In this document: in pieces, positions 1 through 64,000 of the stretch
Layout of the letters: each line of letters starts with the position of its first letter
How positions within the stretch are numbered: the first letter of the stretch is position 1
Assembly (NCBI GenBank): GCA_030694985.1
Contig: JAUYTV010000037.1
Location: forward strand, 1-64,000
DNA: 64,000 nt
Source of the DNA: Methanoregula sp.
Lineage (GTDB): Archaea; Halobacteriota; Methanomicrobia; Methanomicrobiales; Methanospirillaceae
Direction: 5' to 3'
Made by a program: the position numbers and the translations under genes
The notes under the pieces: model-generated
Told to the model about the DNA's origin: nothing
Database searches by the model: none
The model's input: the letters and a program-made list of their open reading frames with translations, nothing else

Positions 1-61
1 TTCCACCCCATTATAAGTGTTTCGTTTTTTTCTTGCAATGGCAATACATTTCCACCCCATT
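1..61. repeat. 12-bp direct repeat at the window edge
   Basis: The sequence TTCCACCCCATT occurs at 1-12 and again at 50-61, a 49-bp period, in otherwise AT-rich DNA. It may be the end of a longer repeat array or of a regulatory repeat outside the window. Two copies are not enough to call a CRISPR, and a 49-bp period is short for one. Confidence 0.4.
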
Positions 62-127
62 TTTTCATAAAATCGAATCAAAAAATGAAAATCTCAAAAA
101 AAATCAAAAACCAAAAAAATGAAAATT

Positions 128-1234
128 TCAGATCCTGATCAGATCATAAGCGCGGTTGCCCATGCCAATTTCTTCTGCATACCGGATCTGCCGGAACCCA
201 TCCGTCTGGGCATGAACTCCTTTGAACTTGTCCTCTCCTGCATGATGGTGAGCAGTCAGGAGTGAGTCCGGAAATCCCTGCTGCTGGTTTACCAGATCAA
301 AACTTGCTGCATCAATGGCAACCGGATCGAGCGAGGCGAGGATGCCGATGTCCGGAACGATCGGGGCATCACTGAACGCAAAGCAGTCGCAGTCGGGAGT
401 GATACGGATGAGAAAATTCATGTACCCAATCTTTTTCTCTTTTCCTTTCACGGCACCATACGCGTATTCGATCATCCGTTCCATGAATTCGGGGATCTCG
501 GTCTCCCAGTTGATATCGATCGCGTGTTGTGGGCAGGCATGCATACACTCAAAACAACCAATGCAGAGCACCAGATCGATCACTGATTTGTCCTTATCAA
601 TTCTAATCGCAGATTTCGGGCAGACCTCCATGCACGATCCGCACCCGGTACATTTTTCATCTATTGAAAACGGGCGGGCGTTGTGTTGCGCACATTTGCC
701 TTCCGGTGGTGCGCATCCCATTGCAAGATTCTTAAGCGCTCCGCCAAAACCGGATACAATGTGCCCTTTGAAATGACTCAGGACAATCATACTGTCTGCT
801 GCGGCAATATCTCCGGCAATTGAGACCGTCTTAAAATGTTTTTTATCAATCTCAACCTTGGCAATATTTTTACCAGATAATCCATCTGCGATGATGACCG
901 GAGCTCCGGTCACTGCATAATCAAACCCGTGCAGAATGGCAGTAGTAATATGCTCCACCGAATTTGACCGGCTCCCGGAATAGAGGGTGTTGGTATCGGT
1001 CAAAAACGGCAATGCCCCGCACTCTTTTACTTTTTCTACCACCTGCCGGACATAGACCGGGCTGATAAATCCGTCATTTCCCATCTCACCGAAATGGAGT
1101 TTTAATGCTGTCTTGTCGTGGGGTGCAAGGAGTGATAAGAATCCCGCACGATCAAAGAGTCGCCTCACCTTTGCTGTGGTACATTCCTTGTCGGAACTCG
1201 CCCTGAGGCTGGCAAAAAAGACCGGACTTTTCAT
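128..1234 (-). CDS. DUF362 domain protein with two 4Fe-4S ferredoxin motifs
   Basis: A 368-residue protein. The DUF362 domain spans most of the chain. A ferredoxin-like insert at about residues 190-235 carries CTGCGSCMEVCP and CIGCFECMHACP, each a CxxCxxCxxxCP ligand set for a 4Fe-4S cluster. The family is common in methanogens and anaerobes, and its substrate is unknown. No signal peptide or membrane helix is visible, so a cytoplasmic redox or maturation role is likely. The ATG at 1234 is the natural start. An inverted repeat lies just upstream (1244-1287). The gene stands alone, with ferritin more than 200 bp away on the same strand. Confidence 0.85.
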   Translation of the reverse strand: MKSPVFFASLRASSDKECTTAKVRRLFDRAGFLSLLAPHDKTALKLHFGEMGNDGFISPVYVRQVVEKVKECGALPFLTDTNTLYSGSRSNSVEHITTAILHGFDYAVTGAPVIIADGLSGKNIAKVEIDKKHFKTVSIAGDIAAADSMIVLSHFKGHIVSGFGGALKNLAMGCAPPEGKCAQHNARPFSIDEKCTGCGSCMEVCPKSAIRIDKDKSVIDLVLCIGCFECMHACPQHAIDINWETEIPEFMERMIEYAYGAVKGKEKKIGYMNFLIRITPDCDCFAFSDAPIVPDIGILASLDPVAIDAASFDLVNQQQGFPDSLLTAHHHAGEDKFKGVHAQTDGFRQIRYAEEIGMGNRAYDLIRI

Positions 1235-1243
1235 AAGATTTCT

Positions 1244-1287
1244 CCAATGGATGGAGATTAAGGTTCATAAAGAGAATAATCCATTGG
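1244..1287. promoter_or_regulatory. inverted repeat upstream of the DUF362 gene
   Basis: CCAATGGAT (1244-1252) and ATCCATTGG (1279-1287) are perfect 9-bp inverted arms separated by 26 bp. They begin 10 bp upstream of the minus-strand ATG at 1234, where promoter or 5' UTR sequence is expected. A two-site operator or a leader hairpin are both possible. Confidence 0.35.
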
Positions 1288-1462
1288 TGGCTATCCGTTT
1301 AAGGGATTTGATCGTGCGGTCTTTCCCGTCAGGTTCCTGAATCGTTTAAGGAATTTTTTGCTGCGAACATCAGGAATTCGTTTTTTATCAATAAAAAAAA
1401 CCAAAACCCATCCAGTAACCGGTTCAATGAATTTTTGTTCATAAAATGATAGAGATTGGGGT

Positions 1463-1951
1463 TTATTCCCGCTTGCCGAGATGGTGATCAAGGTAAAAGA
1501 GATGGCCGGGAACATCGCCTACGGTCATGATCTGGGCGAGGATATCACTGGCACTGCTCTCCTCTTCCACCTGCTCTTTTACAAACCACTGGAGCATCTC
1601 AAATGTTGCATGGTCTTTTTCCTTGATGGCAAGATCAACAAGAGCATTGATCATACCGGTAACCTTCTGTTCATGGGCATAGACCTCTTCAAAGACTTTG
1701 CCGGCAGATGCCCATTTTGCCTTTGGTGCCTCAATAGCCAGAAGAGCAACCTTTCCTCCGCGAGCCATAAGGTACTCTAAGAATTTATCCCCGTGTGTCT
1801 GCTCTTCTCTTGCCTGGACTCTCATCCATTTGGAAAAACCCTTCAGGTTGACGGATTCGAAATGGGCAGACATTGCAAGATACAGGTATGCAGAGTAATA
1901 CTCCCGGTTAACCTGTTTGTTTAGTGCTTCTTCAATAGTTTTTGATATCAT
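1463..1951 (-). CDS. ftn: ferritin (non-heme iron storage protein)
   Basis: A 162-residue ferritin of the prokaryotic Ftn type. It should oxidise Fe(II) at a ferroxidase centre and store Fe(III) oxide in a 24-subunit cage in the cytoplasm. Ligand residues are visible in the four-helix bundle: an EYYSAYLYL stretch on helix A, EEQTHGDKF (E..H) on helix B, and a downstream VKEQVEEE on helix D. The start at 1951 is chosen because GGAGG lies at 1959-1963. An upstream in-frame Met would put this ribosome binding site inside the gene. It is a single-gene unit and probably protects oxygen-sensitive methanogen enzymes by holding iron. Confidence 0.95.
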   Translation of the reverse strand: MISKTIEEALNKQVNREYYSAYLYLAMSAHFESVNLKGFSKWMRVQAREEQTHGDKFLEYLMARGGKVALLAIEAPKAKWASAGKVFEEVYAHEQKVTGMINALVDLAIKEKDHATFEMLQWFVKEQVEEESSASDILAQIMTVGDVPGHLFYLDHHLGKRE

Positions 1952-2156
1952 GAGAAAACCTCCATTCAATCGATGTTGTTGGTGTTATTCGATATAATGT
2001 TTTTGTTATGGGGCAATAGTGCCAAAGCTCACATTCCTTTTGGAGCAAAGACATAAACGAAGAAAAGAAAAAAGAAAACAATTAAAAAAACCTGACGAAT
2101 CATGCCAGTTCAGGCTCAGCAAAATAAAAGCCGGCTTGCCGGCTTTCATGAGAAAA

Positions 2157-2615
2157 TTACCTGCCGACCTTCTTTTTCTCATTCTCAATATCGAGGATGA
2201 TCTCCAGTTCAAGGGATTTGCCGTAGGCTTCCTGTGCCTCATCACTCCTGCCCAGCTCATCGAGGCAGACCCCTTTGAGGTACCAGGCAGATACGTCATT
2301 GCCATTCAATGATGAAGCCCTCGTACTGGCAAACAATCCCTCTTTGAACTGTTCAAGATTATAGAATGCCAACCCTTTTTTTGACCACGCCGGGGCATAA
2401 TTCTGGTCGAGTGCAATTGCCTTGTCACAATCAACAAGCGCTTCTTTGCTCTTCCCGGTATCGATCAACACCGATGCCCTGAGGAACCAGCCTTCAGGGT
2501 TTTTCGGATCGAGTGCGAGAGCTTTGTCATAATAGGCCAGTGCCTCTTTGAATTTGGTCCTCTTGGCATAGGCCAGACCTTTCCTTAAAAGTTCAACTGC
2601 CTCTTTTACGGTCAT
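2157..2615 (-). CDS. TPR-repeat protein
   Basis: A 152-residue protein made of about three to four tetratricopeptide repeats, with signatures such as ALAYYDKALALDPKNPEGWF and ALVDCDKAIALDQNYAPAW. TPRs form alpha-solenoids for protein-protein binding, and no catalytic domain is present. The ATG at 2615 overlaps the TGA of the upstream 337-residue gene (ATGA), with GGAGG seven nucleotides upstream, so the two are translationally coupled. It probably acts with the product of that gene. The C-terminus is basic and charged. Confidence 0.85.
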   Translation of the reverse strand: MTVKEAVELLRKGLAYAKRTKFKEALAYYDKALALDPKNPEGWFLRASVLIDTGKSKEALVDCDKAIALDQNYAPAWSKKGLAFYNLEQFKEGLFASTRASSLNGNDVSAWYLKGVCLDELGRSDEAQEAYGKSLELEIILDIENEKKKVGR

Positions 2616-3625
2616 AAATCCTCCAATGAATCGGCAATCAGGTCCCCAAAGATCTTCTTTAATGCTTTCTTTTCATACTCTTCTTTATTTTCGTGTGCCA
2701 TGAGGAGGTGTTTGGGTTTTTCCCAGACGTACCAGTCTTTCATTGTCATGTATGAGAGGAGGTGATTAGTTAAGTTAAACCCGATTTTGTAGAGATCATA
2801 ATAATAATCGAGCGTGGGTTTTTCACTCCAGTTCACCTGGGAAAGTGGTTTATCCATAATCTCAAGCATATTATCTCCAAAGATTTTGGACTGGTACCAG
2901 GCCGTATGTGTCCACCGTGTGGTAAGCATCTCTTTTACTTCCAGGTGATTGAATTTTTTCATCTGGGGAATATTGAGAACCGGCATCAGTTCGTCGGCGG
3001 GCAGGGTTTTTGCCAGAAACATGTCACGGGCATAAAACATTGCTTTATTCAGTACAAAATACCGGCGGGGAACGATCTCCTCCTGATCCATCATCTCATC
3101 CATATCATTTTTGCTCTCTTTCATCACATGGTAGAGCTGCGTTTTCCTTATCTTGGGCATGCGATGATAGACACTTGCATTGACGATGGCATTCCATGGA
3201 AGTTCGTTCACATCATCGTTGAAGTGGGAGAAAAGAATGAACAGCAACCGGATGAGTTTCTCTACAGGGAGTTTTTCTACCTTTTTTACTTCATCTTTCA
3301 GGGCATCCAGATAGATCTGCCGTAAACCCCGGTACACAGTTTCTTCAGTATAGGAGCAGACCTTATATTCGCCTTTTTTTGCTGCCGCTCCTTTTATCAT
3401 AAGGTTCGTGCAGTGTTTAGCGATGATAAAGTCCTTAAGAAGCCCGATGTACTGGGCAGGAAAAATGATCACATTATGGTCAATATCATAGGTATAACAA
3501 TCAACCAGCGTCCCACCCGGTTCTGCATCGGGTTCACGAAGGAGCGATATATGAGTACCCAGGAGTTCCTCAGTTGTATTGATAAAATGGCGAATGGGTT
3601 TTGATAAAGGCATTTCAGTTTTCAT
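2612..3625 (-). CDS. uncharacterised 337-residue protein coupled to a TPR protein
   Basis: I do not recognise a named domain. The protein is soluble, mostly alpha-helical in composition and rich in aromatic residues and Met/His (YYYDLYKIGF, YQSKIFGDNM), with a lysine-rich C-terminus. There is no signal peptide or transmembrane segment. The ATG at 3625 has GGTGAGC a few bases upstream. The stop overlaps the start of the TPR gene by 4 nt, so the two are an operon. Function is unknown; an adaptor or complex-forming role is inferred only from the TPR partner. Confidence 0.75.
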   Translation of the reverse strand: MKTEMPLSKPIRHFINTTEELLGTHISLLREPDAEPGGTLVDCYTYDIDHNVIIFPAQYIGLLKDFIIAKHCTNLMIKGAAAKKGEYKVCSYTEETVYRGLRQIYLDALKDEVKKVEKLPVEKLIRLLFILFSHFNDDVNELPWNAIVNASVYHRMPKIRKTQLYHVMKESKNDMDEMMDQEEIVPRRYFVLNKAMFYARDMFLAKTLPADELMPVLNIPQMKKFNHLEVKEMLTTRWTHTAWYQSKIFGDNMLEIMDKPLSQVNWSEKPTLDYYYDLYKIGFNLTNHLLSYMTMKDWYVWEKPKHLLMAHENKEEYEKKALKKIFGDLIADSLEDL

Positions 3626-3803
3626 AGTGGCTCACCAAAAAAATAATCGGCGCATGAACAACATCGTACTTCTTCACTTGGCATCGAAGGGACTTAAATT
3701 ATCCTTAAATAATACGTATCTGTGGTTGTAAAAATGGGAAGAGACGTTAGGAATTTTTTTGTGGACAAATGAATGAAAAGGCCGGTAACACGATTAGAAT
3801 TTC

Positions 3804-3944
3804 TCATGCGTACTTTGCCGGGTCCGTATCGAATTTCTTCTTACAGCCCGGTGCACAGAAATAATATTTCTTCCCATTGTATTCGCTGATGAGTTTTGCA
3901 GTCTTCTCATCGACTGTCATCTTACAGATAGGATCGATTGCCAT
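3804..3944 (-). CDS. YHS-domain protein (small metal-binding, CopA-linked)
   Basis: A 46-residue ORF beginning MAIDPICKMTVDEKTAK and ending in a FCAPGCKKKFDTDP motif, the classic YHS pattern with Cys at the DPICKM position and a CxxxC. YHS domains occur fused to or next to heavy-metal P-type ATPases and are thought to bind or deliver metal. The start lies inside the 3' end of the copper ATPase gene, overlapping it by 23 nt in another frame, so the two are co-transcribed. A purine-rich GGGGTG precedes the ATG at 3944. Confidence 0.85.
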   Translation of the reverse strand: MAIDPICKMTVDEKTAKLISEYNGKKYYFCAPGCKKKFDTDPAKYA

Positions 3945-6390
3945 ACAACACCCCAGTCATCTTCCTTTCTTTTGCGTCGGGTATATACTTTGTGAGCAGG
4001 AGTGACAGCGTCACAACCGTGACTGAACTTGCTGCCATTGCAAGAGCAGCAAGCTCCGGTGAGAACGTGATCCCAAACGAAGGATAGAGCACACCGGCCG
4101 CCACAGGTATCAATGCAGCATTATACGCAAACGCCCAGAAGATATTGCCCTTGATCCTGCCCATCACTTTTTTAGACAACTGGACTGCTGCTACAGAATC
4201 GAGCAGATCATCATTCATCAGGACAATGTCTCCGCTCTCGATAGCGACATCCGTGCCGCTGCCGATTGCAATTCCCACATCTGCCTGTGCAAGTGCAGGT
4301 GCATCGTTGATACCATCGCCGACAAACGCAACTACTTCTCCCTGTGCCTGGAGCTTTTTTACTTCGGCTTCCTTATCCCGGGGTAACACCTCTGCAATAA
4401 CACGGTCAATGCCAATCTGGCGGGCGATCGCATCGGCTGTGCGCTTGTTGTCCCCGGTGATCATGACGATCCGTATACCCATTTCTTTAAACCGGGTGAT
4501 TGCATCCCGGGAGGTGTCCTTTAAGGGATCTGCAATTGCAATAACGCCGGCCATCCTGTCACCGGCAGCAACGAGCACTGCGGTCTTTCCCTCGTGTTCA
4601 AACGCGGTGATCCGTTCCTCAAGTCCAGGAGCAATTACCACACCTTTTTCCTCAAGGAACGCACGATTGCCGACAAGTACCATTTCAGAAAGTACCATAG
4701 CAGCAACACCTCTCCCGCCAAACGTGTCGAACTGCTCTGCCGGTTCAATAGTCACCGCCCGGCTTTGTGCTCTTCTCACAACTGCCTGAGCGAGAGGGTG
4801 CTCTGAATTCTTCTCAACACTGGCGGCAAATGAGAGGAGCGTATCTTCCGAAATCCCGACCGGTATAAGATCGGTTACCTCCGGTCTTCCCCGGGTCAGG
4901 GTCCCGGTCTTGTCAAAGACGACGGTTGTGACCTTCCCGGTCACTTCAAGAGCTTCTCCGTTCCGGATCAGTATGCCGAGTTGTGCACCGCGACCGACAC
5001 CAACGGTTACCGCAGTCGGTGTGGCTAGCCCAAGTGCACAGGGGCACGCAACCACAAGGATAGAGATGAGGGCAGTAAGGGCAAAGAGAAGTGTAGATCC
5101 CAGTAAGAAGAACCACACAATAAAGGTTACTGCTGCGATGATGAGGACTGCCGGAATGAAATAGGTGACTGCAACATCTGCGATCCGCTGGACCGGCGGT
5201 TTTGACCCCTGAGCATCCTCAACCATCTGGATGATCTGGGCAAGCACGGTCTCCTTTCCCACTTTAGTTGCCCGGACGGTGAGCACGCTGTTGGTGTTCA
5301 GTGTACCGCCAACAACATGACTGCCCAGAGTCTTAAGGGGCGGGACGGGTTCTCCGGTAATCATGGCTTCATTGACATAGCTTTCACCGGCCACTACTTC
5401 CCCATCGACCGGCACTTTGGCGCCGGGCTTTACGAGCACCTGATCGCCGACCACCACATCTTCGACCTGCATCTCCACTTCAAGCCCATTACGGATCACA
5501 ATCGCAGTCTTGACCCGTAGACCGGCAAGTTTTTTAATTGCTTCAGAAGTCCTGCCTTTTGCCCGCCCTTCGAGGTACCGCCCGAGCATCAAAAAGGATG
5601 CGAGCATGATGGCGGTATCGTAGAACATGAACTCGTGCGTGAGCACGATGCCAAAAGTACCAAGGACACTTGATACGAATGCCACACCGGTACCCATCGC
5701 GTACATCACGTCCATGGAGAGCATGCGATGCGAAAGAGAGAGCCATGCGGCCCGGAATATGGGGTAGGCAACATAGACAAAGACCGGCGTTGAGATGACG
5801 AGCATCACATAGCCAAGCTCATGCAGGGAGATGGGAAGCGGGAGCCACATTGCCAGCATGAGAGGAATGCTCACGGCAAAACCGACTGTGAACCGGACAA
5901 ACTTATCGTGCAGATCCTTATCCCTTGCAATCTTTTCTGCCTCTTTGCTCACTTCACCGGAGATCCCAAGATACTGGTACCCTGCCTCCTCAATCACCTT
6001 TTTCATGTCATCAATGCCACACAGGGAGGAATTATAGGTGACATATGCTTTTTCAGTCCCAAGATTTACCGTTGCAGAAACAATGCCGGGGAGTTCTTTA
6101 AGAACGGTCCCGATCGTCTCAACACAGGTTGCACACATCATCCCACCGACTTTTATTGTGACCTGACGGTTCACTACCTCATAACCCGCAGATTTTACGG
6201 CTCTTTCAAGAGTTGATAGGGATACTTTGGCCGGGTCGTACTCAACGTGTGCGGTGTCTGTGCCAAAGTTCACCTGCGCTTTTGTCACATCCTTAAGCCC
6301 CGCTAAGGATTTTTCGATATTCACCGCACAGGTAGCGCAGTGCATACCCGCGATTTTTATCTCGGCATTCTGCTTTTTTGTATCTGTCAT
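3922..6390 (-). CDS. copA: copper-translocating P1B-type ATPase
   Basis: An approximately 822-residue Cu(I)-exporting ATPase. Two N-terminal heavy-metal-associated domains carry GMHCATC (about residue 15) and GMMCATC (about residue 85). Eight membrane helices follow, with the metal-site motif CPC in VVACPCALG, the phosphorylated Asp in DKTGT, and the hinge GDGINDAP. A GTG at 6402 could add four residues; the ATG at 6390 is preferred but neither has a strong ribosome binding site. The end overlaps the YHS gene, and small redox/cupin genes lie 50 bp upstream. Its role is cytoplasmic copper (possibly silver) efflux. No CsoR or CopY regulator is adjacent. Confidence 0.95.
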   Translation of the reverse strand: MTDTKKQNAEIKIAGMHCATCAVNIEKSLAGLKDVTKAQVNFGTDTAHVEYDPAKVSLSTLERAVKSAGYEVVNRQVTIKVGGMMCATCVETIGTVLKELPGIVSATVNLGTEKAYVTYNSSLCGIDDMKKVIEEAGYQYLGISGEVSKEAEKIARDKDLHDKFVRFTVGFAVSIPLMLAMWLPLPISLHELGYVMLVISTPVFVYVAYPIFRAAWLSLSHRMLSMDVMYAMGTGVAFVSSVLGTFGIVLTHEFMFYDTAIMLASFLMLGRYLEGRAKGRTSEAIKKLAGLRVKTAIVIRNGLEVEMQVEDVVVGDQVLVKPGAKVPVDGEVVAGESYVNEAMITGEPVPPLKTLGSHVVGGTLNTNSVLTVRATKVGKETVLAQIIQMVEDAQGSKPPVQRIADVAVTYFIPAVLIIAAVTFIVWFFLLGSTLLFALTALISILVVACPCALGLATPTAVTVGVGRGAQLGILIRNGEALEVTGKVTTVVFDKTGTLTRGRPEVTDLIPVGISEDTLLSFAASVEKNSEHPLAQAVVRRAQSRAVTIEPAEQFDTFGGRGVAAMVLSEMVLVGNRAFLEEKGVVIAPGLEERITAFEHEGKTAVLVAAGDRMAGVIAIADPLKDTSRDAITRFKEMGIRIVMITGDNKRTADAIARQIGIDRVIAEVLPRDKEAEVKKLQAQGEVVAFVGDGINDAPALAQADVGIAIGSGTDVAIESGDIVLMNDDLLDSVAAVQLSKKVMGRIKGNIFWAFAYNAALIPVAAGVLYPSFGITFSPELAALAMAASSVTVVTLSLLLTKYIPDAKERKMTGVLYGNRSYL

Positions 6391-6444
6391 GGTTTTTTCC
6401 ACAAACGAATGATCAAGGATTCTTTGTTGTTCGGTATTCTCCTG

Positions 6445-6741
6445 TTACAGCCTTATATCTCTTCTGAATGTGCAGGGTGAACGGTGTGAAAATCCGTCAA
6501 TTTCTATGAACCGACGCGGCTCATGCGTTTTAAAAAAAAAATGTTTTGGTTTTTTAGAGTTTGGCTTTGGCATTGCTATGAGTGATTTTAACAAGAACCA
6601 GCCAACAACTCCGAAGTTAAGAAGGGGCGATACCCGGAATGGGATATGGAATCCAAACCCATCGAAGATCATGACACAACCGAGGATCAGGATAGAATAC
6701 ACAGCACCGTTCTTTATGGTCTTTCTTGATCTTATCCACAT
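6445..6741 (-). CDS. small membrane protein, two predicted helices
   Basis: A 98-residue protein. A hydrophobic segment near residues 13-30 and another near 40-55, separated by a short polar loop, suggest a hairpin in the membrane with a basic C-terminal tail. The ATG overlaps the stop of the upstream 94-residue gene (TAATG), which is good evidence of coupled translation and of a real gene. The function is not recognised. It ends about 50 bp before copA on the same strand, so it may be part of the copper/redox unit. The last 40 residues are low in recognisable sequence. Confidence 0.6.
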   Translation of the reverse strand: MWIRSRKTIKNGAVYSILILGCVMIFDGFGFHIPFRVSPLLNFGVVGWFLLKSLIAMPKPNSKKPKHFFFKTHEPRRFIEIDGFSHRSPCTFRRDIRL

Positions 6742-7025
6742 TACTGTCCGGTTAAAAATTTCCGGTACTCCCCAATGAGGGCTGTAGCATATTCTGCCGT
6801 CTTTTTTGTAGGAACGTAGTTAAAGACCTTCACCCGTTTGAGAAGTTCATCTGAGATCGCCGTATTGTCCTCAAGTCTGAGTTTTTTTACCTCATCAAAA
6901 ACAAATTCAAGATGATCAATGCCCGTCTCTTTTCCGTCAATTAAGATCCGTTTTGTCTTGATCTTGTCAGGCGGGATCCCCCCGCAGATCGAGCAGTAAT
7001 ATCCATCCTTGTCATCGCTTGGCAT
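6741..7025 (-). CDS. uncharacterised small protein with N-terminal CxxC
   Basis: A 94-residue soluble protein with YYCSICGG near the N-terminus (a CxxC suited to zinc or disulfide chemistry) and a helical, charged remainder. The start at 7025 is chosen because GGAG sits six bases upstream (AAGGAGTGAATATG). A GTG two codons earlier would overlap the cupin stop. The gene follows the cupin almost without a gap, and its stop overlaps the next ATG, giving a tightly coupled trio of cupin, this gene and the membrane protein. I do not recognise a named family. Confidence 0.75.
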   Translation of the reverse strand: MPSDDKDGYYCSICGGIPPDKIKTKRILIDGKETGIDHLEFVFDEVKKLRLEDNTAISDELLKRVKVFNYVPTKKTAEYATALIGEYRKFLTGQ

Positions 7026-7027
7026 AT

Positions 7028-7396
7028 TCACTCCTTGATCATCGTTAAGCTCATCTTGAATTTTGTTATGGCGGACAGGGCATGCGGAACATTTGCCGGA
7101 AATATTATTGTCTCTCCAATTTTCATCTGGAAAGTCTGCCCGGAAACCCAGACTTCACACTCCCCCTCAAGAATTGTGACCAGCGCATCGAATGGTGCTG
7201 TGTGCTCAGAGAGTCCCTCATTCTCATCAAACGAAAATATGGTAATGTTTCCCGCTTTCCGCGAGATTACCATGCGACTTGCTACAGCGCCATCCGCGTA
7301 GCTGACCAGATCTTTGAGACTGATCACTTTCCCTTTGAGATCTTCGCGTTTCTTATCGGACTTTTCTTCGTGTTTCGGGGGTTCGTATTCAACCAT
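7028..7396 (-). CDS. cupin-domain protein (first of two paralogues)
   Basis: A 122-residue single-domain cupin. The conserved parts run from SEHTAPFDALVTILEGE (motif 1; one His and Glu/Asp-type ligands) to GETIIFPANVPHAL (motif 2 His). A lysine/glutamate-rich N-terminal leader of about 20 residues is extra compared with its paralogue at 7486-7821. Cupins of this size bind a metal or small ligand, with no specific substrate evident. The start ATG at 7396 has TTGATC upstream, resembling the GGTGATC archaeal ribosome binding site. It is coupled to the CxxC protein downstream. Confidence 0.85.
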   Translation of the reverse strand: MVEYEPPKHEEKSDKKREDLKGKVISLKDLVSYADGAVASRMVISRKAGNITIFSFDENEGLSEHTAPFDALVTILEGECEVWVSGQTFQMKIGETIIFPANVPHALSAITKFKMSLTMIKE

Positions 7397-7485
7397 GGCA
7401 GATCAACTGACTGATAGTATAAGGCAGGTCCTTTAAAAAATATCCGGTTTTTCGCCACCCGCATTTTTTTATGGGAGATGGTTCT

Positions 7486-7821
7486 TCACTCGCGGATCAT
7501 TGTTAGCATCATCTTGAACCGTTTTTTTGCAAATACTGCGTGCGGTTTATTTGCCGGCAGAATGATCAATTCGCCCGTGTGTACAATAAACGGTGCACCG
7601 GCAATCTGCACTTCGGCTTCCCCGTCAGTGACTTCAAGAATTGCATCGTACGGTGCGGTATGCTCAGACAATCCTTCTCCTTCATCGAAAGAAAAGCAGG
7701 TAATTGTCCCGGCTTTTTTAAAAACGATCATCCTGCTGGCAACAGTGCCCGTCTGATATTTGATCAGGTCATTGATCACAAGCACTTTTTCTTTTAGTTC
7801 TTCCCGCTCTGAATCCTGCAT
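7486..7821 (-). CDS. cupin-domain protein (second paralogue)
   Basis: A 111-residue cupin very similar to its neighbour at 7028-7396 (shared KVISLKDLV/KVLVINDLI, ASRMV, FSFDEGEGLSEHTAPYDA and IILPANKPHAV blocks), so a tandem duplication is likely. The ATG at 7821 is preferred over the GTG at 7833 because GGTGAGAT lies just upstream of it. The product should be a small cytoplasmic beta-barrel that binds a metal. It sits 43 bp downstream of a ferredoxin gene on the same strand. Confidence 0.85.
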   Translation of the reverse strand: MQDSEREELKEKVLVINDLIKYQTGTVASRMIVFKKAGTITCFSFDEGEGLSEHTAPYDAILEVTDGEAEVQIAGAPFIVHTGELIILPANKPHAVFAKKRFKMMLTMIRE

Positions 7822-7863
7822 AAAACATCTCACCGCTTTTAGAGAAGATATTGTTTCCTGATA

Positions 7864-8106
7864 TTACATTTTCTCTGATTCATCGAATGTAATTGTAATA
7901 ATCTGGACCGGGCACAGATTCACCGCTTCACGCGCACACCGCTCATCATTTTCCTGAAGGATACCTTCCGCACGATCGCCGCAGAACCTGATATGTTCTA
8001 CGATTTGTGAAAGGGAATCACAGGGATTTTGTTCGAAGAGTTCAGGGCAGGTGTTCCAGCACGCCCCACAACTCACACATTCCATGCGATCGATGGTCAC
8101 ATTCAT
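7864..8106 (-). CDS. ferredoxin-like iron-sulfur protein
   Basis: An 80-residue protein with CVSCGACWNTCP near the N-terminus and CAREAVNLCPV near the C-terminus, the pattern of a small single-cluster ferredoxin in which three Cys come from the first motif and the last from the CP motif. The mid-section contains one further Cys (FCGD). It probably carries electrons for a nearby redox enzyme. The ATG at 8106 is chosen; a TTG at 8127 would extend it by seven residues. It is the first gene of a possible unit running through two cupins to copA. Confidence 0.85.
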   Translation of the reverse strand: MNVTIDRMECVSCGACWNTCPELFEQNPCDSLSQIVEHIRFCGDRAEGILQENDERCAREAVNLCPVQIITITFDESEKM

Positions 8107-8208
8107 ACAATCAGTCCGTTCCGGCAATCAGTACTCATGGTCATAGAGGATTTCTCCAATAATTCTACAGGATTCTGGTATAACCGTGGTTTGTTTCCGG
8201 ATCTCTTT

Positions 8209-8226
8209 TGTTTATGGAAATAAACA
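8209..8226. promoter_or_regulatory. perfect palindrome upstream of the ferredoxin gene
   Basis: TGTTTAT (8209-8215), GGAA, ATAAACA (8220-8226): seven-base arms with a 4-nt spacer, about 100 bp upstream of the minus-strand ferredoxin start. A second inverted pair, GAATGCT (8283-8289) and AGCATTC (8309-8315), lies further upstream. Candidate operator for the redox/copper unit; the regulator is unknown. Confidence 0.35.
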
Positions 8227-8389
8227 TAGTCGCCCATATCAGTCCATTTCCGAACAGGGTGACATGCAACCAAAAAAACTATGAATGCTCTCGGTAACAC
8301 TAAAAAAAAGCATTCGATTCCATGAACCGAAGCACTGATAAAAAATTACCCGTTTTATGCGGGAAATAACCGGAAAAAAAGGATCAGGA

Positions 8390-9607
8390 TCATACCACTG
8401 AAAGAAAAATCCAGTACACCGCTATCTGGAGAATCGTTAGCGGAATTCCCACTTTTGCAAACTCCATAAAAGAGATCGTCTGGCCCTGCTTCTCAGCATT
8501 CTGGATGATTATTACATTACTTGCAGCGCCAAGGATCGTTAAGTTTCCGGCAATGGTGCTCCCTGCTGCAAGTGCCATCAGCTGGGTGGTTGTGCCACCC
8601 CCGGCCGAAAGAATCATAGGCTGAAAGAGTGCGACAAAAGGGACGTTTGAAATAAACTGGCTGATGAGCACGCTGGTTGTTAAGATCATCGGTACTGAAG
8701 AGACCATACTTCCATTGACAAACAACTGGAAAAACCCGGTCTGCCAGACACTCTGCATCAGTACAAACATAGCAGCAAAGAAGACGAGCGTAGCCCAGTC
8801 AATACTACGGAGCACTGTCCATCTCTGCCCGGAGAGGAGAAGGACCGGGATCGCGGCTGCCACCGCAATCAGGGGCAGGGTGATCACCATCCGGGCTCCC
8901 AACAGGGACGCAGCAATATTTGCCACTGCAAGGATGAGAATAATTACCAGCGAACACCGGACCGGAAGAGTCGCTCTCATATCACAGGGACAAACGGGTT
9001 CGTGTATAAGTGGCCGCGTTAAAAACTCCTGTGGATAGATCAGGCGCAGTACAACAAATGCAATCAGGAGACTCAAGAGGGTAGGGATAAGAAGATATGA
9101 CCCGAACGTCACAAAAGATCCTGTCATCCCACTGTCCTGCGCGATTAACAGGTTCTGCGGGTTTCCGATCGGGCTCATCACACTGCCGGTGGTGATCGCA
9201 ACTGCCAGCGTGATAAGGAGCAGGGAAGGAGAGAGCTTAAACCGCGTGGCAAGCGTGAGAACCAACGGAGTCCCGATAATGGCAAGGGTATCATTCATCA
9301 GGAGTGCCGAGAGCAATCCCATTCCAAAAAGGATAACAAGCACCAGTTGATTGGGATTTTTTGCATGAGAAAAAAAGCGGTGGGCGATATATGAAAGGTA
9401 TCCGCTCTCAACAAGGGCCTCTCCTACAACAAACATCCCGAATAAAAAGAGCATCACATCGGGGTTAATCGCATGCAGTGCATCGACCGGTGCGATCTGA
9501 CCTGTGATAAGGACTGCCAGTGCTCCTCCGAGCATGATCTGCCAGATCTTAAAGTTAAACCTGCCCACCTGCCTGACAGCAATCAGGAGAAAGACAGCAA
9601 TTAACAC
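8390..9607 (-). CDS. ion transporter of the ArsB/NhaD (SLC13-like) superfamily
   Basis: A 405-residue polytopic membrane protein with about ten to eleven hydrophobic helices. Family signatures include the NDTLAIIGTPLVL and MSPIGNPQNLLIAQ hairpin-loop regions and a C-terminal repeat with GAASNVIIIQNAEK. These belong to the arsenite/sodium-proton/dicarboxylate permease superfamily. The substrate (anion or Na+/H+) cannot be decided from sequence alone. No arsenic genes are adjacent. The start is a GTG at 9607, because no ATG or TTG is in frame before the upstream stop, and the ribosome binding site is poor. Confidence 0.8.
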   Translation of the reverse strand: MLIAVFLLIAVRQVGRFNFKIWQIMLGGALAVLITGQIAPVDALHAINPDVMLFLFGMFVVGEALVESGYLSYIAHRFFSHAKNPNQLVLVILFGMGLLSALLMNDTLAIIGTPLVLTLATRFKLSPSLLLITLAVAITTGSVMSPIGNPQNLLIAQDSGMTGSFVTFGSYLLIPTLLSLLIAFVVLRLIYPQEFLTRPLIHEPVCPCDMRATLPVRCSLVIILILAVANIAASLLGARMVITLPLIAVAAAIPVLLLSGQRWTVLRSIDWATLVFFAAMFVLMQSVWQTGFFQLFVNGSMVSSVPMILTTSVLISQFISNVPFVALFQPMILSAGGGTTTQLMALAAGSTIAGNLTILGAASNVIIIQNAEKQGQTISFMEFAKVGIPLTILQIAVYWIFLSVV

Positions 9608-9769
9608 AATGACTGCGATATACGTAGATGAATGTCAAGCATAATGGAAGATGAGCATTCGCATTCATCCGGATCAAAGTTTTTATGGTCCTGGGAACCG
9701 ACAGGCTTTTTTTTTTTAAAACAGTTACACGGTCATCGGACAGGAAATGTGCTTTTTTTAGTCCTGCGG

Positions 9770-9863
9770 GGTTCTGTTGAAACCCTCTAAAAAAGAGGGG
9801 GTCACCCTCCAAACCGCTGATAAGATGAAGCGAATCACAGGAAAACAGGATTTCAACAGAGCC
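9770..9863. mobile_element. 94-bp MITE-like element with 8-bp target site duplication
   Basis: Terminal inverted repeats GGTTCTGTTGAAA (9770-9782) and TTTCAACAGAGCC (9851-9863) match over 13 bp with one mismatch. They are flanked by the identical 8-mer TCCTGCGG at 9762-9769 and 9864-9871. This is the footprint of a transposed non-autonomous element. The ends resemble those of IS6/IS240-like transposons, which make 8-bp duplications (family knowledge). It has no coding capacity. Inside is a hairpin CCCTCT/AGAGGG at about 9783-9798. It lies between the permease and the reductase genes. Confidence 0.75.
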
Positions 9864-9900
9864 TCCTGCGGAAAAAAATCACTATATTTTATTTTTCTTT

Positions 9901-10581
9901 TCAGGGTTTTTGAACATTCCAGTGGAGAAGAACACCATTTTCAATCCTGATCATCTCTGAAAGGTGGAGCCGGCAAAACCCGGATTCTAAAATAAATCCT
10001 TTTCCGTCAACAAACGAAGGAGAGTCTTTACCCCCGATGATCATGTTGCCGATAAACGTGTATATCTCATCGACCAGCCCGGCCTCGATGAGACCGGCAA
10101 TCAGGGTTCCGCCGCCTTCTACCATCACACGCCGGATACCCATCTCACCCAGCTTGTCCATCAGGATACCCAGATCCACTTCATTCTCACCGGCAATAAT
10201 CACCGTGGCATATTTTTGCAGTGTGGCAATTTTTTTTGGATCTGCCTGGTGCGAGACTGCAATGATCCGTTTTCCCGCTCCTTTGTGTAAGAGGGCAGCT
10301 TCAGGGGGGGTTCTGGCTTTACTGTCAACAACAATACGTACCGGGTGCTCATCTGCTCCACGGTGCAGCCGGTTGGTACGGCGTTCCTCTGATTTTACCG
10401 TTAGGGAGGGATCGTCTGCAAGCACGGTGCCGATTCCTACCATGACAGCATCCGAGTCCGCTTTGAGCTGGTCAACGCGGGAGAAATCCTGTGCACCGGA
10501 AATCTTTACCTGCCTGCGTTCACGGGTGGATATTTTCCCGTCAGCACTCATGGCAACATTGACTACGACATACGGTCGCAT
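9901..10581 (-). CDS. arfC: 2,5-diamino-6-ribosylamino-pyrimidinone 5'-phosphate reductase
   Basis: A 226-residue protein of the RibD C-terminal / Rib7 reductase family. It uses NADPH to reduce the ribose side chain of the early riboflavin and F420 precursor to the ribitylamino form. Visible motifs are VNVAMSADGKIS at the N-terminus, SDAVMVGIGTVLADDPSLTV, and MVEGGGTLIAGLIEAGLVDE at the NADPH site. There is no deaminase domain, as in archaeal versions. The start ATG at 10581 gives the usual length. The MITE lies just downstream. Flavin and deazaflavin F420 supply are essential for methanogenesis. Confidence 0.92.
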   Translation of the reverse strand: MRPYVVVNVAMSADGKISTRERRQVKISGAQDFSRVDQLKADSDAVMVGIGTVLADDPSLTVKSEERRTNRLHRGADEHPVRIVVDSKARTPPEAALLHKGAGKRIIAVSHQADPKKIATLQKYATVIIAGENEVDLGILMDKLGEMGIRRVMVEGGGTLIAGLIEAGLVDEIYTFIGNMIIGGKDSPSFVDGKGFILESGFCRLHLSEMIRIENGVLLHWNVQKP

Positions 10582-10802
10582 GAACTATCGTTGGTTGCAC
10601 TGCCAATTATAAACACCGAATAAAAGGGTGCAGATGACAAGTCTGTTTAGGATTTTAAGTCTCAACAGGCGAATTGTCAGCAGATTTGGGTATTTGGATT
10701 ACCCCCTGTGCCATCCTGATTATGAGCAGTAGCTGAAATTTCATCTCATAGGGTGTAAAGTGAATGTTCAAATAACAAGAAATTCAATTGTCCACCTAAG
10801 AT

Positions 10803-12593
10803 ATGGCAGACAAAGTGATCCGTTTAATGAAGCATACGATATCTCAGACAGATATTGTAAGGCTATGTGTGATCACCTCTCTTGCCATTTGTTGTACACT
10901 CATCACGGCGCTCTCTTTCTCGCTATCAATTGATTTCATCAGTTACCAGCTCTTTTTCATTCCAATTATTTATGCAGCGTATTTCTACCCAAAGCGCGGA
11001 TTGCTGGTGGCTCTTATGTGCGGTGTGGCATACCAGGCGGTTGGATATTATTATCGCTACCCCGATTATGGAGCACTGATTGAGGTCACATCAGAAGCCA
11101 TCCTCTTTATCATTATTGCATGCCTGATCGCATATTTTATTGAGAAGATACGGTTTGGAGAAACACGTTACCGGTCTGTCTTTGTGCACTCGCAGCTGGG
11201 TATTGCACTTTTCAATTGCAGAGACTTTACGATATGGCAGACCAACGAAGTGTTTCCTGCCATGCTCAACTATCCAACTGAAGAGATCAATGGCATGACT
11301 TTTTCATCATTATGTCTCACCACTGCGGATAAGGAAAAATTCCTTGAGAGGATTTCTAAAACAAAGACCACGGATAATTTTGAGATACAGCTTGCAACAA
11401 AATCCGGCAATGGCTTTTGGGTAAATCTCTCGTGGAATCCGATCGATGAATCCACCATCAGCTGCACTGCAGTAAATATCAATGACCGGAAAATCGCAGA
11501 AAAATTAAATAATGAAAATATGATGAGATATCTCCAGTTAACCGAGAATTCACCTACGGGTATTCTGATCATCCAGGGTGGGATTATCCAGTTTACAAAT
11601 CCATCATTTTTAATTTTTTCCGGTTACAGCAAGGATGAACTTAGAGGAAAAATCCTTGATGAGTTTGTTGATTCACGTGACCGGGCTGAATATCATGAAT
11701 ATGCAAAACACTGGTCAAAAAACAAATATCTTCACGAAGATCTGGAGATTCGTTTTGTTACCAAAAGCGGTGGAATGCGGTTTGGTGCACTCACGGCAAC
11801 TTCGATTGTTCATCTTGAAAAGCCCGCAACACTGATAAATATCATCGATATCTCAGAAAAGCAGCGTCTTTCTGATAAAATCCGGGAGGATAACGAGAGG
11901 CGGCGCGGGGTCATCATCACGGTTGCTCATGAACTTCGTACACCCCTTCAGCCGATTCTTGGATATCTCAATTTACTTATTTCCGATCCGCAGGGTTTTG
12001 GCATTGTTGACGAAACAAAAAAGATCCTTGAACGCTGCCTTGTCAGTGTTGAACGCGAACGCCAGATCATCAACCAGATGCTCGAACTATCTGTGCTTGA
12101 AAGCGGCAAACTCCAGTTAAGCTATTCAACCTTCTCCCTTGAACCCGTTGTAAAAAGTATCGTAGACACCGGGGGATACCACTCAAAAGCAGAAGTGACC
12201 ATCGATATCCCGGAATCAGTACAAATAACTGCTGACAAGGACCGCATCTACAGCGTGATTGATTCCCTGCTCTCAAATGCGGTGAACTATTCCAAACCCC
12301 CGCGTATAATCAAAATTTTTTATCGTTCAGAAACCAATGACCCGCAACATCACATTTCCATGCAGGATAACGGGATCGGTATTGAAAAGAGCGTGTTCTT
12401 ATCAATCTTTGAACCGTTCCAGCTTGCTGATGCGGCAAAATTATCCCGCCGTTATGACAGGATAGGACTGTCTCTTTCTATAGCTAAAAAGGTTGTTCAG
12501 ATGCACAGCGGAGATATTTCGGTGGAAAGTACAGTAAACACCGGTAGTACATTTACCATCCACATTCCCAAGGAGATAAAAAATGCCTCATAA
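10803..12593 (+). CDS. membrane PAS-domain sensor histidine kinase
   Basis: A 596-residue sensor kinase. About four transmembrane helices (residues 20-115) come first, then two PAS domains (about 120-235 and 240-355), a HisKA dimerisation domain with the phospho-accepting His376 in AHELRTP, and a HATPase domain with the N box (LLSNAVNYS) and G1 box (DNGIGI, about residue 522). The G2 region reads RIGLSLSIA instead of the usual G-L-G-L, so kinase activity may be altered. Its stop lies within the response-regulator gene that follows (11-nt overlap), so they form a cognate two-component pair. The signal is unknown. Confidence 0.92.
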   Translation: MADKVIRLMKHTISQTDIVRLCVITSLAICCTLITALSFSLSIDFISYQLFFIPIIYAAYFYPKRGLLVALMCGVAYQAVGYYYRYPDYGALIEVTSEAILFIIIACLIAYFIEKIRFGETRYRSVFVHSQLGIALFNCRDFTIWQTNEVFPAMLNYPTEEINGMTFSSLCLTTADKEKFLERISKTKTTDNFEIQLATKSGNGFWVNLSWNPIDESTISCTAVNINDRKIAEKLNNENMMRYLQLTENSPTGILIIQGGIIQFTNPSFLIFSGYSKDELRGKILDEFVDSRDRAEYHEYAKHWSKNKYLHEDLEIRFVTKSGGMRFGALTATSIVHLEKPATLINIIDISEKQRLSDKIREDNERRRGVIITVAHELRTPLQPILGYLNLLISDPQGFGIVDETKKILERCLVSVERERQIINQMLELSVLESGKLQLSYSTFSLEPVVKSIVDTGGYHSKAEVTIDIPESVQITADKDRIYSVIDSLLSNAVNYSKPPRIIKIFYRSETNDPQHHISMQDNGIGIEKSVFLSIFEPFQLADAAKLSRRYDRIGLSLSIAKKVVQMHSGDISVESTVNTGSTFTIHIPKEIKNAS

Positions 12594-12951
12594 AATAATG
12601 CTCATTGAAGATGATCTTCCCATACTGGATATGATGGAGATCCTTCTTCGGCGAATCGGATATGAACCAATCCTCGTCCCTGATGTGTCCGATGCATTCA
12701 ACCGGTTAAAAGCAGAACAGCCTTCGCTTATCCTGCTTGATATCATGATGACTCCCATGAACGGCTGGGAATTTTTAGAAAAACTCCGTGGAGAATTTGG
12801 CATGCAGGATATTCCTGTAATACTGTTCACCGCATCACCTTCCGTAGAGGAGAAGGTAGCTGAGCTGAATGATAAGAAACTTGGTTTACTCCAGAAACCG
12901 GTCTCCATCAATGAGCTCAAAGACGGTATAGAGAAATTTTTGGGAAAATAA
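12583..12951 (+). CDS. response regulator, receiver domain only
   Basis: A 122-residue CheY-like receiver without an output domain. Key residues are the acidic pair near residues 8-10 (IEDD), the phospho-acceptor Asp53 in LLDIMM, the Thr in LFTASPS, and the conserved Lys in LQKPVS. The ATG at 12583 lies inside the end of the kinase gene with AAGGAG just upstream, so translation is coupled. Single-domain regulators act by protein contact, for instance on chemotaxis or phosphorelay partners. The output partner is not in the window. Confidence 0.92.
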   Translation: MPHKIMLIEDDLPILDMMEILLRRIGYEPILVPDVSDAFNRLKAEQPSLILLDIMMTPMNGWEFLEKLRGEFGMQDIPVILFTASPSVEEKVAELNDKKLGLLQKPVSINELKDGIEKFLGK

Positions 12952-13008
12952 TCCGCCTTTTTTTATTCTTCAATCTCTACGTGAGTAGTGGATTCCTGTG
13001 CATTTTCA

Positions 13009-14901
13009 TCATTTCGGGTATCCCATTTTTTTAAGAATATCAGTGATTTCATCCAGTATCAGAGGATCATCGATGGTTGCCGGTACCGTGTAAGGAACGC
13101 CATCGGCAATCTTTTTTATCGTTCCCCGCAGGATCTTACCTGACCTTGTCTTGGGGAGGCGTTTTACTACTGCAGCTGATTTAAAAGATGCAATGGGGCC
13201 TATCTTCTGCCGCACAAGTAAAATGAGTTCCGGTTCGATTGTCTCCTGCGTCCGGTCTGCACCGGCCTTTAAGACAACAAAACCCAGCGGCACTTCTCCC
13301 TTGATCGGATCATGGACTGCAGAGACTGCACACTCAGCAACATCCGGGTGTGATGCCAGCACCTCTTCCATTGCCCCGGTAGAGAGCCGGTGTCCGGCAA
13401 CATTGATGATATCATCGGTACGTCCCATGATCCAGAGATACCCGTCATCATCTAAAAACCCGGCATCCGATGTCAGGTAATACCCGGGATATGCCGAGAA
13501 GTATGTCTTGACAAAATCTGTATCATTGTTCCAAAGCGAAGTGAAACAACCGGGGGGTAGCGGCATTTTTACAACTACATTTCCTGTCTCTCCAACCGGG
13601 GCATCTTTACCTGCAGCATCGAGAACGCTGATGGCGTAGCCCGGTACCGGTCTGGTGCAGGAACCGGGTTTTATGGGAAGCATCTCAAGACCGGCACAGT
13701 TCGCACCGATCGCCCAGCCGGTCTCAGTCTGCCACCAGTGATCAATGACCGGCACCTTCAGTTGCTCTCCGGCCCAGATCAGCGTATCGGGATCGCACCG
13801 TTCACCGGCCAGGAACAGCATCCTGAACCGGGACAGATCGTACTTTTTTATGTAAGCCCCATGAGGGTCTTCCTTTCTTATTGCGCGAAAAGCCGTTGGT
13901 GCACAGAACAGCACCGATACACCATGTTCAGCAATAACCCGCCAGAAGGCTCCGGGATCCGGTGTGCCTACAGATTTTCCTTCATAAAGGATGGTAGTAC
14001 ACCCGTAAAACAACGGCCCGTAGACAATATAGGAGTGGCCGACAACCCAGCCAATATCTGATGCCGCCCAGTACACTTCCCCGGGCTTCACACCGTAAAT
14101 ATTTTCCATGCTCCACGTTAGTGCGACCAGATGTCCCCCGTTATCTCTTAACACTCCTTTGGGTTTTCCAGTTGTACCCGATGTATAGAGCAGGTAGAGT
14201 GGATCAGTTGAACTCACGGGCACACAGGAGACGGGTTCTGACTCCAGAAGAGTCTCCCATGACAGATCTCTTCCCGGTACGAGATCAACCGGCGCTTCTT
14301 TGCGCTGAACCACGATGCATTTTGAGGGTTTGTGGGAGCATTGCGCAAGAGCTGCATCGAGCAGGGGCTTATAGGGAATTATGCGGTTGACTTCAATGCC
14401 ACACGAGGCAGACACGATGACACGGGGTTTGGCATCATCGATCCGGGTGGCAAGCTCGCGGGAGGCAAACCCCCCAAAGACAACTGAGTGAATCGCCCCA
14501 ATCCGGGCGCATGCCAGCATCGCGATCACTGCCTCTGGAATCATGGGCATGTAGATCACAACCCGGTCCCCTTTTACAACTCCGAGCGCCTGTAAACCCC
14601 CTGCACAGCAGGCCACAAGATCCCGGAGCTCGCCATATGAAAATTTTTTTACGGTTTTTGTTACAGGGCTGTCGTAGATCAATGCGATACGATCTTTTCG
14701 TCCCTGCTCAACATGATAGTCAAGGGCATTGTAACACGAATTGACAGTGGCCCCTTCAAACCACCGGTAAAAGGGAGGGTTGTCACTGTTAAGAACCTGA
14801 TCATAATGGCTGTACCACTGGACCTTTGTTGCCGCAGCTCCCCAGAATTTTTCCGGATTCGTTACCGCTTCATAAAATGCCCGCTCATACTCTCCGCTCA
14901 T
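13009..14901 (-). CDS. prpE: propionyl-CoA / acyl-CoA synthetase (AMP-forming)
   Basis: A 630-residue member of the AMP-forming acetyl-CoA synthetase family. It activates a short-chain acid with ATP and CoA. The A3 motif YTSGTTGKPKG and the C-terminal RSGKILRG lysine (acetylation site of the family) are present. WWQTETGWAI resembles the PrpE/ACSS3 branch (propionate) more than Acs, which typically has WWQTETGG, but acetate cannot be excluded. The start at 14901 removes 16 residues of poor similarity. Four TGCACCACAA-type boxes lie across the start and upstream. In a methanogen it would allow assimilation of organic acids. Confidence 0.88.
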   Translation of the reverse strand: MSGEYERAFYEAVTNPEKFWGAAATKVQWYSHYDQVLNSDNPPFYRWFEGATVNSCYNALDYHVEQGRKDRIALIYDSPVTKTVKKFSYGELRDLVACCAGGLQALGVVKGDRVVIYMPMIPEAVIAMLACARIGAIHSVVFGGFASRELATRIDDAKPRVIVSASCGIEVNRIIPYKPLLDAALAQCSHKPSKCIVVQRKEAPVDLVPGRDLSWETLLESEPVSCVPVSSTDPLYLLYTSGTTGKPKGVLRDNGGHLVALTWSMENIYGVKPGEVYWAASDIGWVVGHSYIVYGPLFYGCTTILYEGKSVGTPDPGAFWRVIAEHGVSVLFCAPTAFRAIRKEDPHGAYIKKYDLSRFRMLFLAGERCDPDTLIWAGEQLKVPVIDHWWQTETGWAIGANCAGLEMLPIKPGSCTRPVPGYAISVLDAAGKDAPVGETGNVVVKMPLPPGCFTSLWNNDTDFVKTYFSAYPGYYLTSDAGFLDDDGYLWIMGRTDDIINVAGHRLSTGAMEEVLASHPDVAECAVSAVHDPIKGEVPLGFVVLKAGADRTQETIEPELILLVRQKIGPIASFKSAAVVKRLPKTRSGKILRGTIKKIADGVPYTVPATIDDPLILDEITDILKKMGYPK

Positions 14902-15027
14902 GCACCACAACCCCACGTTGTATGTAATAGAAAATTGGGAGGTATGCACTTATTTTTTTCTCATAAGTGCACCACATGCGATTTATTGTGGTGCATCGAT
15001 GAGATCAATCCGGCACATTGTGGTGCA
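14901..15027. promoter_or_regulatory. repeated TGCACCACAA boxes upstream of prpE
   Basis: The decamer or its complement (TTGTGGTGCA) occurs at 14901-14910 (touching the ATG), 14968-14976 (nine of ten), 14986-14995 and 15018-15027. The second and third face each other as an inverted repeat with a 9-bp spacer. Regular repeated boxes over the promoter and start of one gene suggest a repressor or activator binding region for prpE. No regulator gene is adjacent. Confidence 0.6.
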
Positions 15028-15116
15028 GATTACCATAAAATCTTCCGAGAAAAAAACCGATTACCGGTGAGGGACTCAATACGGATTTTTAAAAAAACGT
15101 GGACCCGGCCCGGTAA

Positions 15117-17096
15117 TTATCCCCCATAAAACAGAGGGCGGATCTCTTCGCATCTCTCATCGGATGCAAAAATGATCAATGCATCTCCTTCCTGAAGGCT
15201 GATAGTATCGTTGGGTTGCATGATCGTTTTTCCCTCTCTCCTGAAACCATAATCCATAATGCCAAAACGGTTTTTTAACTCCAGTTCCCCCAGTGTTTTT
15301 CCTGCGGCTGTGGAGCCGGGTTCGACAAAGATCGTATGAATCCGTAAGGAATGTAGCATGGTCTCCATCCCAGAGACCTGCTGTTCTGCCTCTGCACTTT
15401 TTATGAATTTGCCATACCCCCATGACTGGAGCCGGTCGACAATTTTTATAATCTCGGCCTCGGGGAACTGGTATTTTCTCAATGCACGGGAAAAGATCTC
15501 GCGGGCTGCTTCAAACTCTTCTGACACCACTTCATCAGCCCCAAGATCCAGCAGTTTTTTGGCATGCCGGATATGCCGTGTCCGGGCAATGATATAAACT
15601 GAAGGGGACATTGTGCGGGCCCGATAGACGATTCTTGGTATTGCAAGCTCTTCAGACACAACGACAACGAGCGTTCGAGCCTTCCGTATCCCGGCATGTT
15701 CAAGTATCTCTTCTTGTACAGCGTCGCCAAAAATCACATGGGTGCGCCTTTTTGCTTTCTCCTGTTTGATAATTTCCGGGTTCAGGTCAATAACAACATA
15801 CGGGATACCTGTGAGCTCTGCTGCCCTTGCAACACTTTTTCCGGTAACCCCATAACCGGCAATGATGATATGATCAGACAGGGGTCTCCCATTATCGTTT
15901 GTATCATTTGCCGTATCGTTGCCAGAGAGCCTCCGGGGAAACAATCGGTACAATATATCTACTGTTTTTGGAGAGGCATTCATGGCAAACGGTGTGAAAG
16001 CCATCGTGATGATTGCACCAGCAAGGAACAACTGGTAAACCTCTATGGGGATCAGTTTGGAATCAAGGCCACTATGTGCCAGCACAAAGGAAAATTCCCC
16101 GATCTGGCAGAGGGAAAAGCCGGCAAATATGCAGACCCGTGCGGGCATACCGAGCACCGCTGCTGCAAAAGCACCGGTCATAAATTTCACGCCGATAATG
16201 ATGAGAACAATAAATACGACCCAGTACATGTTATTAAGCACCATCCGGGTGTCTAAAAGCATGCCAATAGAGAGGAAAAAGATCGCTGCAAAAACATCCC
16301 GGAACGGGATGATGTGGCTTAACGCGTCAATGTTATAATCCGATTCACCGATGATCAGTCCGGCGACAAAAGCCCCAAGGGTGACCGATAGCCCCGCTTC
16401 ACTTGTAAACCACGCGATAAGAACGCAGATACCGGCTATGGTGATAAAGAAGAGTTCCCGGTTCCTCAGCCGAACAACCCGGAAAAGAAATGCCGGGATG
16501 ATCCATTTGGCCATAATGATAATGATAATCAACAGCCCGGCAACCTTTCCCATCTGCATGGGGAGTTGATCAAGGTCTGGTCCCCCGCTGCTGACAAGGA
16601 GAGGGGTGATAAGGATCATAGGGATGATGGCAAGGTCCTGGAAGATCAGGATTCCCAGCAGTGTACGGCCCTGTAGAGTATCCAACTCTCCGCGTTCCTG
16701 CAGGATCTTCATCACTATTGCCGTACTTGAGAGTGATACGATAAACCCAAAGACCAGGGCTTCGTTAAAAGGCATCTTAAAGTACGTTGTGATGAGGGTG
16801 ATGGCAACAATCGTTGTGCATACCTGCACCAGACCCCCAATGATTACTATCCTCCATGAGCGGAGGAGTTTTTCAAATGAAAATTCCAGGCCAATGGTAA
16901 AGAGCAGCAGGATGATACCGATCTGCCCAACCATCTCAATTGCTGACTGGTTGGTAATGAGTGCAAAGCCAAACGGGCCAACGAGGATGCCGATTATTAA
17001 AAATGAGACAATGCTGGGGAGTTTGAAATGCTGGCCGATATAGAGAAGAGCGATTGCTAAGGATATCAATATCACAATGGCAAGCATCATCTCCAT
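15117..17096 (-). CDS. Kef-type monovalent cation/proton antiporter with TrkA domains
   Basis: A 659-residue CPA2 antiporter. About twelve membrane helices in residues 1-390 include the exchanger signature regions (LGIILLLFTIGLEFSFEKL, SSTAIVMKIL, FFLSIGMLLDTR). A cytoplasmic RCK/TrkA-N domain (IIAGYGVTGKSVA, a Rossmann nucleotide-binding loop) and a TrkA-C domain at the C-terminus follow. Such proteins exchange K+ or Na+ for H+ and are gated by nucleotides or redox ligands. The ATG at 17096 is preceded by AAGGA. It is a single-gene unit. Confidence 0.92.
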   Translation of the reverse strand: MEMMLAIVILISLAIALLYIGQHFKLPSIVSFLIIGILVGPFGFALITNQSAIEMVGQIGIILLLFTIGLEFSFEKLLRSWRIVIIGGLVQVCTTIVAITLITTYFKMPFNEALVFGFIVSLSSTAIVMKILQERGELDTLQGRTLLGILIFQDLAIIPMILITPLLVSSGGPDLDQLPMQMGKVAGLLIIIIIMAKWIIPAFLFRVVRLRNRELFFITIAGICVLIAWFTSEAGLSVTLGAFVAGLIIGESDYNIDALSHIIPFRDVFAAIFFLSIGMLLDTRMVLNNMYWVVFIVLIIIGVKFMTGAFAAAVLGMPARVCIFAGFSLCQIGEFSFVLAHSGLDSKLIPIEVYQLFLAGAIITMAFTPFAMNASPKTVDILYRLFPRRLSGNDTANDTNDNGRPLSDHIIIAGYGVTGKSVARAAELTGIPYVVIDLNPEIIKQEKAKRRTHVIFGDAVQEEILEHAGIRKARTLVVVVSEELAIPRIVYRARTMSPSVYIIARTRHIRHAKKLLDLGADEVVSEEFEAAREIFSRALRKYQFPEAEIIKIVDRLQSWGYGKFIKSAEAEQQVSGMETMLHSLRIHTIFVEPGSTAAGKTLGELELKNRFGIMDYGFRREGKTIMQPNDTISLQEGDALIIFASDERCEEIRPLFYGG

Positions 17097-17263
17097 GGTG
17101 GTAATTTCCTTTTTTAGTACACTTTTTTTTGTACTTTTATGATAAGACTATGACAGAATGGTTAATAGGAATTCTGCCCGTCCGTTTAACAGGGATCGTG
17201 TCATGTTTACACCAGAAAAAAGCGTCAGAAAAAGACATTCCTGAAATCGCAGGGAAAATTAAG

Positions 17264-17337
17264 TGCCCCAGGCCTGATTTGAACAGGCGACAACTAGATC
17301 TTCAGTCTAGCGCTCTCCCGAGCTGAGCTACTAGGGC
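17264..17337 (-). tRNA. tRNA-Phe (GAA)
   Basis: The reverse strand folds as a 74-nt cloverleaf: acceptor GCCCTAG/CTGGGGC, anticodon stem CTAGA/TCTAG with loop CTGAAGA (anticodon GAA), and T-arm with loop TTCAAAT. The discriminator is A and CCA is not encoded. No intron. Confidence 0.93.
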
Positions 17338-17412
17338 AGGAGTACAAATGTTGTTCCTTGTAACTAATAAATGATCCGTTCATTTTCCCAATTAGTGGGG
17401 ATGACCGCTCAT

Positions 17413-17419
17413 TTTTATA
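17413..17419 (+). promoter_or_regulatory. TATA box for the DHH gene, leaderless start
   Basis: TTTTTATAC is centred about 27 nt upstream of the ATG at 17443, so transcription should begin at or next to the start codon. No ribosome binding site precedes the ATG, consistent with a leaderless mRNA. Confidence 0.5.
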
Positions 17420-17442
17420 CGCGGCAATGACAGTATTAACCA

Positions 17443-18414
17443 ATGTCACTCCCGAATGCAGGTACTGGCGGTGAAAACAGCGGTCTTTTGAATGCAATAA
17501 AGAGTCGCACCGCACATGTCATCCACCTGACTCATAATGATCTTGATGCCGTTGGAGCTGATGCCATTCATCGCATGAAGTACGGCAATGATGGCGTGTT
17601 TACGATCTGGAGCTCGGTGGGTAAATTTTCTGCACTCTTCTCGCTTGTTGCTTCCTGCGAGGGGAAAGGAGACCTCCTCTCCATCTCGGATCTCGGCTTT
17701 CACCGCGACACTGAATCGATTGCAAAAAAGGCAAAGGCCAATGGCTGGAACGTGGAGTGGCGGGATCATCACCGCTGGCGGGAGGACGAGATAAAAAAGA
17801 TTGAGCGGATAGTTGCCCTTCTCCATATCGATACATCAGTCTGCGGCACCGGAATCGTTGCCCGCGATCTTGCTCCTGATAATAAAATTGCCATTGAAGT
17901 TGCCCGTGTGGTCTGCGATTACGATCTCTGGAAGCATGCAGATCCCCGCTCAGCGGTGCTCGGGCAGGTGCTCCAGCGAAAGAAGAACCGCGATCATGTC
18001 CGCGACTGCCTTGTTGCCGGGATCTTTTCTGATCCCTTAATCGAGCAGGAGTATGCAGAGATCAAGGCCGAGATGGATACAATGATGCAGCGCAGCCTTA
18101 AACAGGCAACGGTCCTTGGGAAAAAATACAGGATTGCGTTTGCACCGCTCTATGGCTATCCGAGTGAGACTGCCCATTTCATCCGGGATGAGAAAAAGAC
18201 CGATATTGAAGTGATCATAGGAAAAGACGGCAAATTTTCGGTGCGCTCCGTTCCCCCGATCAGTCACATCATTGCCCGCGAATTTGGCGGAGGCGGGCAC
18301 CCGAATGCGGCGGGAGGTTCGTTTAATTTTTCAGTGGTTGAGCGGTTCACCTGGTGGCTTTTTAAGAAGAGCCGTCACTTTGACGAGTTTGTGAAAGCTG
18401 CAGAAGCGAACTGA
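17443..18414 (+). CDS. DHH/DHHA1 family phosphoesterase
   Basis: A 323-residue DHH-superfamily protein. The N-terminal motif THNDLDAVGADAI supplies metal-binding Asp residues, DHH itself appears as RDHHRW, and the C-terminal DHHA1 signature is FGGGGHPNAAGGS. Relatives hydrolyse cyclic dinucleotides or small oligonucleotides (Nrn-like); the substrate is not determinable. It lacks the extra domains of RecJ and differs from the RecJ-like gene at 43405. It lies convergent with the next gene, two bases apart. Its promoter appears leaderless. Confidence 0.88.
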   Translation: MSLPNAGTGGENSGLLNAIKSRTAHVIHLTHNDLDAVGADAIHRMKYGNDGVFTIWSSVGKFSALFSLVASCEGKGDLLSISDLGFHRDTESIAKKAKANGWNVEWRDHHRWREDEIKKIERIVALLHIDTSVCGTGIVARDLAPDNKIAIEVARVVCDYDLWKHADPRSAVLGQVLQRKKNRDHVRDCLVAGIFSDPLIEQEYAEIKAEMDTMMQRSLKQATVLGKKYRIAFAPLYGYPSETAHFIRDEKKTDIEVIIGKDGKFSVRSVPPISHIIAREFGGGGHPNAAGGSFNFSVVERFTWWLFKKSRHFDEFVKAAEAN

Positions 18415-18416
18415 TC

Positions 18417-19214
18417 TTAACGGGAGTAAACCGCAGCATCAACAAGGTTCTTCCAGTACTCCCCGCTTTCATCCATAGAATATCCCCCGACACTCACCTG
18501 ATCCGGATCGAGATGTGAGAGAGCGAGCGTGATCGCAGCTGCATCTGCATCTACAATAAAGATCTTGCGCAGGTCATACTCATTCATGAGATCAAAAACC
18601 GTTTCCAGCTGCTTTGGGCGCACCGCAATCTGGCGCTGGCGTTCCATTAAGCATTCCAGACTTTTTCGATCCGCATCCGGCTGGAAGAAAAAAACTTTCT
18701 GCCATGCGAGGGCAACGATCTCCATCTCCTCAGCCTTATCACCGATCAGCACATGCCCTGCAATACCGATATCCCGCATCGCCCTCATCAGTGAACCATA
18801 TGCATCGGTGATCGCATCGCTCCACTCTTCGTCATCGTGATAGTAATCATCAATGAGCCCCAGCACATGGGGCGCCGGCAGCGCACACCAGCAGTTGCGC
18901 TTCTGCACAACAATGCCTGCTGCATCCTCTATCAGCGCATCGGTATTCACGGCGATCTCATCCGTTGCACACCGTTCAACTACCCCCAGAAGAGATGCAC
19001 AAATCCGGTCAGCAAAGAACTTTCCGCCAGCGCAGGGGTGGTCGATCCCAAAAGCCAGTTGCGGAGCCAGCGACTGGTACAGCTGGTACGTGGTGAGGTC
19101 GGCCATTGTGCCGCGGTGCTCTGCGATCCATTCCGTGAGTTTACCAACATCCGGTATTCCGGGTTCGGCCCCGAACGCCCGCGTGGTGAGTTTGTGCAGC
19201 TTGGCCATGGTCAT
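18417..19214 (-). CDS. uncharacterised 265-residue protein
   Basis: I do not recognise a named family. The protein is soluble and acidic, with several aromatic and Cys residues ([24 protein letters not shown]), a [10 protein letters not shown] acidic patch and a C-terminal segment [16 protein letters not shown] that looks like a Rossmann-type strand-loop-helix. It is divergent from metG with only 34 bp between the starts, so both promoters overlap. Met1 (19214) or Met3 (19208) may start translation. Confidence 0.7.
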
Positions 19215-19248
19215 ATCTTATTATGCATCACAATCAAAAAATGTAGTC

Positions 19249-21237
19249 ATGACACCGCCACCGCTGCTGGTCACGTGCGGGCTCCCGTACACAAACGGCC
19301 CCTGCCATCTAGGACACCTGCGAACGTACGTTCCTGCTGATGCGTACGTCCGCTATATGCGGCGGATGGGAGAAGAAGTTGTATTTGTCTGCGGTTCGGA
19401 CAATCACGGGACACCGATTGTAGTTTCTGCTGAAGAGACCGGCATCACCCCCCGGGCCATGTCCGAACGCTACCACGCGCACTTCGATGAGACGTTCAAG
19501 CGGATGAACGTGATGTTCGATCACTTCGGCATGACCGATAACCCGGCAAACCATCATCGCTCGCAGGCTATCGTTGCCGAACTCGAGAAGAACGGGTACA
19601 TCTACAAGCAGATTGTGCACCAGGCCTACTGCACGAAATGCAAACGCTTCCTCCCGGACCGGTATGTCGAGGGCACCTGCCCCCACTGCGGGAAACCGGC
19701 CCGGGGAGATGAATGCGACCAGGGATGCGGCAAGCACCTTGAACCGGGCGAGATCAAGGATCCACTCTGCAAGGTCTGCGGAACAAAAGCCGAGTTCCGC
19801 GACCAGGAACATTACTTCTTCAAACTCTCGGAGTTCAAGGAGTTCCTGCTCACCTACCTCGACACCCTGCGGGGCACGAGCAACGCGAAGAACTACGCGA
19901 TTGGCTGGATAAAAGACGAACTCCACGACTGGTGCATCACCCGCACGCTGGAGTGGGGCGTGAAGTTTCCCGGCCGCGATGATCTTGTGGTGTATGTCTG
20001 GGTCGATGCCCCGATCGGCTACATTGCATTTACTGAAGAATGGGCAAAGAAGACCGGCAACGACTGGAAACGATTCTGGTGCGGTGAGAACAGGGTTACC
20101 CATTTCATTGGCGGAGACATCATCTACCACCACTGCATCTTCTGGCCGGCATTGTTAAAAGGCGCCGGGTATGGAATCCCCCATGCAATTGTTGCAAGCG
20201 GGATGGTCAAGGTAGACGACCACAAGTTCTCAAAATCCCGTGGCTATGTGGTCTGGACCAATGACGATTATCTTGACAAAGGGCTTCCTGCCGATTACCT
20301 GCGCTACTACCTGCTCGCGTACACGAGCCACACCAAGGAACTCAACTTCTCGTGGAAAGTTTTTGCCGAACGGATCAACAACGAAGTGGTCAACATCTTT
20401 GGAAACTTTGTGTACCGCACGCTCTACTTTGCCCAGAAGGAATGGGAAGGAATACCCGGAGGAGCAGTTGACCCGGCTATTACCGTAGAGATTGAAAAGT
20501 GCCTTGCAACCGTGAACGGGTACATGCAGGAGTATGAGTTCAAGGGTGCTGTTGATGCTATTATGGCGCTTGCAGCGTTTGGCAACACCTACATCCAGAC
20601 AAACGCCCCGTGGAAAATGATCAAGACCGACCGGGCAGCGGCGGCACAGGTAATAAAAAACTGCGTCCAGATAACAAAAGCCCTCGCCCTGCTTCTCGAA
20701 CCGGTAATGCCTGCTGCTGCGCAGGAATGCTGGAAGCAGCTGGGCTATAACGATCAGGTAGCAAGCCACCCGATCAGCGATGCTACGCAACCTGTACCGG
20801 AAGGGGTTATCAAAGCCCCCCGTCCGCTCTTTGTAAAGATGGAAGAGGATCAGGTCAAAGAACTCGATGCCCTGCTCCAGAAGCGTGTGGCAGAAGCAAA
20901 CAAGAAGACAGAGAAGATTCCCATGGTTACATTCGAAGAATTCCAGAAATTAGACATCCGGACCGGTAAAGTGCTGTCCGCAGAGCCGGTACCGAAATCG
21001 AACAAACTCTTAAAATTGCAAGTCGATATCGGGAGCGAGACCCGGCAGATCGTTGCCGGTATGCAGCAGTTCTACAAGCCCGAGGAACTGGTGGGAAAAG
21101 ATGTGGTAGTTGTCACCAACCTTGCGCCGGCAAAGATCTTTGGCGTGGAGAGCAACGGGATGGTGCTCGCTGCCGGGGATGCTGCATCGCTGCTGGTGCC
21201 GTTCCGGCCGGTGGAACCGGGGAGTAAGATAAGGTAA
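19249..21237 (+). CDS. metG: methionyl-tRNA synthetase with C-terminal tRNA-binding domain
   Basis: A 662-residue class I synthetase that charges tRNA-Met. The HIGH-type motif reads HLGH (about residue 17) and KMSKS reads KFSKS (about residue 330). Two zinc knuckles are formed by CTKC..CPHC and CDQGC..CKVCG. The last 110 residues form the Trbp111/EMAP-like tRNA-binding module ([20 protein letters not shown]). The start at 19249 fits the family N-terminus [20 protein letters not shown]. The longer open frame upstream is antisense to the neighbouring gene and is ignored. Confidence 0.95.
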
Positions 21238-21567
21238 TTTTTTTCAGAGGGAGCCCTCAACTGAATCCAGCCATAGGGGCGATACCATAGCCCCTTGCCG
21301 CACGGGTGGACGTGGGGACTTGTGCTGTAGGAAATTTCTAAGTGGGCTATTTGACCGGAAAACGTTAAACTGGTCCTGCCCGAAATTTATCCATCACGAT
21401 CCCGATTTGGATTTAAATTGTTTTTCCGGATCAACCGTACCCCCTTTTCATTTTTATGAGCAATCGCCGGTGCGGGCATCCTATCCCCCTTCTGAAACTA
21501 CTTCGATGTCAAACGAGAGATCTCTATTTTGCCAACTCAAAGATTGTTCTTATCTTAAAACTTCCAA
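21238..21567. other. non-coding stretch after metG
   Basis: No credible gene. It begins with a T-run after the metG stop and contains a GGGGC/GCCCC inverted pair near 21276-21296. The short open frames here have no family resemblance or ribosome binding site. It leads into the tRNA-like remnant and marks the left side of the accessory islet. Confidence 0.5.
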
Positions 21568-21639
21568 GCGAAAATAATCAAGTGAACAACGGTGATCGAT
21601 TCGTGAAGGTGTTCGCAGGTTCGATTCCTGCTTCTCGCA
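21568..21639 (+). pseudogene. degenerate tRNA-like sequence (3' half well preserved)
   Basis: The T-arm is perfect (GCAGG, loop TTCGATT, CCTGC, 21615-21631), followed by a 7-nt acceptor strand TTCTCGC and discriminator A. The 5' side GCGAAAA pairs with it except for one A-C mismatch, and an ATCA/TGAT D-stem can be drawn, but the anticodon arm and variable loop do not fold. The length is 72 nt. It is best read as a decayed tRNA or the 3' fragment left by an integrated element. A T-run follows. Confidence 0.5.
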
Positions 21640-21710
21640 CTTTCCAAAAACCTTTTTTTTTTTAATCTGGATATTGCCGCTTATTATTATGTTTTTATAG
21701 TTTTTAATAG

Positions 21711-22697
21711 CAAATCGATTATTCCTATTCCTGCATTTACCGGACGATCAAAGGCTACGAGTGCCGGGGCAAGAACTATACCGGGCTCCTGGAGAAGTGC
21801 CCGGCTCTTTCCTTTACCGATCGCACCGTGACAATCTCTGAAGAGCTGGGGCACTCGGTCCGTAGCAGGACCGATGCGTTCCAGTGGGACCGGGAACTCT
21901 ACCAGCAGTGGAACGGCGGCGGTGCGTGCTGGCTTGACCGCGACCCGAAGAATGGGGGTGGGTCGTTTGCAGCATTGCAGCAGGTTTTCAGCACTTTTGC
22001 AGCAACTGCTGCAAATGAAAAGAACGATTTTTCGGGTTCCATTTCCGGAAATGGTACTGATATTGATAATAATTATGTACTAAGGAATAGTGCTTTGCAG
22101 CACAATGAGAATCATGGAGCAACCCCACAACCGGGTCCGGATATACCATGGTGTCTCCATGATTCCGGAAATGCTGCAAACGAAGATCGAAGTCCGCCCG
22201 GTGCAGCGCAATCACCGAATATCGCATCTCAACGACTCCCGATTAGTTGCAGCATTTGCTGCAAAGCAGCTGAAAAGGTGCTGGAAACAACACCATCTGC
22301 TGCAAAACAGAACACATCCATCCGGGCACATGATTACAAGATACTCAATTCTCCAGAACTAAAGACCGCGTGTTATGTCTGCGGGAGGAAAGGTTCCTGG
22401 TTCATTGAAAAATATACCAATGAGCGTAGAGCCCGGTCAAAGGATAAGCAGGAAGCCCGGCGGGTGTGCCGCTCGTGTTACAATGATGCGGTGAAGGTTG
22501 AGCAGATGGCTTTAGTCCCGTTGTCGGGGACGGTGGTTGTTTCACGGTGTGAGCGGGTTACTGCGGATGTGGGAAAGTGTTCGGTGTGTGGGTTGGTGAA
22601 AGCTGAGTGGATTGACCGGGAGGCCGGGGTGAAGTTGTGCGAGCATTGTTACGGGAGGGGGGTGAGGGAGTGTGTGCGGGAGGCGGGTGTCGTGTGA
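21711..22697 (+). pseudogene. zinc-finger protein gene lacking a normal start (5'-truncated)
   Basis: The reading frame is open from a stop at 21708 to 22697. Its N-terminal part (TIKGYECRGKNYTGLLEKCP) looks like real protein sequence, but the only canonical start in frame is GTG at 21828, after that segment. The protein is low-complexity in the middle and ends with CxxC pairs (CYVCGRKG, CRSCYND, CSVCGLVK, CEHCYGRG), probable zinc ribbons for nucleic-acid binding. The natural reading is loss of the 5' end by deletion in the accessory islet. A 289-residue product from GTG 21828 is possible. Function unknown. Confidence 0.55.
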
Positions 22698-22712
22698 CCC
22701 GGTCGTACTCCT

Positions 22713-23222
22713 TCATTCCAATCTTTGACGTTGTTTCCATATCGTAAGAAGAGCTCTGCATTCATCCTTCGGAGGATATCTCGGTTTCTTCACAATCACA
22801 TTATATGCGGCGATCGCTTCGGTATAAGTGATGAGTTTTTTATTCGCAAGATAATCGATCAGCCAGCATGTGCCACGACAGTCTACACTGTTATCTGCTG
22901 CGGCATTGCGGAGGGCTTCATCGCCGGTGATAAGGATAGTATTTCTTGATCGTGCAAGAATCAAAACGGAAAGATCATAGTACGACGTTTTGGGGTATCT
23001 CCCCATCATCACGGAGATCTCCCCGACCTCTTCAGAAGTGAGAGATTCAAAACACAGGCCCATTTCTGCCAATACGCGAAACGGGGGATTATGAAACTCA
23101 TCGGACAACACATCGGTTACTGAAAATCTACAGGGCAATTGGAATAATAGATGGAGCAGTTTTCCAAAATGCAGGTCAATTATCGTATTAGTATCAAGTA
23201 CATAATATTGCAGAGCACTCAA
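22713..23222 (-). CDS. PIN-domain protein, candidate toxin
   Basis: A 169-residue protein with PIN nuclease features: LDTNTIIDL (first Asp), an acidic VLSDEFH, YYDLSVLILARS and ITGDEALRNAA with conserved acidic residues that would hold Mg2+. PIN toxins cleave RNA. The gene starts inside the 3' end of the XRE/ImmA gene (29-nt overlap), so they are one operon in which the upstream protein is the presumed antitoxin or regulator. It ends in the islet just before the zinc-finger remnant. Confidence 0.8.
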   Translation of the reverse strand: MSALQYYVLDTNTIIDLHFGKLLHLLFQLPCRFSVTDVLSDEFHNPPFRVLAEMGLCFESLTSEEVGEISVMMGRYPKTSYYDLSVLILARSRNTILITGDEALRNAAADNSVDCRGTCWLIDYLANKKLITYTEAIAAYNVIVKKPRYPPKDECRALLTIWKQRQRLE

Positions 23223-24258
23223 TATCCGATTCTCCCTCTATTGAACAGAAGGTAATGATGCTCTGGTTTAATAATTCAGCAGCTTTCGATGTGGAAATAA
23301 TCCCTTCGGCATGGGCCCGCAATACCATGGATTCCATAAGGGCTGGTCTCTCTCCTTTTGCGATGTCATCGCCGGGCTCTTCCCGATTCCAGTGTTTTGC
23401 AACGAAGAACTTCCTGATCCCGAGATAATCCTCCGGTGTAATTATTTTCAGGTCCATTGCACGGTATAGCCATGCTCCCATTGAGATCCCGTATTTTTCT
23501 TTAAGGATGAGTAACTCCTTGATGGAAATTTTATGCCGGGTCTCTTGCAGTTCAAAGAGTACCTTCTCCTGGGGAACAAGGAACGCGCCGGCAAAACGGT
23601 GCATCGCGTTCTCTTCCTTGAGCCCATAATCCACTTCAAGAAGGCAGTGCCCAAGTTCATGGGCGAGGGAGAACCTTTGCCGTGCCCGTGGAAGATTTTC
23701 CTTCACAACGATAACCCTGTGGCCGGCGTAATCAGTAAATAATGCGTCGAATTTTGTAATTCCGCTGATGATTCCTATCTTGATGCCTTTATCTTCCAGC
23801 AGGTATGTCAGATTTTCAATCGGGTCGGTCCCGAGATCCCACGCGGTCCGAAGATCTGTTGCTGCGTTTTCCGCATCTTCAAATGAAGAGATGGTTCTGG
23901 GAAAACCCGTGGGCATCTCAAAGACCCTTGGTCGTCCTGCCAGGCTCTCGATCTGGAGATATCGCTCCAGCCATTCTTTCGTCTCGGCATTGATCTGCAT
24001 CTCATCCCGTTTTAACATTTTCTTGGAACGGAATGCAATGTGATTCAGCTCGATCCGCTGGTTCTCCGGCCTCAACAGGGATGCAATGGGAATCTGTAAT
24101 ATTTTGCTGAGCTTGATTAAAGATTGTGAATCCGGGACCAACTTGCTTTTTTCATATTTGTCGACAGTTGTGTGCGAAACACCGATCTTTTCTGCAAGGT
24201 CTCTTAAGGATATCTTAAGAATCTGTCTCCTTAACTTAATGCTCTCACCGAGGCTCAT
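23194..24258 (-). CDS. XRE-family regulator fused to ImmA/IrrE metallopeptidase
   Basis: A 354-residue protein. Residues 1-65 are a Cro/CI helix-turn-helix (ISLRDLAEKIGVSHTTVDKYE). The C-terminal half has the zinc peptidase motif AHELGHC (about residue 199) and an ENAMHRFAGAFLVP segment typical of ImmA/IrrE. Such fusions regulate mobile elements and toxin-antitoxin operons, sometimes by self-cleavage. The ATG at 24258 has GGTGAAGGA upstream. A perfect palindrome lies 18 bp before the start. Its PIN partner overlaps the 3' end. Confidence 0.9.
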   Translation of the reverse strand: MSLGESIKLRRQILKISLRDLAEKIGVSHTTVDKYEKSKLVPDSQSLIKLSKILQIPIASLLRPENQRIELNHIAFRSKKMLKRDEMQINAETKEWLERYLQIESLAGRPRVFEMPTGFPRTISSFEDAENAATDLRTAWDLGTDPIENLTYLLEDKGIKIGIISGITKFDALFTDYAGHRVIVVKENLPRARQRFSLAHELGHCLLEVDYGLKEENAMHRFAGAFLVPQEKVLFELQETRHKISIKELLILKEKYGISMGAWLYRAMDLKIITPEDYLGIRKFFVAKHWNREEPGDDIAKGERPALMESMVLRAHAEGIISTSKAAELLNQSIITFCSIEGESDIECSAILCT

Positions 24259-24275
24259 TCCTTCACCAAAAAAAT

Positions 24276-24329
24276 GTTAGTTTACAAACTAACTATCTAC
24301 CTATCTATTTGTAACCCAATATTTATAAT
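24276..24329 (-). promoter_or_regulatory. palindromic operator and TATA box of the XRE/ImmA-PIN operon
   Basis: GTTAGTTT-AC-AAACTAAC at 24276-24293 is a perfect 8+2+8 inverted repeat, the size expected for a dimeric helix-turn-helix protein. A TATA box (ATTATAAA on the minus strand) lies at 24322-24329, so the transcript start falls near 24300 and the palindrome covers the first bases of the transcript. Autorepression by the XRE protein is likely. Confidence 0.65.
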
Positions 24330-24429
24330 CATAGCATTTGTACCTGAGTCGGGTTTTCTACCCCGCTGGTTCAAACCCCTCGTAAATAATCCCATAGCAT
24401 TTTTTACACACAAATATTAATGACCAGTA

Positions 24430-24708
24430 ATGATCACTGAAGCTGACACCTGCCGGAACTACATACTGCCCAAACTCTATGATGCGGGGTGGACCAACGA
24501 GCAGATCAGCGAACAGAAATCTTTCACCGATGGTCAGATTTTTGTCTCGGGAAGCACCACACGACGGGGTAAATCAAAACGTGCGGATTATCTCCTACGC
24601 ATGACCCGGAATTTTCCTATTGCAGTTCTCGAAGCGAAAGCGGCTTACAAGAAACCCGGCGACGGTCTTCAGCAGGTGGTTGGGATTATTACTGGGATGG
24701 GGATTTAA
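24430..24708 (+). pseudogene. truncated type I restriction HsdR remnant
   Basis: A 92-codon frame that matches only the extreme N-terminus of a type I restriction R subunit: ITEADTCRNYILPKLYDAGW and the nuclease motif RADYLL...VLEAKAAYKKPGDGLQQ (Asp...ExK). A full R subunit is near 800-1000 residues. The frame changes to unrelated codons after GLQQ and stops. The rest of the gene and the HsdM/HsdS partners are absent, so this is a deletion relic rather than an active enzyme. Confidence 0.75.
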
Positions 24709-24897
24709 GCAGGAAGCATTTATTGAATAACACTATCCGTTCATTCTTTTTTCAGGCAACGTGCCGGAAAACCGGTACATCCCTTTTTTGCACGGTCATC
24801 CCAAATCCCGTCACCATTTCAGAATCATTCCTGAACGCTCCATACAGATCCCATCCATTTTATCTATACATCCGCACTATTCCTCAAATGCGATAGA

Positions 24898-26204
24898 ATG
24901 AAAACAACCATGCAGCAGTACGAGGAGAAGACGACCAGCCCCCGACAGGCAATGGAACGGGTGAAAAGCGGAGATACCATCGTCTATGGCATGAGCATTG
25001 CGCAACCCCCGGCACTTCTTGCAGCCCTTGCAGAGCGGGCAAGGAGCGGGGGGTCAGGGATCTCAAAGTCTATACCTTCCTTCCCCGTGAACACGCAACA
25101 AATACTGTCCTTTCTCCGGACCTGTGCGACTGCATTGAGAACTATTCCTGGTTTGTCGGGGCAGCGGATCGCGATTCTGTGAAAGTTGGCCTGAATTATC
25201 ATGTTCCTTCGTACCTGCACCAGATTCCCCTGATCGTGTCTGATTATATGGATACGGATATCGCGATGGCCACTGTCTCTCCTATGGACAAGGCCGGTTT
25301 CTTCAGCCTTGGCACGGCAAACGATTATTTTTCCACAGCAGCCCGGCACTGCAAACGGCTCTTTGTGGAGGTGAACCGGAATATGCCGAGGGTCTTTGGC
25401 GATTCCCTCATCCATATCTCGGAAGTGGATGTGGTAGTAGAGAACCATGTCCCGCTCATGGAGCTCTGCATTGCCGATGCAAAACCTGAAGATGATATCA
25501 TAGGGCCGGCAATTGCAGCCATGGTACCTGACGGTGCTACGATCCAGCTGGGTATCGGGAACCTTCCGAATGCTGTCGCACGGTACCTGATGGATCATAA
25601 GGATCTCGGGATTCACACCGAGATGCTCACGGAAGGAATGGTCAATCTTATTGAGGCGGGAGTGGCAAATGGCAGGAGAAAGAATCTCCATCCACGAAAA
25701 CACGTGTACACAACAGCTGCCGGAACAAAGCATATGTAAGAGTTCATGAACGACAATCCCAGTATGGAAAGTTATGCCGCCTCATATGTCTGTTCGCCAA
25801 CAGTGATCGCACAGAACGATAAGATGATCTCGATCAATTCGGTGCTCGAAGTGGATCTCCTGGGGCAGGCAAATGCGGAGTATCTTGAAGGAGCAACGTT
25901 CTCAGGAACCGGAGGCCAGCTGGATTTTGTCCGGGGTTCATTTGCGTCAAGCGGGGGAAAATCGTTCCTTGTATTTTATTCCACGGCAAAATCCGGCACC
26001 ATCTCCCGTGTAGTGCCGCGCCTTGCTTCGGGATCGGTTGTCACAACGCCGAGAGCAGATACCCATTACCTTGCAACCGAGCATGCGATTGTCAACCTGA
26101 AAGGAAAATCAACCCGTGAGCGGGCACTTTTAATCATCTCACTTGCTCATCCAAAGTTCAGGGACGAACTGATGAAACAGGCAGAGGACATGTACCTGAT
26201 CTGA
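24898..26204 (+). pseudogene. 4-hydroxybutyrate/acetate CoA-transferase gene, two inactivating lesions
   Basis: Across three open segments the translation gives a complete family I CoA-transferase of about 435 residues (KSGDTIVYGMSIAQPPALL; GLNYHVPSYLHQIP; GATIQLGIGNLPNAVA; ATFSGTGGQLDFVRGS, the Gly-rich binding loop). Segment one (24898-25182) goes out of frame near a run of six Gs at about 25050; adding one G restores it. Segment two ends at an in-frame TAA (25737-25739) where the family probably has Tyr, and segment three resumes in the same frame. One lesion could be a sequencing artefact, but the stop codon points to a recently dead gene. Confidence 0.8.
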
Positions 26205-26277
26205 CAGCTGCACAAACATAAATTCCGTAAAATGCCCCGATTAATCAGGAAAAAAAGGATTGTAATGAAATGAAAAA

Positions 26278-26880
26278 TTAACTCATGGATTCACGAATCG
26301 CTTCTTTTACCTTATCGTTCGTTTCAGCTTCAAGTGCGTTGGCAAGCGCGGTATTTACCTTCTTTCCACCAATTGCCCCAAGTGCCCGGGCAACCATCAT
26401 ACGGACGTAAATATTCTCATCTTTGAGCAGGATGATCATCGGATCAATTGTATCGGAGTCCCCGAATTCACGCAGCCCTTTTGCTGCCATATACCGTACA
26501 TGTTCACGGCTGTCCTTGAGTCCCTGGATCAGTGGCTGAACCGCTTTTTCATCAGCAATATTTCCCAGCGCTTCTGCGGCACGGTACCGGGTCTCCCATT
26601 TGGGCTCTTTCATTGCTTCAGAGAGTGGCTCTATTGCGGATTTTCCCAGCGAAGAGAGGGCAAGCATCGCCTGTTCACGCACGGACTTATCGAAATCTGC
26701 AAGCGCACGGATCAGGGGTTCGATTGCACGGGGATTCTTTGCCTGTCCCAGCAGGTACGCGGCATATTGTCGGATATTTGGATCGGTGCTGTCGAGAAGG
26801 GATTTTATCAAACCCTCCAGATTCAGTTTCTCGAGATCCTCTGCTCCTTCTGGCTTATCTGGTACATTTTGTGCTTCCAT
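26278..26880 (-). CDS. HEAT-repeat protein (PBS-lyase type)
   Basis: A 200-residue protein of about five HEAT repeats, each close to 31 residues (AIEPLIRALADFDKSVREQAM, AIEPLSEAMKEPKWETRYRAA, AVQPLIQGLKDSREHVRYMAA). The repeats form a right-handed superhelix for protein binding. No catalytic residues are seen. Similar stand-alone HEAT proteins are frequent in methanogens and their partners are unknown. The ATG at 26880 lacks a strong ribosome binding site. A separate HEAT gene lies at 62905. Confidence 0.88.
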   Translation of the reverse strand: MEAQNVPDKPEGAEDLEKLNLEGLIKSLLDSTDPNIRQYAAYLLGQAKNPRAIEPLIRALADFDKSVREQAMLALSSLGKSAIEPLSEAMKEPKWETRYRAAEALGNIADEKAVQPLIQGLKDSREHVRYMAAKGLREFGDSDTIDPMIILLKDENIYVRMMVARALGAIGGKKVNTALANALEAETNDKVKEAIRESMS

Positions 26881-27238
26881 GATTTCTCATTCAAATATCT
26901 CCCGTTTTGTTATTTAATGGCGATCGATCACTGCAGGGAAAAATTATCCAGAATACGGGCAGGTAAAAAAAGTTTTTTTGCATTTGATCTCTCCCCTAAA
27001 CGTTCACGTTTTTTTACTGCGATAGTGGATGGAGATGAGAATTGTTCTGATAGATGTCTGGTGTGGTCTCTCTCTCACGGCCTCACAATAATTTTTTTGC
27101 AGTTATTGCATAACTCCTTTTTTTGCTTTGCCAATCTGGCGGATACGTCAAGGATCAATACCGGATACATTGTTTTTAACTGCCAAAAAAATCGCAGTTA
27201 ACACATTACATTTATATTTCATGCAACTATTTCATGGT
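26881..27238. other. 358-bp intergenic region with promoter elements
   Basis: No gene is evident. It holds T-runs (about 26969-26983, 27090 and 27117) and, near its right end, an inverted repeat and TATA box for the following gene. A small RNA cannot be excluded from sequence alone. Confidence 0.5.
27176..27217 (+). promoter_or_regulatory. inverted repeat plus TATA box before the DUF4349 gene
   Basis: TTAACTGC (27176-27183) and GCAGTTAA (27194-27201) are perfect 8-bp arms with a 10-bp spacer. A TATA box (TTTATAT, 27211-27217) follows. The ATG at 27239 lies about 25 nt beyond it, so the mRNA is probably leaderless. The palindrome is immediately upstream of the TFB/TBP site, a natural activator or repressor position. 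Confidence 0.45.
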
Positions 27239-28135
27239 ATGAACTACAAAGTCATCGCACTCCTCGTGGTGTGCATAGCAGTAGTTGCAGCAACCGGCTG
27301 CATGGGTCTTTCTGGAAGTTCGACCACAGCGCAGGACTCCACTAACAGTGTCCGCTACCAGTCTGATGCAAAGATGGGTTATGCTGGCAGCCCTGCTGCA
27401 ATGCCAGTGCCAACTCAGGCCCTTTCACAATCCGGTTCGGGAACGTCGATAATTGACACAAAGATCATAAAAACCGCGTCCCTCACGCTTGAAGTAAAGG
27501 ATATCACGGGCGCAGTAGAGACCTTAAAAAGTATCGCCGCCCAGAAAGGCGGGTATCTCTCCTCAACCAATGTCCAGAAGGGCTACAACAACCGGCTTAC
27601 TGGTTCTGTTGTCATCCGCATACCCCAGGCAGAGTTTGAAAATGCGCTTATTGGGGTGAGAGCGATTGGTACAGTCAAATCCATATCAACGCAGGGACAG
27701 GACGTTACCGAAGAATACGTAGATCTCCAGGCCCAGATAACCTCGTACCAGAACCAGCTCGCCCAGTACAATGCCATAATGAAGCAGAGCACGAAGATCG
27801 AAGACATCATCAAGGTGCAGGAACAGATCGACCGCGTCCAGACACAACTGAACCGGCTCGAAGGGCGACTTAAATATCTCAACAGCCGGATCGATCTCTC
27901 GACTATCACCGTCAGCCTGCAGGAACCTGAACCCGTTGGCGGCAAGAGCGGCCACAACTTCGTCACTACCATCAATGAAGGAATTGCCGGGTTCTTCGGT
28001 ATGATTGACGCAATCATTATCATATTCTTAGCCCTGCTCCCGCTCATCATTCTCGGTGGCATCGGTTACGGCATTTACCGCTGGAGAAAAAATAAAGCGG
28101 CAGTTGTCCCGGCTGAACTGACAGAAAAGAAATAA
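27239..28135 (+). CDS. DUF4349 membrane-anchored lipoprotein
   Basis: A 298-residue protein. The signal segment LLVVCIAVVAATGC has a lipobox ending at Cys21, so the N-terminus is lipid-anchored outside. The DUF4349 domain follows, with a beta-rich part (KTASLTLEVKDI) and a coiled-coil hairpin around VDLQAQITSYQNQLAQYN. A C-terminal membrane helix (FFGMIDAIIIIFLALLPLII) is followed by a short basic cytoplasmic tail. The start at 27239 gives the signal peptide; the longer open frame upstream does not. The function is unknown, probably in the envelope. Confidence 0.88.
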   Translation: MNYKVIALLVVCIAVVAATGCMGLSGSSTTAQDSTNSVRYQSDAKMGYAGSPAAMPVPTQALSQSGSGTSIIDTKIIKTASLTLEVKDITGAVETLKSIAAQKGGYLSSTNVQKGYNNRLTGSVVIRIPQAEFENALIGVRAIGTVKSISTQGQDVTEEYVDLQAQITSYQNQLAQYNAIMKQSTKIEDIIKVQEQIDRVQTQLNRLEGRLKYLNSRIDLSTITVSLQEPEPVGGKSGHNFVTTINEGIAGFFGMIDAIIIIFLALLPLIILGGIGYGIYRWRKNKAAVVPAELTEKK

Positions 28136-28140
28136 TTTTT

Positions 28141-28758
28141 TTATTTGCTCTTCTGTTCCAGAAGGGATCGAATCTTTTTTAGCTCATCGAGCATCAGCAG
28201 GTTCGTGCTCATAGAACCGGTTGATGATTGAACAGGTGCACTTGTACCGGTACCATCGTCTTTTATACCGGAGCCGGACTGCCGCACGAGTGTGCGAACC
28301 AGCTCACGAAGTTCCTCGGCATGTTCGATCGCTTCAATCCGTATCTCGGGTACTGCCTGCCCTGAATAACCGGCAGTCTGGATGGAAAGCGTGGATATGT
28401 TAAGCCATCGCATGACAGGGCCTTGCTTGAGATCCAGGTTTGTGATCCGGTTATACGGTACAATACCGGTGGTGCGGAACCAGACGCCGCGCTTCCACCG
28501 CATCTCGTCTTCATGGAGCTCGTACCACATGCTCTGGTAATACAGCTTTACCCAGTATACAAAGAATCCGAACACTACCCCCAGACAACACAGGAAAAAC
28601 ACCGTAAACAGTGTATCCTGAATCGAAAGAAGAACCGGAAATAGTGTGCATGCAAGGATTAAGATCACAATGAGGGTGAAATCAACAATAAACCAGTTGA
28701 CCAGTGCCGGTGCAGGCTTGAACGGGGTACTTAAGGGAAAGTGAGTTTTTGGAACCAT
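28141..28758 (-). CDS. PH-domain membrane protein (bPH2 family)
   Basis: A 205-residue protein. Two adjacent helices (about residues 20-70) form a membrane hairpin. A bacterial pleckstrin-homology domain follows with the typical WYELHEDEMRWKRGVWFRTTGIVPYNRIT pattern and NISTLSIQTAGY. A Ser/Thr-rich linker and a short coiled-coil end (LDELKKIRSLLEQK) complete it. YdbT/bPH2 proteins are membrane-associated with no enzymatic role known. A TTG at 28767 is an alternative start. It is convergent with the DUF4349 gene, five bases apart. Confidence 0.85.
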   Translation of the reverse strand: MVPKTHFPLSTPFKPAPALVNWFIVDFTLIVILILACTLFPVLLSIQDTLFTVFFLCCLGVVFGFFVYWVKLYYQSMWYELHEDEMRWKRGVWFRTTGIVPYNRITNLDLKQGPVMRWLNISTLSIQTAGYSGQAVPEIRIEAIEHAEELRELVRTLVRQSGSGIKDDGTGTSAPVQSSTGSMSTNLLMLDELKKIRSLLEQKSK

Positions 28759-28814
28759 GCATATCAAAGAGTATGTCTTTTTGTGAAATGAAAAAATGTA
28801 TCGGAAAAAAGTTA

Positions 28815-30476
28815 CTATGAAGGAGTGGTATTCGTAACCGGTGCGGTCGTATTTACTGTAGTGACATTTGTAAGTGGATTTGTGGTAGGAGTCCCTGTTA
28901 CGGTAACTGCTTTTGTTGCTTGTGCTACGCCGGTTGTCGCATCGGCTGATACTGTCACTTTACCAAACCCTTCACTGGTTTTACCGGTTGCCAAAAGGCC
29001 GCCATTCCTGTAGATCTCAACAACGAGTTCGTGCCGGGTCGAGCCGTCCGTCTTTTCAGCGTTCACCTGAACAGGACCGGTTGCATTCTCGATCACAAAA
29101 AACCGGTCACCGGAATCTGTAACAGACTGCAATGCTGCGGGCATACCATAGGTGCCTTTCCAGCCACCGATATAACTGATACGAGCATAAACCCCGTTAG
29201 CCGGCACTGCGGGTGCCTCGGTTGGCTGAGGGATAACAACCGGTCCCGAAGGTACGGGAGTGGAAGTGGTGACTGGAATTGAAGTGGTTACTGGTACTCC
29301 CGCTGCGGAACCGGGTGTGGATGATCCGATGCCAGAGATCATCGGGTAAACAAAGATCACCCCGATCAGCGCAACAACAATGAGAAGAATAATCACGCCA
29401 ATTACCATGAACACTTTTTTACCGGGCATTTGTAATGTACGGCGCGGTTTTTTAGGAGGGGGCGATGCAGCTGTAGGCATCGATGCGGGATTGAGAGGGG
29501 TCGGTGCAAGCTCTTTTGGTGAGAACAACCGGGGTGTCGGGGGCGTATTGGCAGGTTTTGGCTTTGGCGCAGTTACCGCAGGAGGGGTCTCTGCGGCTGC
29601 TACGTGTTCCGGGGGATTATCGTACAGCGGAGATTGGGCACGTTTTGCGGTTTTCTGCACAGGGGGTGTAAGGGTTTCAGAAATCAGTGCTTCGGCTGGC
29701 ACCTTTACTGATGAGCGTTCGATGAGCGGCTCGATTGTCTGATTTTCACGTTCAATCGGGCGTTGCGCCTGTGCCCGGTAATCGGGAACTGAAGTTGCCA
29801 CAGGCGCTGTACTACCGGGGGGAATGATTGAAGAACCACAGCGGTTGCAAAAGCCAGAACCCTCCGGCACCTTGTTGCCACACCGGGAACAGAACGTGCC
29901 ATATCCGGGAGACGGTATGTCTGACTCTTTTACTGCGGTCTGGATTTTTGATGGTGCATTTTCGATACTCTTTTTGATCGGATGGAGCGTGTCCATCTCT
30001 TTTTTTTGCAAAGGACGAGAGGCAGCCGGTTGAGCCGAAGCTCCGATCACTTCAATCCGTGGAGAGGCGATGGATTCAGGCCTTTTATGGGGCTGATCAA
30101 ACCCGGGGGTTCCTTTTCTGATCACCTGTTCAAACGAGGAAGAGACATTCTCTTTTAAGGTTTGTACCCACTCATCCCGTTCCTTGTTCCGGTTACCTCC
30201 TGCTGTGCGGGAGAAGGTAAGAATCATCTGCCGGGTCTCACCGGTCCTTGTGATCACCGTGACTGTGACAAACGGATCGCGAATCGCATTCTCTCCCCCA
30301 TCAACATCCTTGATCGTGGCTAGCGGGATCTCTTTTGGGGGCAGGAGATTTTTTGCCCGGTCAACCAGAACAATCCGTTTGTTGGTGATAATGCCTTCAA
30401 ACGGGATCGACTTGACATATACCCCCTCCGTCCGCACGAGCACCGTCTCATCACTGCGCAGATCTGGATCACTCAT
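28815..30476 (-). CDS. PH-like, zinc-ribbon, single-pass membrane protein
   Basis: A 553-residue multidomain protein. The N-terminal 110 residues resemble a PH-like fold (VYVKSIPFEGIITNKRIVLVD). A zinc ribbon at about residues 195-220 has CSRCGNKVPEGSGFCNRCG. A long Pro/Ala-rich linker leads to one membrane helix (about 350-375, KVFMVIGVIILLIVVALIGV) and a Thr/Pro-rich outer part ending in a small beta domain. The order implies cytoplasmic N-terminus and exported C-terminus. Many archaeal proteins share this zinc-ribbon plus membrane plan. The role is unknown. It may work with the PH protein downstream on the same strand. Confidence 0.85.
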   Translation of the reverse strand: MSDPDLRSDETVLVRTEGVYVKSIPFEGIITNKRIVLVDRAKNLLPPKEIPLATIKDVDGGENAIRDPFVTVTVITRTGETRQMILTFSRTAGGNRNKERDEWVQTLKENVSSSFEQVIRKGTPGFDQPHKRPESIASPRIEVIGASAQPAASRPLQKKEMDTLHPIKKSIENAPSKIQTAVKESDIPSPGYGTFCSRCGNKVPEGSGFCNRCGSSIIPPGSTAPVATSVPDYRAQAQRPIERENQTIEPLIERSSVKVPAEALISETLTPPVQKTAKRAQSPLYDNPPEHVAAAETPPAVTAPKPKPANTPPTPRLFSPKELAPTPLNPASMPTAASPPPKKPRRTLQMPGKKVFMVIGVIILLIVVALIGVIFVYPMISGIGSSTPGSAAGVPVTTSIPVTTSTPVPSGPVVIPQPTEAPAVPANGVYARISYIGGWKGTYGMPAALQSVTDSGDRFFVIENATGPVQVNAEKTDGSTRHELVVEIYRNGGLLATGKTSEGFGKVTVSADATTGVAQATKAVTVTGTPTTNPLTNVTTVNTTAPVTNTTPS

Positions 30477-30617
30477 TGTACCACTCCATAAGTTTTGTCT
30501 TCTTTCCCAAGTTGTATGTATTGTAAGAAAAAGATATTTATCAGGATTTTATGGATAACATTACAAGTGAGCTTTTTTTTTAGCCTTATCCCTTGCAAGG
30601 TACCATAAACCAGAGAA

Positions 30618-31127
30618 TTATTTAACAAATTCTACTGTGTCCTGGAGCGCACCATGTCGTGCGAGTGCTTCCTTGAACTGCTTTGAGGCAAGCATCTGCT
30701 TTTTGATCTCAGATGAGATCGTAACCCCGCACACCCTTGATTCAGGATCGTCTGGTGAGCAGTCGCAGAGTTCCCCACACATGCCCTTGTCAAAGACGAA
30801 CTTGATGATATGATTCTGGATAAATGTCAGTTCGGTCATCATCAGATGACCGGGCATCTTTGCGCAGGCAAACGTAAAGCGGATAACATCTTCAAGCGGA
30901 TGCGGAAAACTCTCTACAGAGAGTTTTATGAAACACTCCACTTCAAACCGTTCATTCTCGACTTTTTTTATCGCCGAGTGTTCAATGCTCATCATAAGAA
31001 CACGTTCACCGGGGATCAAGTGGATGTGATGATCCTTGTCAAGCATGGCAATGCTGGTTTTTGTCAAACAAATCACCGTATGCTGATCTTGTAGCTCCCC
31101 CCAATAAAGCGCTTTCTGCTTAAGCAA
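30618..31127 (-). CDS. uncharacterised 169-residue protein
   Basis: No family recognised. The protein is soluble, beta-rich at the N-terminus (HTVICLTKTSIAMLDKDHHIHLIPGERV, reminiscent of a PH-like or stress-response barrel) and has a Cys-rich centre, MCGELCDCSPDDPESRVCG, that could bind metal. The start is a TTG at 31127; no ATG is in frame upstream. It lies divergent from the lipoprotein gene at 31178 with a 50-bp gap. Confidence 0.65.
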   Translation of the reverse strand: MLKQKALYWGELQDQHTVICLTKTSIAMLDKDHHIHLIPGERVLMMSIEHSAIKKVENERFEVECFIKLSVESFPHPLEDVIRFTFACAKMPGHLMMTELTFIQNHIIKFVFDKGMCGELCDCSPDDPESRVCGVTISSEIKKQMLASKQFKEALARHGALQDTVEFVK

Positions 31128-31177
31128 TGTGCCAATGCAGGGTTGGTAAGATTTTTTAATCCACCCGGAGATGGAGT

Positions 31178-31804
31178 ATGAGTATGAAAATCCGGTTCAT
31201 TGCACTCATTCTTGTTGTGCAACTGGCAGTCATTACTGCGGGTTGCCTGTCTCCGGCTCCGGCTTTGCCACCCCCGCAGACACCATTGCCTGCAACCCTC
31301 CCAGCCCCCGAGAGCACAATTGCTACCATCCCTCCGGGCGGTATGGCACTCCAGTTAACAGATGTGCCTCCGGATTACCTGATCAAAGACCGCACGGTGA
31401 TTGCCTATGGCGGAGTATCCCAGATCGCCCGCGATCTAGGCTGGCAGCAGGGATACCGGGCAACATTCTACCGGATGAACCGGGAAAAAGAGGATATAAC
31501 CGGAATCCGCCAGACCATCAGTGTTTATCCACTACAGAACATGAACAAAGTCTATGCGATTGAGACTGAAGGGATCCTTTCCCTTGAGAACGGTACAACA
31601 CGGTATGAGATCCCATTCCCGGCAATCGGCGACAAGAGCATGGCTTTCCGGGAAACCCGGACCGGAGATCCCCTGGATCTCGCGGTGTATACCGTAATTT
31701 TCAAAAAGAAGAACGTGCTTGAAACAATTACCATGGGGGGTACAACAACGGATTATGAAACGCTAAAGGCGGTAGTGCGTAAAGCAGCAGACAGGATCCA
31801 GTAA
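31178..31804 (+). CDS. lipoprotein of unknown function
   Basis: A 208-residue exported protein. A signal peptide with lipobox ITAGC (Cys near residue 24) is followed by a Pro/Ala/Thr linker of about 35 residues and a compact mixed domain with conserved-looking segments such as GDKSMAFRETRTGD. It is probably tethered to the outer face of the membrane. GGAGATGGAGT immediately upstream supplies the ribosome binding site for the ATG at 31178. Confidence 0.8.
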   Translation: MSMKIRFIALILVVQLAVITAGCLSPAPALPPPQTPLPATLPAPESTIATIPPGGMALQLTDVPPDYLIKDRTVIAYGGVSQIARDLGWQQGYRATFYRMNREKEDITGIRQTISVYPLQNMNKVYAIETEGILSLENGTTRYEIPFPAIGDKSMAFRETRTGDPLDLAVYTVIFKKKNVLETITMGGTTTDYETLKAVVRKAADRIQ

Positions 31805-31946
31805 TTTTTCCACTGCCAGAAATACGACCCCTGGTTTTTCCGGCATACAACCCGGACTCGCTTTTTTTTTTAAGTACCGCATCCTACTGAGCTTATGCGA
31901 GGGTGATTGTCTGGTTTTTTCCTGCCGTCAGTGCGGTACGTGCTGC

Positions 31947-32381
31947 ATGTACCTGGGCGACTACATTGTGATCGAGCAGCAGCTAGGACCATTTACTTTT
32001 GCGGCTGAATCGGTCTCAACCGGTACGCCGTTTGTTGCCGAGATCGATGAGGACAAGCGGCACCTGTTTTCGGATCACACTTTTCCGGACCAGCACCCGA
32101 CGGCATGCCGTTTTCTGCGGCCGGATGGGGATCGTATCCGCTGCACCATTCACCGGGATAGCCCGGCCCAGTGCAAGTTCTACCGTTGTGTGGTTATGCA
32201 GGTGTATGATATGGCAGGAAACCGCATAGGAATTGTAACAGGTACACTCTCACTCCATTCCGATGATCCATATCTACGGGCGGTGTGGGAAGAGGCAGAA
32301 AAAAAAAGGCCAAAGCACGACGATCTGGCAGAAGAATGGCTGGCCACATTTTTACAGGCAAAAGGTTACCGGGTGGAATGA
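31947..32381 (+). CDS. YkgJ-family cysteine-cluster protein, 5' end in doubt
   Basis: The product from ATG 31947 is 144 residues and belongs to the YkgJ/CxxCxxCC family of zinc- or iron-binding proteins (CTIHRDSPAQCKFYRC). The signature CRQCGTCC lies just before this ATG in the same open frame, but that frame contains no ATG, GTG or TTG upstream. A GTG at 31903 in another frame (start IVWFF) would join it if the six-T run at 31915-31920 had one more T. A frameshift or sequencing error at the T-run, or a CTG start, is suspected. Function of the family is uncertain. Confidence 0.7.
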   Translation: MYLGDYIVIEQQLGPFTFAAESVSTGTPFVAEIDEDKRHLFSDHTFPDQHPTACRFLRPDGDRIRCTIHRDSPAQCKFYRCVVMQVYDMAGNRIGIVTGTLSLHSDDPYLRAVWEEAEKKRPKHDDLAEEWLATFLQAKGYRVE

Positions 32382-32530
32382 CGACAATTCCCTGATAAAA
32401 AACGGTAGAAAAGACTCATGGTGGATCGGCAGCGGGGTCTATTGCGTGCAGATTGTGTGAAAGATCATCTTTTCATGCATGAAATTTCCAGACAATCCAT
32501 TTTTTTTGGTTAAATGAGTCACCCCCATGT

Positions 32531-32557
32531 GAAAGGCTCCCGGGCGCGGGGCCTTTC
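32531..32557. other. strong GC-rich hairpin
   Basis: GAAAGGC-T-CCCG-GGCG-CGGG-GCCTTTC folds into an 11-bp stem with a bulged T and a GGCG loop. It sits in the 208-bp gap between the YkgJ gene and the convergent M23 peptidase gene. Flanking sequence adds GTCA/TGAC and a TCAATTATTGA palindrome. No T-run follows on either strand, so a simple terminator is not obvious. It could be a structured RNA or a bidirectional terminator. Confidence 0.45.
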
Positions 32558-32589
32558 TGACCTGGTTCAATTATTGATTCCTGCCCCTG

Positions 32590-33330
32590 TTATGGCGCCG
32601 CAGCATTCCGGGAGGTATATTTCTCATTTACCACAATCGCATTCGACCCGTTCAATTCAATAAAACCCCAGCTCTCCTCAGGCTTTTCAATAAATGACGG
32701 CGACGGGAATATCTGAAGATCCACAACCGCAAAGTGAAGATGAGCCCCATGCGACCACCCGGTGTTTCCCTGCCAGCCGATCCGCGTCCCTGCACGCACA
32801 TCCTGACCGGGAGTCACAGGTGCGGGATCCTCGTGCAGAAAATGCATATAGACTGTGTAGGTATCCGGTCCATGTTTCAGTAAGGCAAAATTCCCCATAT
32901 CCGGAATCGTGGAACCACGCCCACCCTTTGGCCACGTATTGAAATCATCCGGGTGGCTGTAATCCGAAAGCAGGACCGTCCCGTCAGCCACCGCTAAAAT
33001 CGCCGCCTTCTTTGCGTTGATACTGACAAAATCCATTGCTCTTTCATCATGGAAACCGGTCACAAATTCCCATTGCTCACCTTTAGTCCAGGGGAAAAAG
33101 ATGAGGAACTTACTTGGTTGCGCTGCCGGTGGGGGGATCGTCACGTTCGTGGTAGCAGGTTGCGCAGGAAGAACCGGTGCCGGATTTGATGTCGGTACAA
33201 CTGTAGTAGTTACCGCTACTGTGACTGGAAGGTTTTTTCCATCTGTTGCAGGCGATATGCCGTTGCAACCAGCCATGAGAGCGAAGACAGCTACGATTAC
33301 AAGAAGATTTCCAATTCCCCAATGGTTCAT
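32590..33330 (-). CDS. M23-type (LytM) peptidase lipoprotein
   Basis: A 246-residue exported protein. The signal peptide ends in lipobox ALMAGC (Cys near 22), and a Thr/Pro linker to about residue 70 follows. The domain resembles the Duplicated hybrid/LytM peptidase M23 barrel: zinc-site elements appear as FHDERAMDF and HGAHLHFAV, the latter with the HxH motif. Archaea lack peptidoglycan, so the substrate is probably a surface protein or glycan, or the domain is non-catalytic. It is the last gene before the tRNA-Asp/Tyr pair. Confidence 0.8.
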   Translation of the reverse strand: MNHWGIGNLLVIVAVFALMAGCNGISPATDGKNLPVTVAVTTTVVPTSNPAPVLPAQPATTNVTIPPPAAQPSKFLIFFPWTKGEQWEFVTGFHDERAMDFVSINAKKAAILAVADGTVLLSDYSHPDDFNTWPKGGRGSTIPDMGNFALLKHGPDTYTVYMHFLHEDPAPVTPGQDVRAGTRIGWQGNTGWSHGAHLHFAVVDLQIFPSPSFIEKPEESWGFIELNGSNAIVVNEKYTSRNAAAP

Positions 33331-33455
33331 ACGGGTTTTACCTTAAACAGTGATAGCCCCCCGGAAATACTTAAACGTGATTATAAGGGGGTGGAGAAAT
33401 TCTTATGGTTATTTGAAAGGTAAACCTCTCACCAGAAAACCTCTGAAAAGAAGAA

Positions 33456-33528
33456 CGCCCAGGTCGGAATTCGAATCCGAGTCGATTGCGTGACAGGCAA
33501 TCATGATAGGCCACTACACTACCTGGGC
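33456..33528 (-). tRNA. tRNA-Asp (GTC)
   Basis: A 73-nt cloverleaf on the reverse strand: acceptor GCCCAGG/CCTGGGC, D-arm AGTGTAGTGGCC-type, anticodon loop CTGTCAC (anticodon GTC) on an ATTGC-type stem, and T-arm with loop TTCGAAT. The discriminator is G. CCA is not encoded. It is 16 bp from tRNA-Tyr in the same orientation, so the two may share a transcript. Confidence 0.93.
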
Positions 33529-33544
33529 ACATTCTGACAGTAAA

Positions 33545-33652
33545 TCCCGCCTCCCAGATTCGAACCGGGGACATCGCGGTAGCCGCACAGTTACCTCAAA
33601 TACGGTAAACCAATCTACAGCCGCGCACTCTACCGAGCTGAGTTAAGGCGGG
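33545..33652 (-). tRNA. tRNA-Tyr (GTA) with 34-nt intron
   Basis: A 108-nt gene. The acceptor CCCGCCT/AGGCGGG has the archaeal Tyr C1-G72 pair and discriminator A. The anticodon stem CGCGG/CCGCG encloses CTGTAG, then an insert at 33581-33614, then A38. The insert can form the bulge-helix-bulge cut by archaeal splicing endonuclease. Without it the molecule is 74 nt. The boundary could shift by one or two bases. Confidence 0.88.
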
Positions 33653-33804
33653 GCACTGCGCTATTAATGTAGGGATAGTTGGGTATTAAACATATCGCTA
33701 TATGCACCAATTTGAGGGCGAAATTGGTGCGAATATTTCCCGCATTTGGGGCTTCTTTAAATATTACACACCCCAATAAAAAAGTATGACAGCTCGCAAG
33801 GATT

Positions 33805-35322
33805 TTGCGGGGGATCGTCATCTTCTCCGATAGCTCGGCAAAGAAAGACGTGACCGTATTCGACACTACGCTCCGGGATGGAGAACAGACCCCGGGAATT
33901 GCGTTCACTTTTGAACAAAAACTCCAGATCGCACGTCAGCTCTCTGACATCGGCGTTCACGTGATAGAGGCAGGATTTCCTGCATCGTCAAAGGCCGAGA
34001 AAGAGACGGTTGCTGCTATTAAAAAACTTGATCTCGAGTCTACCATCTGCGGACTCGCACGCTCGGTCAAAGCAGACGTTGATGCCTGTCTGGACTGCGA
34101 TGTCGACATGGTGCATGTGTTCATCCCGACATCGGATATCCAGCGGGAGAACACGATCAACAAGAGCCGTAAAGAAGTGCTTGCCATAACGGCTGATATC
34201 ATCAGCTATATCCGAAAGCATACGGACAAGTGCATGTTCTCAGCTATGGATGCTACGCGGACTGACTGGGACTATCTTATTGAAGTCTTCCGGACCGCTG
34301 CTGATGCCGGTGCCACGATTATCAATGTACCGGACACCGTAGGCATCATCTCTCCCTCTGGCATGAAGACACTCATCAGCCGGATACACCGGGATGTTGA
34401 TTGTCCCATCGATGTGCACTGTCACAATGATTTCGGTCTTGCGGTAGCAAACACGATTGCCGCAGTTGAAGCCGGTGCTTCGCAGGTACAGGTCACCGTA
34501 AACGGCCTCGGTGAGCGGGCAGGAAACGCCGATCTTGCCCAGACTACGATGATCATGGAGGCGATCTACCGGATCAACACCGGTATCAAAAAGGAACGGC
34601 TCGTTGAGACCTCGCGCCTTGTATCGCGGTTCAGTGGCATCACCATCCCGCCAACCCAGCCGGTTGTAGGCGAGAATGTCTTCTCCCATGAAAGCGGCAT
34701 ACACTCGCACGGTGTGATAAAAAATTCTGCAACCTTTGAGCCCGGCATCATGACTCCGGAGATGGTCGGACACCGGCGCAGGCTGACCCTTGGAAAACAT
34801 GTCGGCAGGCATGCAGTGCACCAGATGTTGTCTGAGGTTCATATCAGTCCCAACGACACCCAGATGGATGCCATTGTCGAGAAAGTCAAGGCAATCGCTA
34901 ACAAGGGCAAGCGGGTGACCGATGCAGATCTTTACGAGATCGCGCAAACCGTTATGGAGATCGAACTGAGCCACAAGATGCTCCGGTTAATGGATATCGC
35001 GATCATGACCGGCAATCACATGATCCCCACTGCGAGCGTAAAGGCGATGGTAAACGGAAAAGAGCTTGTCTTTTCTGCAGTAGGTAATGGCCCGGTTGAT
35101 GCAGCATTAAAAGCAATCTTTGGGATTGTGCCGGAACGGGTACAGTTAAAAGAGTTCAACATCGAAGCGATTGCCGGGGGTTCAGACTCGATGTGCCACG
35201 TCACCATTGCCGTAGAAGACGAACACGGGAAGATCTATGATGCCAGCGGCAGCGGAGACGACATTGTGCTCTCATCCGTTGAGGCGCTGGTCAATGCGAT
35301 CAACTTAACAAGCCGGAAATAA
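33805..35322 (+). CDS. leuA: 2-isopropylmalate synthase (or close homologue)
   Basis: A 505-residue DRE-TIM metallolyase. [12 protein letters not shown] holds the catalytic Arg and metal Asp, [16 protein letters not shown] supplies the His metal ligands, and a C-terminal regulatory LeuA-like domain begins near residue 385. It condenses acetyl-CoA with 2-oxoisovalerate for leucine; citramalate or homocitrate synthase activity is possible in this family. The start is uncertain: TTG at 33805 is used here, GTG at 33850 also fits. A leaderless ATG at 33786 under TATA-like TTTAAATA (about 33757-33763) would be in frame if the G5 run had one G fewer. Confidence 0.85.
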
Positions 35323-35326
35323 TCCC

Positions 35327-35905
35327 TTACTCATTTTTTGGAGATGCATACCGGATCTCTTTGAGCGTATTCATGGCGTTTTCGTACCCGCAGTAATATG
35401 CACGAAAAGAGAGCCGGTCAATGATCTCATCTGTTGAAATGATATAGCGTTTCCTGACCTGGCCGTCACGACAGGCTGTATCTAAAAAATTATCTATACG
35501 GTCACAGATCTTAACCAGCGTAGCTTCGGGCGGAGCATCAAGAATCCTCCCGATGCTGTCGGACAGCCGGGCAGATTTTCCGGGAATTGTATTCTTTTTT
35601 GTCAGGGCATCGACAATGGCTGCGATTTCCCGCTGTTCATCCTCAGGCAGTGGCAGGACTGAAATAAACGAATCCGTCAACGAGATCCATTCCGGAGTGC
35701 AGTCCTCATAGACATCGTGAAGCCAGGCAGAGATGATCGCCACATGCGAGCCGCCAAACATACTCACGTATCCCGCTACCCGGGCAGGATGGACAATGTA
35801 CGGTGTTCGCCGGTCCTTGCGGCACTGTCCTTTATGCGCACAGGAAGCATGATCCGCTGCTGATTTAATGGAAAAAAAACGCTGGGCAGCGGGAGCTGTA
35901 TCCAT
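35327..35905 (-). CDS. HD-domain protein resembling small alarmone hydrolases
   Basis: A 192-residue HD phosphohydrolase. The segments AHKGQCRKDRRTPYIVHPARVAGY, AWLHDVYEDC and KICDRIDNFLDT reproduce the HP, HD, ED and D(R) motifs of the SpoT/Rel hydrolase domain. It lacks a synthetase domain, as in the Mesh1 type. In bacteria this domain removes pyrophosphate from (p)ppGpp; archaeal function is unknown. The start at 35905 is the first sensible Met; an open frame of 34 residues upstream looks non-coding. It is the last gene after the ribosomal/proteasome superoperon. Confidence 0.8.
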   Translation of the reverse strand: MDTAPAAQRFFSIKSAADHASCAHKGQCRKDRRTPYIVHPARVAGYVSMFGGSHVAIISAWLHDVYEDCTPEWISLTDSFISVLPLPEDEQREIAAIVDALTKKNTIPGKSARLSDSIGRILDAPPEATLVKICDRIDNFLDTACRDGQVRKRYIISTDEIIDRLSFRAYYCGYENAMNTLKEIRYASPKNE

Positions 35906-35987
35906 ACATGCTGTTTTGTGTCCTGATACAAAAAACCTGCCGGAACCTGCACGGCACGCGAAAAAAAATACCAAAAAAGGTAGTTGG

Positions 35988-36350
35988 TTATGCAGCTGCC
36001 GGAGCACCCTTGCCTTCGAGTGCTTCCTTTATCTGAGCCTGTAACTGCTCAAACTTGCCCTGCAGCATCTTTTCCTGTTTCTCTAAGGATTTGATGCGCA
36101 GCTCAAGGGACTCTATCTTTTCAGTAAGTTTTGCATTCACCACATCTTTTTTCTTCTGCATCATGACAGTGCCAACACTCATGTACATGACTGCATCATC
36201 AGCTGCGTCACTGATCTCTTCCTCTGCACGCTTAGCTTCACGCACTGCCATTTCGTACTGGGCCTTCTGCTGGAGGATGGTCTGAAGCTGCTGCTGGATC
36301 TGCTGGAGCATGCCCAGCTGGTTCTGTACTTTTGGGGATATATTGTTCAT
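35988..36350 (-). CDS. pfdB: prefoldin beta subunit
   Basis: A 120-residue subunit of the jellyfish-shaped chaperone that delivers unfolded proteins to the thermosome. The N-terminal coiled coil is VQNQLGMLQQIQQQLQTILQQ, then a short beta hairpin (DAVMYMSVGTVMMQKKK) and a C-terminal coiled coil. Alanine/glycine-rich end. The ATG at 36350 fits. In many euryarchaeota pfdB ends the rpl37ae-rpoP-pcc1 run, as here. Confidence 0.95.
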   Translation of the reverse strand: MNNISPKVQNQLGMLQQIQQQLQTILQQKAQYEMAVREAKRAEEEISDAADDAVMYMSVGTVMMQKKKDVVNAKLTEKIESLELRIKSLEKQEKMLQGKFEQLQAQIKEALEGKGAPAAA

Positions 36351-36516
36351 GATGGTTCTCCATCTATATTTCTGACAGTAAAGGTATTGAGGATTGCGCC
36401 GGGCAACGCGAGGTGCCCGACCTGCTCATGGTAGTGTCAAACGCCGTAAACCTAAAGAGTAGTACACGAAAGCAAATAGATGACTGCCGGTCAGATTATC
36501 CACGTAGTGCGGGCAG

Positions 36517-36762
36517 TCAGCGCATTACGATCTGTTGCATCTCATCTGCTACATTCACAAGGCGCAATGCCATATTGAGTGCTGCCCGGAGTGCTGCGGT
36601 ATCTTCCGCTTCAATTTTGAGCAGGAGTGTGTTTTTATCTTCCAGCCAGCAGCTCGTCTTTGAACGCGGGTTCACTTCATCAGAGAGTTCCGGTAACAGT
36701 GCCTTATGGATTAAAACGGCATCCTGTGTAAAAAACCGGAAGATCGCTTCATGGTGTGGCAT
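36517..36762 (-). CDS. pcc1: KEOPS complex subunit Pcc1
   Basis: An approximately 81-residue protein of the Pcc1/cgi121 KEOPS family. It dimerises and supports Kae1 in making t6A37 on tRNAs decoding ANN codons. The start at 36762 gives a normal length; upstream in-frame codons do not look like family sequence. The region EDKNTLLLKIEAEDTAALRAALN is the conserved core. It follows rpoP in the usual archaeal order. Confidence 0.8.
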   Translation of the reverse strand: MPHHEAIFRFFTQDAVLIHKALLPELSDEVNPRSKTSCWLEDKNTLLLKIEAEDTAALRAALNMALRLVNVADEMQQIVMR

Positions 36763-36846
36763 ACTAAAAGAATCCCACTGCAGTGTATGAGAAAAATAGA
36801 AGATAAAGTATGTTGATTCAGGCACGAGGCCTGAAATGCTGATTGG

Positions 36847-36981
36847 TTATCTGGCTTTTAATTCTTTGATAGCCGCGCCACGTTCTTTAAAAAGAATCCG
36901 GTGACCACAGTATGGGCACCGCACGTTGACATCGACTTCAACTTTCTGCTTGCACCGTGCACATTTGTAGGAACTTGGCAT
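36847..36981 (-). CDS. rpoP: DNA-directed RNA polymerase subunit P (Rpb12-like)
   Basis: A 44-residue protein beginning [16 protein letters not shown] and containing CPYCGHR, the two CxxC pairs that hold the zinc of subunit P/Rpb12. It stabilises the polymerase assembly near RpoD/L. It sits between pcc1 and rpl37ae with very short gaps, the order seen in other euryarchaeota. Confidence 0.95.
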
Positions 36982-36992
36982 AGATGATCCGT

Positions 36993-37289
36993 TTATTTAA
37001 CTCTGTGTTCAGCAACGGTTCTCTCAATTGCACGTTTGGCAATCTTCATAGCCGGCGTCTGCGGTACATATGACCCACCGGCAAACTTAAACCCGCACTT
37101 GCGGCATTCCCAGATACCGGTTCCACGGCGCTGGACAGATACCATGTCACATTTCGGACAGGTGTGAAGTGCACCTGAAATCGCTTCAATATCTGCTACT
37201 CGCTTACGTACAAATCTACCGTACCGGCACCCAAAACGCCCGGCACTTCTTGTCACTTTTCCTTTTGCTTTATGTGTGGAGCTTGCCAT
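36993..37289 (-). CDS. rpl37ae: 50S ribosomal protein L37Ae
   Basis: A 98-residue basic ribosomal protein with a C2-C2 zinc motif [24 protein letters not shown]. The N-terminus [23 protein letters not shown] is rRNA-binding. The start at 37289 is the family start. It lies 12 bp from rpoP. Confidence 0.95.
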
Positions 37290-37332
37290 GATGGATATTC
37301 CCCGATCTGTCTTGTTGTATTTGTCGTCAGAA

Positions 37333-38037
37333 TTAATATACCTGATTGAGGATTTTTACCTGACCTTCGCCTTTGGATAACTTATTGATGAGATCATAGA
37401 AATCGCCCTGGATTCCTGCAGGGATGCGCACCACACACACCCATGAACCATCCTTCTGCCACTCATCTTTTTCCATGGTGCATCCGGCAGCAATATCGCC
37501 ATAAGATTTTGCGGCATAGTCTGCCGGAATCCGGATGGCAAGCCTGAGTTCTTCAAACCTTATCGGCAGGAGAGGACGCAGTGCCTTTACCGTCTCTTTT
37601 ACCTGTTCATCGAGATGCTTGAATGGGTCGATGTTCACGCGCGCTTCTTCCATTGCCATCTCAATCCGGTGCGGCGGGTGCGGGTGCCCGGTCTGGGGAT
37701 TGACGGCATTGCGCGCTATGAAATTTACCACTTGCCGACGCTTCTCCTCAATCATGTGTTTGCGCTGATCTGAGGTGAGATGAATCTCACCTTTTTCTAT
37801 GATACGGCGCGCGATCGTCTCGAAGTCTGTTGTGTGGAAGACTTTTATGAGTGCTTCGTCCGGAGCCCGGGTTGCCTTTGAGGTATTGCTAAACACATTG
37901 AGAGCGGCAACTACATCCTCAATATCAATGGCCTGACCCTGCCTCACGAGCGCAGCCTTGTCAGGGTCAACAAGAATCTCGAAGCGCTCCCCAAAACTAT
38001 CAAGGCGCGCAACGGTGGATTTGTCGAGTGGTATCAT
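37333..38037 (-). CDS. sdo1: ribosome maturation factor SBDS/Sdo1
   Basis: A 234-residue three-domain protein. The N-terminal FYSH domain (KSTVARLDSFGERFEILVDPDKA) is followed by two helical/ferredoxin-like domains. It releases aIF6 from the large subunit together with an EF-2-like GTPase (family knowledge). In several archaea exosome genes follow it; here rpl37ae comes next at 37289, so they are absent. The gap to psmA is 16 bp. Confidence 0.94.
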   Translation of the reverse strand: MIPLDKSTVARLDSFGERFEILVDPDKAALVRQGQAIDIEDVVAALNVFSNTSKATRAPDEALIKVFHTTDFETIARRIIEKGEIHLTSDQRKHMIEEKRRQVVNFIARNAVNPQTGHPHPPHRIEMAMEEARVNIDPFKHLDEQVKETVKALRPLLPIRFEELRLAIRIPADYAAKSYGDIAAGCTMEKDEWQKDGSWVCVVRIPAGIQGDFYDLINKLSKGEGQVKILNQVY

Positions 38038-38053
38038 ATCAGGTCAGATCTGA

Positions 38054-38776
38054 TCACTGTTTGAACTGCTCTACATACACGGCGACTTCTTCCCGGCTCA
38101 TCTTCTTAAAGAGGGGTGTTTCACGCCCGGTGACCCCGATCTCAACCGTATCCATATCGAACTTGCCTTCGGTTGCTGAGTGGAGTGCCTTTAAGCCAAG
38201 GAGGATCGCATCCTTGATCTCGATCTCCGGGTTGTATTCCTCCTCAAAGACCTTCATTGCGGCAGGACGCCCGATACCAATTCCCGTTGCCTTATATTCG
38301 AGCAGGGTGCCGGAAGGATCTGTCTCAAAAAGACGACAGTCGCCGTCACTCACACCTGCGATGAGCAGGGCCGTACCATACGGGCGGATGCCGCCATACT
38401 GGGTGAGCGTCTGCATGTGATCGCAGAGTTTTTTGGAGAGTGCTTCGACTTCGATCGGTTCATCATAGGAAACGCGGTTGATCTGGCATTCGACCCGTGC
38501 CCGGTCAACAAGGGCCCGTGCATCGCCGACAAGGCCGGATGATGCAACCCCTATGTGCTCATCAATCTTGAAAATTTTTTCAATCGATGACGCTTCAAGG
38601 AGCTTCGAGCTCACCCGCTTGTCAACAATCAGGACAACGCCGTCCTTTGCCTTGATACCTACTGCGGTGGTTCCCCGCTTTACTGCTTCTCTGGCATACT
38701 CCACCTGGTAGAGCCGGCCATCGGGGGAAAAAACGGTGATCGCCCGATCATATCCTGTCTGATATTGTGGTTGCAT
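38054..38776 (-). CDS. psmA: proteasome subunit alpha
   Basis: A 240-residue alpha subunit of the 20S proteasome outer ring. The N-terminal gating signature [20 protein letters not shown] is intact, as is the [15 protein letters not shown] strand. Alpha rings gate entry to the beta chamber and dock the PAN ATPase. The start overlaps the 3' end of rnp2 by 29 nt, implying translational coupling. Confidence 0.97.
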
Positions 38777-39329
38777 TCAAATTCTCCAGATCATCTTTTG
38801 TTAAGAACAATCGGTTTGTATTTTTAAATCCCTTTTCAATCACATCAACCTTCTGACCGTTACAATGCACGATCTGGAAGGTTTTTTTTGCAAACGTGCA
38901 TTCCGACAGGACACGTTCAACACCCTCATCGGTGCCTGTTGCAGTTTTTTCAGATTCCGGTTCAGATTCGCTATGAGTTTTTGCTTGAGGGATCTTTTTC
39001 TGCCTGAATCGTGAGCGCAGGCTCTCAATGGTACCCGATGCTGCAATGATACGCAGGCAGATACGCACATCCCGACACGCAGTCACGGTAGATAACGCAA
39101 TTGCAAGTTCCCGTTCAGTTCCCCTCCGGCACCGGATGATCACATGCCCATGTTCAAGCGCTACAACTGCAGGAGTGATGATTCCTGTGGTTGCATCGCC
39201 CCAGAGCGAAGTTGCCGCATCCGATATCGCATAATACAGCTCTTTTTGCTCAAGCGGTGTCCCGTATGGTTCAATTCGTGCAAGGATATACCGTCGCTTC
39301 TCGCGCAGGGTGGGGGGACGCGTGCTCAT
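38748..39329 (-). CDS. rnp2: RNase P protein component 2 (Pop5) with C-terminal extension
   Basis: A 193-residue protein; residues 1-115 form the RRM-like Pop5 fold that binds the catalytic domain of RNase P RNA ([33 protein letters not shown]). Typical archaeal Pop5 is near 120-140 residues. The remaining part is an acidic linker ([17 protein letters not shown]) and a 55-residue tail ([18 protein letters not shown]) that I do not recognise. The start overlaps rnp3 by 4 nt (ATGA). Confidence 0.88.
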
Positions 39330-39970
39330 GCGATCACCGTCACGGCCTGTTTTGGAGGTGTCAGCACGGTCCCGATACCGGCTAGCGCACGTTCTACATC
39401 CGGTACATCCATGCCAATGAGACTACAGAGCCCGGCAATGTCCCGGACATTGCGCATCTCAAGAAGAGAATGGGCGTGGGTTGACAGCGTGATGGGAAAC
39501 TCAAAACGCTGTTCAAGCACCAGGATATCCATATACCGGTGAATCGCGCGTTGTCGTGCAACACTTCGTCCCATGATGATGGGACAGAGATCGATATCCA
39601 CCGCAACCCGGTTATCGGCTGCCATCTTTGCCGCCACATGATCGAACGCGAGTTTATCCGCTGACTGGATGCCGCGCAGGATGTGCACACCTTTGAGTCC
39701 GATCACGGCACGGTTGAAACTGTTGTTCGCCGCATTGACCGAGATGACCTTTCCGGAATCCTTCGAGCGTTTCACTATAGATATGACATCCTTTACCGGG
39801 ACATCCCGGATCATCAATCCCGAGCGCACCTCAACTTGCCCATACGTGCCAGAAGGAGTATCTGCTGCTACAATGCTGTCAAATCCGAGCGCAGCAGCTT
39901 CGAGCGCGAGCCTGCGAACCGATGCATCTCCGAGCGGGTACGGGTATACAGCGGCATCGGTGATCTTCAT
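39326..39970 (-). CDS. rnp3: RNase P protein component 3 (Rpp30)
   Basis: A 214-residue TIM-barrel protein that pairs with Pop5 in archaeal RNase P, which trims tRNA 5' ends. Evidence: KITDAAVYPYPLGDASVRRLALEAAALGFDSIV, DIDLCPIIMG and TLSTHAHSLLEMRNVRD. The start at 39970 is the family N-terminus; the longer frame upstream runs into the L15e gene antisense region. Coupled with rnp2 at its stop. Confidence 0.93.
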   Translation of the reverse strand: MKITDAAVYPYPLGDASVRRLALEAAALGFDSIVAADTPSGTYGQVEVRSGLMIRDVPVKDVISIVKRSKDSGKVISVNAANNSFNRAVIGLKGVHILRGIQSADKLAFDHVAAKMAADNRVAVDIDLCPIIMGRSVARQRAIHRYMDILVLEQRFEFPITLSTHAHSLLEMRNVRDIAGLCSLIGMDVPDVERALAGIGTVLTPPKQAVTVIA

Positions 39971-40002
39971 TAAGATACCTTTAGCGTAAAAAGAGGATAA
40001 GA

Positions 40003-40593
40003 TTATTTGCCCTGGTTCGCGTGGGAACGGATGCTCGGGCGGGTCTTTTCGGTTCCGATACCCTTCTCTCTCATACCGCGACCCTTGCGACCGGCTGAGG
40101 TCTTTCCGCGCTCTGCACGACCGCGGTGGGTGGCGTTTGCCATCCATGCAAGGTTCTTGTCGGCACGGATTGAGGGGTGGTGTCCGTCAACCATGATGAC
40201 TTCGTAGTATTTGAGCTTCCCATCCTGTCCAACCCAGTAGGAGTTGAGCACTTCCATGTTGGGGAATTTTTTGGACGCGCGCTCTTCTGCAATACGCTGG
40301 ATGCTCTTTCCCATCGTCTTGCTGTTCTTGCCCATTGCAGCTGTGCGGCGTGCACGGACATACCGTGATGCCCTGCGGCCACCGCGGCGGACCTGGACAC
40401 GGCAGACGGCAATGCCCTGCTTGGCCTTGTAGCCAAGAGTGCGTGCGCGGTCGATACGGGTTGGGCGCTCGACGCGGACAACACTGCCTTCACGGCGCCA
40501 TTCCTGCATGCGGTTCCAGAGGAGTTCTTTAACTCCACTCTTTGCGGGTACTTTCCATGCCTCCCTTACGAAGGCGTACATTGATTTTACCAT
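40003..40593 (-). CDS. rpl15e: 50S ribosomal protein L15e
   Basis: A 196-residue very basic protein with the L15e core ([34 protein letters not shown] and [25 protein letters not shown]). First gene of the superoperon. The ATG at 40593 has GGTGATC, the archaeal anti-16S match, upstream; Met codons three residues earlier are disfavoured. Confidence 0.96.
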
Positions 40594-40660
40594 GGTGATC
40601 ACCTAAGGTTCGGCTCTGTTAGCAGAGCTACATTCCTTTCATCGGGACGCATCCCGTATG

Positions 40661-40670
40661 CCTTTATAGA
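40661..40670 (-). promoter_or_regulatory. TATA box of the rpl15e superoperon
   Basis: On the minus strand TCTATAAAGG lies about 70 nt upstream of the rpl15e ATG with a purine/C-rich BRE-like segment before it. It is the best candidate promoter for the nine-gene run. Confidence 0.5.
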
Positions 40671-40864
40671 TAGGGTGGATGGATATTAAAGAACTGCGGC
40701 AACGGGATATCGCCCGTATGGAATCTACCGCCTCTCTACAAAAGAGCGGGGAACATCCTTACACCTGTCCTCATCAAGAACCGCTCCCACCCCAACCGAA
40801 TTTACTTAATGTCGGTTTCGTTTGGAGCAACCTTTCAGAAGGATACCATAAAACACGTGCCCGG

Positions 40865-41131
40865 TTACTTCCCAAACCGTTTGTATCGCTTATGTGCTTC
40901 CTCAATCGTCATCACTTCAAGAATGTTGACAATGCCCCCGGGCAGAACATCGAAAAATGCTGTATAGGTATGGGCGATATGCATCCGGCAGTGACCGTTC
41001 TGCAACAACTCCACATCCGGAGCAATATACGGATCTTCCAGTTTCAGCAGATGCTGCTTGACAATCCTGCGATCCTTCTCATGCAGACCGTTAACGTACT
41101 GCAGCGCCCGCTTGTCGATGTTTACTCTCAC
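40865..41131 (-). CDS. RelE/ParE-family toxin (first TA pair)
   Basis: An 88-residue compact RelE-like protein: basic surface, KRALQYVNGLHEKDRRIVKQHL at the N-terminus and HIAHTYTAFFDVL/ILEVMTIEEAHKRYKRF at the C-terminus. RelE toxins cleave mRNA in the ribosomal A site. The start lies inside the antitoxin gene (41-nt overlap). Its sequence closely resembles the toxin at 46403. Confidence 0.85.
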   Translation of the reverse strand: MRVNIDKRALQYVNGLHEKDRRIVKQHLLKLEDPYIAPDVELLQNGHCRMHIAHTYTAFFDVLPGGIVNILEVMTIEEAHKRYKRFGK

Positions 41132-41366
41132 GGCGCATCTCTTTTTTCAGGCTTGCGTACTCGGGATCGCTGTCAAGCGGAACGAATTCTCCTTCCTCTG
41201 CAATCTTGTCCAGGTGTGCAATGAAGTCATGACGCTTCCGGTCCTGCAACACCCGACCGATCACATCCCCATACCGTTCCCCCGGTTCCCTGATAGACAT
41301 CAGGGCTTGTTTGGTATCTGTCGAAACGAGTACTTTCTCGGTAAGAGGTTCGGAGTTCTTTGCCAT
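41091..41366 (-). CDS. antitoxin of the first RelE-type pair
   Basis: A 91-residue, charged protein typical of archaeal RelB/VapB-type antitoxins (KVLVSTDTKQALMSIREPGERYGDVIGRVLQDRKRHDF). The N-terminus probably binds DNA as a ribbon-helix-helix. GGAGA lies upstream of the ATG at 41366. Its 3' end overlaps the toxin start. Confidence 0.8.
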   Translation of the reverse strand: MAKNSEPLTEKVLVSTDTKQALMSIREPGERYGDVIGRVLQDRKRHDFIAHLDKIAEEGEFVPLDSDPEYASLKKEMRRESKHRQAGAAVR

Positions 41367-41480
41367 GGCATATTCTCCTTTTTGGTCTGAATGTACCTTT
41401 TGTCCTTTTTAAAATTAAACCTGTGCTTCACGTATGATTCGTTAACCCCGTCCATTCGCAAAAAATGTTATGGCAATGGG

Positions 41481-41948
41481 CTATTTCCCCTTCCTCTTCT
41501 CAATCACCCGTATATCTTCTATCCGGGTGACCGGGTATTGCCCGTTCTCATCCTTCTCTGCAGATTTTACCATGTCCCAGATAGTGAGCAGTGCGATCGA
41601 AACCCCGGTCAACGCCTCCATTTCGACTCCGGTCTTTCCTGCTGACTTCACCCGCACACTTGCTTCAATGAACCCTTCCCCGTCCGAGAAATCCACAGAA
41701 ATCGCACTGATGGGAATGGAATGACACATCGGGATCAGGTTGGGAGTGTTCTTAACCGAGAGCGTTGCAGCAACCCGGGCAGTAGCAAGCACATTGCCTT
41801 TCACAACAGTCCCCTCTCGTATCGCTGCGAGTGTGGCCGGCCGTAAGAAAATTTTACCAGCTGCCACTGCTTCGCGCACCACATCTCCCTTGCCACTGAT
41901 ATCTACCATCTGTGCCTTGTCATCCTGAATATGGGTAAACTCGACCAT
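41481..41948 (-). CDS. moaC: cyclic pyranopterin monophosphate synthase
   Basis: A 155-residue MoaC. It forms cPMP from the MoaA product in molybdopterin (and tungstopterin) synthesis, needed for formylmethanofuran dehydrogenase. Family motifs: KNTPNLIPMCHSIP and GVEMEALTGVSIALLTIWDMVK with the catalytic Lys. The start at 41948 has GGAAGTGAG as ribosome binding site; an upstream ATG would have it inside the protein. Follows nnrD by 17 bp. Confidence 0.95.
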   Translation of the reverse strand: MVEFTHIQDDKAQMVDISGKGDVVREAVAAGKIFLRPATLAAIREGTVVKGNVLATARVAATLSVKNTPNLIPMCHSIPISAISVDFSDGEGFIEASVRVKSAGKTGVEMEALTGVSIALLTIWDMVKSAEKDENGQYPVTRIEDIRVIEKRKGK

Positions 41949-41965
41949 GTACTCACTTCCTGTAT

Positions 41966-43360
41966 TCAAATCCTGAATAATTCTGCCGGAATCCGGTCCA
42001 CGAGATCCGATGCCAGCATTCCGCCCCCGCGTTCCGATCCCACGCGTTCTCCCGCCCTGCCATTCACGTATGCGGCAATACAGGCAGCATCAAACGCGGG
42101 CAGATGGCAGAGCAGAGCGCCGGCAATTCCTGCAAGCACATCCCCGGTGCCACCAACCGTCATCGCAGTATCACCGGTCCGGTTGAACCGTACCCTCGTA
42201 CCATCAGTGATCACATCAATATGACCCTTGAGCAGCACGGTGCCGCAGATGCCTGCACTTCTGGCAATATTGGCACGCCCGATCGTATCAGAGGGCAGGG
42301 TCTTTCCGGTAATACGGGCAAATTCTCCGGCATGCGGGGTATAGATCGTCTCTTCCTGCGCAGAAGGGAGCGGGAGCCTGAGGGCCTCGGCATCAAAGAC
42401 TGCACGTTTGCAGTGCGGGGCAATGGCAGTTACAACCGCATGGCTCTCAGTCCCGAGCCCGTTACCGCAGACAACCACATCCGCACGCTCTGAAAGGGCG
42501 ATAAGACGCTCGATATGTTCCGCTCCGATTATCTTTCCTTCAAGACGCTCAAAAATCAGATCCGGCACCGGTTCAAAGACCGGTGATGCAATCCGGACAA
42601 TATCAGCACCCGCCCGTAATGCTCCAAGCCCGGCAAGGTAGGGAGCGCCCTGGTAGGGCCCGCCACCAATTACAAGCACTTCACCGCCGATCCCTTTGTG
42701 CGCTTTACTCTGACGTGGCTGAATAAGCGTGAGATCGCCGGGCCCGACACAGCACTCAGCTTCGATGGGGATACCAATATCTACCACCGTTGAACCTTCA
42801 CACTTTGCCCGGTGGAAGGCGCAGATCCGGTCCACCCGCATACCCGGTGTCGGTACATCGACTGCAAGAATCTTCGCTTGAGAGGCATTTGCCATCTTCA
42901 CGCAGGACTTTAACGGCTCTGTCACTTTACCTGAAGCACCGATTCCCAGCATGGCGTCAATGATCAGATCTGCCTTTTCAAACAGTGAGTGTAATGCCTC
43001 AAGCTCATCCCGGCATGTGAACGGGTACAGTCCGATACGGCAGTGTTTCAGCGCGCTGAGCTGGTGTTCGCAGCCTGCGCTTTTTTTTCCGTAATCGAGA
43101 TAGCAGACATCGGTGTCCACCCCGCGCTGGAGGTGCCGGGCGGCAACCATCCCGTCCCCGCCATTATTGCCCCTTCCACAGAGTACAAGCACCCGTGCGG
43201 GTGAGGCTGTACGAACCATATCTGCAAGCGCCCTGCCTGCGCTCTCCATCAGCTGGAGCTCTGTCACACCGAGCGCAATGGCATTTTTATCCACCGCCCG
43301 CATCCGGGCAGGGCTGATGATCCCCGCCTCAATGAACCCATTGATCGTAAACGGCAACAT
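41966..43360 (-). CDS. nnrD: bifunctional NAD(P)H-hydrate epimerase/dehydratase
   Basis: A 464-residue fusion of the epimerase domain (residues 1-215: VLVLCGRGNNGGDGMVAARHL, ADLIIDAMLGIGASG) and the ADP-dependent dehydratase domain (ITKTLPS, DTAMTVGGTGDVLAGIAGALL). It repairs damaged NAD(P)H hydrates. Start at 43360 is the ATG. Divergent from the RecJ-like gene with 44 bp between. Confidence 0.95.
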   Translation of the reverse strand: MLPFTINGFIEAGIISPARMRAVDKNAIALGVTELQLMESAGRALADMVRTASPARVLVLCGRGNNGGDGMVAARHLQRGVDTDVCYLDYGKKSAGCEHQLSALKHCRIGLYPFTCRDELEALHSLFEKADLIIDAMLGIGASGKVTEPLKSCVKMANASQAKILAVDVPTPGMRVDRICAFHRAKCEGSTVVDIGIPIEAECCVGPGDLTLIQPRQSKAHKGIGGEVLVIGGGPYQGAPYLAGLGALRAGADIVRIASPVFEPVPDLIFERLEGKIIGAEHIERLIALSERADVVVCGNGLGTESHAVVTAIAPHCKRAVFDAEALRLPLPSAQEETIYTPHAGEFARITGKTLPSDTIGRANIARSAGICGTVLLKGHIDVITDGTRVRFNRTGDTAMTVGGTGDVLAGIAGALLCHLPAFDAACIAAYVNGRAGERVGSERGGGMLASDLVDRIPAELFRI

Positions 43361-43404
43361 TTCCCGTACAATTCATCTGTAGGAACCTCACTAAATACTA
43401 TGCA

Positions 43405-44805
43405 ATGGGTTTTAGCGATGATGTGAAAGCAGCTGCAGAGCAGATTGCGGCTGCGCCAGAAATTACCATCATCTCGCACATCGACGCTGACGGTATCTCA
43501 TGCGAAGCAATACTATCGCAGGCAATTTCAAGGCAGGGAATCCGTGTAAAATCGGTTTTTGTCCGGCAACTCGAACCACTGACCATGCCACAGGTGCCTT
43601 CAGATAATTCACTTAAGGTTTTTGCAGATCTTGGTGCGGGCCAGCAGAACCTGTTTCTGGAACGCGGTTTTTCAGAAAAAGAAGTGCTTATCGTTGATCA
43701 CCACGTAAGCCAGCCCTGCGAGCGACAATACACGCAGGTGAACTGCCTGCCATACGGACATGAGAGGATGAGCGCTGCCGGAGTTTCGTACCTGATCGCA
43801 AAGGAGCTGGACTCAGCAAATACCGATCTTGCCAAACTCGCCATTGTAGGCAATGTCGGCGATATGATGGCCCGGGAGAAGTGCGGGCTTGTTGGCCCTG
43901 CGCGCGATATAATCGTAGAAGACGGGGTGAGTCACGGCAATGTAGAGGTGCGCAAACGGGATCTCAACTGCTATGGCACCGCAACGCGTCCGGTGCATCT
44001 CTCACTGACCTACAACGATGATCCGTTTGTCAAAGGTATCAGCAACAACCCGGAAGGCGCCAGACAGTTCTTAAAGAAACTCGGTATCCGGCAGCAGACG
44101 GAAAACGGACGCTGGTATGTCTGGGAAGAGATCTCGCAGGAAGAAAAGCGTATCATCATATCTGCACTCGCTGAGCAGCTGATCGCAAACGGTGAAACAG
44201 TGGACCGCCTCTTTGCCGAGACCTATGGGTTTCCGGATGAAACCCCCCGCACACCGCTCCGTAATGCACAGGAGTATGCAACGGTCCTTAACGCTTGTGG
44301 GCGCTGGGCAAAACCGCAGATTGGGAGTGCGATCCTGCGCGGGGATCGCGGCACAGCGTACCGGGATGCTGAACATATGCTGAAAAACCACCGGGCAATC
44401 ATCAGGAACCTGCTCGAGTTCATCATAGACACTGGCGTTAAAGAACTCGAAAATCTCCAGTATCTCCACGTAGGCGGGCGATACCCGGATACCATTGTAG
44501 GGATCGGGGCAGGTATGGCTCTTTCGAAACTCAATGCCAAAAAACCGATCCTGATCATGTGTGAGGTCCCAGAAGATCCCAATCTAACCAAGGTATCCAT
44601 GAGAACCAATGAACGCGTGGTGGAACAGGGTATCGATCTCCAGCAGGCGCTCAACTGCGCTTCAGCAGAGTATGGCGGTGGGGGCGGGGGACATAAGATC
44701 GCGGCGGGAGCGTATATCCCGAAAACAGCAGAAGAGGAGTTTGTGATTCGTGTCAACAGAATACTCGGAGAACAGTTCGCTGCGGCGGGTTCAGGCAATC
44801 GCTGA
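43405..44805 (+). CDS. archaeal RecJ-like DHH exonuclease
   Basis: A 466-residue DHH/DHHA1 protein of the archaeal RecJ/GAN type. Motifs: SHIDADGISCEAI (motif I), VDHHVSQ (DHH) and GGGGGHKIAAGAY (DHHA1). These nucleases act on single-stranded DNA 5' ends and some bind GINS at the replication fork. The gene overlaps the PUA gene by 56 nt. Distinct from the shorter DHH gene at 17443. Confidence 0.9.
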   Translation: MGFSDDVKAAAEQIAAAPEITIISHIDADGISCEAILSQAISRQGIRVKSVFVRQLEPLTMPQVPSDNSLKVFADLGAGQQNLFLERGFSEKEVLIVDHHVSQPCERQYTQVNCLPYGHERMSAAGVSYLIAKELDSANTDLAKLAIVGNVGDMMAREKCGLVGPARDIIVEDGVSHGNVEVRKRDLNCYGTATRPVHLSLTYNDDPFVKGISNNPEGARQFLKKLGIRQQTENGRWYVWEEISQEEKRIIISALAEQLIANGETVDRLFAETYGFPDETPRTPLRNAQEYATVLNACGRWAKPQIGSAILRGDRGTAYRDAEHMLKNHRAIIRNLLEFIIDTGVKELENLQYLHVGGRYPDTIVGIGAGMALSKLNAKKPILIMCEVPEDPNLTKVSMRTNERVVEQGIDLQQALNCASAEYGGGGGGHKIAAGAYIPKTAEEEFVIRVNRILGEQFAAAGSGNR

Positions 44806-45304
44806 TCACCAGTTCGGTGGGTTGGCAGGGACGGGGCTCTTTCCCGAAGGCTGTGCGTTCATCTACTCGACAACCGGGCGTATCCGGCAGATCGGATTTG
44901 AGGGCGTGCGTCTTGCAACCGTCCGGGCTTCAGATGGCCGGCTGACGTTAGGCATTGAGGGGGCAAAACGCCTCCAGGCTCACCTGCCTGCCCCGGCATA
45001 CAGGGTCATCATCAGGGATGATGTCGCAGAGTTTGTGGCAAAGGGAAAGAATGCGTTTGCAAAACATGTGATCGCAGCTGATCCGGAAATCCGCGCGGGC
45101 GATGACGTGATGGTCGTTGCAAGCGAAGATCTCCTGATTGCCTGTGGCGCGGCAGTTGTTTCAGGCACGGAGATGCTTGCATTTAATTATGGAGTAGCAG
45201 TAAGAGTTAGGCAGGGTAGTGAGAAAGATGCTTCCGGGAAATATCAATCCACGCCAGATGAAGGCGATGATGAAGAAGCTCGGCATGAATGTCGAGCCGA
45301 TTGA
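44750..45304 (+). CDS. PUA-domain RNA-binding protein
   Basis: A 184-residue protein. The C-terminal half is a PUA domain (FVAKGKNAFAKHVIAADPEIRAGDDVMV) that binds RNA in modification enzymes. The N-terminal part (QFGGLAGTGLFPEGCAFIYS) resembles archaeosine-related PUA proteins. GTG start at 44750 lies within the recJ-like gene; the 3' end overlaps nac by 77 nt. Confidence 0.85.
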   Translation: MSTEYSENSSLRRVQAIADHQFGGLAGTGLFPEGCAFIYSTTGRIRQIGFEGVRLATVRASDGRLTLGIEGAKRLQAHLPAPAYRVIIRDDVAEFVAKGKNAFAKHVIAADPEIRAGDDVMVVASEDLLIACGAAVVSGTEMLAFNYGVAVRVRQGSEKDASGKYQSTPDEGDDEEARHECRAD

Positions 45305-45569
45305 AGACGTGCAGAGTATTGTCATCAAGACACCAAAGGGCAACTATGTCTTTGACTCTGCAGAGGTCCAGGCTATGACTATGCAGGGCACCACCACGTA
45401 CCAGATCACCGGGGATATCCGGTTTGAACCGGCAGCAGCCGAGATCCTGAAAGAAGATATCACGATGGTAGCGGCCTCGGCAAACGTATCTGAAGAGAAG
45501 GCAAAAGAAGCTCTCGTAGCGACAAATGGCGATATCGCAGAAGCGATCATGCGCCTCTCCAGCTCATGA
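45228..45569 (+). CDS. nac: nascent polypeptide-associated complex protein
   Basis: A 113-residue archaeal NAC: NAC barrel (QSIVIKTPKGNYVFDSAEVQAMTMQG) plus C-terminal UBA domain (VSEEKAKEALVATNGDIAEAIMRL). It binds ribosome exit tunnels. ATG at 45228 chosen because GGTAGTGAG precedes it; it still lies inside the PUA gene. Stop overlaps trmI. Confidence 0.92.
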   Translation: MLPGNINPRQMKAMMKKLGMNVEPIEDVQSIVIKTPKGNYVFDSAEVQAMTMQGTTTYQITGDIRFEPAAAEILKEDITMVAASANVSEEKAKEALVATNGDIAEAIMRLSSS

Positions 45570-46291
45570 TCGAACCGGGCGATCGCGTATTGCTTGTCGG
45601 TGAGGGCAGGGAATTTTTTGTCAAGGCAGGGCCGGGTTCACTCGGTACTGATAAGGGACAGATTGACCTCAGCCAGTTAGTCGGAACAACTGGCGGCGAC
45701 ATCCTCACCACCCATAACGGTGCGCAGTTCACCGTCCGTATTCCGCGCCCTACGGATTTTTTCACGTACGGAAAGCGGTCAGGCGCCCCGATGCTCCCAA
45801 AGGACATCGGGCTTGTTATCGCTTATACCGGTATGAACCACAACGATGATGTGCTCGATGCCGGAACCGGCAGCGGAATTGCTGCTATCTATTTTGGCGG
45901 TGTGGCTAAAACGGTCAAGACCTACGAGGTTCGCCCTGAGTTTTCCACGCTGGCGATGAAAAACATCACCGAGTCGAAACTCACCAATGTCGAAGCGATT
46001 GCCGCAGATTTCCTTGCCGCTGATGGCATGTATGATGTGGTGCACCTTGATCTCCAGATCCAGCCCGAGCATGTGGCACACGCGTATTCCCTGCTGCGAT
46101 CCGGCGGGTATCTCGCATGTTACACCCCGTTTTTAGAGCAGATGGCAATTGTTGTCGATGAAGCCTCACTGCTGTTTCGCGAAGTTCATACCCATGAACT
46201 GATAGAGCGGGAGATGACCCGGTCAAAGCGGGGGACACGGCCTTCTACTTCGGTGAGTCATTCGGGGTATGTGACGATTGCGAGGAAATGA
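45566..46291 (+). CDS. trmI: tRNA (adenine-N1)-methyltransferase TrmI
   Basis: A 241-residue class I methyltransferase that makes m1A57/58 in tRNA. Motifs: DAGTGSGIAAIYFGG (SAM loop) and HLDLQIQPEHVAHAYSLL. An N-terminal beta domain precedes the Rossmann core. ATG overlaps the nac stop (4 nt). Confidence 0.92.
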   Translation: MIEPGDRVLLVGEGREFFVKAGPGSLGTDKGQIDLSQLVGTTGGDILTTHNGAQFTVRIPRPTDFFTYGKRSGAPMLPKDIGLVIAYTGMNHNDDVLDAGTGSGIAAIYFGGVAKTVKTYEVRPEFSTLAMKNITESKLTNVEAIAADFLAADGMYDVVHLDLQIQPEHVAHAYSLLRSGGYLACYTPFLEQMAIVVDEASLLFREVHTHELIEREMTRSKRGTRPSTSVSHSGYVTIARK

Positions 46292-46402
46292 TCCTCTTTT
46301 TTTTTTAAAATAACTACTGTTGATATGCGCTCTTTCAGACGTTAATATAAAAAACAAATTAAATTGGCATTTACTTTGTGTTTCTTTAAAAAAAATGACC
46401 GA

Positions 46403-46693
46403 TTACAACCGCCCGTACTTCTTATGCGCCTGCTCAATGGGAAGAATCTCATGCACCCTGACAATCCGGTTCTCATCGTCAACGGAATAAAACGCGGTAT
46501 AGGTACGGGCGACATGAAGCCGGTATATTTCCCTGCCGCCCCGTAAGACCAGTCGTTCCTTATCCCCGCCGCTCCCTGGAAAGGGATTCTCACCAAGACC
46601 CTGGAGGGCGTTCCTGATTATGCGCCGGGATTTTTCCGGTATAGAACCGATGAACGCATCAGCCGTATTCCGGAGCTTCACTTCAAAGGTCAA
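46403..46693 (-). CDS. RelE/ParE-family toxin (second TA pair)
   Basis: A 96-residue RelE-like toxin, similar to the toxin at 40865 (VARTYTAFYSVDDENRIVRVHEILPIEQAHKKYGRL vs AHTYTAFFDVL...EEAHKRYKRF). Start overlaps the antitoxin stop by 4 nt. Basic, compact. Together with the other pair it flanks the moaC to trmI block. Confidence 0.85.
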   Translation of the reverse strand: MTFEVKLRNTADAFIGSIPEKSRRIIRNALQGLGENPFPGSGGDKERLVLRGGREIYRLHVARTYTAFYSVDDENRIVRVHEILPIEQAHKKYGRL

Positions 46694-46896
46694 TCCTTGA
46701 TCTCCGAAAGAGACACATACTCCGAATCAGGAGTGCTCTCCCACATCTTCACATCTTCCTCAAGCCGTGCTTTCTTTACCCGTTCGATCATATCCTCAAG
46801 GAGATCGTCATATGTCTGGCCTGCCCCCTTCATCGCCCCCAGCTCTTTCCAGATTTTCTCGGAAACCGGCAACCGCTTTACTGCTGACATGATCAT
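46690..46896 (-). CDS. antitoxin of the second RelE-type pair
   Basis: An approximately 68-residue charged protein (VKRLPVSEKIWKELGAMKGAGQTYDDLLEDMIERVKKARL). Met codons at 46926, 46896 and 46890 are possible; a TATA-like TTTTAAGTATT on the minus strand near 46910 favours a leaderless start at 46896/46890. N-terminal DNA binding and autoregulation are typical. Confidence 0.7.
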   Translation of the reverse strand: MIMSAVKRLPVSEKIWKELGAMKGAGQTYDDLLEDMIERVKKARLEEDVKMWESTPDSEYVSLSEIKD

Positions 46897-46958
46897 GCTG
46901 TAAACATTGTAAATACTTAAAACCATTACAACGAATACATGATTCGAGGCCGTAGATA

Positions 46959-46974
46959 CCCGGTAAGTACCGGG
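46959..46974. promoter_or_regulatory. palindrome upstream of the second TA pair
   Basis: CCCGGTA-AG-TACCGGG, two perfect 7-bp arms, about 65 bp upstream of the antitoxin start. A candidate operator, or an RNA hairpin downstream of another transcript. Confidence 0.35.
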
Positions 46975-47075
46975 GATAAGAAGGGTCAGCTCTTCTTACC
47001 GAGCGCTGCACTCCGCTCAATCTTTTTTACGGTTTTTAAAAAATTATTGCAATCAGGAAAATACCCTGATTAAAA

Positions 47076-48512
47076 TCATTCCACAATCGCATGCCCGTTC
47101 TTGTCGCCGCGTCCGATACCCTTGTACACAAAACCTTCTCGGATATAGCCATCCGGGTCGATCATGTTCCGCCCATCGATAATCACCGGGTGCTTTTTTC
47201 CGGAGAGGTGCCTGAGCACTTTCGGATTCAGGGTATGGTACTGGTGATGACCGGTAAAGATCACGATTGCATCGGCATCCTGCAGGGCTTCTTCAACAAA
47301 GGGAACAATAGGAACGCCGGGATATTCTGCCACATAGGGATCGTGGACTGAGACGATCGCACCCTCACAAACAAGGAGATCGCGGTACGGTTCTGCGGGC
47401 GTGTTGCGCGTATCATCTGAGTTTGCAAGGAATGCCCACCCGAGAAGTGCAACCTTTGCGCCTTTCAAGGGTACCCCCGAACGCTGCAGGGCATCTTTTG
47501 TGAGACGGAACATGTGGGTGGGCATGAAATCGTTGATGTGCCGGGCAAGCACGTAGAGCGATGGCTCGTTTACCGGGTAATCAAGCATCCCTTTGCCAAG
47601 CTGCTGGACACCCCGTTCGAGATGGTAGGTATCCTTAGTCAGGCAGTGCCCCCCAACTCCTGCACCCGGCCAGAGCATCGCACGGGTGATCCCTTCACCT
47701 TTAAGGCTGTCAATCCCGTTCCGGACATCGTACACATTGATCCCCATCGCCTCGCAATAGAGCGCCAGCTCGTTGATCGCAGCAATCTGAAGATCCCGGA
47801 ACGTGTTTTCTGCAGTCTTTGTCACTTCAGCTGCTGTTGCAGACATCGGAATTACTTTACCGATTGTCAAAACCGGCGTATACAGCTCAGTTGCCCTTCG
47901 TGTGCTGGCATCATCAATACCGCCAACAATCCGGTCATGCTCACGGATATTTCGGAGCAGTCTTCCGACCATCACCCGCTCGGGTGCATGCGCAAGTGCA
48001 AAATCAACACCCGCCTTAAGCCCGGACACCTTTTCCAGAAGATCGCAGGCGATCCCAATAGTAGTACCGGGCGTGATTGTGGATTCCAGCACCACGAGCA
48101 TGCCGGGCCTTAGGTAATGGCCCACATTTTTTACTCCCTCCATCAGGGCAGAGAAATCCGGAAGCAGGTCTTCCTTATTCAGAAACGGGGTCTGGATCGA
48201 GAGCGTTACTGCGTCGAGTTCTGCGATTTTGGAAAAGTCTGAAGTGCAGATAAACTTCTTTGAAGCGGTTACCTTTTGCAATAATTCTTCAAGCCCCGGT
48301 TCAATTCCCTTAAGCGGGCTTTCGCCACGGTTCAGCATTGCAATCTTATATCCCGATGAAGGGGAATCCCGCTGGAACCCGTAGACGCACTCGTAATGTG
48401 GTACATCGGCAAACAGTGCAGCTGCCGGAATACCGACATAGCCCATACCAATTACGCCGATTTTTTTAACAGGCCCTTTTTCTTTTAGAACAGACTCAAG
48501 TGTCATAGTCAT
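47076..48512 (-). CDS. wecC: nucleotide-sugar dehydrogenase (UDP-ManNAc dehydrogenase type)
   Basis: An approximately 478-residue UDP-sugar dehydrogenase. NAD-binding GVIGMGYVGIPAAALFADVP, central helix with KTAENTFRDLQIAAINE, catalytic Cys in GAGVGGHCLTKD, and a C-terminal NAD/UDP domain (KVALLGWAFLANSDDTRNTPA). It oxidises C6 of a UDP-HexNAc to a uronic acid. Last gene of a three-gene operon with a Gfo/Idh/MocA oxidoreductase and a DegT aminotransferase. Exact sugar uncertain. Confidence 0.9.
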   Translation of the reverse strand: MTMTLESVLKEKGPVKKIGVIGMGYVGIPAAALFADVPHYECVYGFQRDSPSSGYKIAMLNRGESPLKGIEPGLEELLQKVTASKKFICTSDFSKIAELDAVTLSIQTPFLNKEDLLPDFSALMEGVKNVGHYLRPGMLVVLESTITPGTTIGIACDLLEKVSGLKAGVDFALAHAPERVMVGRLLRNIREHDRIVGGIDDASTRRATELYTPVLTIGKVIPMSATAAEVTKTAENTFRDLQIAAINELALYCEAMGINVYDVRNGIDSLKGEGITRAMLWPGAGVGGHCLTKDTYHLERGVQQLGKGMLDYPVNEPSLYVLARHINDFMPTHMFRLTKDALQRSGVPLKGAKVALLGWAFLANSDDTRNTPAEPYRDLLVCEGAIVSVHDPYVAEYPGVPIVPFVEEALQDADAIVIFTGHHQYHTLNPKVLRHLSGKKHPVIIDGRNMIDPDGYIREGFVYKGIGRGDKNGHAIVE

Positions 48513-48529
48513 CCGCAACCGGTGAAATC

Positions 48530-49441
48530 CTATTTTACAAGTCCTGCCTGTATCTCTTCACATACGCGCAGGTTGTGAATTGCCTGTTCCGGTGTGATGG
48601 GGAAGGGGCGGCCGTGTTCCACACATTCGATGAATGTAGAAAGTTCGCGTTTGAGCGGTTCGAGCTTGTTGACCATCACCTTCTCGATGATATTTTCCTG
48701 CACGTACCGTTCCGCTTCGAATGTGTACTGCCCCGGCTTGCGGTAGATGGTCACTTCCTGTGTCATGAAGTCCCCTTCAATAGTGAACTCCTCTTCTTCA
48801 ACATAGATCATGCGGATCTTCTTAGACGATTTCCGGCTCGCGGAGAGTGAGACCGGCACATCACCGCATCGCATCAGCACACTGCACACATCGGCATTAC
48901 CGGCACTGCATATCTCACCCGGAGACGAGAAGAAGAGGTTGAGGAGGATATCGATGTCGTGGATCATCAGATCTTCAATCACCGAGCTTCCGGTGACACG
49001 GGCAGATGCGGGATTGTGCCGTTTCATCTCCACATACAGCGGTCGTTTTACGATCTTCCTGATCTCTTCTACGATCGGGTTGAACCGCTCGATGTGGCCA
49101 ACGCCAATCGTGATCCCTTCCGGGGCAGTTCGCATGAGCTGCGTTGCTTCATCAGCAGTAGCACAGATCGGTTTTTCGATCAGAACGGATTTACGGGCGG
49201 AAAAAACCTGCCCGACAACATTCTTATGAAACGGTGTGGGCACACAGACACTCACCGCATCGGACTTTGAGAGCATTTCCTCAACAGAACTATACAATGT
49301 TGCCCCGTATTTTTCCCCGATCTCTCTGGCCATGGCAGTGTTCAGGTCAAAAACACCTACAGAATCCACGCTTTTAAGTTCAGAATAAACCCTGACGTGG
49401 TTCCTTCCCATCGCCCCGACACCGATTACACCGACATCCAT
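48530..49441 (-). CDS. Gfo/Idh/MocA-family sugar dehydrogenase
   Basis: A 303-residue NAD(P)-dependent oxidoreductase. Rossmann loop GVGAMGRNHVRVYSEL, catalytic EKPIC, and C-terminal alpha/beta domain with MIHDIDILLNLF. Similar enzymes oxidise the 3-position of UDP-GlcNAc(A) for later amination. ATG sits directly after the aminotransferase stop with GGTGA as ribosome binding site. Confidence 0.9.
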   Translation of the reverse strand: MDVGVIGVGAMGRNHVRVYSELKSVDSVGVFDLNTAMAREIGEKYGATLYSSVEEMLSKSDAVSVCVPTPFHKNVVGQVFSARKSVLIEKPICATADEATQLMRTAPEGITIGVGHIERFNPIVEEIRKIVKRPLYVEMKRHNPASARVTGSSVIEDLMIHDIDILLNLFFSSPGEICSAGNADVCSVLMRCGDVPVSLSASRKSSKKIRMIYVEEEEFTIEGDFMTQEVTIYRKPGQYTFEAERYVQENIIEKVMVNKLEPLKRELSTFIECVEHGRPFPITPEQAIHNLRVCEEIQAGLVK

Positions 49442-50536
49442 TCACTTCACCCGGTTGATCGTATCACAGATAAAAGCAATCTCTTTCTGATCGAGAAGCG
49501 GGTGCACAGGCAGGCTCAGCACAGATGAAGAGAGCTGCGTTGAGACCGGGCAGGGATCGGGATAATTCGTCAGCCCGAACATCGGTTGCCGGTGGATTGG
49601 AATGGGATAATGCACCGCTGAACCGATCCCTTTGGAGGTTAAGTAATCGATGAATGCATCGCGCTTCATCGGGAACTCATCGGTCAGACGGATAACATAC
49701 TGGTGGTATACGTGATGCATGCCGGGCGCGACAAACGGGGTGATGAGACCTTTTACCGAGAGGTTCGCATTATAGAAATCCGCATTTTTTCTTCGCCGCA
49801 GGTTAAACTTCTCTAACTTTTTTAACTGTACAATTCCCAAAGCCGCTGCCATATCCGTCATTCGGTAGTTGTAACCAAGCCGGGTATGGACATATTTTTC
49901 ACTCTGGCCATGACTGATTAGCAGGCGCAGGCGCTCATTATACGCCTTCTCACTTGTAGTGACCATCCCCCCTTCGCCGGTGATCATATTTTTGGTGGCA
50001 TAGAAGGAGAAGCAGCCAAAGTGCCCGAAACTCCCGACTTTGCTGCCATTGTAGAGCGCACCATGCGCCTGTGCCGCATCCTCAATTAATTTGAGGTTGT
50101 GCAGCTCGCATACTTTCTGCACCCCCTGCACATCAAACGGCTGACCATAGAGGTGCACACCAATAACGGCCCGGGTCCGCGGGGTTACCCGCTCTTCGAG
50201 CTGTGCGGTGTTTATGGTATAGGTCTGGTCATTGACATCGCAAAAGACTGGCTTTGCCCCGCACATCAGGACTGCCGATGCAGTAGCAATGAACGAGAAT
50301 GAGGGGACAATTACTTCATCCCCATGACCAATGTCTGCGGCAAGAAGAGCTGCATGGAGAGCCGCAGTTCCATTATTGATCGCAACCCCGTATGTGGCGC
50401 CACAGTAGTCAGCAAATTTTGTCTCCAGTTCGGCTACCTTGTCACCGGAAGCGAGCATTCCTGATTCGAGTACCGCTGTAACTGCCGAGATCTCTTCCTG
50501 ACCGATTGCCGGCCTCGCAATGGGTATGTTGACCAC
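49442..50536 (-). CDS. DegT/DnrJ/EryC1/StrS sugar aminotransferase
   Basis: A 364-residue PLP-dependent aminotransferase. The PLP Lys lies in SFYATKNMITGEGGM; ARPAIGQEEISAVTAVLESG starts the fold. It would aminate the keto-sugar made by the downstream Gfo protein, as in WbpE/WlbC. GTG start. The operon gives a 2,3-diamino-uronic acid route for surface glycans by analogy (inference). Confidence 0.92.
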   Translation of the reverse strand: MVNIPIARPAIGQEEISAVTAVLESGMLASGDKVAELETKFADYCGATYGVAINNGTAALHAALLAADIGHGDEVIVPSFSFIATASAVLMCGAKPVFCDVNDQTYTINTAQLEERVTPRTRAVIGVHLYGQPFDVQGVQKVCELHNLKLIEDAAQAHGALYNGSKVGSFGHFGCFSFYATKNMITGEGGMVTTSEKAYNERLRLLISHGQSEKYVHTRLGYNYRMTDMAAALGIVQLKKLEKFNLRRRKNADFYNANLSVKGLITPFVAPGMHHVYHQYVIRLTDEFPMKRDAFIDYLTSKGIGSAVHYPIPIHRQPMFGLTNYPDPCPVSTQLSSSVLSLPVHPLLDQKEIAFICDTINRVK

Positions 50537-50715
50537 ACTTCACTCTCACAAATATTGGATAATCCGGATAAAAAATGCGTAAGCATTCAATAATATCATT
50601 CCTGTCAGCCAAAAAAAAGGAGATCTCCTTCAATTTTTAAGACTTTTTCCCGGTCACCCATTCCATCCAGGCATCCATCCATTCCGCCCATCATCACGGC
50701 ACCCGCAAAAGAATA

Positions 50716-50744
50716 GCTAATTAGCAGGAAACGATCATATAATC
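50716..50744 (+). promoter_or_regulatory. palindrome and TATA box upstream of pyrB
   Basis: GCTAATTAGC (50716-50725) is a perfect 10-bp palindrome; CATATAATC (50736-50744) is a TATA box 21-28 nt upstream of the GTG start, so the mRNA is leaderless or nearly so. The palindrome overlaps the BRE position and may be an operator for pyrBI. Confidence 0.45.
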
Positions 50745-50764
50745 GTACGAACGAGCTGGGAGGG

Positions 50765-51667
50765 GTGGCAACGCGACACATCATTTCGATCGGGGATTTT
50801 GACAGGAGCGGAATCGATTGCCTGCTGGATCATGCACAGCAGATCGACAGCAAAAAGTACGACAAAAATGCACTCAACGGCAAGATCCTTGCTGTTCTAT
50901 TCTTTGAACCCAGCACCCGGACACGGATGTCCTTTGAATCTGCCATTGCAAGACTGGGGGGTACATCCCTTTCTGTGGGGAGTTTGGATGCCTGTTCCAT
51001 GGCAAAAGGCGAGACTCTTGCAGACACCATCCGGGTGGTGAGCGGGTACGCTGATGCGATCGTTATCCGGCATCCCAAAGAAGGTGCAGCGCGCCTTGCT
51101 GCAGAGTTTGCGACAGTGCCGGTGATCAATGCGGGAGATGGTGCCGGTCAGCACCCTTCCCAGACGCTTCTTGACCTTTACACCATCCGCCAGTCAATGC
51201 CCATCGATAAGATCGATGTGGCGCTCGTTGGGGATCTCCGGTATGGGCGCACTGCCCACTCGCTTGCGTCCGCACTATCGCTATACAATGCCCGGTTGCA
51301 CACCCTCTCTCCCACTGGACTTGAACTTCCCGACACGCTCATTACCGAACTTGCCGACAAGGGAATGGAGATCGTGAACCACGATTCCATAGAGGAGATG
51401 ATTGGTCTGGTCGATGTGCTCTATGTGACCCGGATCCAGCGCGAACGCTTTCCCGATTCGGCCTCTTACTTCAATGTAACATCCAGTTACCGGATCACCC
51501 CTGAACTGCTGGGCGATGCAAAGGAACATCTCATCGTGCTCCACCCCCTCCCGCGTGTAGATGAGATAGACCCGCGTGTGGATGAGTCACCGTATGCCCG
51601 GTACTTTGAACAGTCGAGAAATGGTGTCCCGGTGCGGATGGCAATGCTCATGGATGTGATGCAATGA
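50765..51667 (+). CDS. pyrB: aspartate carbamoyltransferase catalytic subunit
   Basis: A 300-residue enzyme that joins carbamoyl phosphate and aspartate in pyrimidine synthesis. Carbamoyl-P motif FEPSTRTRMSFESA, DGAGQHPSQTLLDLYTI, and C-terminal HPLPRVDEI. GTG start with GGGAGG adjacent. Overlaps pyrI by 4 nt. Confidence 0.97.
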   Translation: MATRHIISIGDFDRSGIDCLLDHAQQIDSKKYDKNALNGKILAVLFFEPSTRTRMSFESAIARLGGTSLSVGSLDACSMAKGETLADTIRVVSGYADAIVIRHPKEGAARLAAEFATVPVINAGDGAGQHPSQTLLDLYTIRQSMPIDKIDVALVGDLRYGRTAHSLASALSLYNARLHTLSPTGLELPDTLITELADKGMEIVNHDSIEEMIGLVDVLYVTRIQRERFPDSASYFNVTSSYRITPELLGDAKEHLIVLHPLPRVDEIDPRVDESPYARYFEQSRNGVPVRMAMLMDVMQ

Positions 51668-52140
51668 CCCATACCGGCACTGCTGATGAGAATGAAAGAC
51701 TTCTTATAAGGAGAATAAAAAACGGCACCGTGATCGATCACATCGATGGCGGTGAAGCACTCAATGTTGTAAAGATTCTTGGGATCACCGGGACAACACA
51801 GGAAGCCCTCTCGGTCGCTACCAATGTCCCGAGCCGGGATATGGAACGAAAGGATATTGTCAAGCTCACCAACCGGGAACTCTCAAAAGAAGAAGTTGAC
51901 CGGATTGCCTTAATCTCACCCCATGCAACGATAAATATTATCAGGAACTTTAAAGTCTGCGAGAAGAAGGGAGTTGAGATTCCCACCCTGATCGAAGGAA
52001 TTGTCCGCTGCCCGAACCCGGGCTGTATCTCAAATACCAATGAACCGATAAAGAGCAAGTTCCGGGTACTCTCAAAAGGGCTTTGCTGTTACTACTGCGA
52101 CTGGGTAATTACAAAAGATCTGACCAGTTATATCATCTGA
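51664..52140 (+). CDS. pyrI: aspartate carbamoyltransferase regulatory subunit
   Basis: A 158-residue regulatory chain; N-terminal allosteric domain (GTVIDHIDGGEALNVVKILGIT) binds nucleotides, C-terminal zinc domain has CPNPGC and CCYYCDW (four Cys). It forms the c6r6 holoenzyme with PyrB. Stop is followed by a 13-bp direct repeat of its own end. Confidence 0.96.
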   Translation: MTHTGTADENERLLIRRIKNGTVIDHIDGGEALNVVKILGITGTTQEALSVATNVPSRDMERKDIVKLTNRELSKEEVDRIALISPHATINIIRNFKVCEKKGVEIPTLIEGIVRCPNPGCISNTNEPIKSKFRVLSKGLCCYYCDWVITKDLTSYII

Positions 52141-52447
52141 AATTTTTATATCATCTGATTTTTCCCTTATGGTTTTTTTAATTGCACCAGTTTTTGTTGT
52201 CAAAAATTCTTCTGTTCACCGATGATTTTATCAATTGATCAATTCGCATTTAAAAAAAAAACATCCGAACCTCTCATCTATTTTGATGTCAATTCGAGCG
52301 AACGGGGACACGCGGAGTTTGACACGCCTTACCGGCAAAACATCCGCTCCACAAAACAAAAAGAACGCAGAACTGATACAAAAAGATTAACCTCTCTATG
52401 CCCTATTGAGCATCATGGAGATGAGAAGATCTCCATGGTGATTACAC
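52141..52447. other. 307-bp intergenic region before mscL
   Basis: TTATATCATCTGA at 52128-52140 (the end of pyrI) is repeated at 52146-52158, a small tandem duplication. Open frames here lack family resemblance. The mscL leader hairpin is at the right end. No gene called. Confidence 0.45.
52414..52443 (+). promoter_or_regulatory. hairpin and ribosome binding site in the mscL leader
   Basis: CATGGAGAT-GAGAAG-ATCTCCATG (52414-52437) is a perfect 9-bp stem with a 6-nt loop. GGTGAT (52438-52443) follows directly, five bases before the ATG. The hairpin may influence access to the ribosome binding site. Confidence 0.45.
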
Positions 52448-52825
52448 ATGGTTGATAAAAAAATAGAAGATGCAGGAAAAATTCTTGGAGAAGGCGTTAA
52501 TGTCCTGGGTGCGGGTGCCCAGGGATTTAACAAGGATTTCATGGAATTTTTACAGAAATACCAGGTAATAGGTCTTGCAGTCGCAGTTGTCATAGGTGCT
52601 GCAGCAACAAAACTGGTCAATTCAATTGTGGCTGATATTATCATGCCGATTGTCGGAGTGGTTACACCGGATGGTAACTGGAGGGAGGCAATATTACATG
52701 TCGGTCCGGCCAAATTCCTTATCGGGGATTTCATTGGAGCATTAATCGATTTCCTGATCATTGCCTGCGTGATTTTCCTTACGGTGAAGTACGTTATGAA
52801 ATCCGACATGTCGAAAAAAATCTGA
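52448..52825 (+). CDS. mscL: large-conductance mechanosensitive channel
   Basis: A 125-residue channel: N-terminal amphipathic helix, pore helix TM1 (VIGLAVAVVIGAAATKLVNSIVADIIMPIVG), a periplasmic-type loop and TM2 (IGDFIGALIDFLIIACVIFLTVKYVM). It opens under membrane tension to release osmolytes. The N-terminal extension of about 30 residues is longer than in E. coli. Confidence 0.95.
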   Translation: MVDKKIEDAGKILGEGVNVLGAGAQGFNKDFMEFLQKYQVIGLAVAVVIGAAATKLVNSIVADIIMPIVGVVTPDGNWREAILHVGPAKFLIGDFIGALIDFLIIACVIFLTVKYVMKSDMSKKI

Positions 52826-52917
52826 TGATTTCCTGTCGCATTTGAGGAAAGATTACGGTGATTGCACAAATACAGGTCTGAAGTTCACACATTTTTTTTA
52901 AGCAATTTGCGGCAATC

Positions 52918-53376
52918 TCATTTTGTCAGGTGCCCGTGGACATCGATCTCTCCGCGATAAATCCGGGTGCTTGAGATCCAGCGGCCGTCTTCAGCAAGAA
53001 CACAGCTGATCTGGTGGATATCAACTTTCTTTCTCCCTTGTCCCCTGCGCAGTTTGTTGATCTCAACTGCAACCGGAAGAGTTTCTTCAGATACAATGAT
53101 CGCATCAAAATCTGAATCGAGCGCTGAACCAAAACGGTCCTGAAGAGGCTCAACAATAAAGGGGGTAGAAAATTTCCGGCTGGTGATATACTCTTCAAGC
53201 TCGGATTTCCGGACTTCAAACGGGCGTATGGGATGAACCTTCCGGCTTGCAAAGCTATCGGTGGTGAGTCCTATCACTACATGACCATGGGGCCCGGCGA
53301 TCTCAAATGACCGACCGAGCAGGACTTTATGCCCATCGTGGAGGGGATCGAAGGTACCCCCAACCATAACCTTCAT
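52918..53376 (-). CDS. coaD: phosphopantetheine adenylyltransferase (archaeal CoaD)
   Basis: A 152-residue nucleotidyltransferase that makes dephospho-CoA. VGGTFDPLHDGHK contains the HxGH-type motif and ISSTRIYRG the C-terminal ATP motif. Divergent from the gamma-carbonic anhydrase gene, 30 bp apart. Confidence 0.93.
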   Translation of the reverse strand: MKVMVGGTFDPLHDGHKVLLGRSFEIAGPHGHVVIGLTTDSFASRKVHPIRPFEVRKSELEEYITSRKFSTPFIVEPLQDRFGSALDSDFDAIIVSEETLPVAVEINKLRRGQGRKKVDIHQISCVLAEDGRWISSTRIYRGEIDVHGHLTK

Positions 53377-53406
53377 GCTCTTTGATTCTTAATTCCTTAT
53401 GTTATT

Positions 53407-53904
53407 ATGCGTATGGATGGAAAAGTCTCCGGCGTTTTTCTCTTTGCAGCGGAGAACGCAACGATCATCGGCGATGTCACGATCGGAAAACAGGTGGGTG
53501 TCTGGTTTGGCGCTGTTATCCGGGCCGACAAGGACAGGATTGTGATCGGGGACAGGTCCAACATCCAGGACAATTGTGTTGTGCATACCAGTAAAGGATA
53601 TCCGGTTATACTTGGAACCGATGTATCGGTTGGGCATGGTGCGATCCTGCATGGCTGCACAATAGGAAACCGTGTGCTTGTGGGTATGGGTTCGATCGTC
53701 CTGAACGGTGCAACGATAGGTGAGGGGACGGTGATTGGCGCAGGAGCCGTAATTACTGAAGGAAAACAGATCCCTCCGGGATCCGTAGTTGTTGGCGTTC
53801 CGGGAAAGATTGTCAAGGAAGCCGACTCCGCACAGCAGGAACAGATCCTTAAAAACTCTGCATCATACATCGAACTGGCTAAGGAGTACGCCCACCATGA
53901 GTGA
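53407..53904 (+). CDS. gamma-carbonic anhydrase-like hexapeptide protein
   Basis: A 165-residue left-handed beta-helix. His ligands in VVHTSKG and VGHGAILHGC match the zinc site of CamH-type carbonic anhydrases; acetyltransferase residues are not obvious. First gene of an operon; overlaps the HdrA-like gene by 8 nt. CO2 hydration would suit a methanogen. Confidence 0.88.
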   Translation: MRMDGKVSGVFLFAAENATIIGDVTIGKQVGVWFGAVIRADKDRIVIGDRSNIQDNCVVHTSKGYPVILGTDVSVGHGAILHGCTIGNRVLVGMGSIVLNGATIGEGTVIGAGAVITEGKQIPPGSVVVGVPGKIVKEADSAQQEQILKNSASYIELAKEYAHHE

Positions 53905-55177
53905 TGTGGTTGTTATCGGCGCCGGTATTGCGGGCATACAGGCAGCACTCGACATTGCCGGTCACGGTATTCATGTGCACCTTATCGAGCGCGAGCCCAG
54001 CATCGGCGGTCATATGGCCCAGCTTGATAAGACATTTCCGACAAACGACTGCTCGATGTGCATCCTCTCGCCAAAGATGGTGGATGTGTCCCGCCACCCG
54101 CTCATCACCATCCATACCTGTGCAGAAGTTGAAACGATCGAAGGAGAAGTTGGTAACTTCACGGTCACGATCCGAAAACACCCGAGATACGTGGATGCAG
54201 AACTCTGTAATGGCTGCGGTGACTGTATTGAGATCTGCCCGGTTGAAGTGTATAACCGGTTCGATGCGGGTGTAGGAGTAAGAAAGGCAATTTACAAGCC
54301 ACACGCACAAGCGGTTCCGGATATCGTTTTAAAAGATGCAGAGCACTGCATTGAATGCGGGCTCTGCTATGATGCCTGTGGTCCCAATGCGATACTGCGT
54401 AAAGACGATGGAAAGATGATTAAGATCAATGCGGCCAGTATCGTGATCACAACCGGCTATACGATCTTTGATGCCAGGAATAAAGAGCAGTTCGGACATC
54501 TCATACTACCGGATGTAATAACCAGTCTCGAACTGGAACGGATGATCAATGCAAGCGGCCCGACTATTGGGATGATCAAACGCTTAAGTGACGGGGCTGT
54601 GCCAAAGAGTATCGTATTCATCCAGTGTGTGGGTTCACGCGACATCTCCGTTGACCGCCCCTACTGCTCGTGCGTCTGCTGTATGCAGGCGATGAAGAAT
54701 GCGATACTCATCAAAGAGAAGCAACCGTCTATTGAGATCACACTCTGCTATATGGATATCCGGGCCTATGGAAAAGGTTATGAGGAATATTATGAACGGG
54801 CAAAGGCACTGGGGATTACGTTCCTGCGGGGTATGCCCGGAGAGATTCACGCTGACCGGAACGGTCTGATCCTTCAGGTAGAGAACTCTGAAACATCAGA
54901 GGTTCTCGCGCTCCACCCGGAACTTGTGGTGCTCTCGATTGGGATCGGGCCATCGGACAGTGCTGCCGGAATTGCAGCAATGTGTGGGGTCTCTCTTGAA
55001 CCAACCGGTTTTTTCAAATCTGTGCATGATGCCATGGACACGGTTGCCACCTCGCGTCCCGGGATCTATGTGGCGGGCACAGCTACTGCGCCTCGCGATA
55101 TACCGGACAGTGTTGCATCCGGAGGATCTGCTGCAATGCGGGCATATATCGATGCGGTAAGGACGCGATCCGCTTGA
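53897..55177 (+). CDS. short HdrA-like iron-sulfur flavoprotein
   Basis: A 426-residue relative of heterodisulfide reductase subunit A. FAD motif VVIGAGIAGIQAALDIAGHG, CSMC, a ferredoxin insert CNGCGDCIEICP and CIECGLCYDACG, then PYCSCVCCMQAM as in HdrA. It is much shorter than HdrA (about 650), lacking the extra N- and C-terminal Fe-S parts, so a separate flavin-based electron transfer role is inferred. Start at 53897, after which the family sequence begins. Confidence 0.88.
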   Translation: MSDVVVIGAGIAGIQAALDIAGHGIHVHLIEREPSIGGHMAQLDKTFPTNDCSMCILSPKMVDVSRHPLITIHTCAEVETIEGEVGNFTVTIRKHPRYVDAELCNGCGDCIEICPVEVYNRFDAGVGVRKAIYKPHAQAVPDIVLKDAEHCIECGLCYDACGPNAILRKDDGKMIKINAASIVITTGYTIFDARNKEQFGHLILPDVITSLELERMINASGPTIGMIKRLSDGAVPKSIVFIQCVGSRDISVDRPYCSCVCCMQAMKNAILIKEKQPSIEITLCYMDIRAYGKGYEEYYERAKALGITFLRGMPGEIHADRNGLILQVENSETSEVLALHPELVVLSIGIGPSDSAAGIAAMCGVSLEPTGFFKSVHDAMDTVATSRPGIYVAGTATAPRDIPDSVASGGSAAMRAYIDAVRTRSA

Positions 55178-56217
55178 ACGAGACTGCTACTCTATGGTGG
55201 GATTCAGATAATACGGGCATACACTATATCGAACAGACGCTCCTTCCCAATGAGTACTCCATTGTCGAATGCCGCAGCATCGAACGGCTGGCAACTGCGA
55301 TCAAAAGACTGGAGATCCGGGGAGCTCCTGCGCTCGGTGTTGCCGGGGCATATGGGGTTGCACTCTCTGCTGTGCTTGCAGATAAAAAAGATCTGAAATC
55401 ATTCATGACTGCAGTGCAAAGGGATGCCGATATCCTCCGGTCAACCCGTCCGACTGCAATCAACCTTGCATGGGGAATTGACCGGGTGCTCGCTGCAATG
55501 AAACCCGCTCGGACTCCTGCTGATGCAGTTACTATTGCGATTGCCAAAGCAGAGGAGATTGCCCGTGAGGATACTGCGTGTTGTCACGCGATCGGCAAAC
55601 ATGGCGCCGCACTCCTGCCCGACAACTGCACCGTGCTCACCCATTGTAATGCGGGAGCACTTGCCTGTTCATCATGGGGCACGGCACTGGGCGTAATCCG
55701 TTCCGCAGTAAATGCCGGAAAACAGGTAAAAGTGATCTCCTGCGAGACTCGCCCGCTCCTGCAAGGAGCCCGGCTCACCGCATGGGAACTTGCACGGGAT
55801 GGAATTGACGTAACCACCATTACGGATTCAACCGCAGCCCACCTCATGCGAAAGGGTGCAATTGATGCCGTAGTTGTAGGTGCGGATCGCATCACCCGCG
55901 ATGCGGTCTTTAACAAGATCGGCACTTACATGCATGCGGTCTGCGCACACCATCATAAAATTCCCTTCTATGTTGCTGCACCGCTCTCGACATTTGATCC
56001 AAAAAACGCTGAAAAGGATGTCATCATTGAGGAACGCGGGCGTGATGAGGTGACGATCATGGGGGGACGCACTTTTGTCCCGGAGGGAGCGCATGTGAAG
56101 AACTATGCTTTCGATGCTACGCCAATGGAACTGGTGACTGCAGTCATCACTGAAACCGGTGTGCTGCGCCCTCCCATTGATATACAAAAACTCTTATCGC
56201 ATCGCAGCACCACATAA
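55174..56217 (+). CDS. mtnA: methylthioribose-1-phosphate isomerase
   Basis: A 347-residue MtnA/aIF2B-like enzyme converting MTR-1-P to MTRu-1-P in methionine salvage. CNAGALACSSWGTALGVI holds the catalytic Cys; VVGADRITRDAVFNKIGT the Asp. It starts with TTG overlapping the HdrA-like stop (TTGA). A ribose-1,5-bisphosphate isomerase role is less likely by motif. Confidence 0.92.
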   Translation: MNETATLWWDSDNTGIHYIEQTLLPNEYSIVECRSIERLATAIKRLEIRGAPALGVAGAYGVALSAVLADKKDLKSFMTAVQRDADILRSTRPTAINLAWGIDRVLAAMKPARTPADAVTIAIAKAEEIAREDTACCHAIGKHGAALLPDNCTVLTHCNAGALACSSWGTALGVIRSAVNAGKQVKVISCETRPLLQGARLTAWELARDGIDVTTITDSTAAHLMRKGAIDAVVVGADRITRDAVFNKIGTYMHAVCAHHHKIPFYVAAPLSTFDPKNAEKDVIIEERGRDEVTIMGGRTFVPEGAHVKNYAFDATPMELVTAVITETGVLRPPIDIQKLLSHRSTT

Positions 56218-56235
56218 TAAAAAAAAGCTCCTCTC

Positions 56236-56937
56236 ATGGATTTCGATTTCACGCCCTACAACCAGCTGATGTTTCTGATCGGGGAACTCACGGTTATTAT
56301 CATCATCGGAGCGATAGTCATCGCGTTCATCCTTGCCCTGATATCACTCTACTCGATAAAGAAAGGGCATCTCTATTTTCCACGGCTGATAAAAGCAGGC
56401 CTCGTCTTTTTTGAGGGGCTGATGAAGGCGTTCTTCCGGCTTCTCGGCCTCGAAGACCGGGAGATGCTCACGTTTTTGATCAAGATTCATAATACCATGA
56501 ACACAACCGAGTTTTCGCGCATCCCGGTGAACGAGAGGGCAATCTTCATGCCGCAGTGCCTGCGCTCATCCAACTGCCCTGCCCATCTCACTCCTGAAGG
56601 GCTCAAATGCCGCTCCTGCGGGCAGTGTTCTGTGGGTGAAGCAAGGAGTATACTTGAGAAAATGGGCTACCGGATCTTCATTGTGCCGGGCTCATCGTTT
56701 ATCAAGCGCATGGTAAAAAAATACCGCCCAAAAGCGATTGTGGGAGTCGGCTGTCTCGCTGAGGTCAAAGAGGGTATCGATATGGCCGACAAGATGGGGA
56801 TCATCGTCATGGGTGTTGTGACGCTAAAGGAAGGATGCGTAGAAACAATTGTGAACTGGCCGGATGTCTATGAGGTGGTAACGCTCGGGGTTGATCCAGC
56901 CTTAATCCCCGATGACCTTCATATTCTTACCGGTTAA
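56236..56937 (+). CDS. DUF116 membrane-anchored cysteine protein
   Basis: A 233-residue protein: one or two N-terminal helices (LIGELTVIIIIGAIVIAFILALISLY), then DUF116 with CLRSSNCPAHLTPEGLKCRSCGQC (probable metal or cluster site) and VGVGCLAEVKEG. Function unknown; common in methanogens. Last gene of the gamma-CA/HdrA-like/mtnA operon; 3' end overlaps bactofilin convergently by 36 nt. Confidence 0.85.
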   Translation: MDFDFTPYNQLMFLIGELTVIIIIGAIVIAFILALISLYSIKKGHLYFPRLIKAGLVFFEGLMKAFFRLLGLEDREMLTFLIKIHNTMNTTEFSRIPVNERAIFMPQCLRSSNCPAHLTPEGLKCRSCGQCSVGEARSILEKMGYRIFIVPGSSFIKRMVKKYRPKAIVGVGCLAEVKEGIDMADKMGIIVMGVVTLKEGCVETIVNWPDVYEVVTLGVDPALIPDDLHILTG

Positions 56938-57315
56938 TTTCCCGCTTTTTATCTTGCCATGGACGATGATCGTATCCTCACTGGTCACATCCCCGACGTG
57001 AACCCCTCTTCGCAGGAGCACCTTGCCGCCTGCTGTTACAGAATGGACTGCTGCATGATCGAGAATTGTGACATCCCCGTGGGCAACGATCGGCCCTTTG
57101 ATCCGTGACTGGCTGCCGATGATCGCATTCCAGCAACTGATGTCAAGGGCTACACTGGAGCGCGGACCCAGTTCAAGTGTTCCGGTGACGTTAAGTCTCC
57201 CCCAGAAATGCGCATGGGCAGGGACAATGAAATCCCCGTCAATCTTCACGTTCCCTTCAAAATACTCGCCCTTTTTTGCAAAAAAAGTATTACCCTGCTG
57301 GAAAAGTGTCGGCAT
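56902..57315 (-). CDS. bactofilin / polymer-forming cytoskeletal protein
   Basis: A 137-residue beta-helix of bactofilin type (FEGNVKIDGDFIVPAHAHFWGRLNVTGTLELGP, repeated GXG-rich strands). Such proteins polymerise without nucleotides. In archaea the role is unknown. Convergent overlap with DUF116. Confidence 0.85.
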   Translation of the reverse strand: MPTLFQQGNTFFAKKGEYFEGNVKIDGDFIVPAHAHFWGRLNVTGTLELGPRSSVALDISCWNAIIGSQSRIKGPIVAHGDVTILDHAAVHSVTAGGKVLLRRGVHVGDVTSEDTIIVHGKIKSGKLTGKNMKVIGD

Positions 57316-57405
57316 TGCTTCCTCAAGATAATTGAGGCATGATCAGGGGATAAACCTGTTGCTTACAAAAAAAAATCCGGTCTCCCATAAAACAGCGGGA
57401 CTTGT

Positions 57406-58245
57406 TCAGAGGAAGAGCGCCGATAGTGCAAATACCACGAGAGCGGCAAACATACCTGTCTTGATGAGCGTGGTAGATCGGGTTTTCTTAACGCATGCAG
57501 GTGTCTGACAGGGAAGTGCCCTGATTGCTGCAACAATGATGATGATATCGACAATGACAATGCCAGCGAGGTACCAACTCCCCCACCTGAGATATGGAAC
57601 AACACTTGCAACTGCAGCTGCAAGGGCAAATCCCAGAGCAATGCGTGAAGTTGACCGGATCCCTATGCGTATGGGAAGGGTATCGGCACCTCCCGCAGCA
57701 TCGCCCTCCACATCTTCAGCATCTTTTAAGATTTCCCTTGCCATGGTTGCAAGGAATGTGATTGCGGCAAGAGGGAGCATCAGGATAAGCGCATCCCAAC
57801 CGGCAAAGGCTCCCCCAAACAGGAAGATGCTGGCCGCAAGGTACGCAACGGCTGCATTGCCAATCACCGGCATGCTCTTTAACTTTGCTGCATACAGGAA
57901 CAGAATAAACGAATTAATCAAGACGATGGCCAGGCAGAGCGGTGGAGTAAAAAAGGCAACCAGTATTCCCAAAAGAAACAGCGTAACTGCAAAACCCCGT
58001 GCTGCCATTGGACTTATGATACCGGAGGGGATTGGGCGTTCCGGGCGATTGATCCGGTCGATGTCTGCATCGAAATAATCATTGATCACATTTCCGGCTG
58101 AAGTGATCAGGGTGACAATGACAAGCAGGAGAATTGTTTCAGGAATTATAGTTCCGGTTGCAATCAGGTAGGCGATGATCGCTGTTATTCCGGATACCAC
58201 CGCGTTCGCCGGGCGGATGATTTTAAAAAAACCTGTTGCGCTCAT
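57406..58245 (-). CDS. digeranylgeranylglyceryl phosphate synthase
   Basis: A 279-residue UbiA-family prenyltransferase with seven to nine helices. First Asp motif NDYFDADIDRINRPERPIPSG, second motif DAEDVEGDAAGGADTLPIRIG. It adds the second geranylgeranyl chain to GGGP in archaeal ether lipids. Start ATG 58245. Confidence 0.93.
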   Translation of the reverse strand: MSATGFFKIIRPANAVVSGITAIIAYLIATGTIIPETILLLVIVTLITSAGNVINDYFDADIDRINRPERPIPSGIISPMAARGFAVTLFLLGILVAFFTPPLCLAIVLINSFILFLYAAKLKSMPVIGNAAVAYLAASIFLFGGAFAGWDALILMLPLAAITFLATMAREILKDAEDVEGDAAGGADTLPIRIGIRSTSRIALGFALAAAVASVVPYLRWGSWYLAGIVIVDIIIIVAAIRALPCQTPACVKKTRSTTLIKTGMFAALVVFALSALFL

Positions 58246-58303
58246 CTTAATACCAGATATCTTGTTGTCAGGGTAATAAAATGAACTAAAAAACGGACAT
58301 GAA

Positions 58304-58378
58304 CGGGCGAGGGGGGATTTGAACCCCCGGCATTCAGCTTAGGAGGCTGACGCTATGTCCGGGCTAAGCCACTCGCCC
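58304..58378 (-). tRNA. tRNA-Arg (CCT)
   Basis: A 75-nt reverse-strand cloverleaf: acceptor GGGCGAG/CTCGCCC, anticodon stem TCAGC/GCTGA with loop CTCCTAA (anticodon CCT), T-arm CGGGGG/CCCCC with loop TTCAAAT. Discriminator G. No intron, no encoded CCA. Followed on the other strand by trm1. Confidence 0.93.
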
Positions 58379-58439
58379 TGCTCATACCAATTGTGGAGGA
58401 ATATGTATAAGGTTTGTGCGCTGCAACAATTGTCTCGCA

Positions 58440-59558
58440 ATGGAGTTAATCGAGGCAACGGAAGGAAAAACCCGGTTTTTTATCCCGGTTCAGGACAATA
58501 CGACACAGTTTCCTCCCGGGTCTGCCCCGATCTTTTTCAACCGGAGAATGGAGCTGAACCGCGATGCCACGGTGCTTCTGCTCTCAATTCTCAAACCCTC
58601 CGAATACTTAGACGCCATGGGAGCAACCGGTATACGCGGGATGCGGGTGTTGAATGAATGTGGCATTCCGGTTACCATCAATGACCGTGAACCCGAAGCA
58701 ATTGAACTGATTACGCACAATGTGAACTCTGCAAACCTGCAGCTGGAGGTTGTGCAGCGGGATGCCAGCGCCCTGCTCTCGGAACGATCATTTGATGCCG
58801 TGGATCTCGATCCATTCGGGACACCGGCAATGGTGGTGGACGCAGCAGTCAGAGGTACACGCAGGTTTCTCTTTGTAACTGCTACTGATACGGCTCCTCT
58901 TTGCGGAGCGCACCTGAAAGCAGGGATCCGCAGGTATTTCGCACGTCCACAAAACACCGAGTACCACAGTGAAGTGGGTCTCCGCATCCTGCTAGGGTTT
59001 GTTGTCAGAGAGACAGTCAAGTATGACCGTGGTGTTGAGCCAATGTTCTGTTATGCCCGGGAGCATTTCGTACGGCTTCACCTCCGGTTACTCCGTGGAG
59101 CTGGTGCTGCTGACAATACCTTAAAGCAGATCGGGTTCATACTCCAGTGCCCGAAATGCCTGTATCGGGAGGAGCATCCGGGGATGGTTCCTCCTGCCGT
59201 ATCATGCCCGCACTGCGATAAACCACTCGGATTCATCGGCCCCCTGTGGCTTGGCAGCATCCGGAACTATGAGACGCTCCTCCAGATGAAAGAGCAGCTG
59301 GACCGCTGGGAACTCGGTACGAAAAAAGACTTAAAGAAACTGCTCGATCTCTGCATCGAAGAACTGCCCACCTCATCGTTCTATGATTATCACCATATTG
59401 CAAAATTATTGAAAGTCTCACCACCGGACATCAACATAGTTCTCGATCGAATCCGGGCTGATGGGTATGAAGCAACGCGGACCCACTTTAGCGGGTATGG
59501 GATCAAGACAGAAGCACCGCTTGCAATCATCAAATCGGCAATTCAACCGGGTAAGTGA
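58440..59558 (+). CDS. trm1: tRNA (guanine26-N2)-dimethyltransferase
   Basis: A 372-residue Trm1 making m2,2G26. N-terminus MELIEATEGKTRFF, SAM site DAMGATGIRGMRVL, catalytic DLDPFGTP, zinc site CPKCLYREE..CPHCDKP. ATG 58440 is preferred over GTG 58416 because it matches the family start. Confidence 0.94.
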   Translation: MELIEATEGKTRFFIPVQDNTTQFPPGSAPIFFNRRMELNRDATVLLLSILKPSEYLDAMGATGIRGMRVLNECGIPVTINDREPEAIELITHNVNSANLQLEVVQRDASALLSERSFDAVDLDPFGTPAMVVDAAVRGTRRFLFVTATDTAPLCGAHLKAGIRRYFARPQNTEYHSEVGLRILLGFVVRETVKYDRGVEPMFCYAREHFVRLHLRLLRGAGAADNTLKQIGFILQCPKCLYREEHPGMVPPAVSCPHCDKPLGFIGPLWLGSIRNYETLLQMKEQLDRWELGTKKDLKKLLDLCIEELPTSSFYDYHHIAKLLKVSPPDINIVLDRIRADGYEATRTHFSGYGIKTEAPLAIIKSAIQPGK

Positions 59559-59662
59559 AAAACAGAAATAAAACAGAAAATTTTTGGTTTTTTCGCAAAT
59601 TGCATTTTTTTTAAACGGACAGTGGAAAAGGCGTTGCGGTCTTTTCCGGGTTGTTCACCAGA

Positions 59663-60775
59663 TCAGCGCTCTACAATAATCGTAATCAGGTCGCTGTCGA
59701 TCAGTTTGTGGGTGAGCCCGACCCTCTGCCCCGGGTGCTTGACCGATTTTCCCCAGACCCTTGAGTAGCGGAACTTCTGGACAAATTCGCGGTGGAGTTT
59801 GGTACATACATCCTCAATCGTGCTGCCTTTCCTGACAATCAGAGGCTCTTCAAGATCCGCTTCGCCGCCATGGGGTTTGAGATAGACACGGATGAACCCG
59901 AGACAGTCATAGATCGCATCTTTTGTCTCTTCAAGATGATAACCGACATGGGCAGATATCATGAGCGGCGGGCTTCCGAACCGTTCTGCAATATCATGTT
60001 CGATCTCTAAGAACCGTTCCTTATCCACGAGATCTACCTTGTTCACCGCAATGAATGCCGGAACATACACACGGTTGCCCTGTATCGCATCAATGAGATC
60101 ATCCTGCGTTGCATTCCCGCGGATCAGGATATCTGCGTTCATCATCTTACTCTCGGAAAGGATAGACCGGACCTCTTCAATTTCGAGATCAAGAGTGCCG
60201 ACTGCGTTGAGCCGTATACCCCCGTGCGAGGATTTCTTGATGGTGATGTCAGGTTTTGGCACGTTAATCCGGATACCCGCATCGTAGAGTTCCTTGATGA
60301 GCACATCAAAGTGACGCTCGTTAAAGACGTCCACAAGAATGATGATGATATCTGCGCCACGGACCACAGCAATAACTTCCTTGCCACGACCTTTTCCCAT
60401 TGCTGCACCGGCAATCAGTCCGGGGATATCGAGGATCTGGATCTTTGCCCCTTTGTGTTCGAGCGCCCCGGGAACGACTGTGAGCGTGGTGAATGCGTAC
60501 GCCGCAACTGCACTTTCCGTACCGGTGAGTTTGTTTAAAAGCGTACTTTTACCCGTTGACGGGAACCCGACAAGGACTGCGGTGGCGTCACCGGACTTTT
60601 TAACTGAATACCCTTCACCGCCCCCGCCGGCTTTCATTGCGCGGCTTACCGCTTCGTCCCTGAGACGTGCGATCTTTGCTTTTACGCGTCCGATATGCTT
60701 GGAAGTAGCCTTGTTATAGGGCGTCTTGACAAGCTCGTCCTCGAGCTCTTTAATCTGTTCTTCAAGACTACTCAT
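59663..60775 (-). CDS. DRG-family GTP-binding protein
   Basis: A 370-residue Obg-like GTPase of the DRG subgroup. G1 GFPSTGKST, G3 DIPGLIAGAA, G4 NKVD, and C-terminal TGS domain. N-terminal helical EELEDELVKTPYNKATSKHIGRVKAKIARL. Links to translation (family knowledge). ATG 60775 with AGGA upstream; a GTG at 60793 is less likely. Confidence 0.92.
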   Translation of the reverse strand: MSSLEEQIKELEDELVKTPYNKATSKHIGRVKAKIARLRDEAVSRAMKAGGGGEGYSVKKSGDATAVLVGFPSTGKSTLLNKLTGTESAVAAYAFTTLTVVPGALEHKGAKIQILDIPGLIAGAAMGKGRGKEVIAVVRGADIIIILVDVFNERHFDVLIKELYDAGIRINVPKPDITIKKSSHGGIRLNAVGTLDLEIEEVRSILSESKMMNADILIRGNATQDDLIDAIQGNRVYVPAFIAVNKVDLVDKERFLEIEHDIAERFGSPPLMISAHVGYHLEETKDAIYDCLGFIRVYLKPHGGEADLEEPLIVRKGSTIEDVCTKLHREFVQKFRYSRVWGKSVKHPGQRVGLTHKLIDSDLITIIVER

Positions 60776-60925
60776 TCCTATATTAATCGCCACATATGCG
60801 AGATATAGTTGTTGTGAGTGATCAATTCCTGTAGAGGACTTTAAAAATCCTGTCAGGAATCTGTGGAAGATTACGGAGGCAAAAAACTATAAGTAAAAAT
60901 ATCGCGCAAGTTATTGAGCAATTGC

Positions 60926-61000
60926 GCTGCTATAGTGTAGTCCGGCCAATCATGCGAGCCTCTCACGCTCGCGACTGGGGTTCGAATCCCCATAGCAGCA
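60926..61000 (+). tRNA. tRNA-Glu (CTC)
   Basis: A 75-nt cloverleaf: acceptor GCTGCTA/TAGCAGC, anticodon stem CGAGC/GCTCG with loop CTCTCAC (anticodon CTC), T-arm TGGGG/CCCCA with TTCGAAT. Discriminator A, CCA not encoded. A TATA-like ACTATAAGTA lies about 35 nt upstream. Confidence 0.93.
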
Positions 61001-61065
61001 TCTGATTTTGACTGATTCTGAAATCCAGATAACTTCAGGTTATTTAAAAAAAAAAGAGACCAAAA

Positions 61066-61458
61066 ATGACTGACAGCGCAGAATTTGACCTAATACGGCG
61101 CAGGCACCACTACCGCTGCTGCATCTGCCGGCAGCCGGAGAAAGTTGCCGGCACCCTTTTGCCGGTGAAGGGAAAAGCAGCAGAAGGAGATGCGTATTGC
61201 ACCTTCCCGGTTTGCCCGGATCACCATGCCAAATATATGCAGGGCTTTTTTACCGGTATTGAAATGAAAAAGATCGGTATTTCTGCAGAGGATTACCGGA
61301 ATTTCTTGTCAGAGATGGCTAAAGATCGGGAAGCAGGAGACGGATTATCCGGATCAGAAAAAGGCTCCCTGACTAAAGATGATACCATAAAAAAGATCCA
61401 GAAGGCACAAAAGATGAAGATGCCTAAAGTGCACTCTGACTACAAAAAAGAGATCTGA
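61066..61458 (+). CDS. Cys/His protein, possibly HNH-like
   Basis: A 130-residue protein. RRRHHYRCCICRQPEKVAG and CTFPVCPDHHAKYM give a CxxC...CxxHH arrangement as in HNH or zinc-finger folds, but catalytic residues are not clear. C-terminal Lys-rich tail (KIQKAQKMKMPKVH). Function unknown. Follows tRNA-Glu. Confidence 0.7.
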   Translation: MTDSAEFDLIRRRHHYRCCICRQPEKVAGTLLPVKGKAAEGDAYCTFPVCPDHHAKYMQGFFTGIEMKKIGISAEDYRNFLSEMAKDREAGDGLSGSEKGSLTKDDTIKKIQKAQKMKMPKVHSDYKKEI

Positions 61459-61566
61459 TCTTTTTTTTGGACTTTTGTTTACAAATTCCACATGTTTTAT
61501 TAAAACACGTACACTTTTTCCAGTAAATGCAGGGTATAACCAGATAATTTCTTAAAAAAAATGAGA

Positions 61567-61755
61567 TCAGATTGCCCTGAAGCGCTTCACAAGAATGGCA
61601 TCGCCTTTCTTTTTTATTTCCACCTTGATCTTTCCTTCTTTGTAGTCCACTTCAAAGATACCAAATTTTTTTGCTTCAACAAGACGCTCAAGTTTCTGCA
61701 AATCCGCCCTTAACATGCGTTTGAAATCATCCCCTTCGTAGATCACTTTAACCAT
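61567..61755 (-). CDS. uncharacterised 62-residue protein
   Basis: A small charged protein (KRMLRADLQKLERLVEAKKFGIFEVDYKEGKIKVEIKKKG) with a helix then beta hairpin. No family recognised. Minus strand, alone. An AAGGTGG ribosome binding site lies upstream of the ATG at 61755. Confidence 0.6.
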   Translation of the reverse strand: MVKVIYEGDDFKRMLRADLQKLERLVEAKKFGIFEVDYKEGKIKVEIKKKGDAILVKRFRAI

Positions 61756-61925
61756 TATTTTCCACCTTCTTTGTGTTCTTCAATTGCCCGGCTCACGTAT
61801 CAATCTTCTGTGAGTTGTGTTTTTAACCGATTCTTATCCCCCGGATACCAATCGTCCCATTATTTCAGCGTATTTAAGAGGAAACATTAAATATCGTATC
61901 CCAGCATATGCCTATATGAGGAGTT

Positions 61926-62300
61926 ATGGGCAGAGAGAAGATAAAAGTCCCCGGAAAGGTATATGAGGAGTTAACCGCCCTGCAGCGAGAAATCCATTTC
62001 ACCCAGGATCACCAGGATACAATCAAGAAAGCAGAAGATCGTGGATACATGAACGCAGCAAACTGGATCCGCGAGAATGAAAGAGCATACAAGATCGGAT
62101 TTGCATGGGGTTTCGAATCAGAGGGCGATGCACCGCAGGGAAACCTTCGGGATATCCCGGTTAGGGAAGCACCTGCACCCAAACGTACAATATCCCGTCC
62201 TGCAACCCTGCAACCCCGCTCTGGAAAGAAATCATCCGGCTCAGGCAGCTCCGGCGGAATTATTGCCGGCATCAAAAACTGGCTGGGCAAATATTTTTAA
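61926..62300 (+). CDS. uncharacterised 124-residue protein
   Basis: N-terminal helical, charged part (VYEELTALQREIHFTQDHQDTIKKAEDRGY) and a low-complexity Pro/Ser/Gly/Lys C-terminal tail ending in a hydrophobic GGIIAGIKNWLGKYF. GAGGAG lies before the ATG. Function unknown; the tail might associate with membranes (inference). Confidence 0.6.
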   Translation: MGREKIKVPGKVYEELTALQREIHFTQDHQDTIKKAEDRGYMNAANWIRENERAYKIGFAWGFESEGDAPQGNLRDIPVREAPAPKRTISRPATLQPRSGKKSSGSGSSGGIIAGIKNWLGKYF

Positions 62301-62376
62301 TTATCTTTTCCTTTTTTAGCAACAATCCTTACCGGCACAAAGGATATTGTACGTTTAATAACGAACACAGAAGTAT

Positions 62377-62517
62377 ATGCCTGCCTGTGAGGATTGTATC
62401 AGTTATTTACCGATCACAAAAGAGAGTGGAACCTGCCGGATCAATGGTGAGACCACACCGGATCGTGAAAGCGAGCGGTGCCCTTCACGCACGTTTATTC
62501 CAAAGCCGGTGAAATGA
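62377..62517 (+). CDS. 46-residue cysteine-rich small protein
   Basis: Begins MPACEDCISYLPITKESGTC and has a fourth Cys near residue 35, a CxxC...C...C pattern that resembles small Fe-S subunits of glycyl-radical decarboxylases, though this is only a motif-level match. Its stop overlaps the next gene's ATG (ATGA), so they are coupled. Confidence 0.65.
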   Translation: MPACEDCISYLPITKESGTCRINGETTPDRESERCPSRTFIPKPVK

Positions 62518-62885
62518 TTGATCAGGACAACGATACCATGCCACGGGAACTATCAGAACGAGATATTGAAATCTTAAAAAAACTTGCACCGGAATGTGGC
62601 GACCTCACCTGTTCAGGGTCGGGACATCAGTTTCACTCGATACTGCCACCGGTCTCCAACCACTTTTCTGAGGACAGCAATGATTTTATCCAGCGGATAA
62701 ACCGTTTGACAGATGAGGAATTAACCTACTTAACCGATATTATTCAAAAGGGAGAAGAGAGCATGGGTTGTCTTCCTGTTGAAGATGTCGAAGCGTTTGT
62801 GCAGATCGTGCATGACCGGCTCTCTGAAGAAGTTGCACAGAAGGTCATATCCGCGTACGAATCCGGCTACGAGTGCGAGCATTGA
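62514..62885 (+). CDS. uncharacterised 123-residue protein coupled to the Cys-rich peptide
   Basis: Acidic protein with LSERDIEILKKLAPECGDLTCSGSGHQFHSILPP and a helical second half with LPVEDVEAFVQIVHDRLSEE. No family recognised. ATG 62514 overlaps the upstream stop. HEAT gene follows at 62905. Confidence 0.65.
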   Translation: MIDQDNDTMPRELSERDIEILKKLAPECGDLTCSGSGHQFHSILPPVSNHFSEDSNDFIQRINRLTDEELTYLTDIIQKGEESMGCLPVEDVEAFVQIVHDRLSEEVAQKVISAYESGYECEH

Positions 62886-62904
62886 CCAGATACACCCTCG
62901 TTTT

Positions 62905-63372
62905 ATGAAAGATTTTAAGACCCTTGTAATCGATCTGCGTGCGTCCACGGTAAAAAAACGCCGGGCTGCCGCAGTGGAACTCGGAAAATCCGGCAATCTT
63001 TCTGCAATTGAGCCGCTTGCCGCTGCCTTTTCAGATCCCCATCCGGCAGTTCGTTCTGATATCGTGCAGGCACTCGGGCGGTTGGGTGATTCAGATGCGG
63101 TACCAATCCTGATAACTGCACTTAGTGATCCTAAACCCGGCATCCGTTGCGCCGCGATCGCTGCACTGGGAAATGTAAAGGACCGGGCTTCAGTAAGTCC
63201 GCTCATTGGCTGTTTACAGGACAAGGATATGACTGTGAGAATCGGTGCGGCTGAAGTGCTGGGGAAATTGGGAGACTGCCGGGCAATTGAACCGCTCATG
63301 TCCCTTGAAAGAGACCGGTTCTCTGATGTAAAAGAAGCTGCGGGTGATGCAATCCGGCGACTCGGAAAATAA
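62905..63372 (+). CDS. HEAT-repeat protein
   Basis: A 155-residue protein of four or five HEAT repeats (AIEPLAAAFSDPHPAVRSDIV, AVPILITALSDPKPGIRCAAI, SVSPLIGCLQDKDMTVRIGAA). Binding scaffold. Start at 62905; the longer open frame upstream overlaps the previous gene. Possibly in operon with the Cys-rich pair (20-bp gap). Confidence 0.85.
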   Translation: MKDFKTLVIDLRASTVKKRRAAAVELGKSGNLSAIEPLAAAFSDPHPAVRSDIVQALGRLGDSDAVPILITALSDPKPGIRCAAIAALGNVKDRASVSPLIGCLQDKDMTVRIGAAEVLGKLGDCRAIEPLMSLERDRFSDVKEAAGDAIRRLGK

Positions 63373-63727
63373 GCAGCTTCACATCATATCCGTGGAAAAC
63401 CCGTTCAATGTTGCTCCTTCCGGATGCCTGAACGTCCCTTATATTACCCCGACAACGTGACCTGTATAATGATCTGACAGGAGCAAAATTACCGGAATAC
63501 AATAAAGTCACCGTTTGAAAGAAAGAAGGCAAACAGGTACCGGTTGGGTGCCCATCGATGTACAGATCGATGTGCAGAAATAAGAATTCAGGAAATGACA
63601 GGGCTGAACATTTACACAAATGTTAAATATTTTTTAAGAGATTTTATTGTAACCGGCAATGTATCCTCATCAGCGATTTTCGTTCCGGCTGATCCAGGGA
63701 TACCCCGGAAAATCTGGGGGCATTTGT
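63373..63727. other. 355-bp intergenic region
   Basis: Contains an ACATTT/AAATGT inverted pair (about 63609-63624) and a TATA-like TTAAATATTTTTTAAG near 63623-63638. An in-frame ATG at 63659 could extend the next gene by 23 residues. No gene called here. Confidence 0.45.
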
Positions 63728-64000
63728 ATGAACAAGAACAGCATTTTTCTGACAGGAATCATCATTCTTTTCCTCTTAAGTATGGCAGTACCGGTCTCTG
63801 GCACCATGGCCACGGCAACCGGGAGCGGTGTCAGCAGGGGAGATTACAACACGCTGGCTATCCTTGAAGCCAAGGACACATTCAAGAAATCTGAAGGATC
63901 GCAATATGTAACCCCATGGGTGAGTATTGCCCCAGGATCCGAGATAGCATGCAATGGCGGAACAACACTCTCATATCGCTACCGCCTCCTTGCACCGGAT
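63728..64000 (+). CDS. secreted protein, 5' part only
   Basis: The frame runs off the window end after 91 codons. A signal peptide (SIFLTGIIILFLLSMAVPVSG) is followed by a mature start ATATGSGVSRGDYNTLAILEAKD. GGGGG lies before ATG 63728; ATG 63659 is a leaderless alternative. Family not recognised; may be a surface protein. Confidence 0.65.
   Translation, partial: MNKNSIFLTGIIILFLLSMAVPVSGTMATATGSGVSRGDYNTLAILEAKDTFKKSEGSQYVTPWVSIAPGSEIACNGGTTLSYRYRLLAPD

Follow-up and report, generated by a model that had tools for sequence, protein, structure and literature searches.

A 94-bp MITE with a perfect 8-bp target duplication in Methanoregula and its IS5-type ends

The 94-bp element at positions 9770-9863 of the window (the whole 64-kb stretch of Methanoregula DNA that was analyzed) is a real MITE that was transposed into its present site; judged by sequence comparison of the tips, the autonomous partners of these tips are IS5-family elements of ∼1 kb, not IS6. 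We consider it very probable that the element was inserted in trans by an IS5-family transposase and that it belongs to a family of ∼145-bp elements, the 94-bp form having arisen by internal loss of 51 bp. This account builds on direct observation of the family copies, their ends, the length of the duplication, an empty site, and full-length IS5-family elements of relatives that have these ends. The assembly holding the window comprises 2.49 Mb in 58 contigs and is 96% complete. The features are as follows:

8390-9607, minus strand: anion-transporter-like gene, resembling the DASS family but under its cut-off.
9555-9812, minus strand: open reading frame of 85 aa, apparently spurious.
9762-9769, no strand: left copy of the target-site duplication, TCCTGCGG, 8 bp (seen in the sequence; L041 has its complement, CCGCAGGA, once at the empty site).
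9770-9863, plus strand: MITE, short (apparently internally deleted) form of the 145-bp family (own-genome copies, alignment).
9770-9782, plus strand: left TIR, GGTTCTGTTGAAA; similarity reaches 9786 (sequence, tip search).
9794-9804, plus strand: single AGAGGGGGTCA, putative junction of a 51-bp deletion (alignment; L133 and L134 carry two copies).
9851-9863, minus strand: right TIR, GGCTCTGTTGAAA; similarity reaches 9847 (sequence, tip search).
9864-9871, no strand: right copy of the target-site duplication, TCCTGCGG, 8 bp (sequence).
9901-10581, minus strand: gene for 2,5-diamino-6-(ribosylamino)pyrimidinone phosphate reductase of the riboflavin pathway (TIGR01508).

The octamers on either side of the element form a perfect duplication. 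The TIRs, GGTTCTGTTGAAA and the complement of GGCTCTGTTGAAA, agree at 12 of 13 positions (one mismatch), and the longer arms, 9770-9786 and 9847-9863, at 15 of 17. The window was scanned for an 8-bp direct repeat lying tight against a 13-bp inverted repeat with no more than two mismatches, 60-400 bp apart; the element at 9762-9871 was the sole such arrangement in all 64 kb, and the same scan of 60 first-order Markov sequences with the window's dinucleotide make-up found none. Sequence and scan thus confirm what a sequence-only reading of this DNA had described: a 94-bp element, 13-bp TIRs with one mismatch, identical flanking octamers. The same reading had judged the element too small to code, and in fact the only listed open reading frame across its 94 bp (9555-9812) starts within the element, leaves via the flank into another frame of the next gene, and looks spurious.

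The MITE is intergenic; it lies between the reductase gene and the downstream, co-oriented transporter-like gene, outside the interspecies-conserved block upstream of the latter. Two relatives, L041 and L040, have the same gene order without the element. The site in L041 (JANYBK010000129.1; flank 87% identical) reads TCCGCAGGATTTACAGGACATTTCC and contains just one CCGCAGGA, while the matching site of the window, on the reverse strand, reads CCGCAGGA - element - CCGCAGGA - CTAAAAAAAGCACATTTCC; in L040 the counterpart region is uninterrupted. An empty site with a single octamer, which had been proposed as a check on transposition, is therefore at hand. One could speculate that the MITE was captured and fixed as a useful terminator or insulator, as it separates two co-oriented genes and folds into a stable hairpin; however, the closest relatives that share this gene order lack it, and we regard such a role as improbable.

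That the element is a transposed MITE is borne out by its relatives in sequence. The same genome has three further family copies: two full ones on contig 11 (146 and 147 bp, with duplications AAAAAAAC and AAAAAAAT) and a third on contig 12, where an IS1634-family element at the end of the contig interrupts it. Own-genome copies are 98.6% and 92.9% identical to the window element over the right 70 bp. Across the genus, copies were present in 15 of 39 Methanoregula genomes, mostly with lengths of ∼145 or 251-264 bp. An exact flanking repeat of 8 bp was seen for 18 of 45 elements versus 0.14 expected, the expectation being computed from mismatched pairs; one exact repeat had length 9 and none had any length other than 8 and 9. 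Target sites are 75% A+T versus 71% in the flanks, hence a within-site preference is not apparent. A search for the tips across related genomes, of the kind that the earlier reading had called for, gave pairs ∼1 kb apart; in viral contigs the 16-bp tip gave, among the matches listed, a mixed set. The claim of a MITE with a target duplication is thus upheld by the other genome copies, by the family-wide 8-bp duplications and by the empty site in a relative: the element is short, has TIRs, a duplication of fixed length with an empty site, and dispersed copies. It is like prokaryotic MITEs in general (reviewed in PMC10969869; archaeal catalogue, PMC3852290) in being short, non-coding, intergenic and multi-copy, with IS-like inverted ends and a duplication; it is unlike them in the low copy number here (four copies, with two more from another family) and in having no partner in the same assembly.

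Pairs of tips ∼1 kb apart, found by the search across related genomes, were read as full-length elements. These elements, all in other genomes, are 988-1009 bp long, and their proteins match NCBIfam NF033579 (IS5_2; 3.7e-41 for L083) as well as Pfam DDE_Tnp_1. Two of them, L091 and L097, have the same 13-bp tips and are flanked by perfect 8-bp duplications; the frame of L097 is open over 317 aa. Three others, L082-L084, have 17 bp in common with the MITE family at each end and keep its left/right asymmetry (ACCCT left, ATCCT right; left end GAAACCCT, right end GAAATCCT); their frames are broken by shifts or stops, and no clear duplication is seen. Fewer bases are matched to the MITE ends in the elements with perfect duplications, L091, L097 and L152. 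The last of these (e.g. L152:266-1271), from genome G038, is a related IS5-type element with tips TGCTCTGTAGAAATC and duplication ATTATTTT. Two contigs of G038 contain ∼11 near-identical IS5-type matches with tips TGCTCTGTAGAAATC, and the genome has many 260-bp MITEs as well; the element may have been recently active.

Full-length IS5 elements that match the MITE in both ends and duplication length were thus observed in relatives only. No IS5_2 transposase was found in the window's assembly, from which, at 96% completeness and 58 contigs, repeats may be missing. An autonomous partner in the same genome is not strictly required, as a partner can be lost; the MITE is an orphan in this assembly, and its transposase has probably been lost or left unassembled here. 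The interior of the MITE has no evident similarity to the IS; therefore the MITE did not arise by plain deletion from any of the IS observed. With IS5-family insertion sequences (NF033579, transpos_IS5_2) it shares the tips, GGCTCTGTTGAAA(Y)CCT, the 8-bp duplication and full-length partners of ∼1 kb; it differs in having no gene and only the ends in common, and its placement is at the level of the family, not the subgroup. The ISH1 subgroup of the IS5 family also makes 8-bp duplications.

The sequence-only reading had compared the tips with those of IS6/IS240-type elements. An IS6/IS240-type transposase as the mover of the MITE would account for the 8-bp duplication and for a tip with an initial GG and a G at position 7, a pattern shared with the short bacterial IS6/IS26 group (PMC6807381); archaeal ‘IS6’ elements, on the other hand, often have no GG start (PMC6807381). 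However, PF13610, the IS6 transposase domain, has no match in this genome and occurs in only 4 of the 39 genus genomes; at none of the five loci does such a tip pair flank the gene, so that no IS6 transposase is linked to the MITE tips, which flank IS5-family genes instead. We consider this alternative very unlikely. The attribution is a fair error, understandable because a GGNNNNG tip along with an 8-bp duplication does resemble IS6. The further suggestion of a full-length parent elsewhere in the genome found no support, neither an IS5_2 nor a PF13610 transposase having been found in the assembly.

The alternative to a transposon, a conserved structured RNA or a hairpin with a regulatory role, can be practically dismissed: the element strand shows strong folding (z -4.8) and conservation of the interior among copies is good, but the strong fold is largely due to the TIRs, the copies are scattered and bear 8-bp duplications, relatives lack the element at the syntenic position, and a search of Rfam gave no match even at E 1; the picture that would speak for such an RNA, tips without other copies and a structured RNA in synteny, is contradicted on each count.

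How the MITE came to be 94 bp long may be seen from the alignment of the window element with long copies, in which one block is missing. L133 and L134 carry the 11-mer AGAGGGGGTCA twice, 51 bp apart; removal of one AGAGGGGGTCA with the intervening stretch gives 145 - 51 = 94 bp. We infer that the ∼145-bp form, the common one among close relatives, gave rise to the 94-bp form when 51 bp between the 11-bp direct repeats were lost, probably by slippage. A second 94-bp copy, L140, was found in a genome of another species (G020), with a duplication matching at 7 of 8 positions. Its closest matches are long copies within G020 itself (up to 92.8% identity, versus 80% to the window copy), just as the window copy is nearest to the long copies of its own genome; this suggests, on one alignment of ∼70 bp, that the two 94-bp copies represent two independent losses. 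More tentatively, and with the odds somewhat against it, the 145-bp family may repeatedly shorten to 94 bp via built-in direct repeats of 8-11 bp, the short form still being able to transpose; the 94-bp copies of both species are flanked by an 8-bp duplication, perfect in the window.

The preferred reading, insertion in trans, would then run as follows. An IS5-family DDE transposase would recognize the 13-17 bp ends of the MITE; a staggered 8-bp cut between the reductase and transporter-like genes would lead to insertion and duplication of TCCTGCGG; loss of 51 bp between the internal 11-bp direct repeats, by slippage or end-joining, would leave 94 bp. Mobilization of the window copy by a transposase of the IS5 group is probable.

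The element is an ordinary, well-supported MITE, and general understanding is unchanged by it. An IS5-type MITE family is hereby documented in Methanoregula; no earlier report of a MITE in this genus or its order was found in the literature searched. The family may help in annotation and may mark past IS5 activity in genomes where the transposase is no longer seen.

Other elements were seen along the way. The IS1634-family element, with a 542-aa DDE transposase and ends CCTAAGCTCCCGA, is multi-copy (L003, L071-L075; G000 C12, C19, C29, C8, C26, C24), and its copies at contig ends apparently break the assembly. It was considered as a parent of the MITE and rejected: it has tips of its own and merely interrupts a single copy of the MITE, that on C12. 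Another MITE family, with elements of 96 bp, has the tips of the 94-bp MITE but an unrelated interior, and its two copies have perfect 8-bp duplications, TAAATAAT and GATTATTG:

L027:1501-1596 (G000:C40:2920-3015): copy of the 96-bp MITE.
L076:689-784 (G000:C40:19688-19783): copy of the 96-bp MITE.

Finally, a 516-bp element, apparently non-coding, at L085:239-754 (G024:C1:197438-197953) also has these MITE tips and is flanked by a perfect 8-bp duplication, AAAAAAGG.
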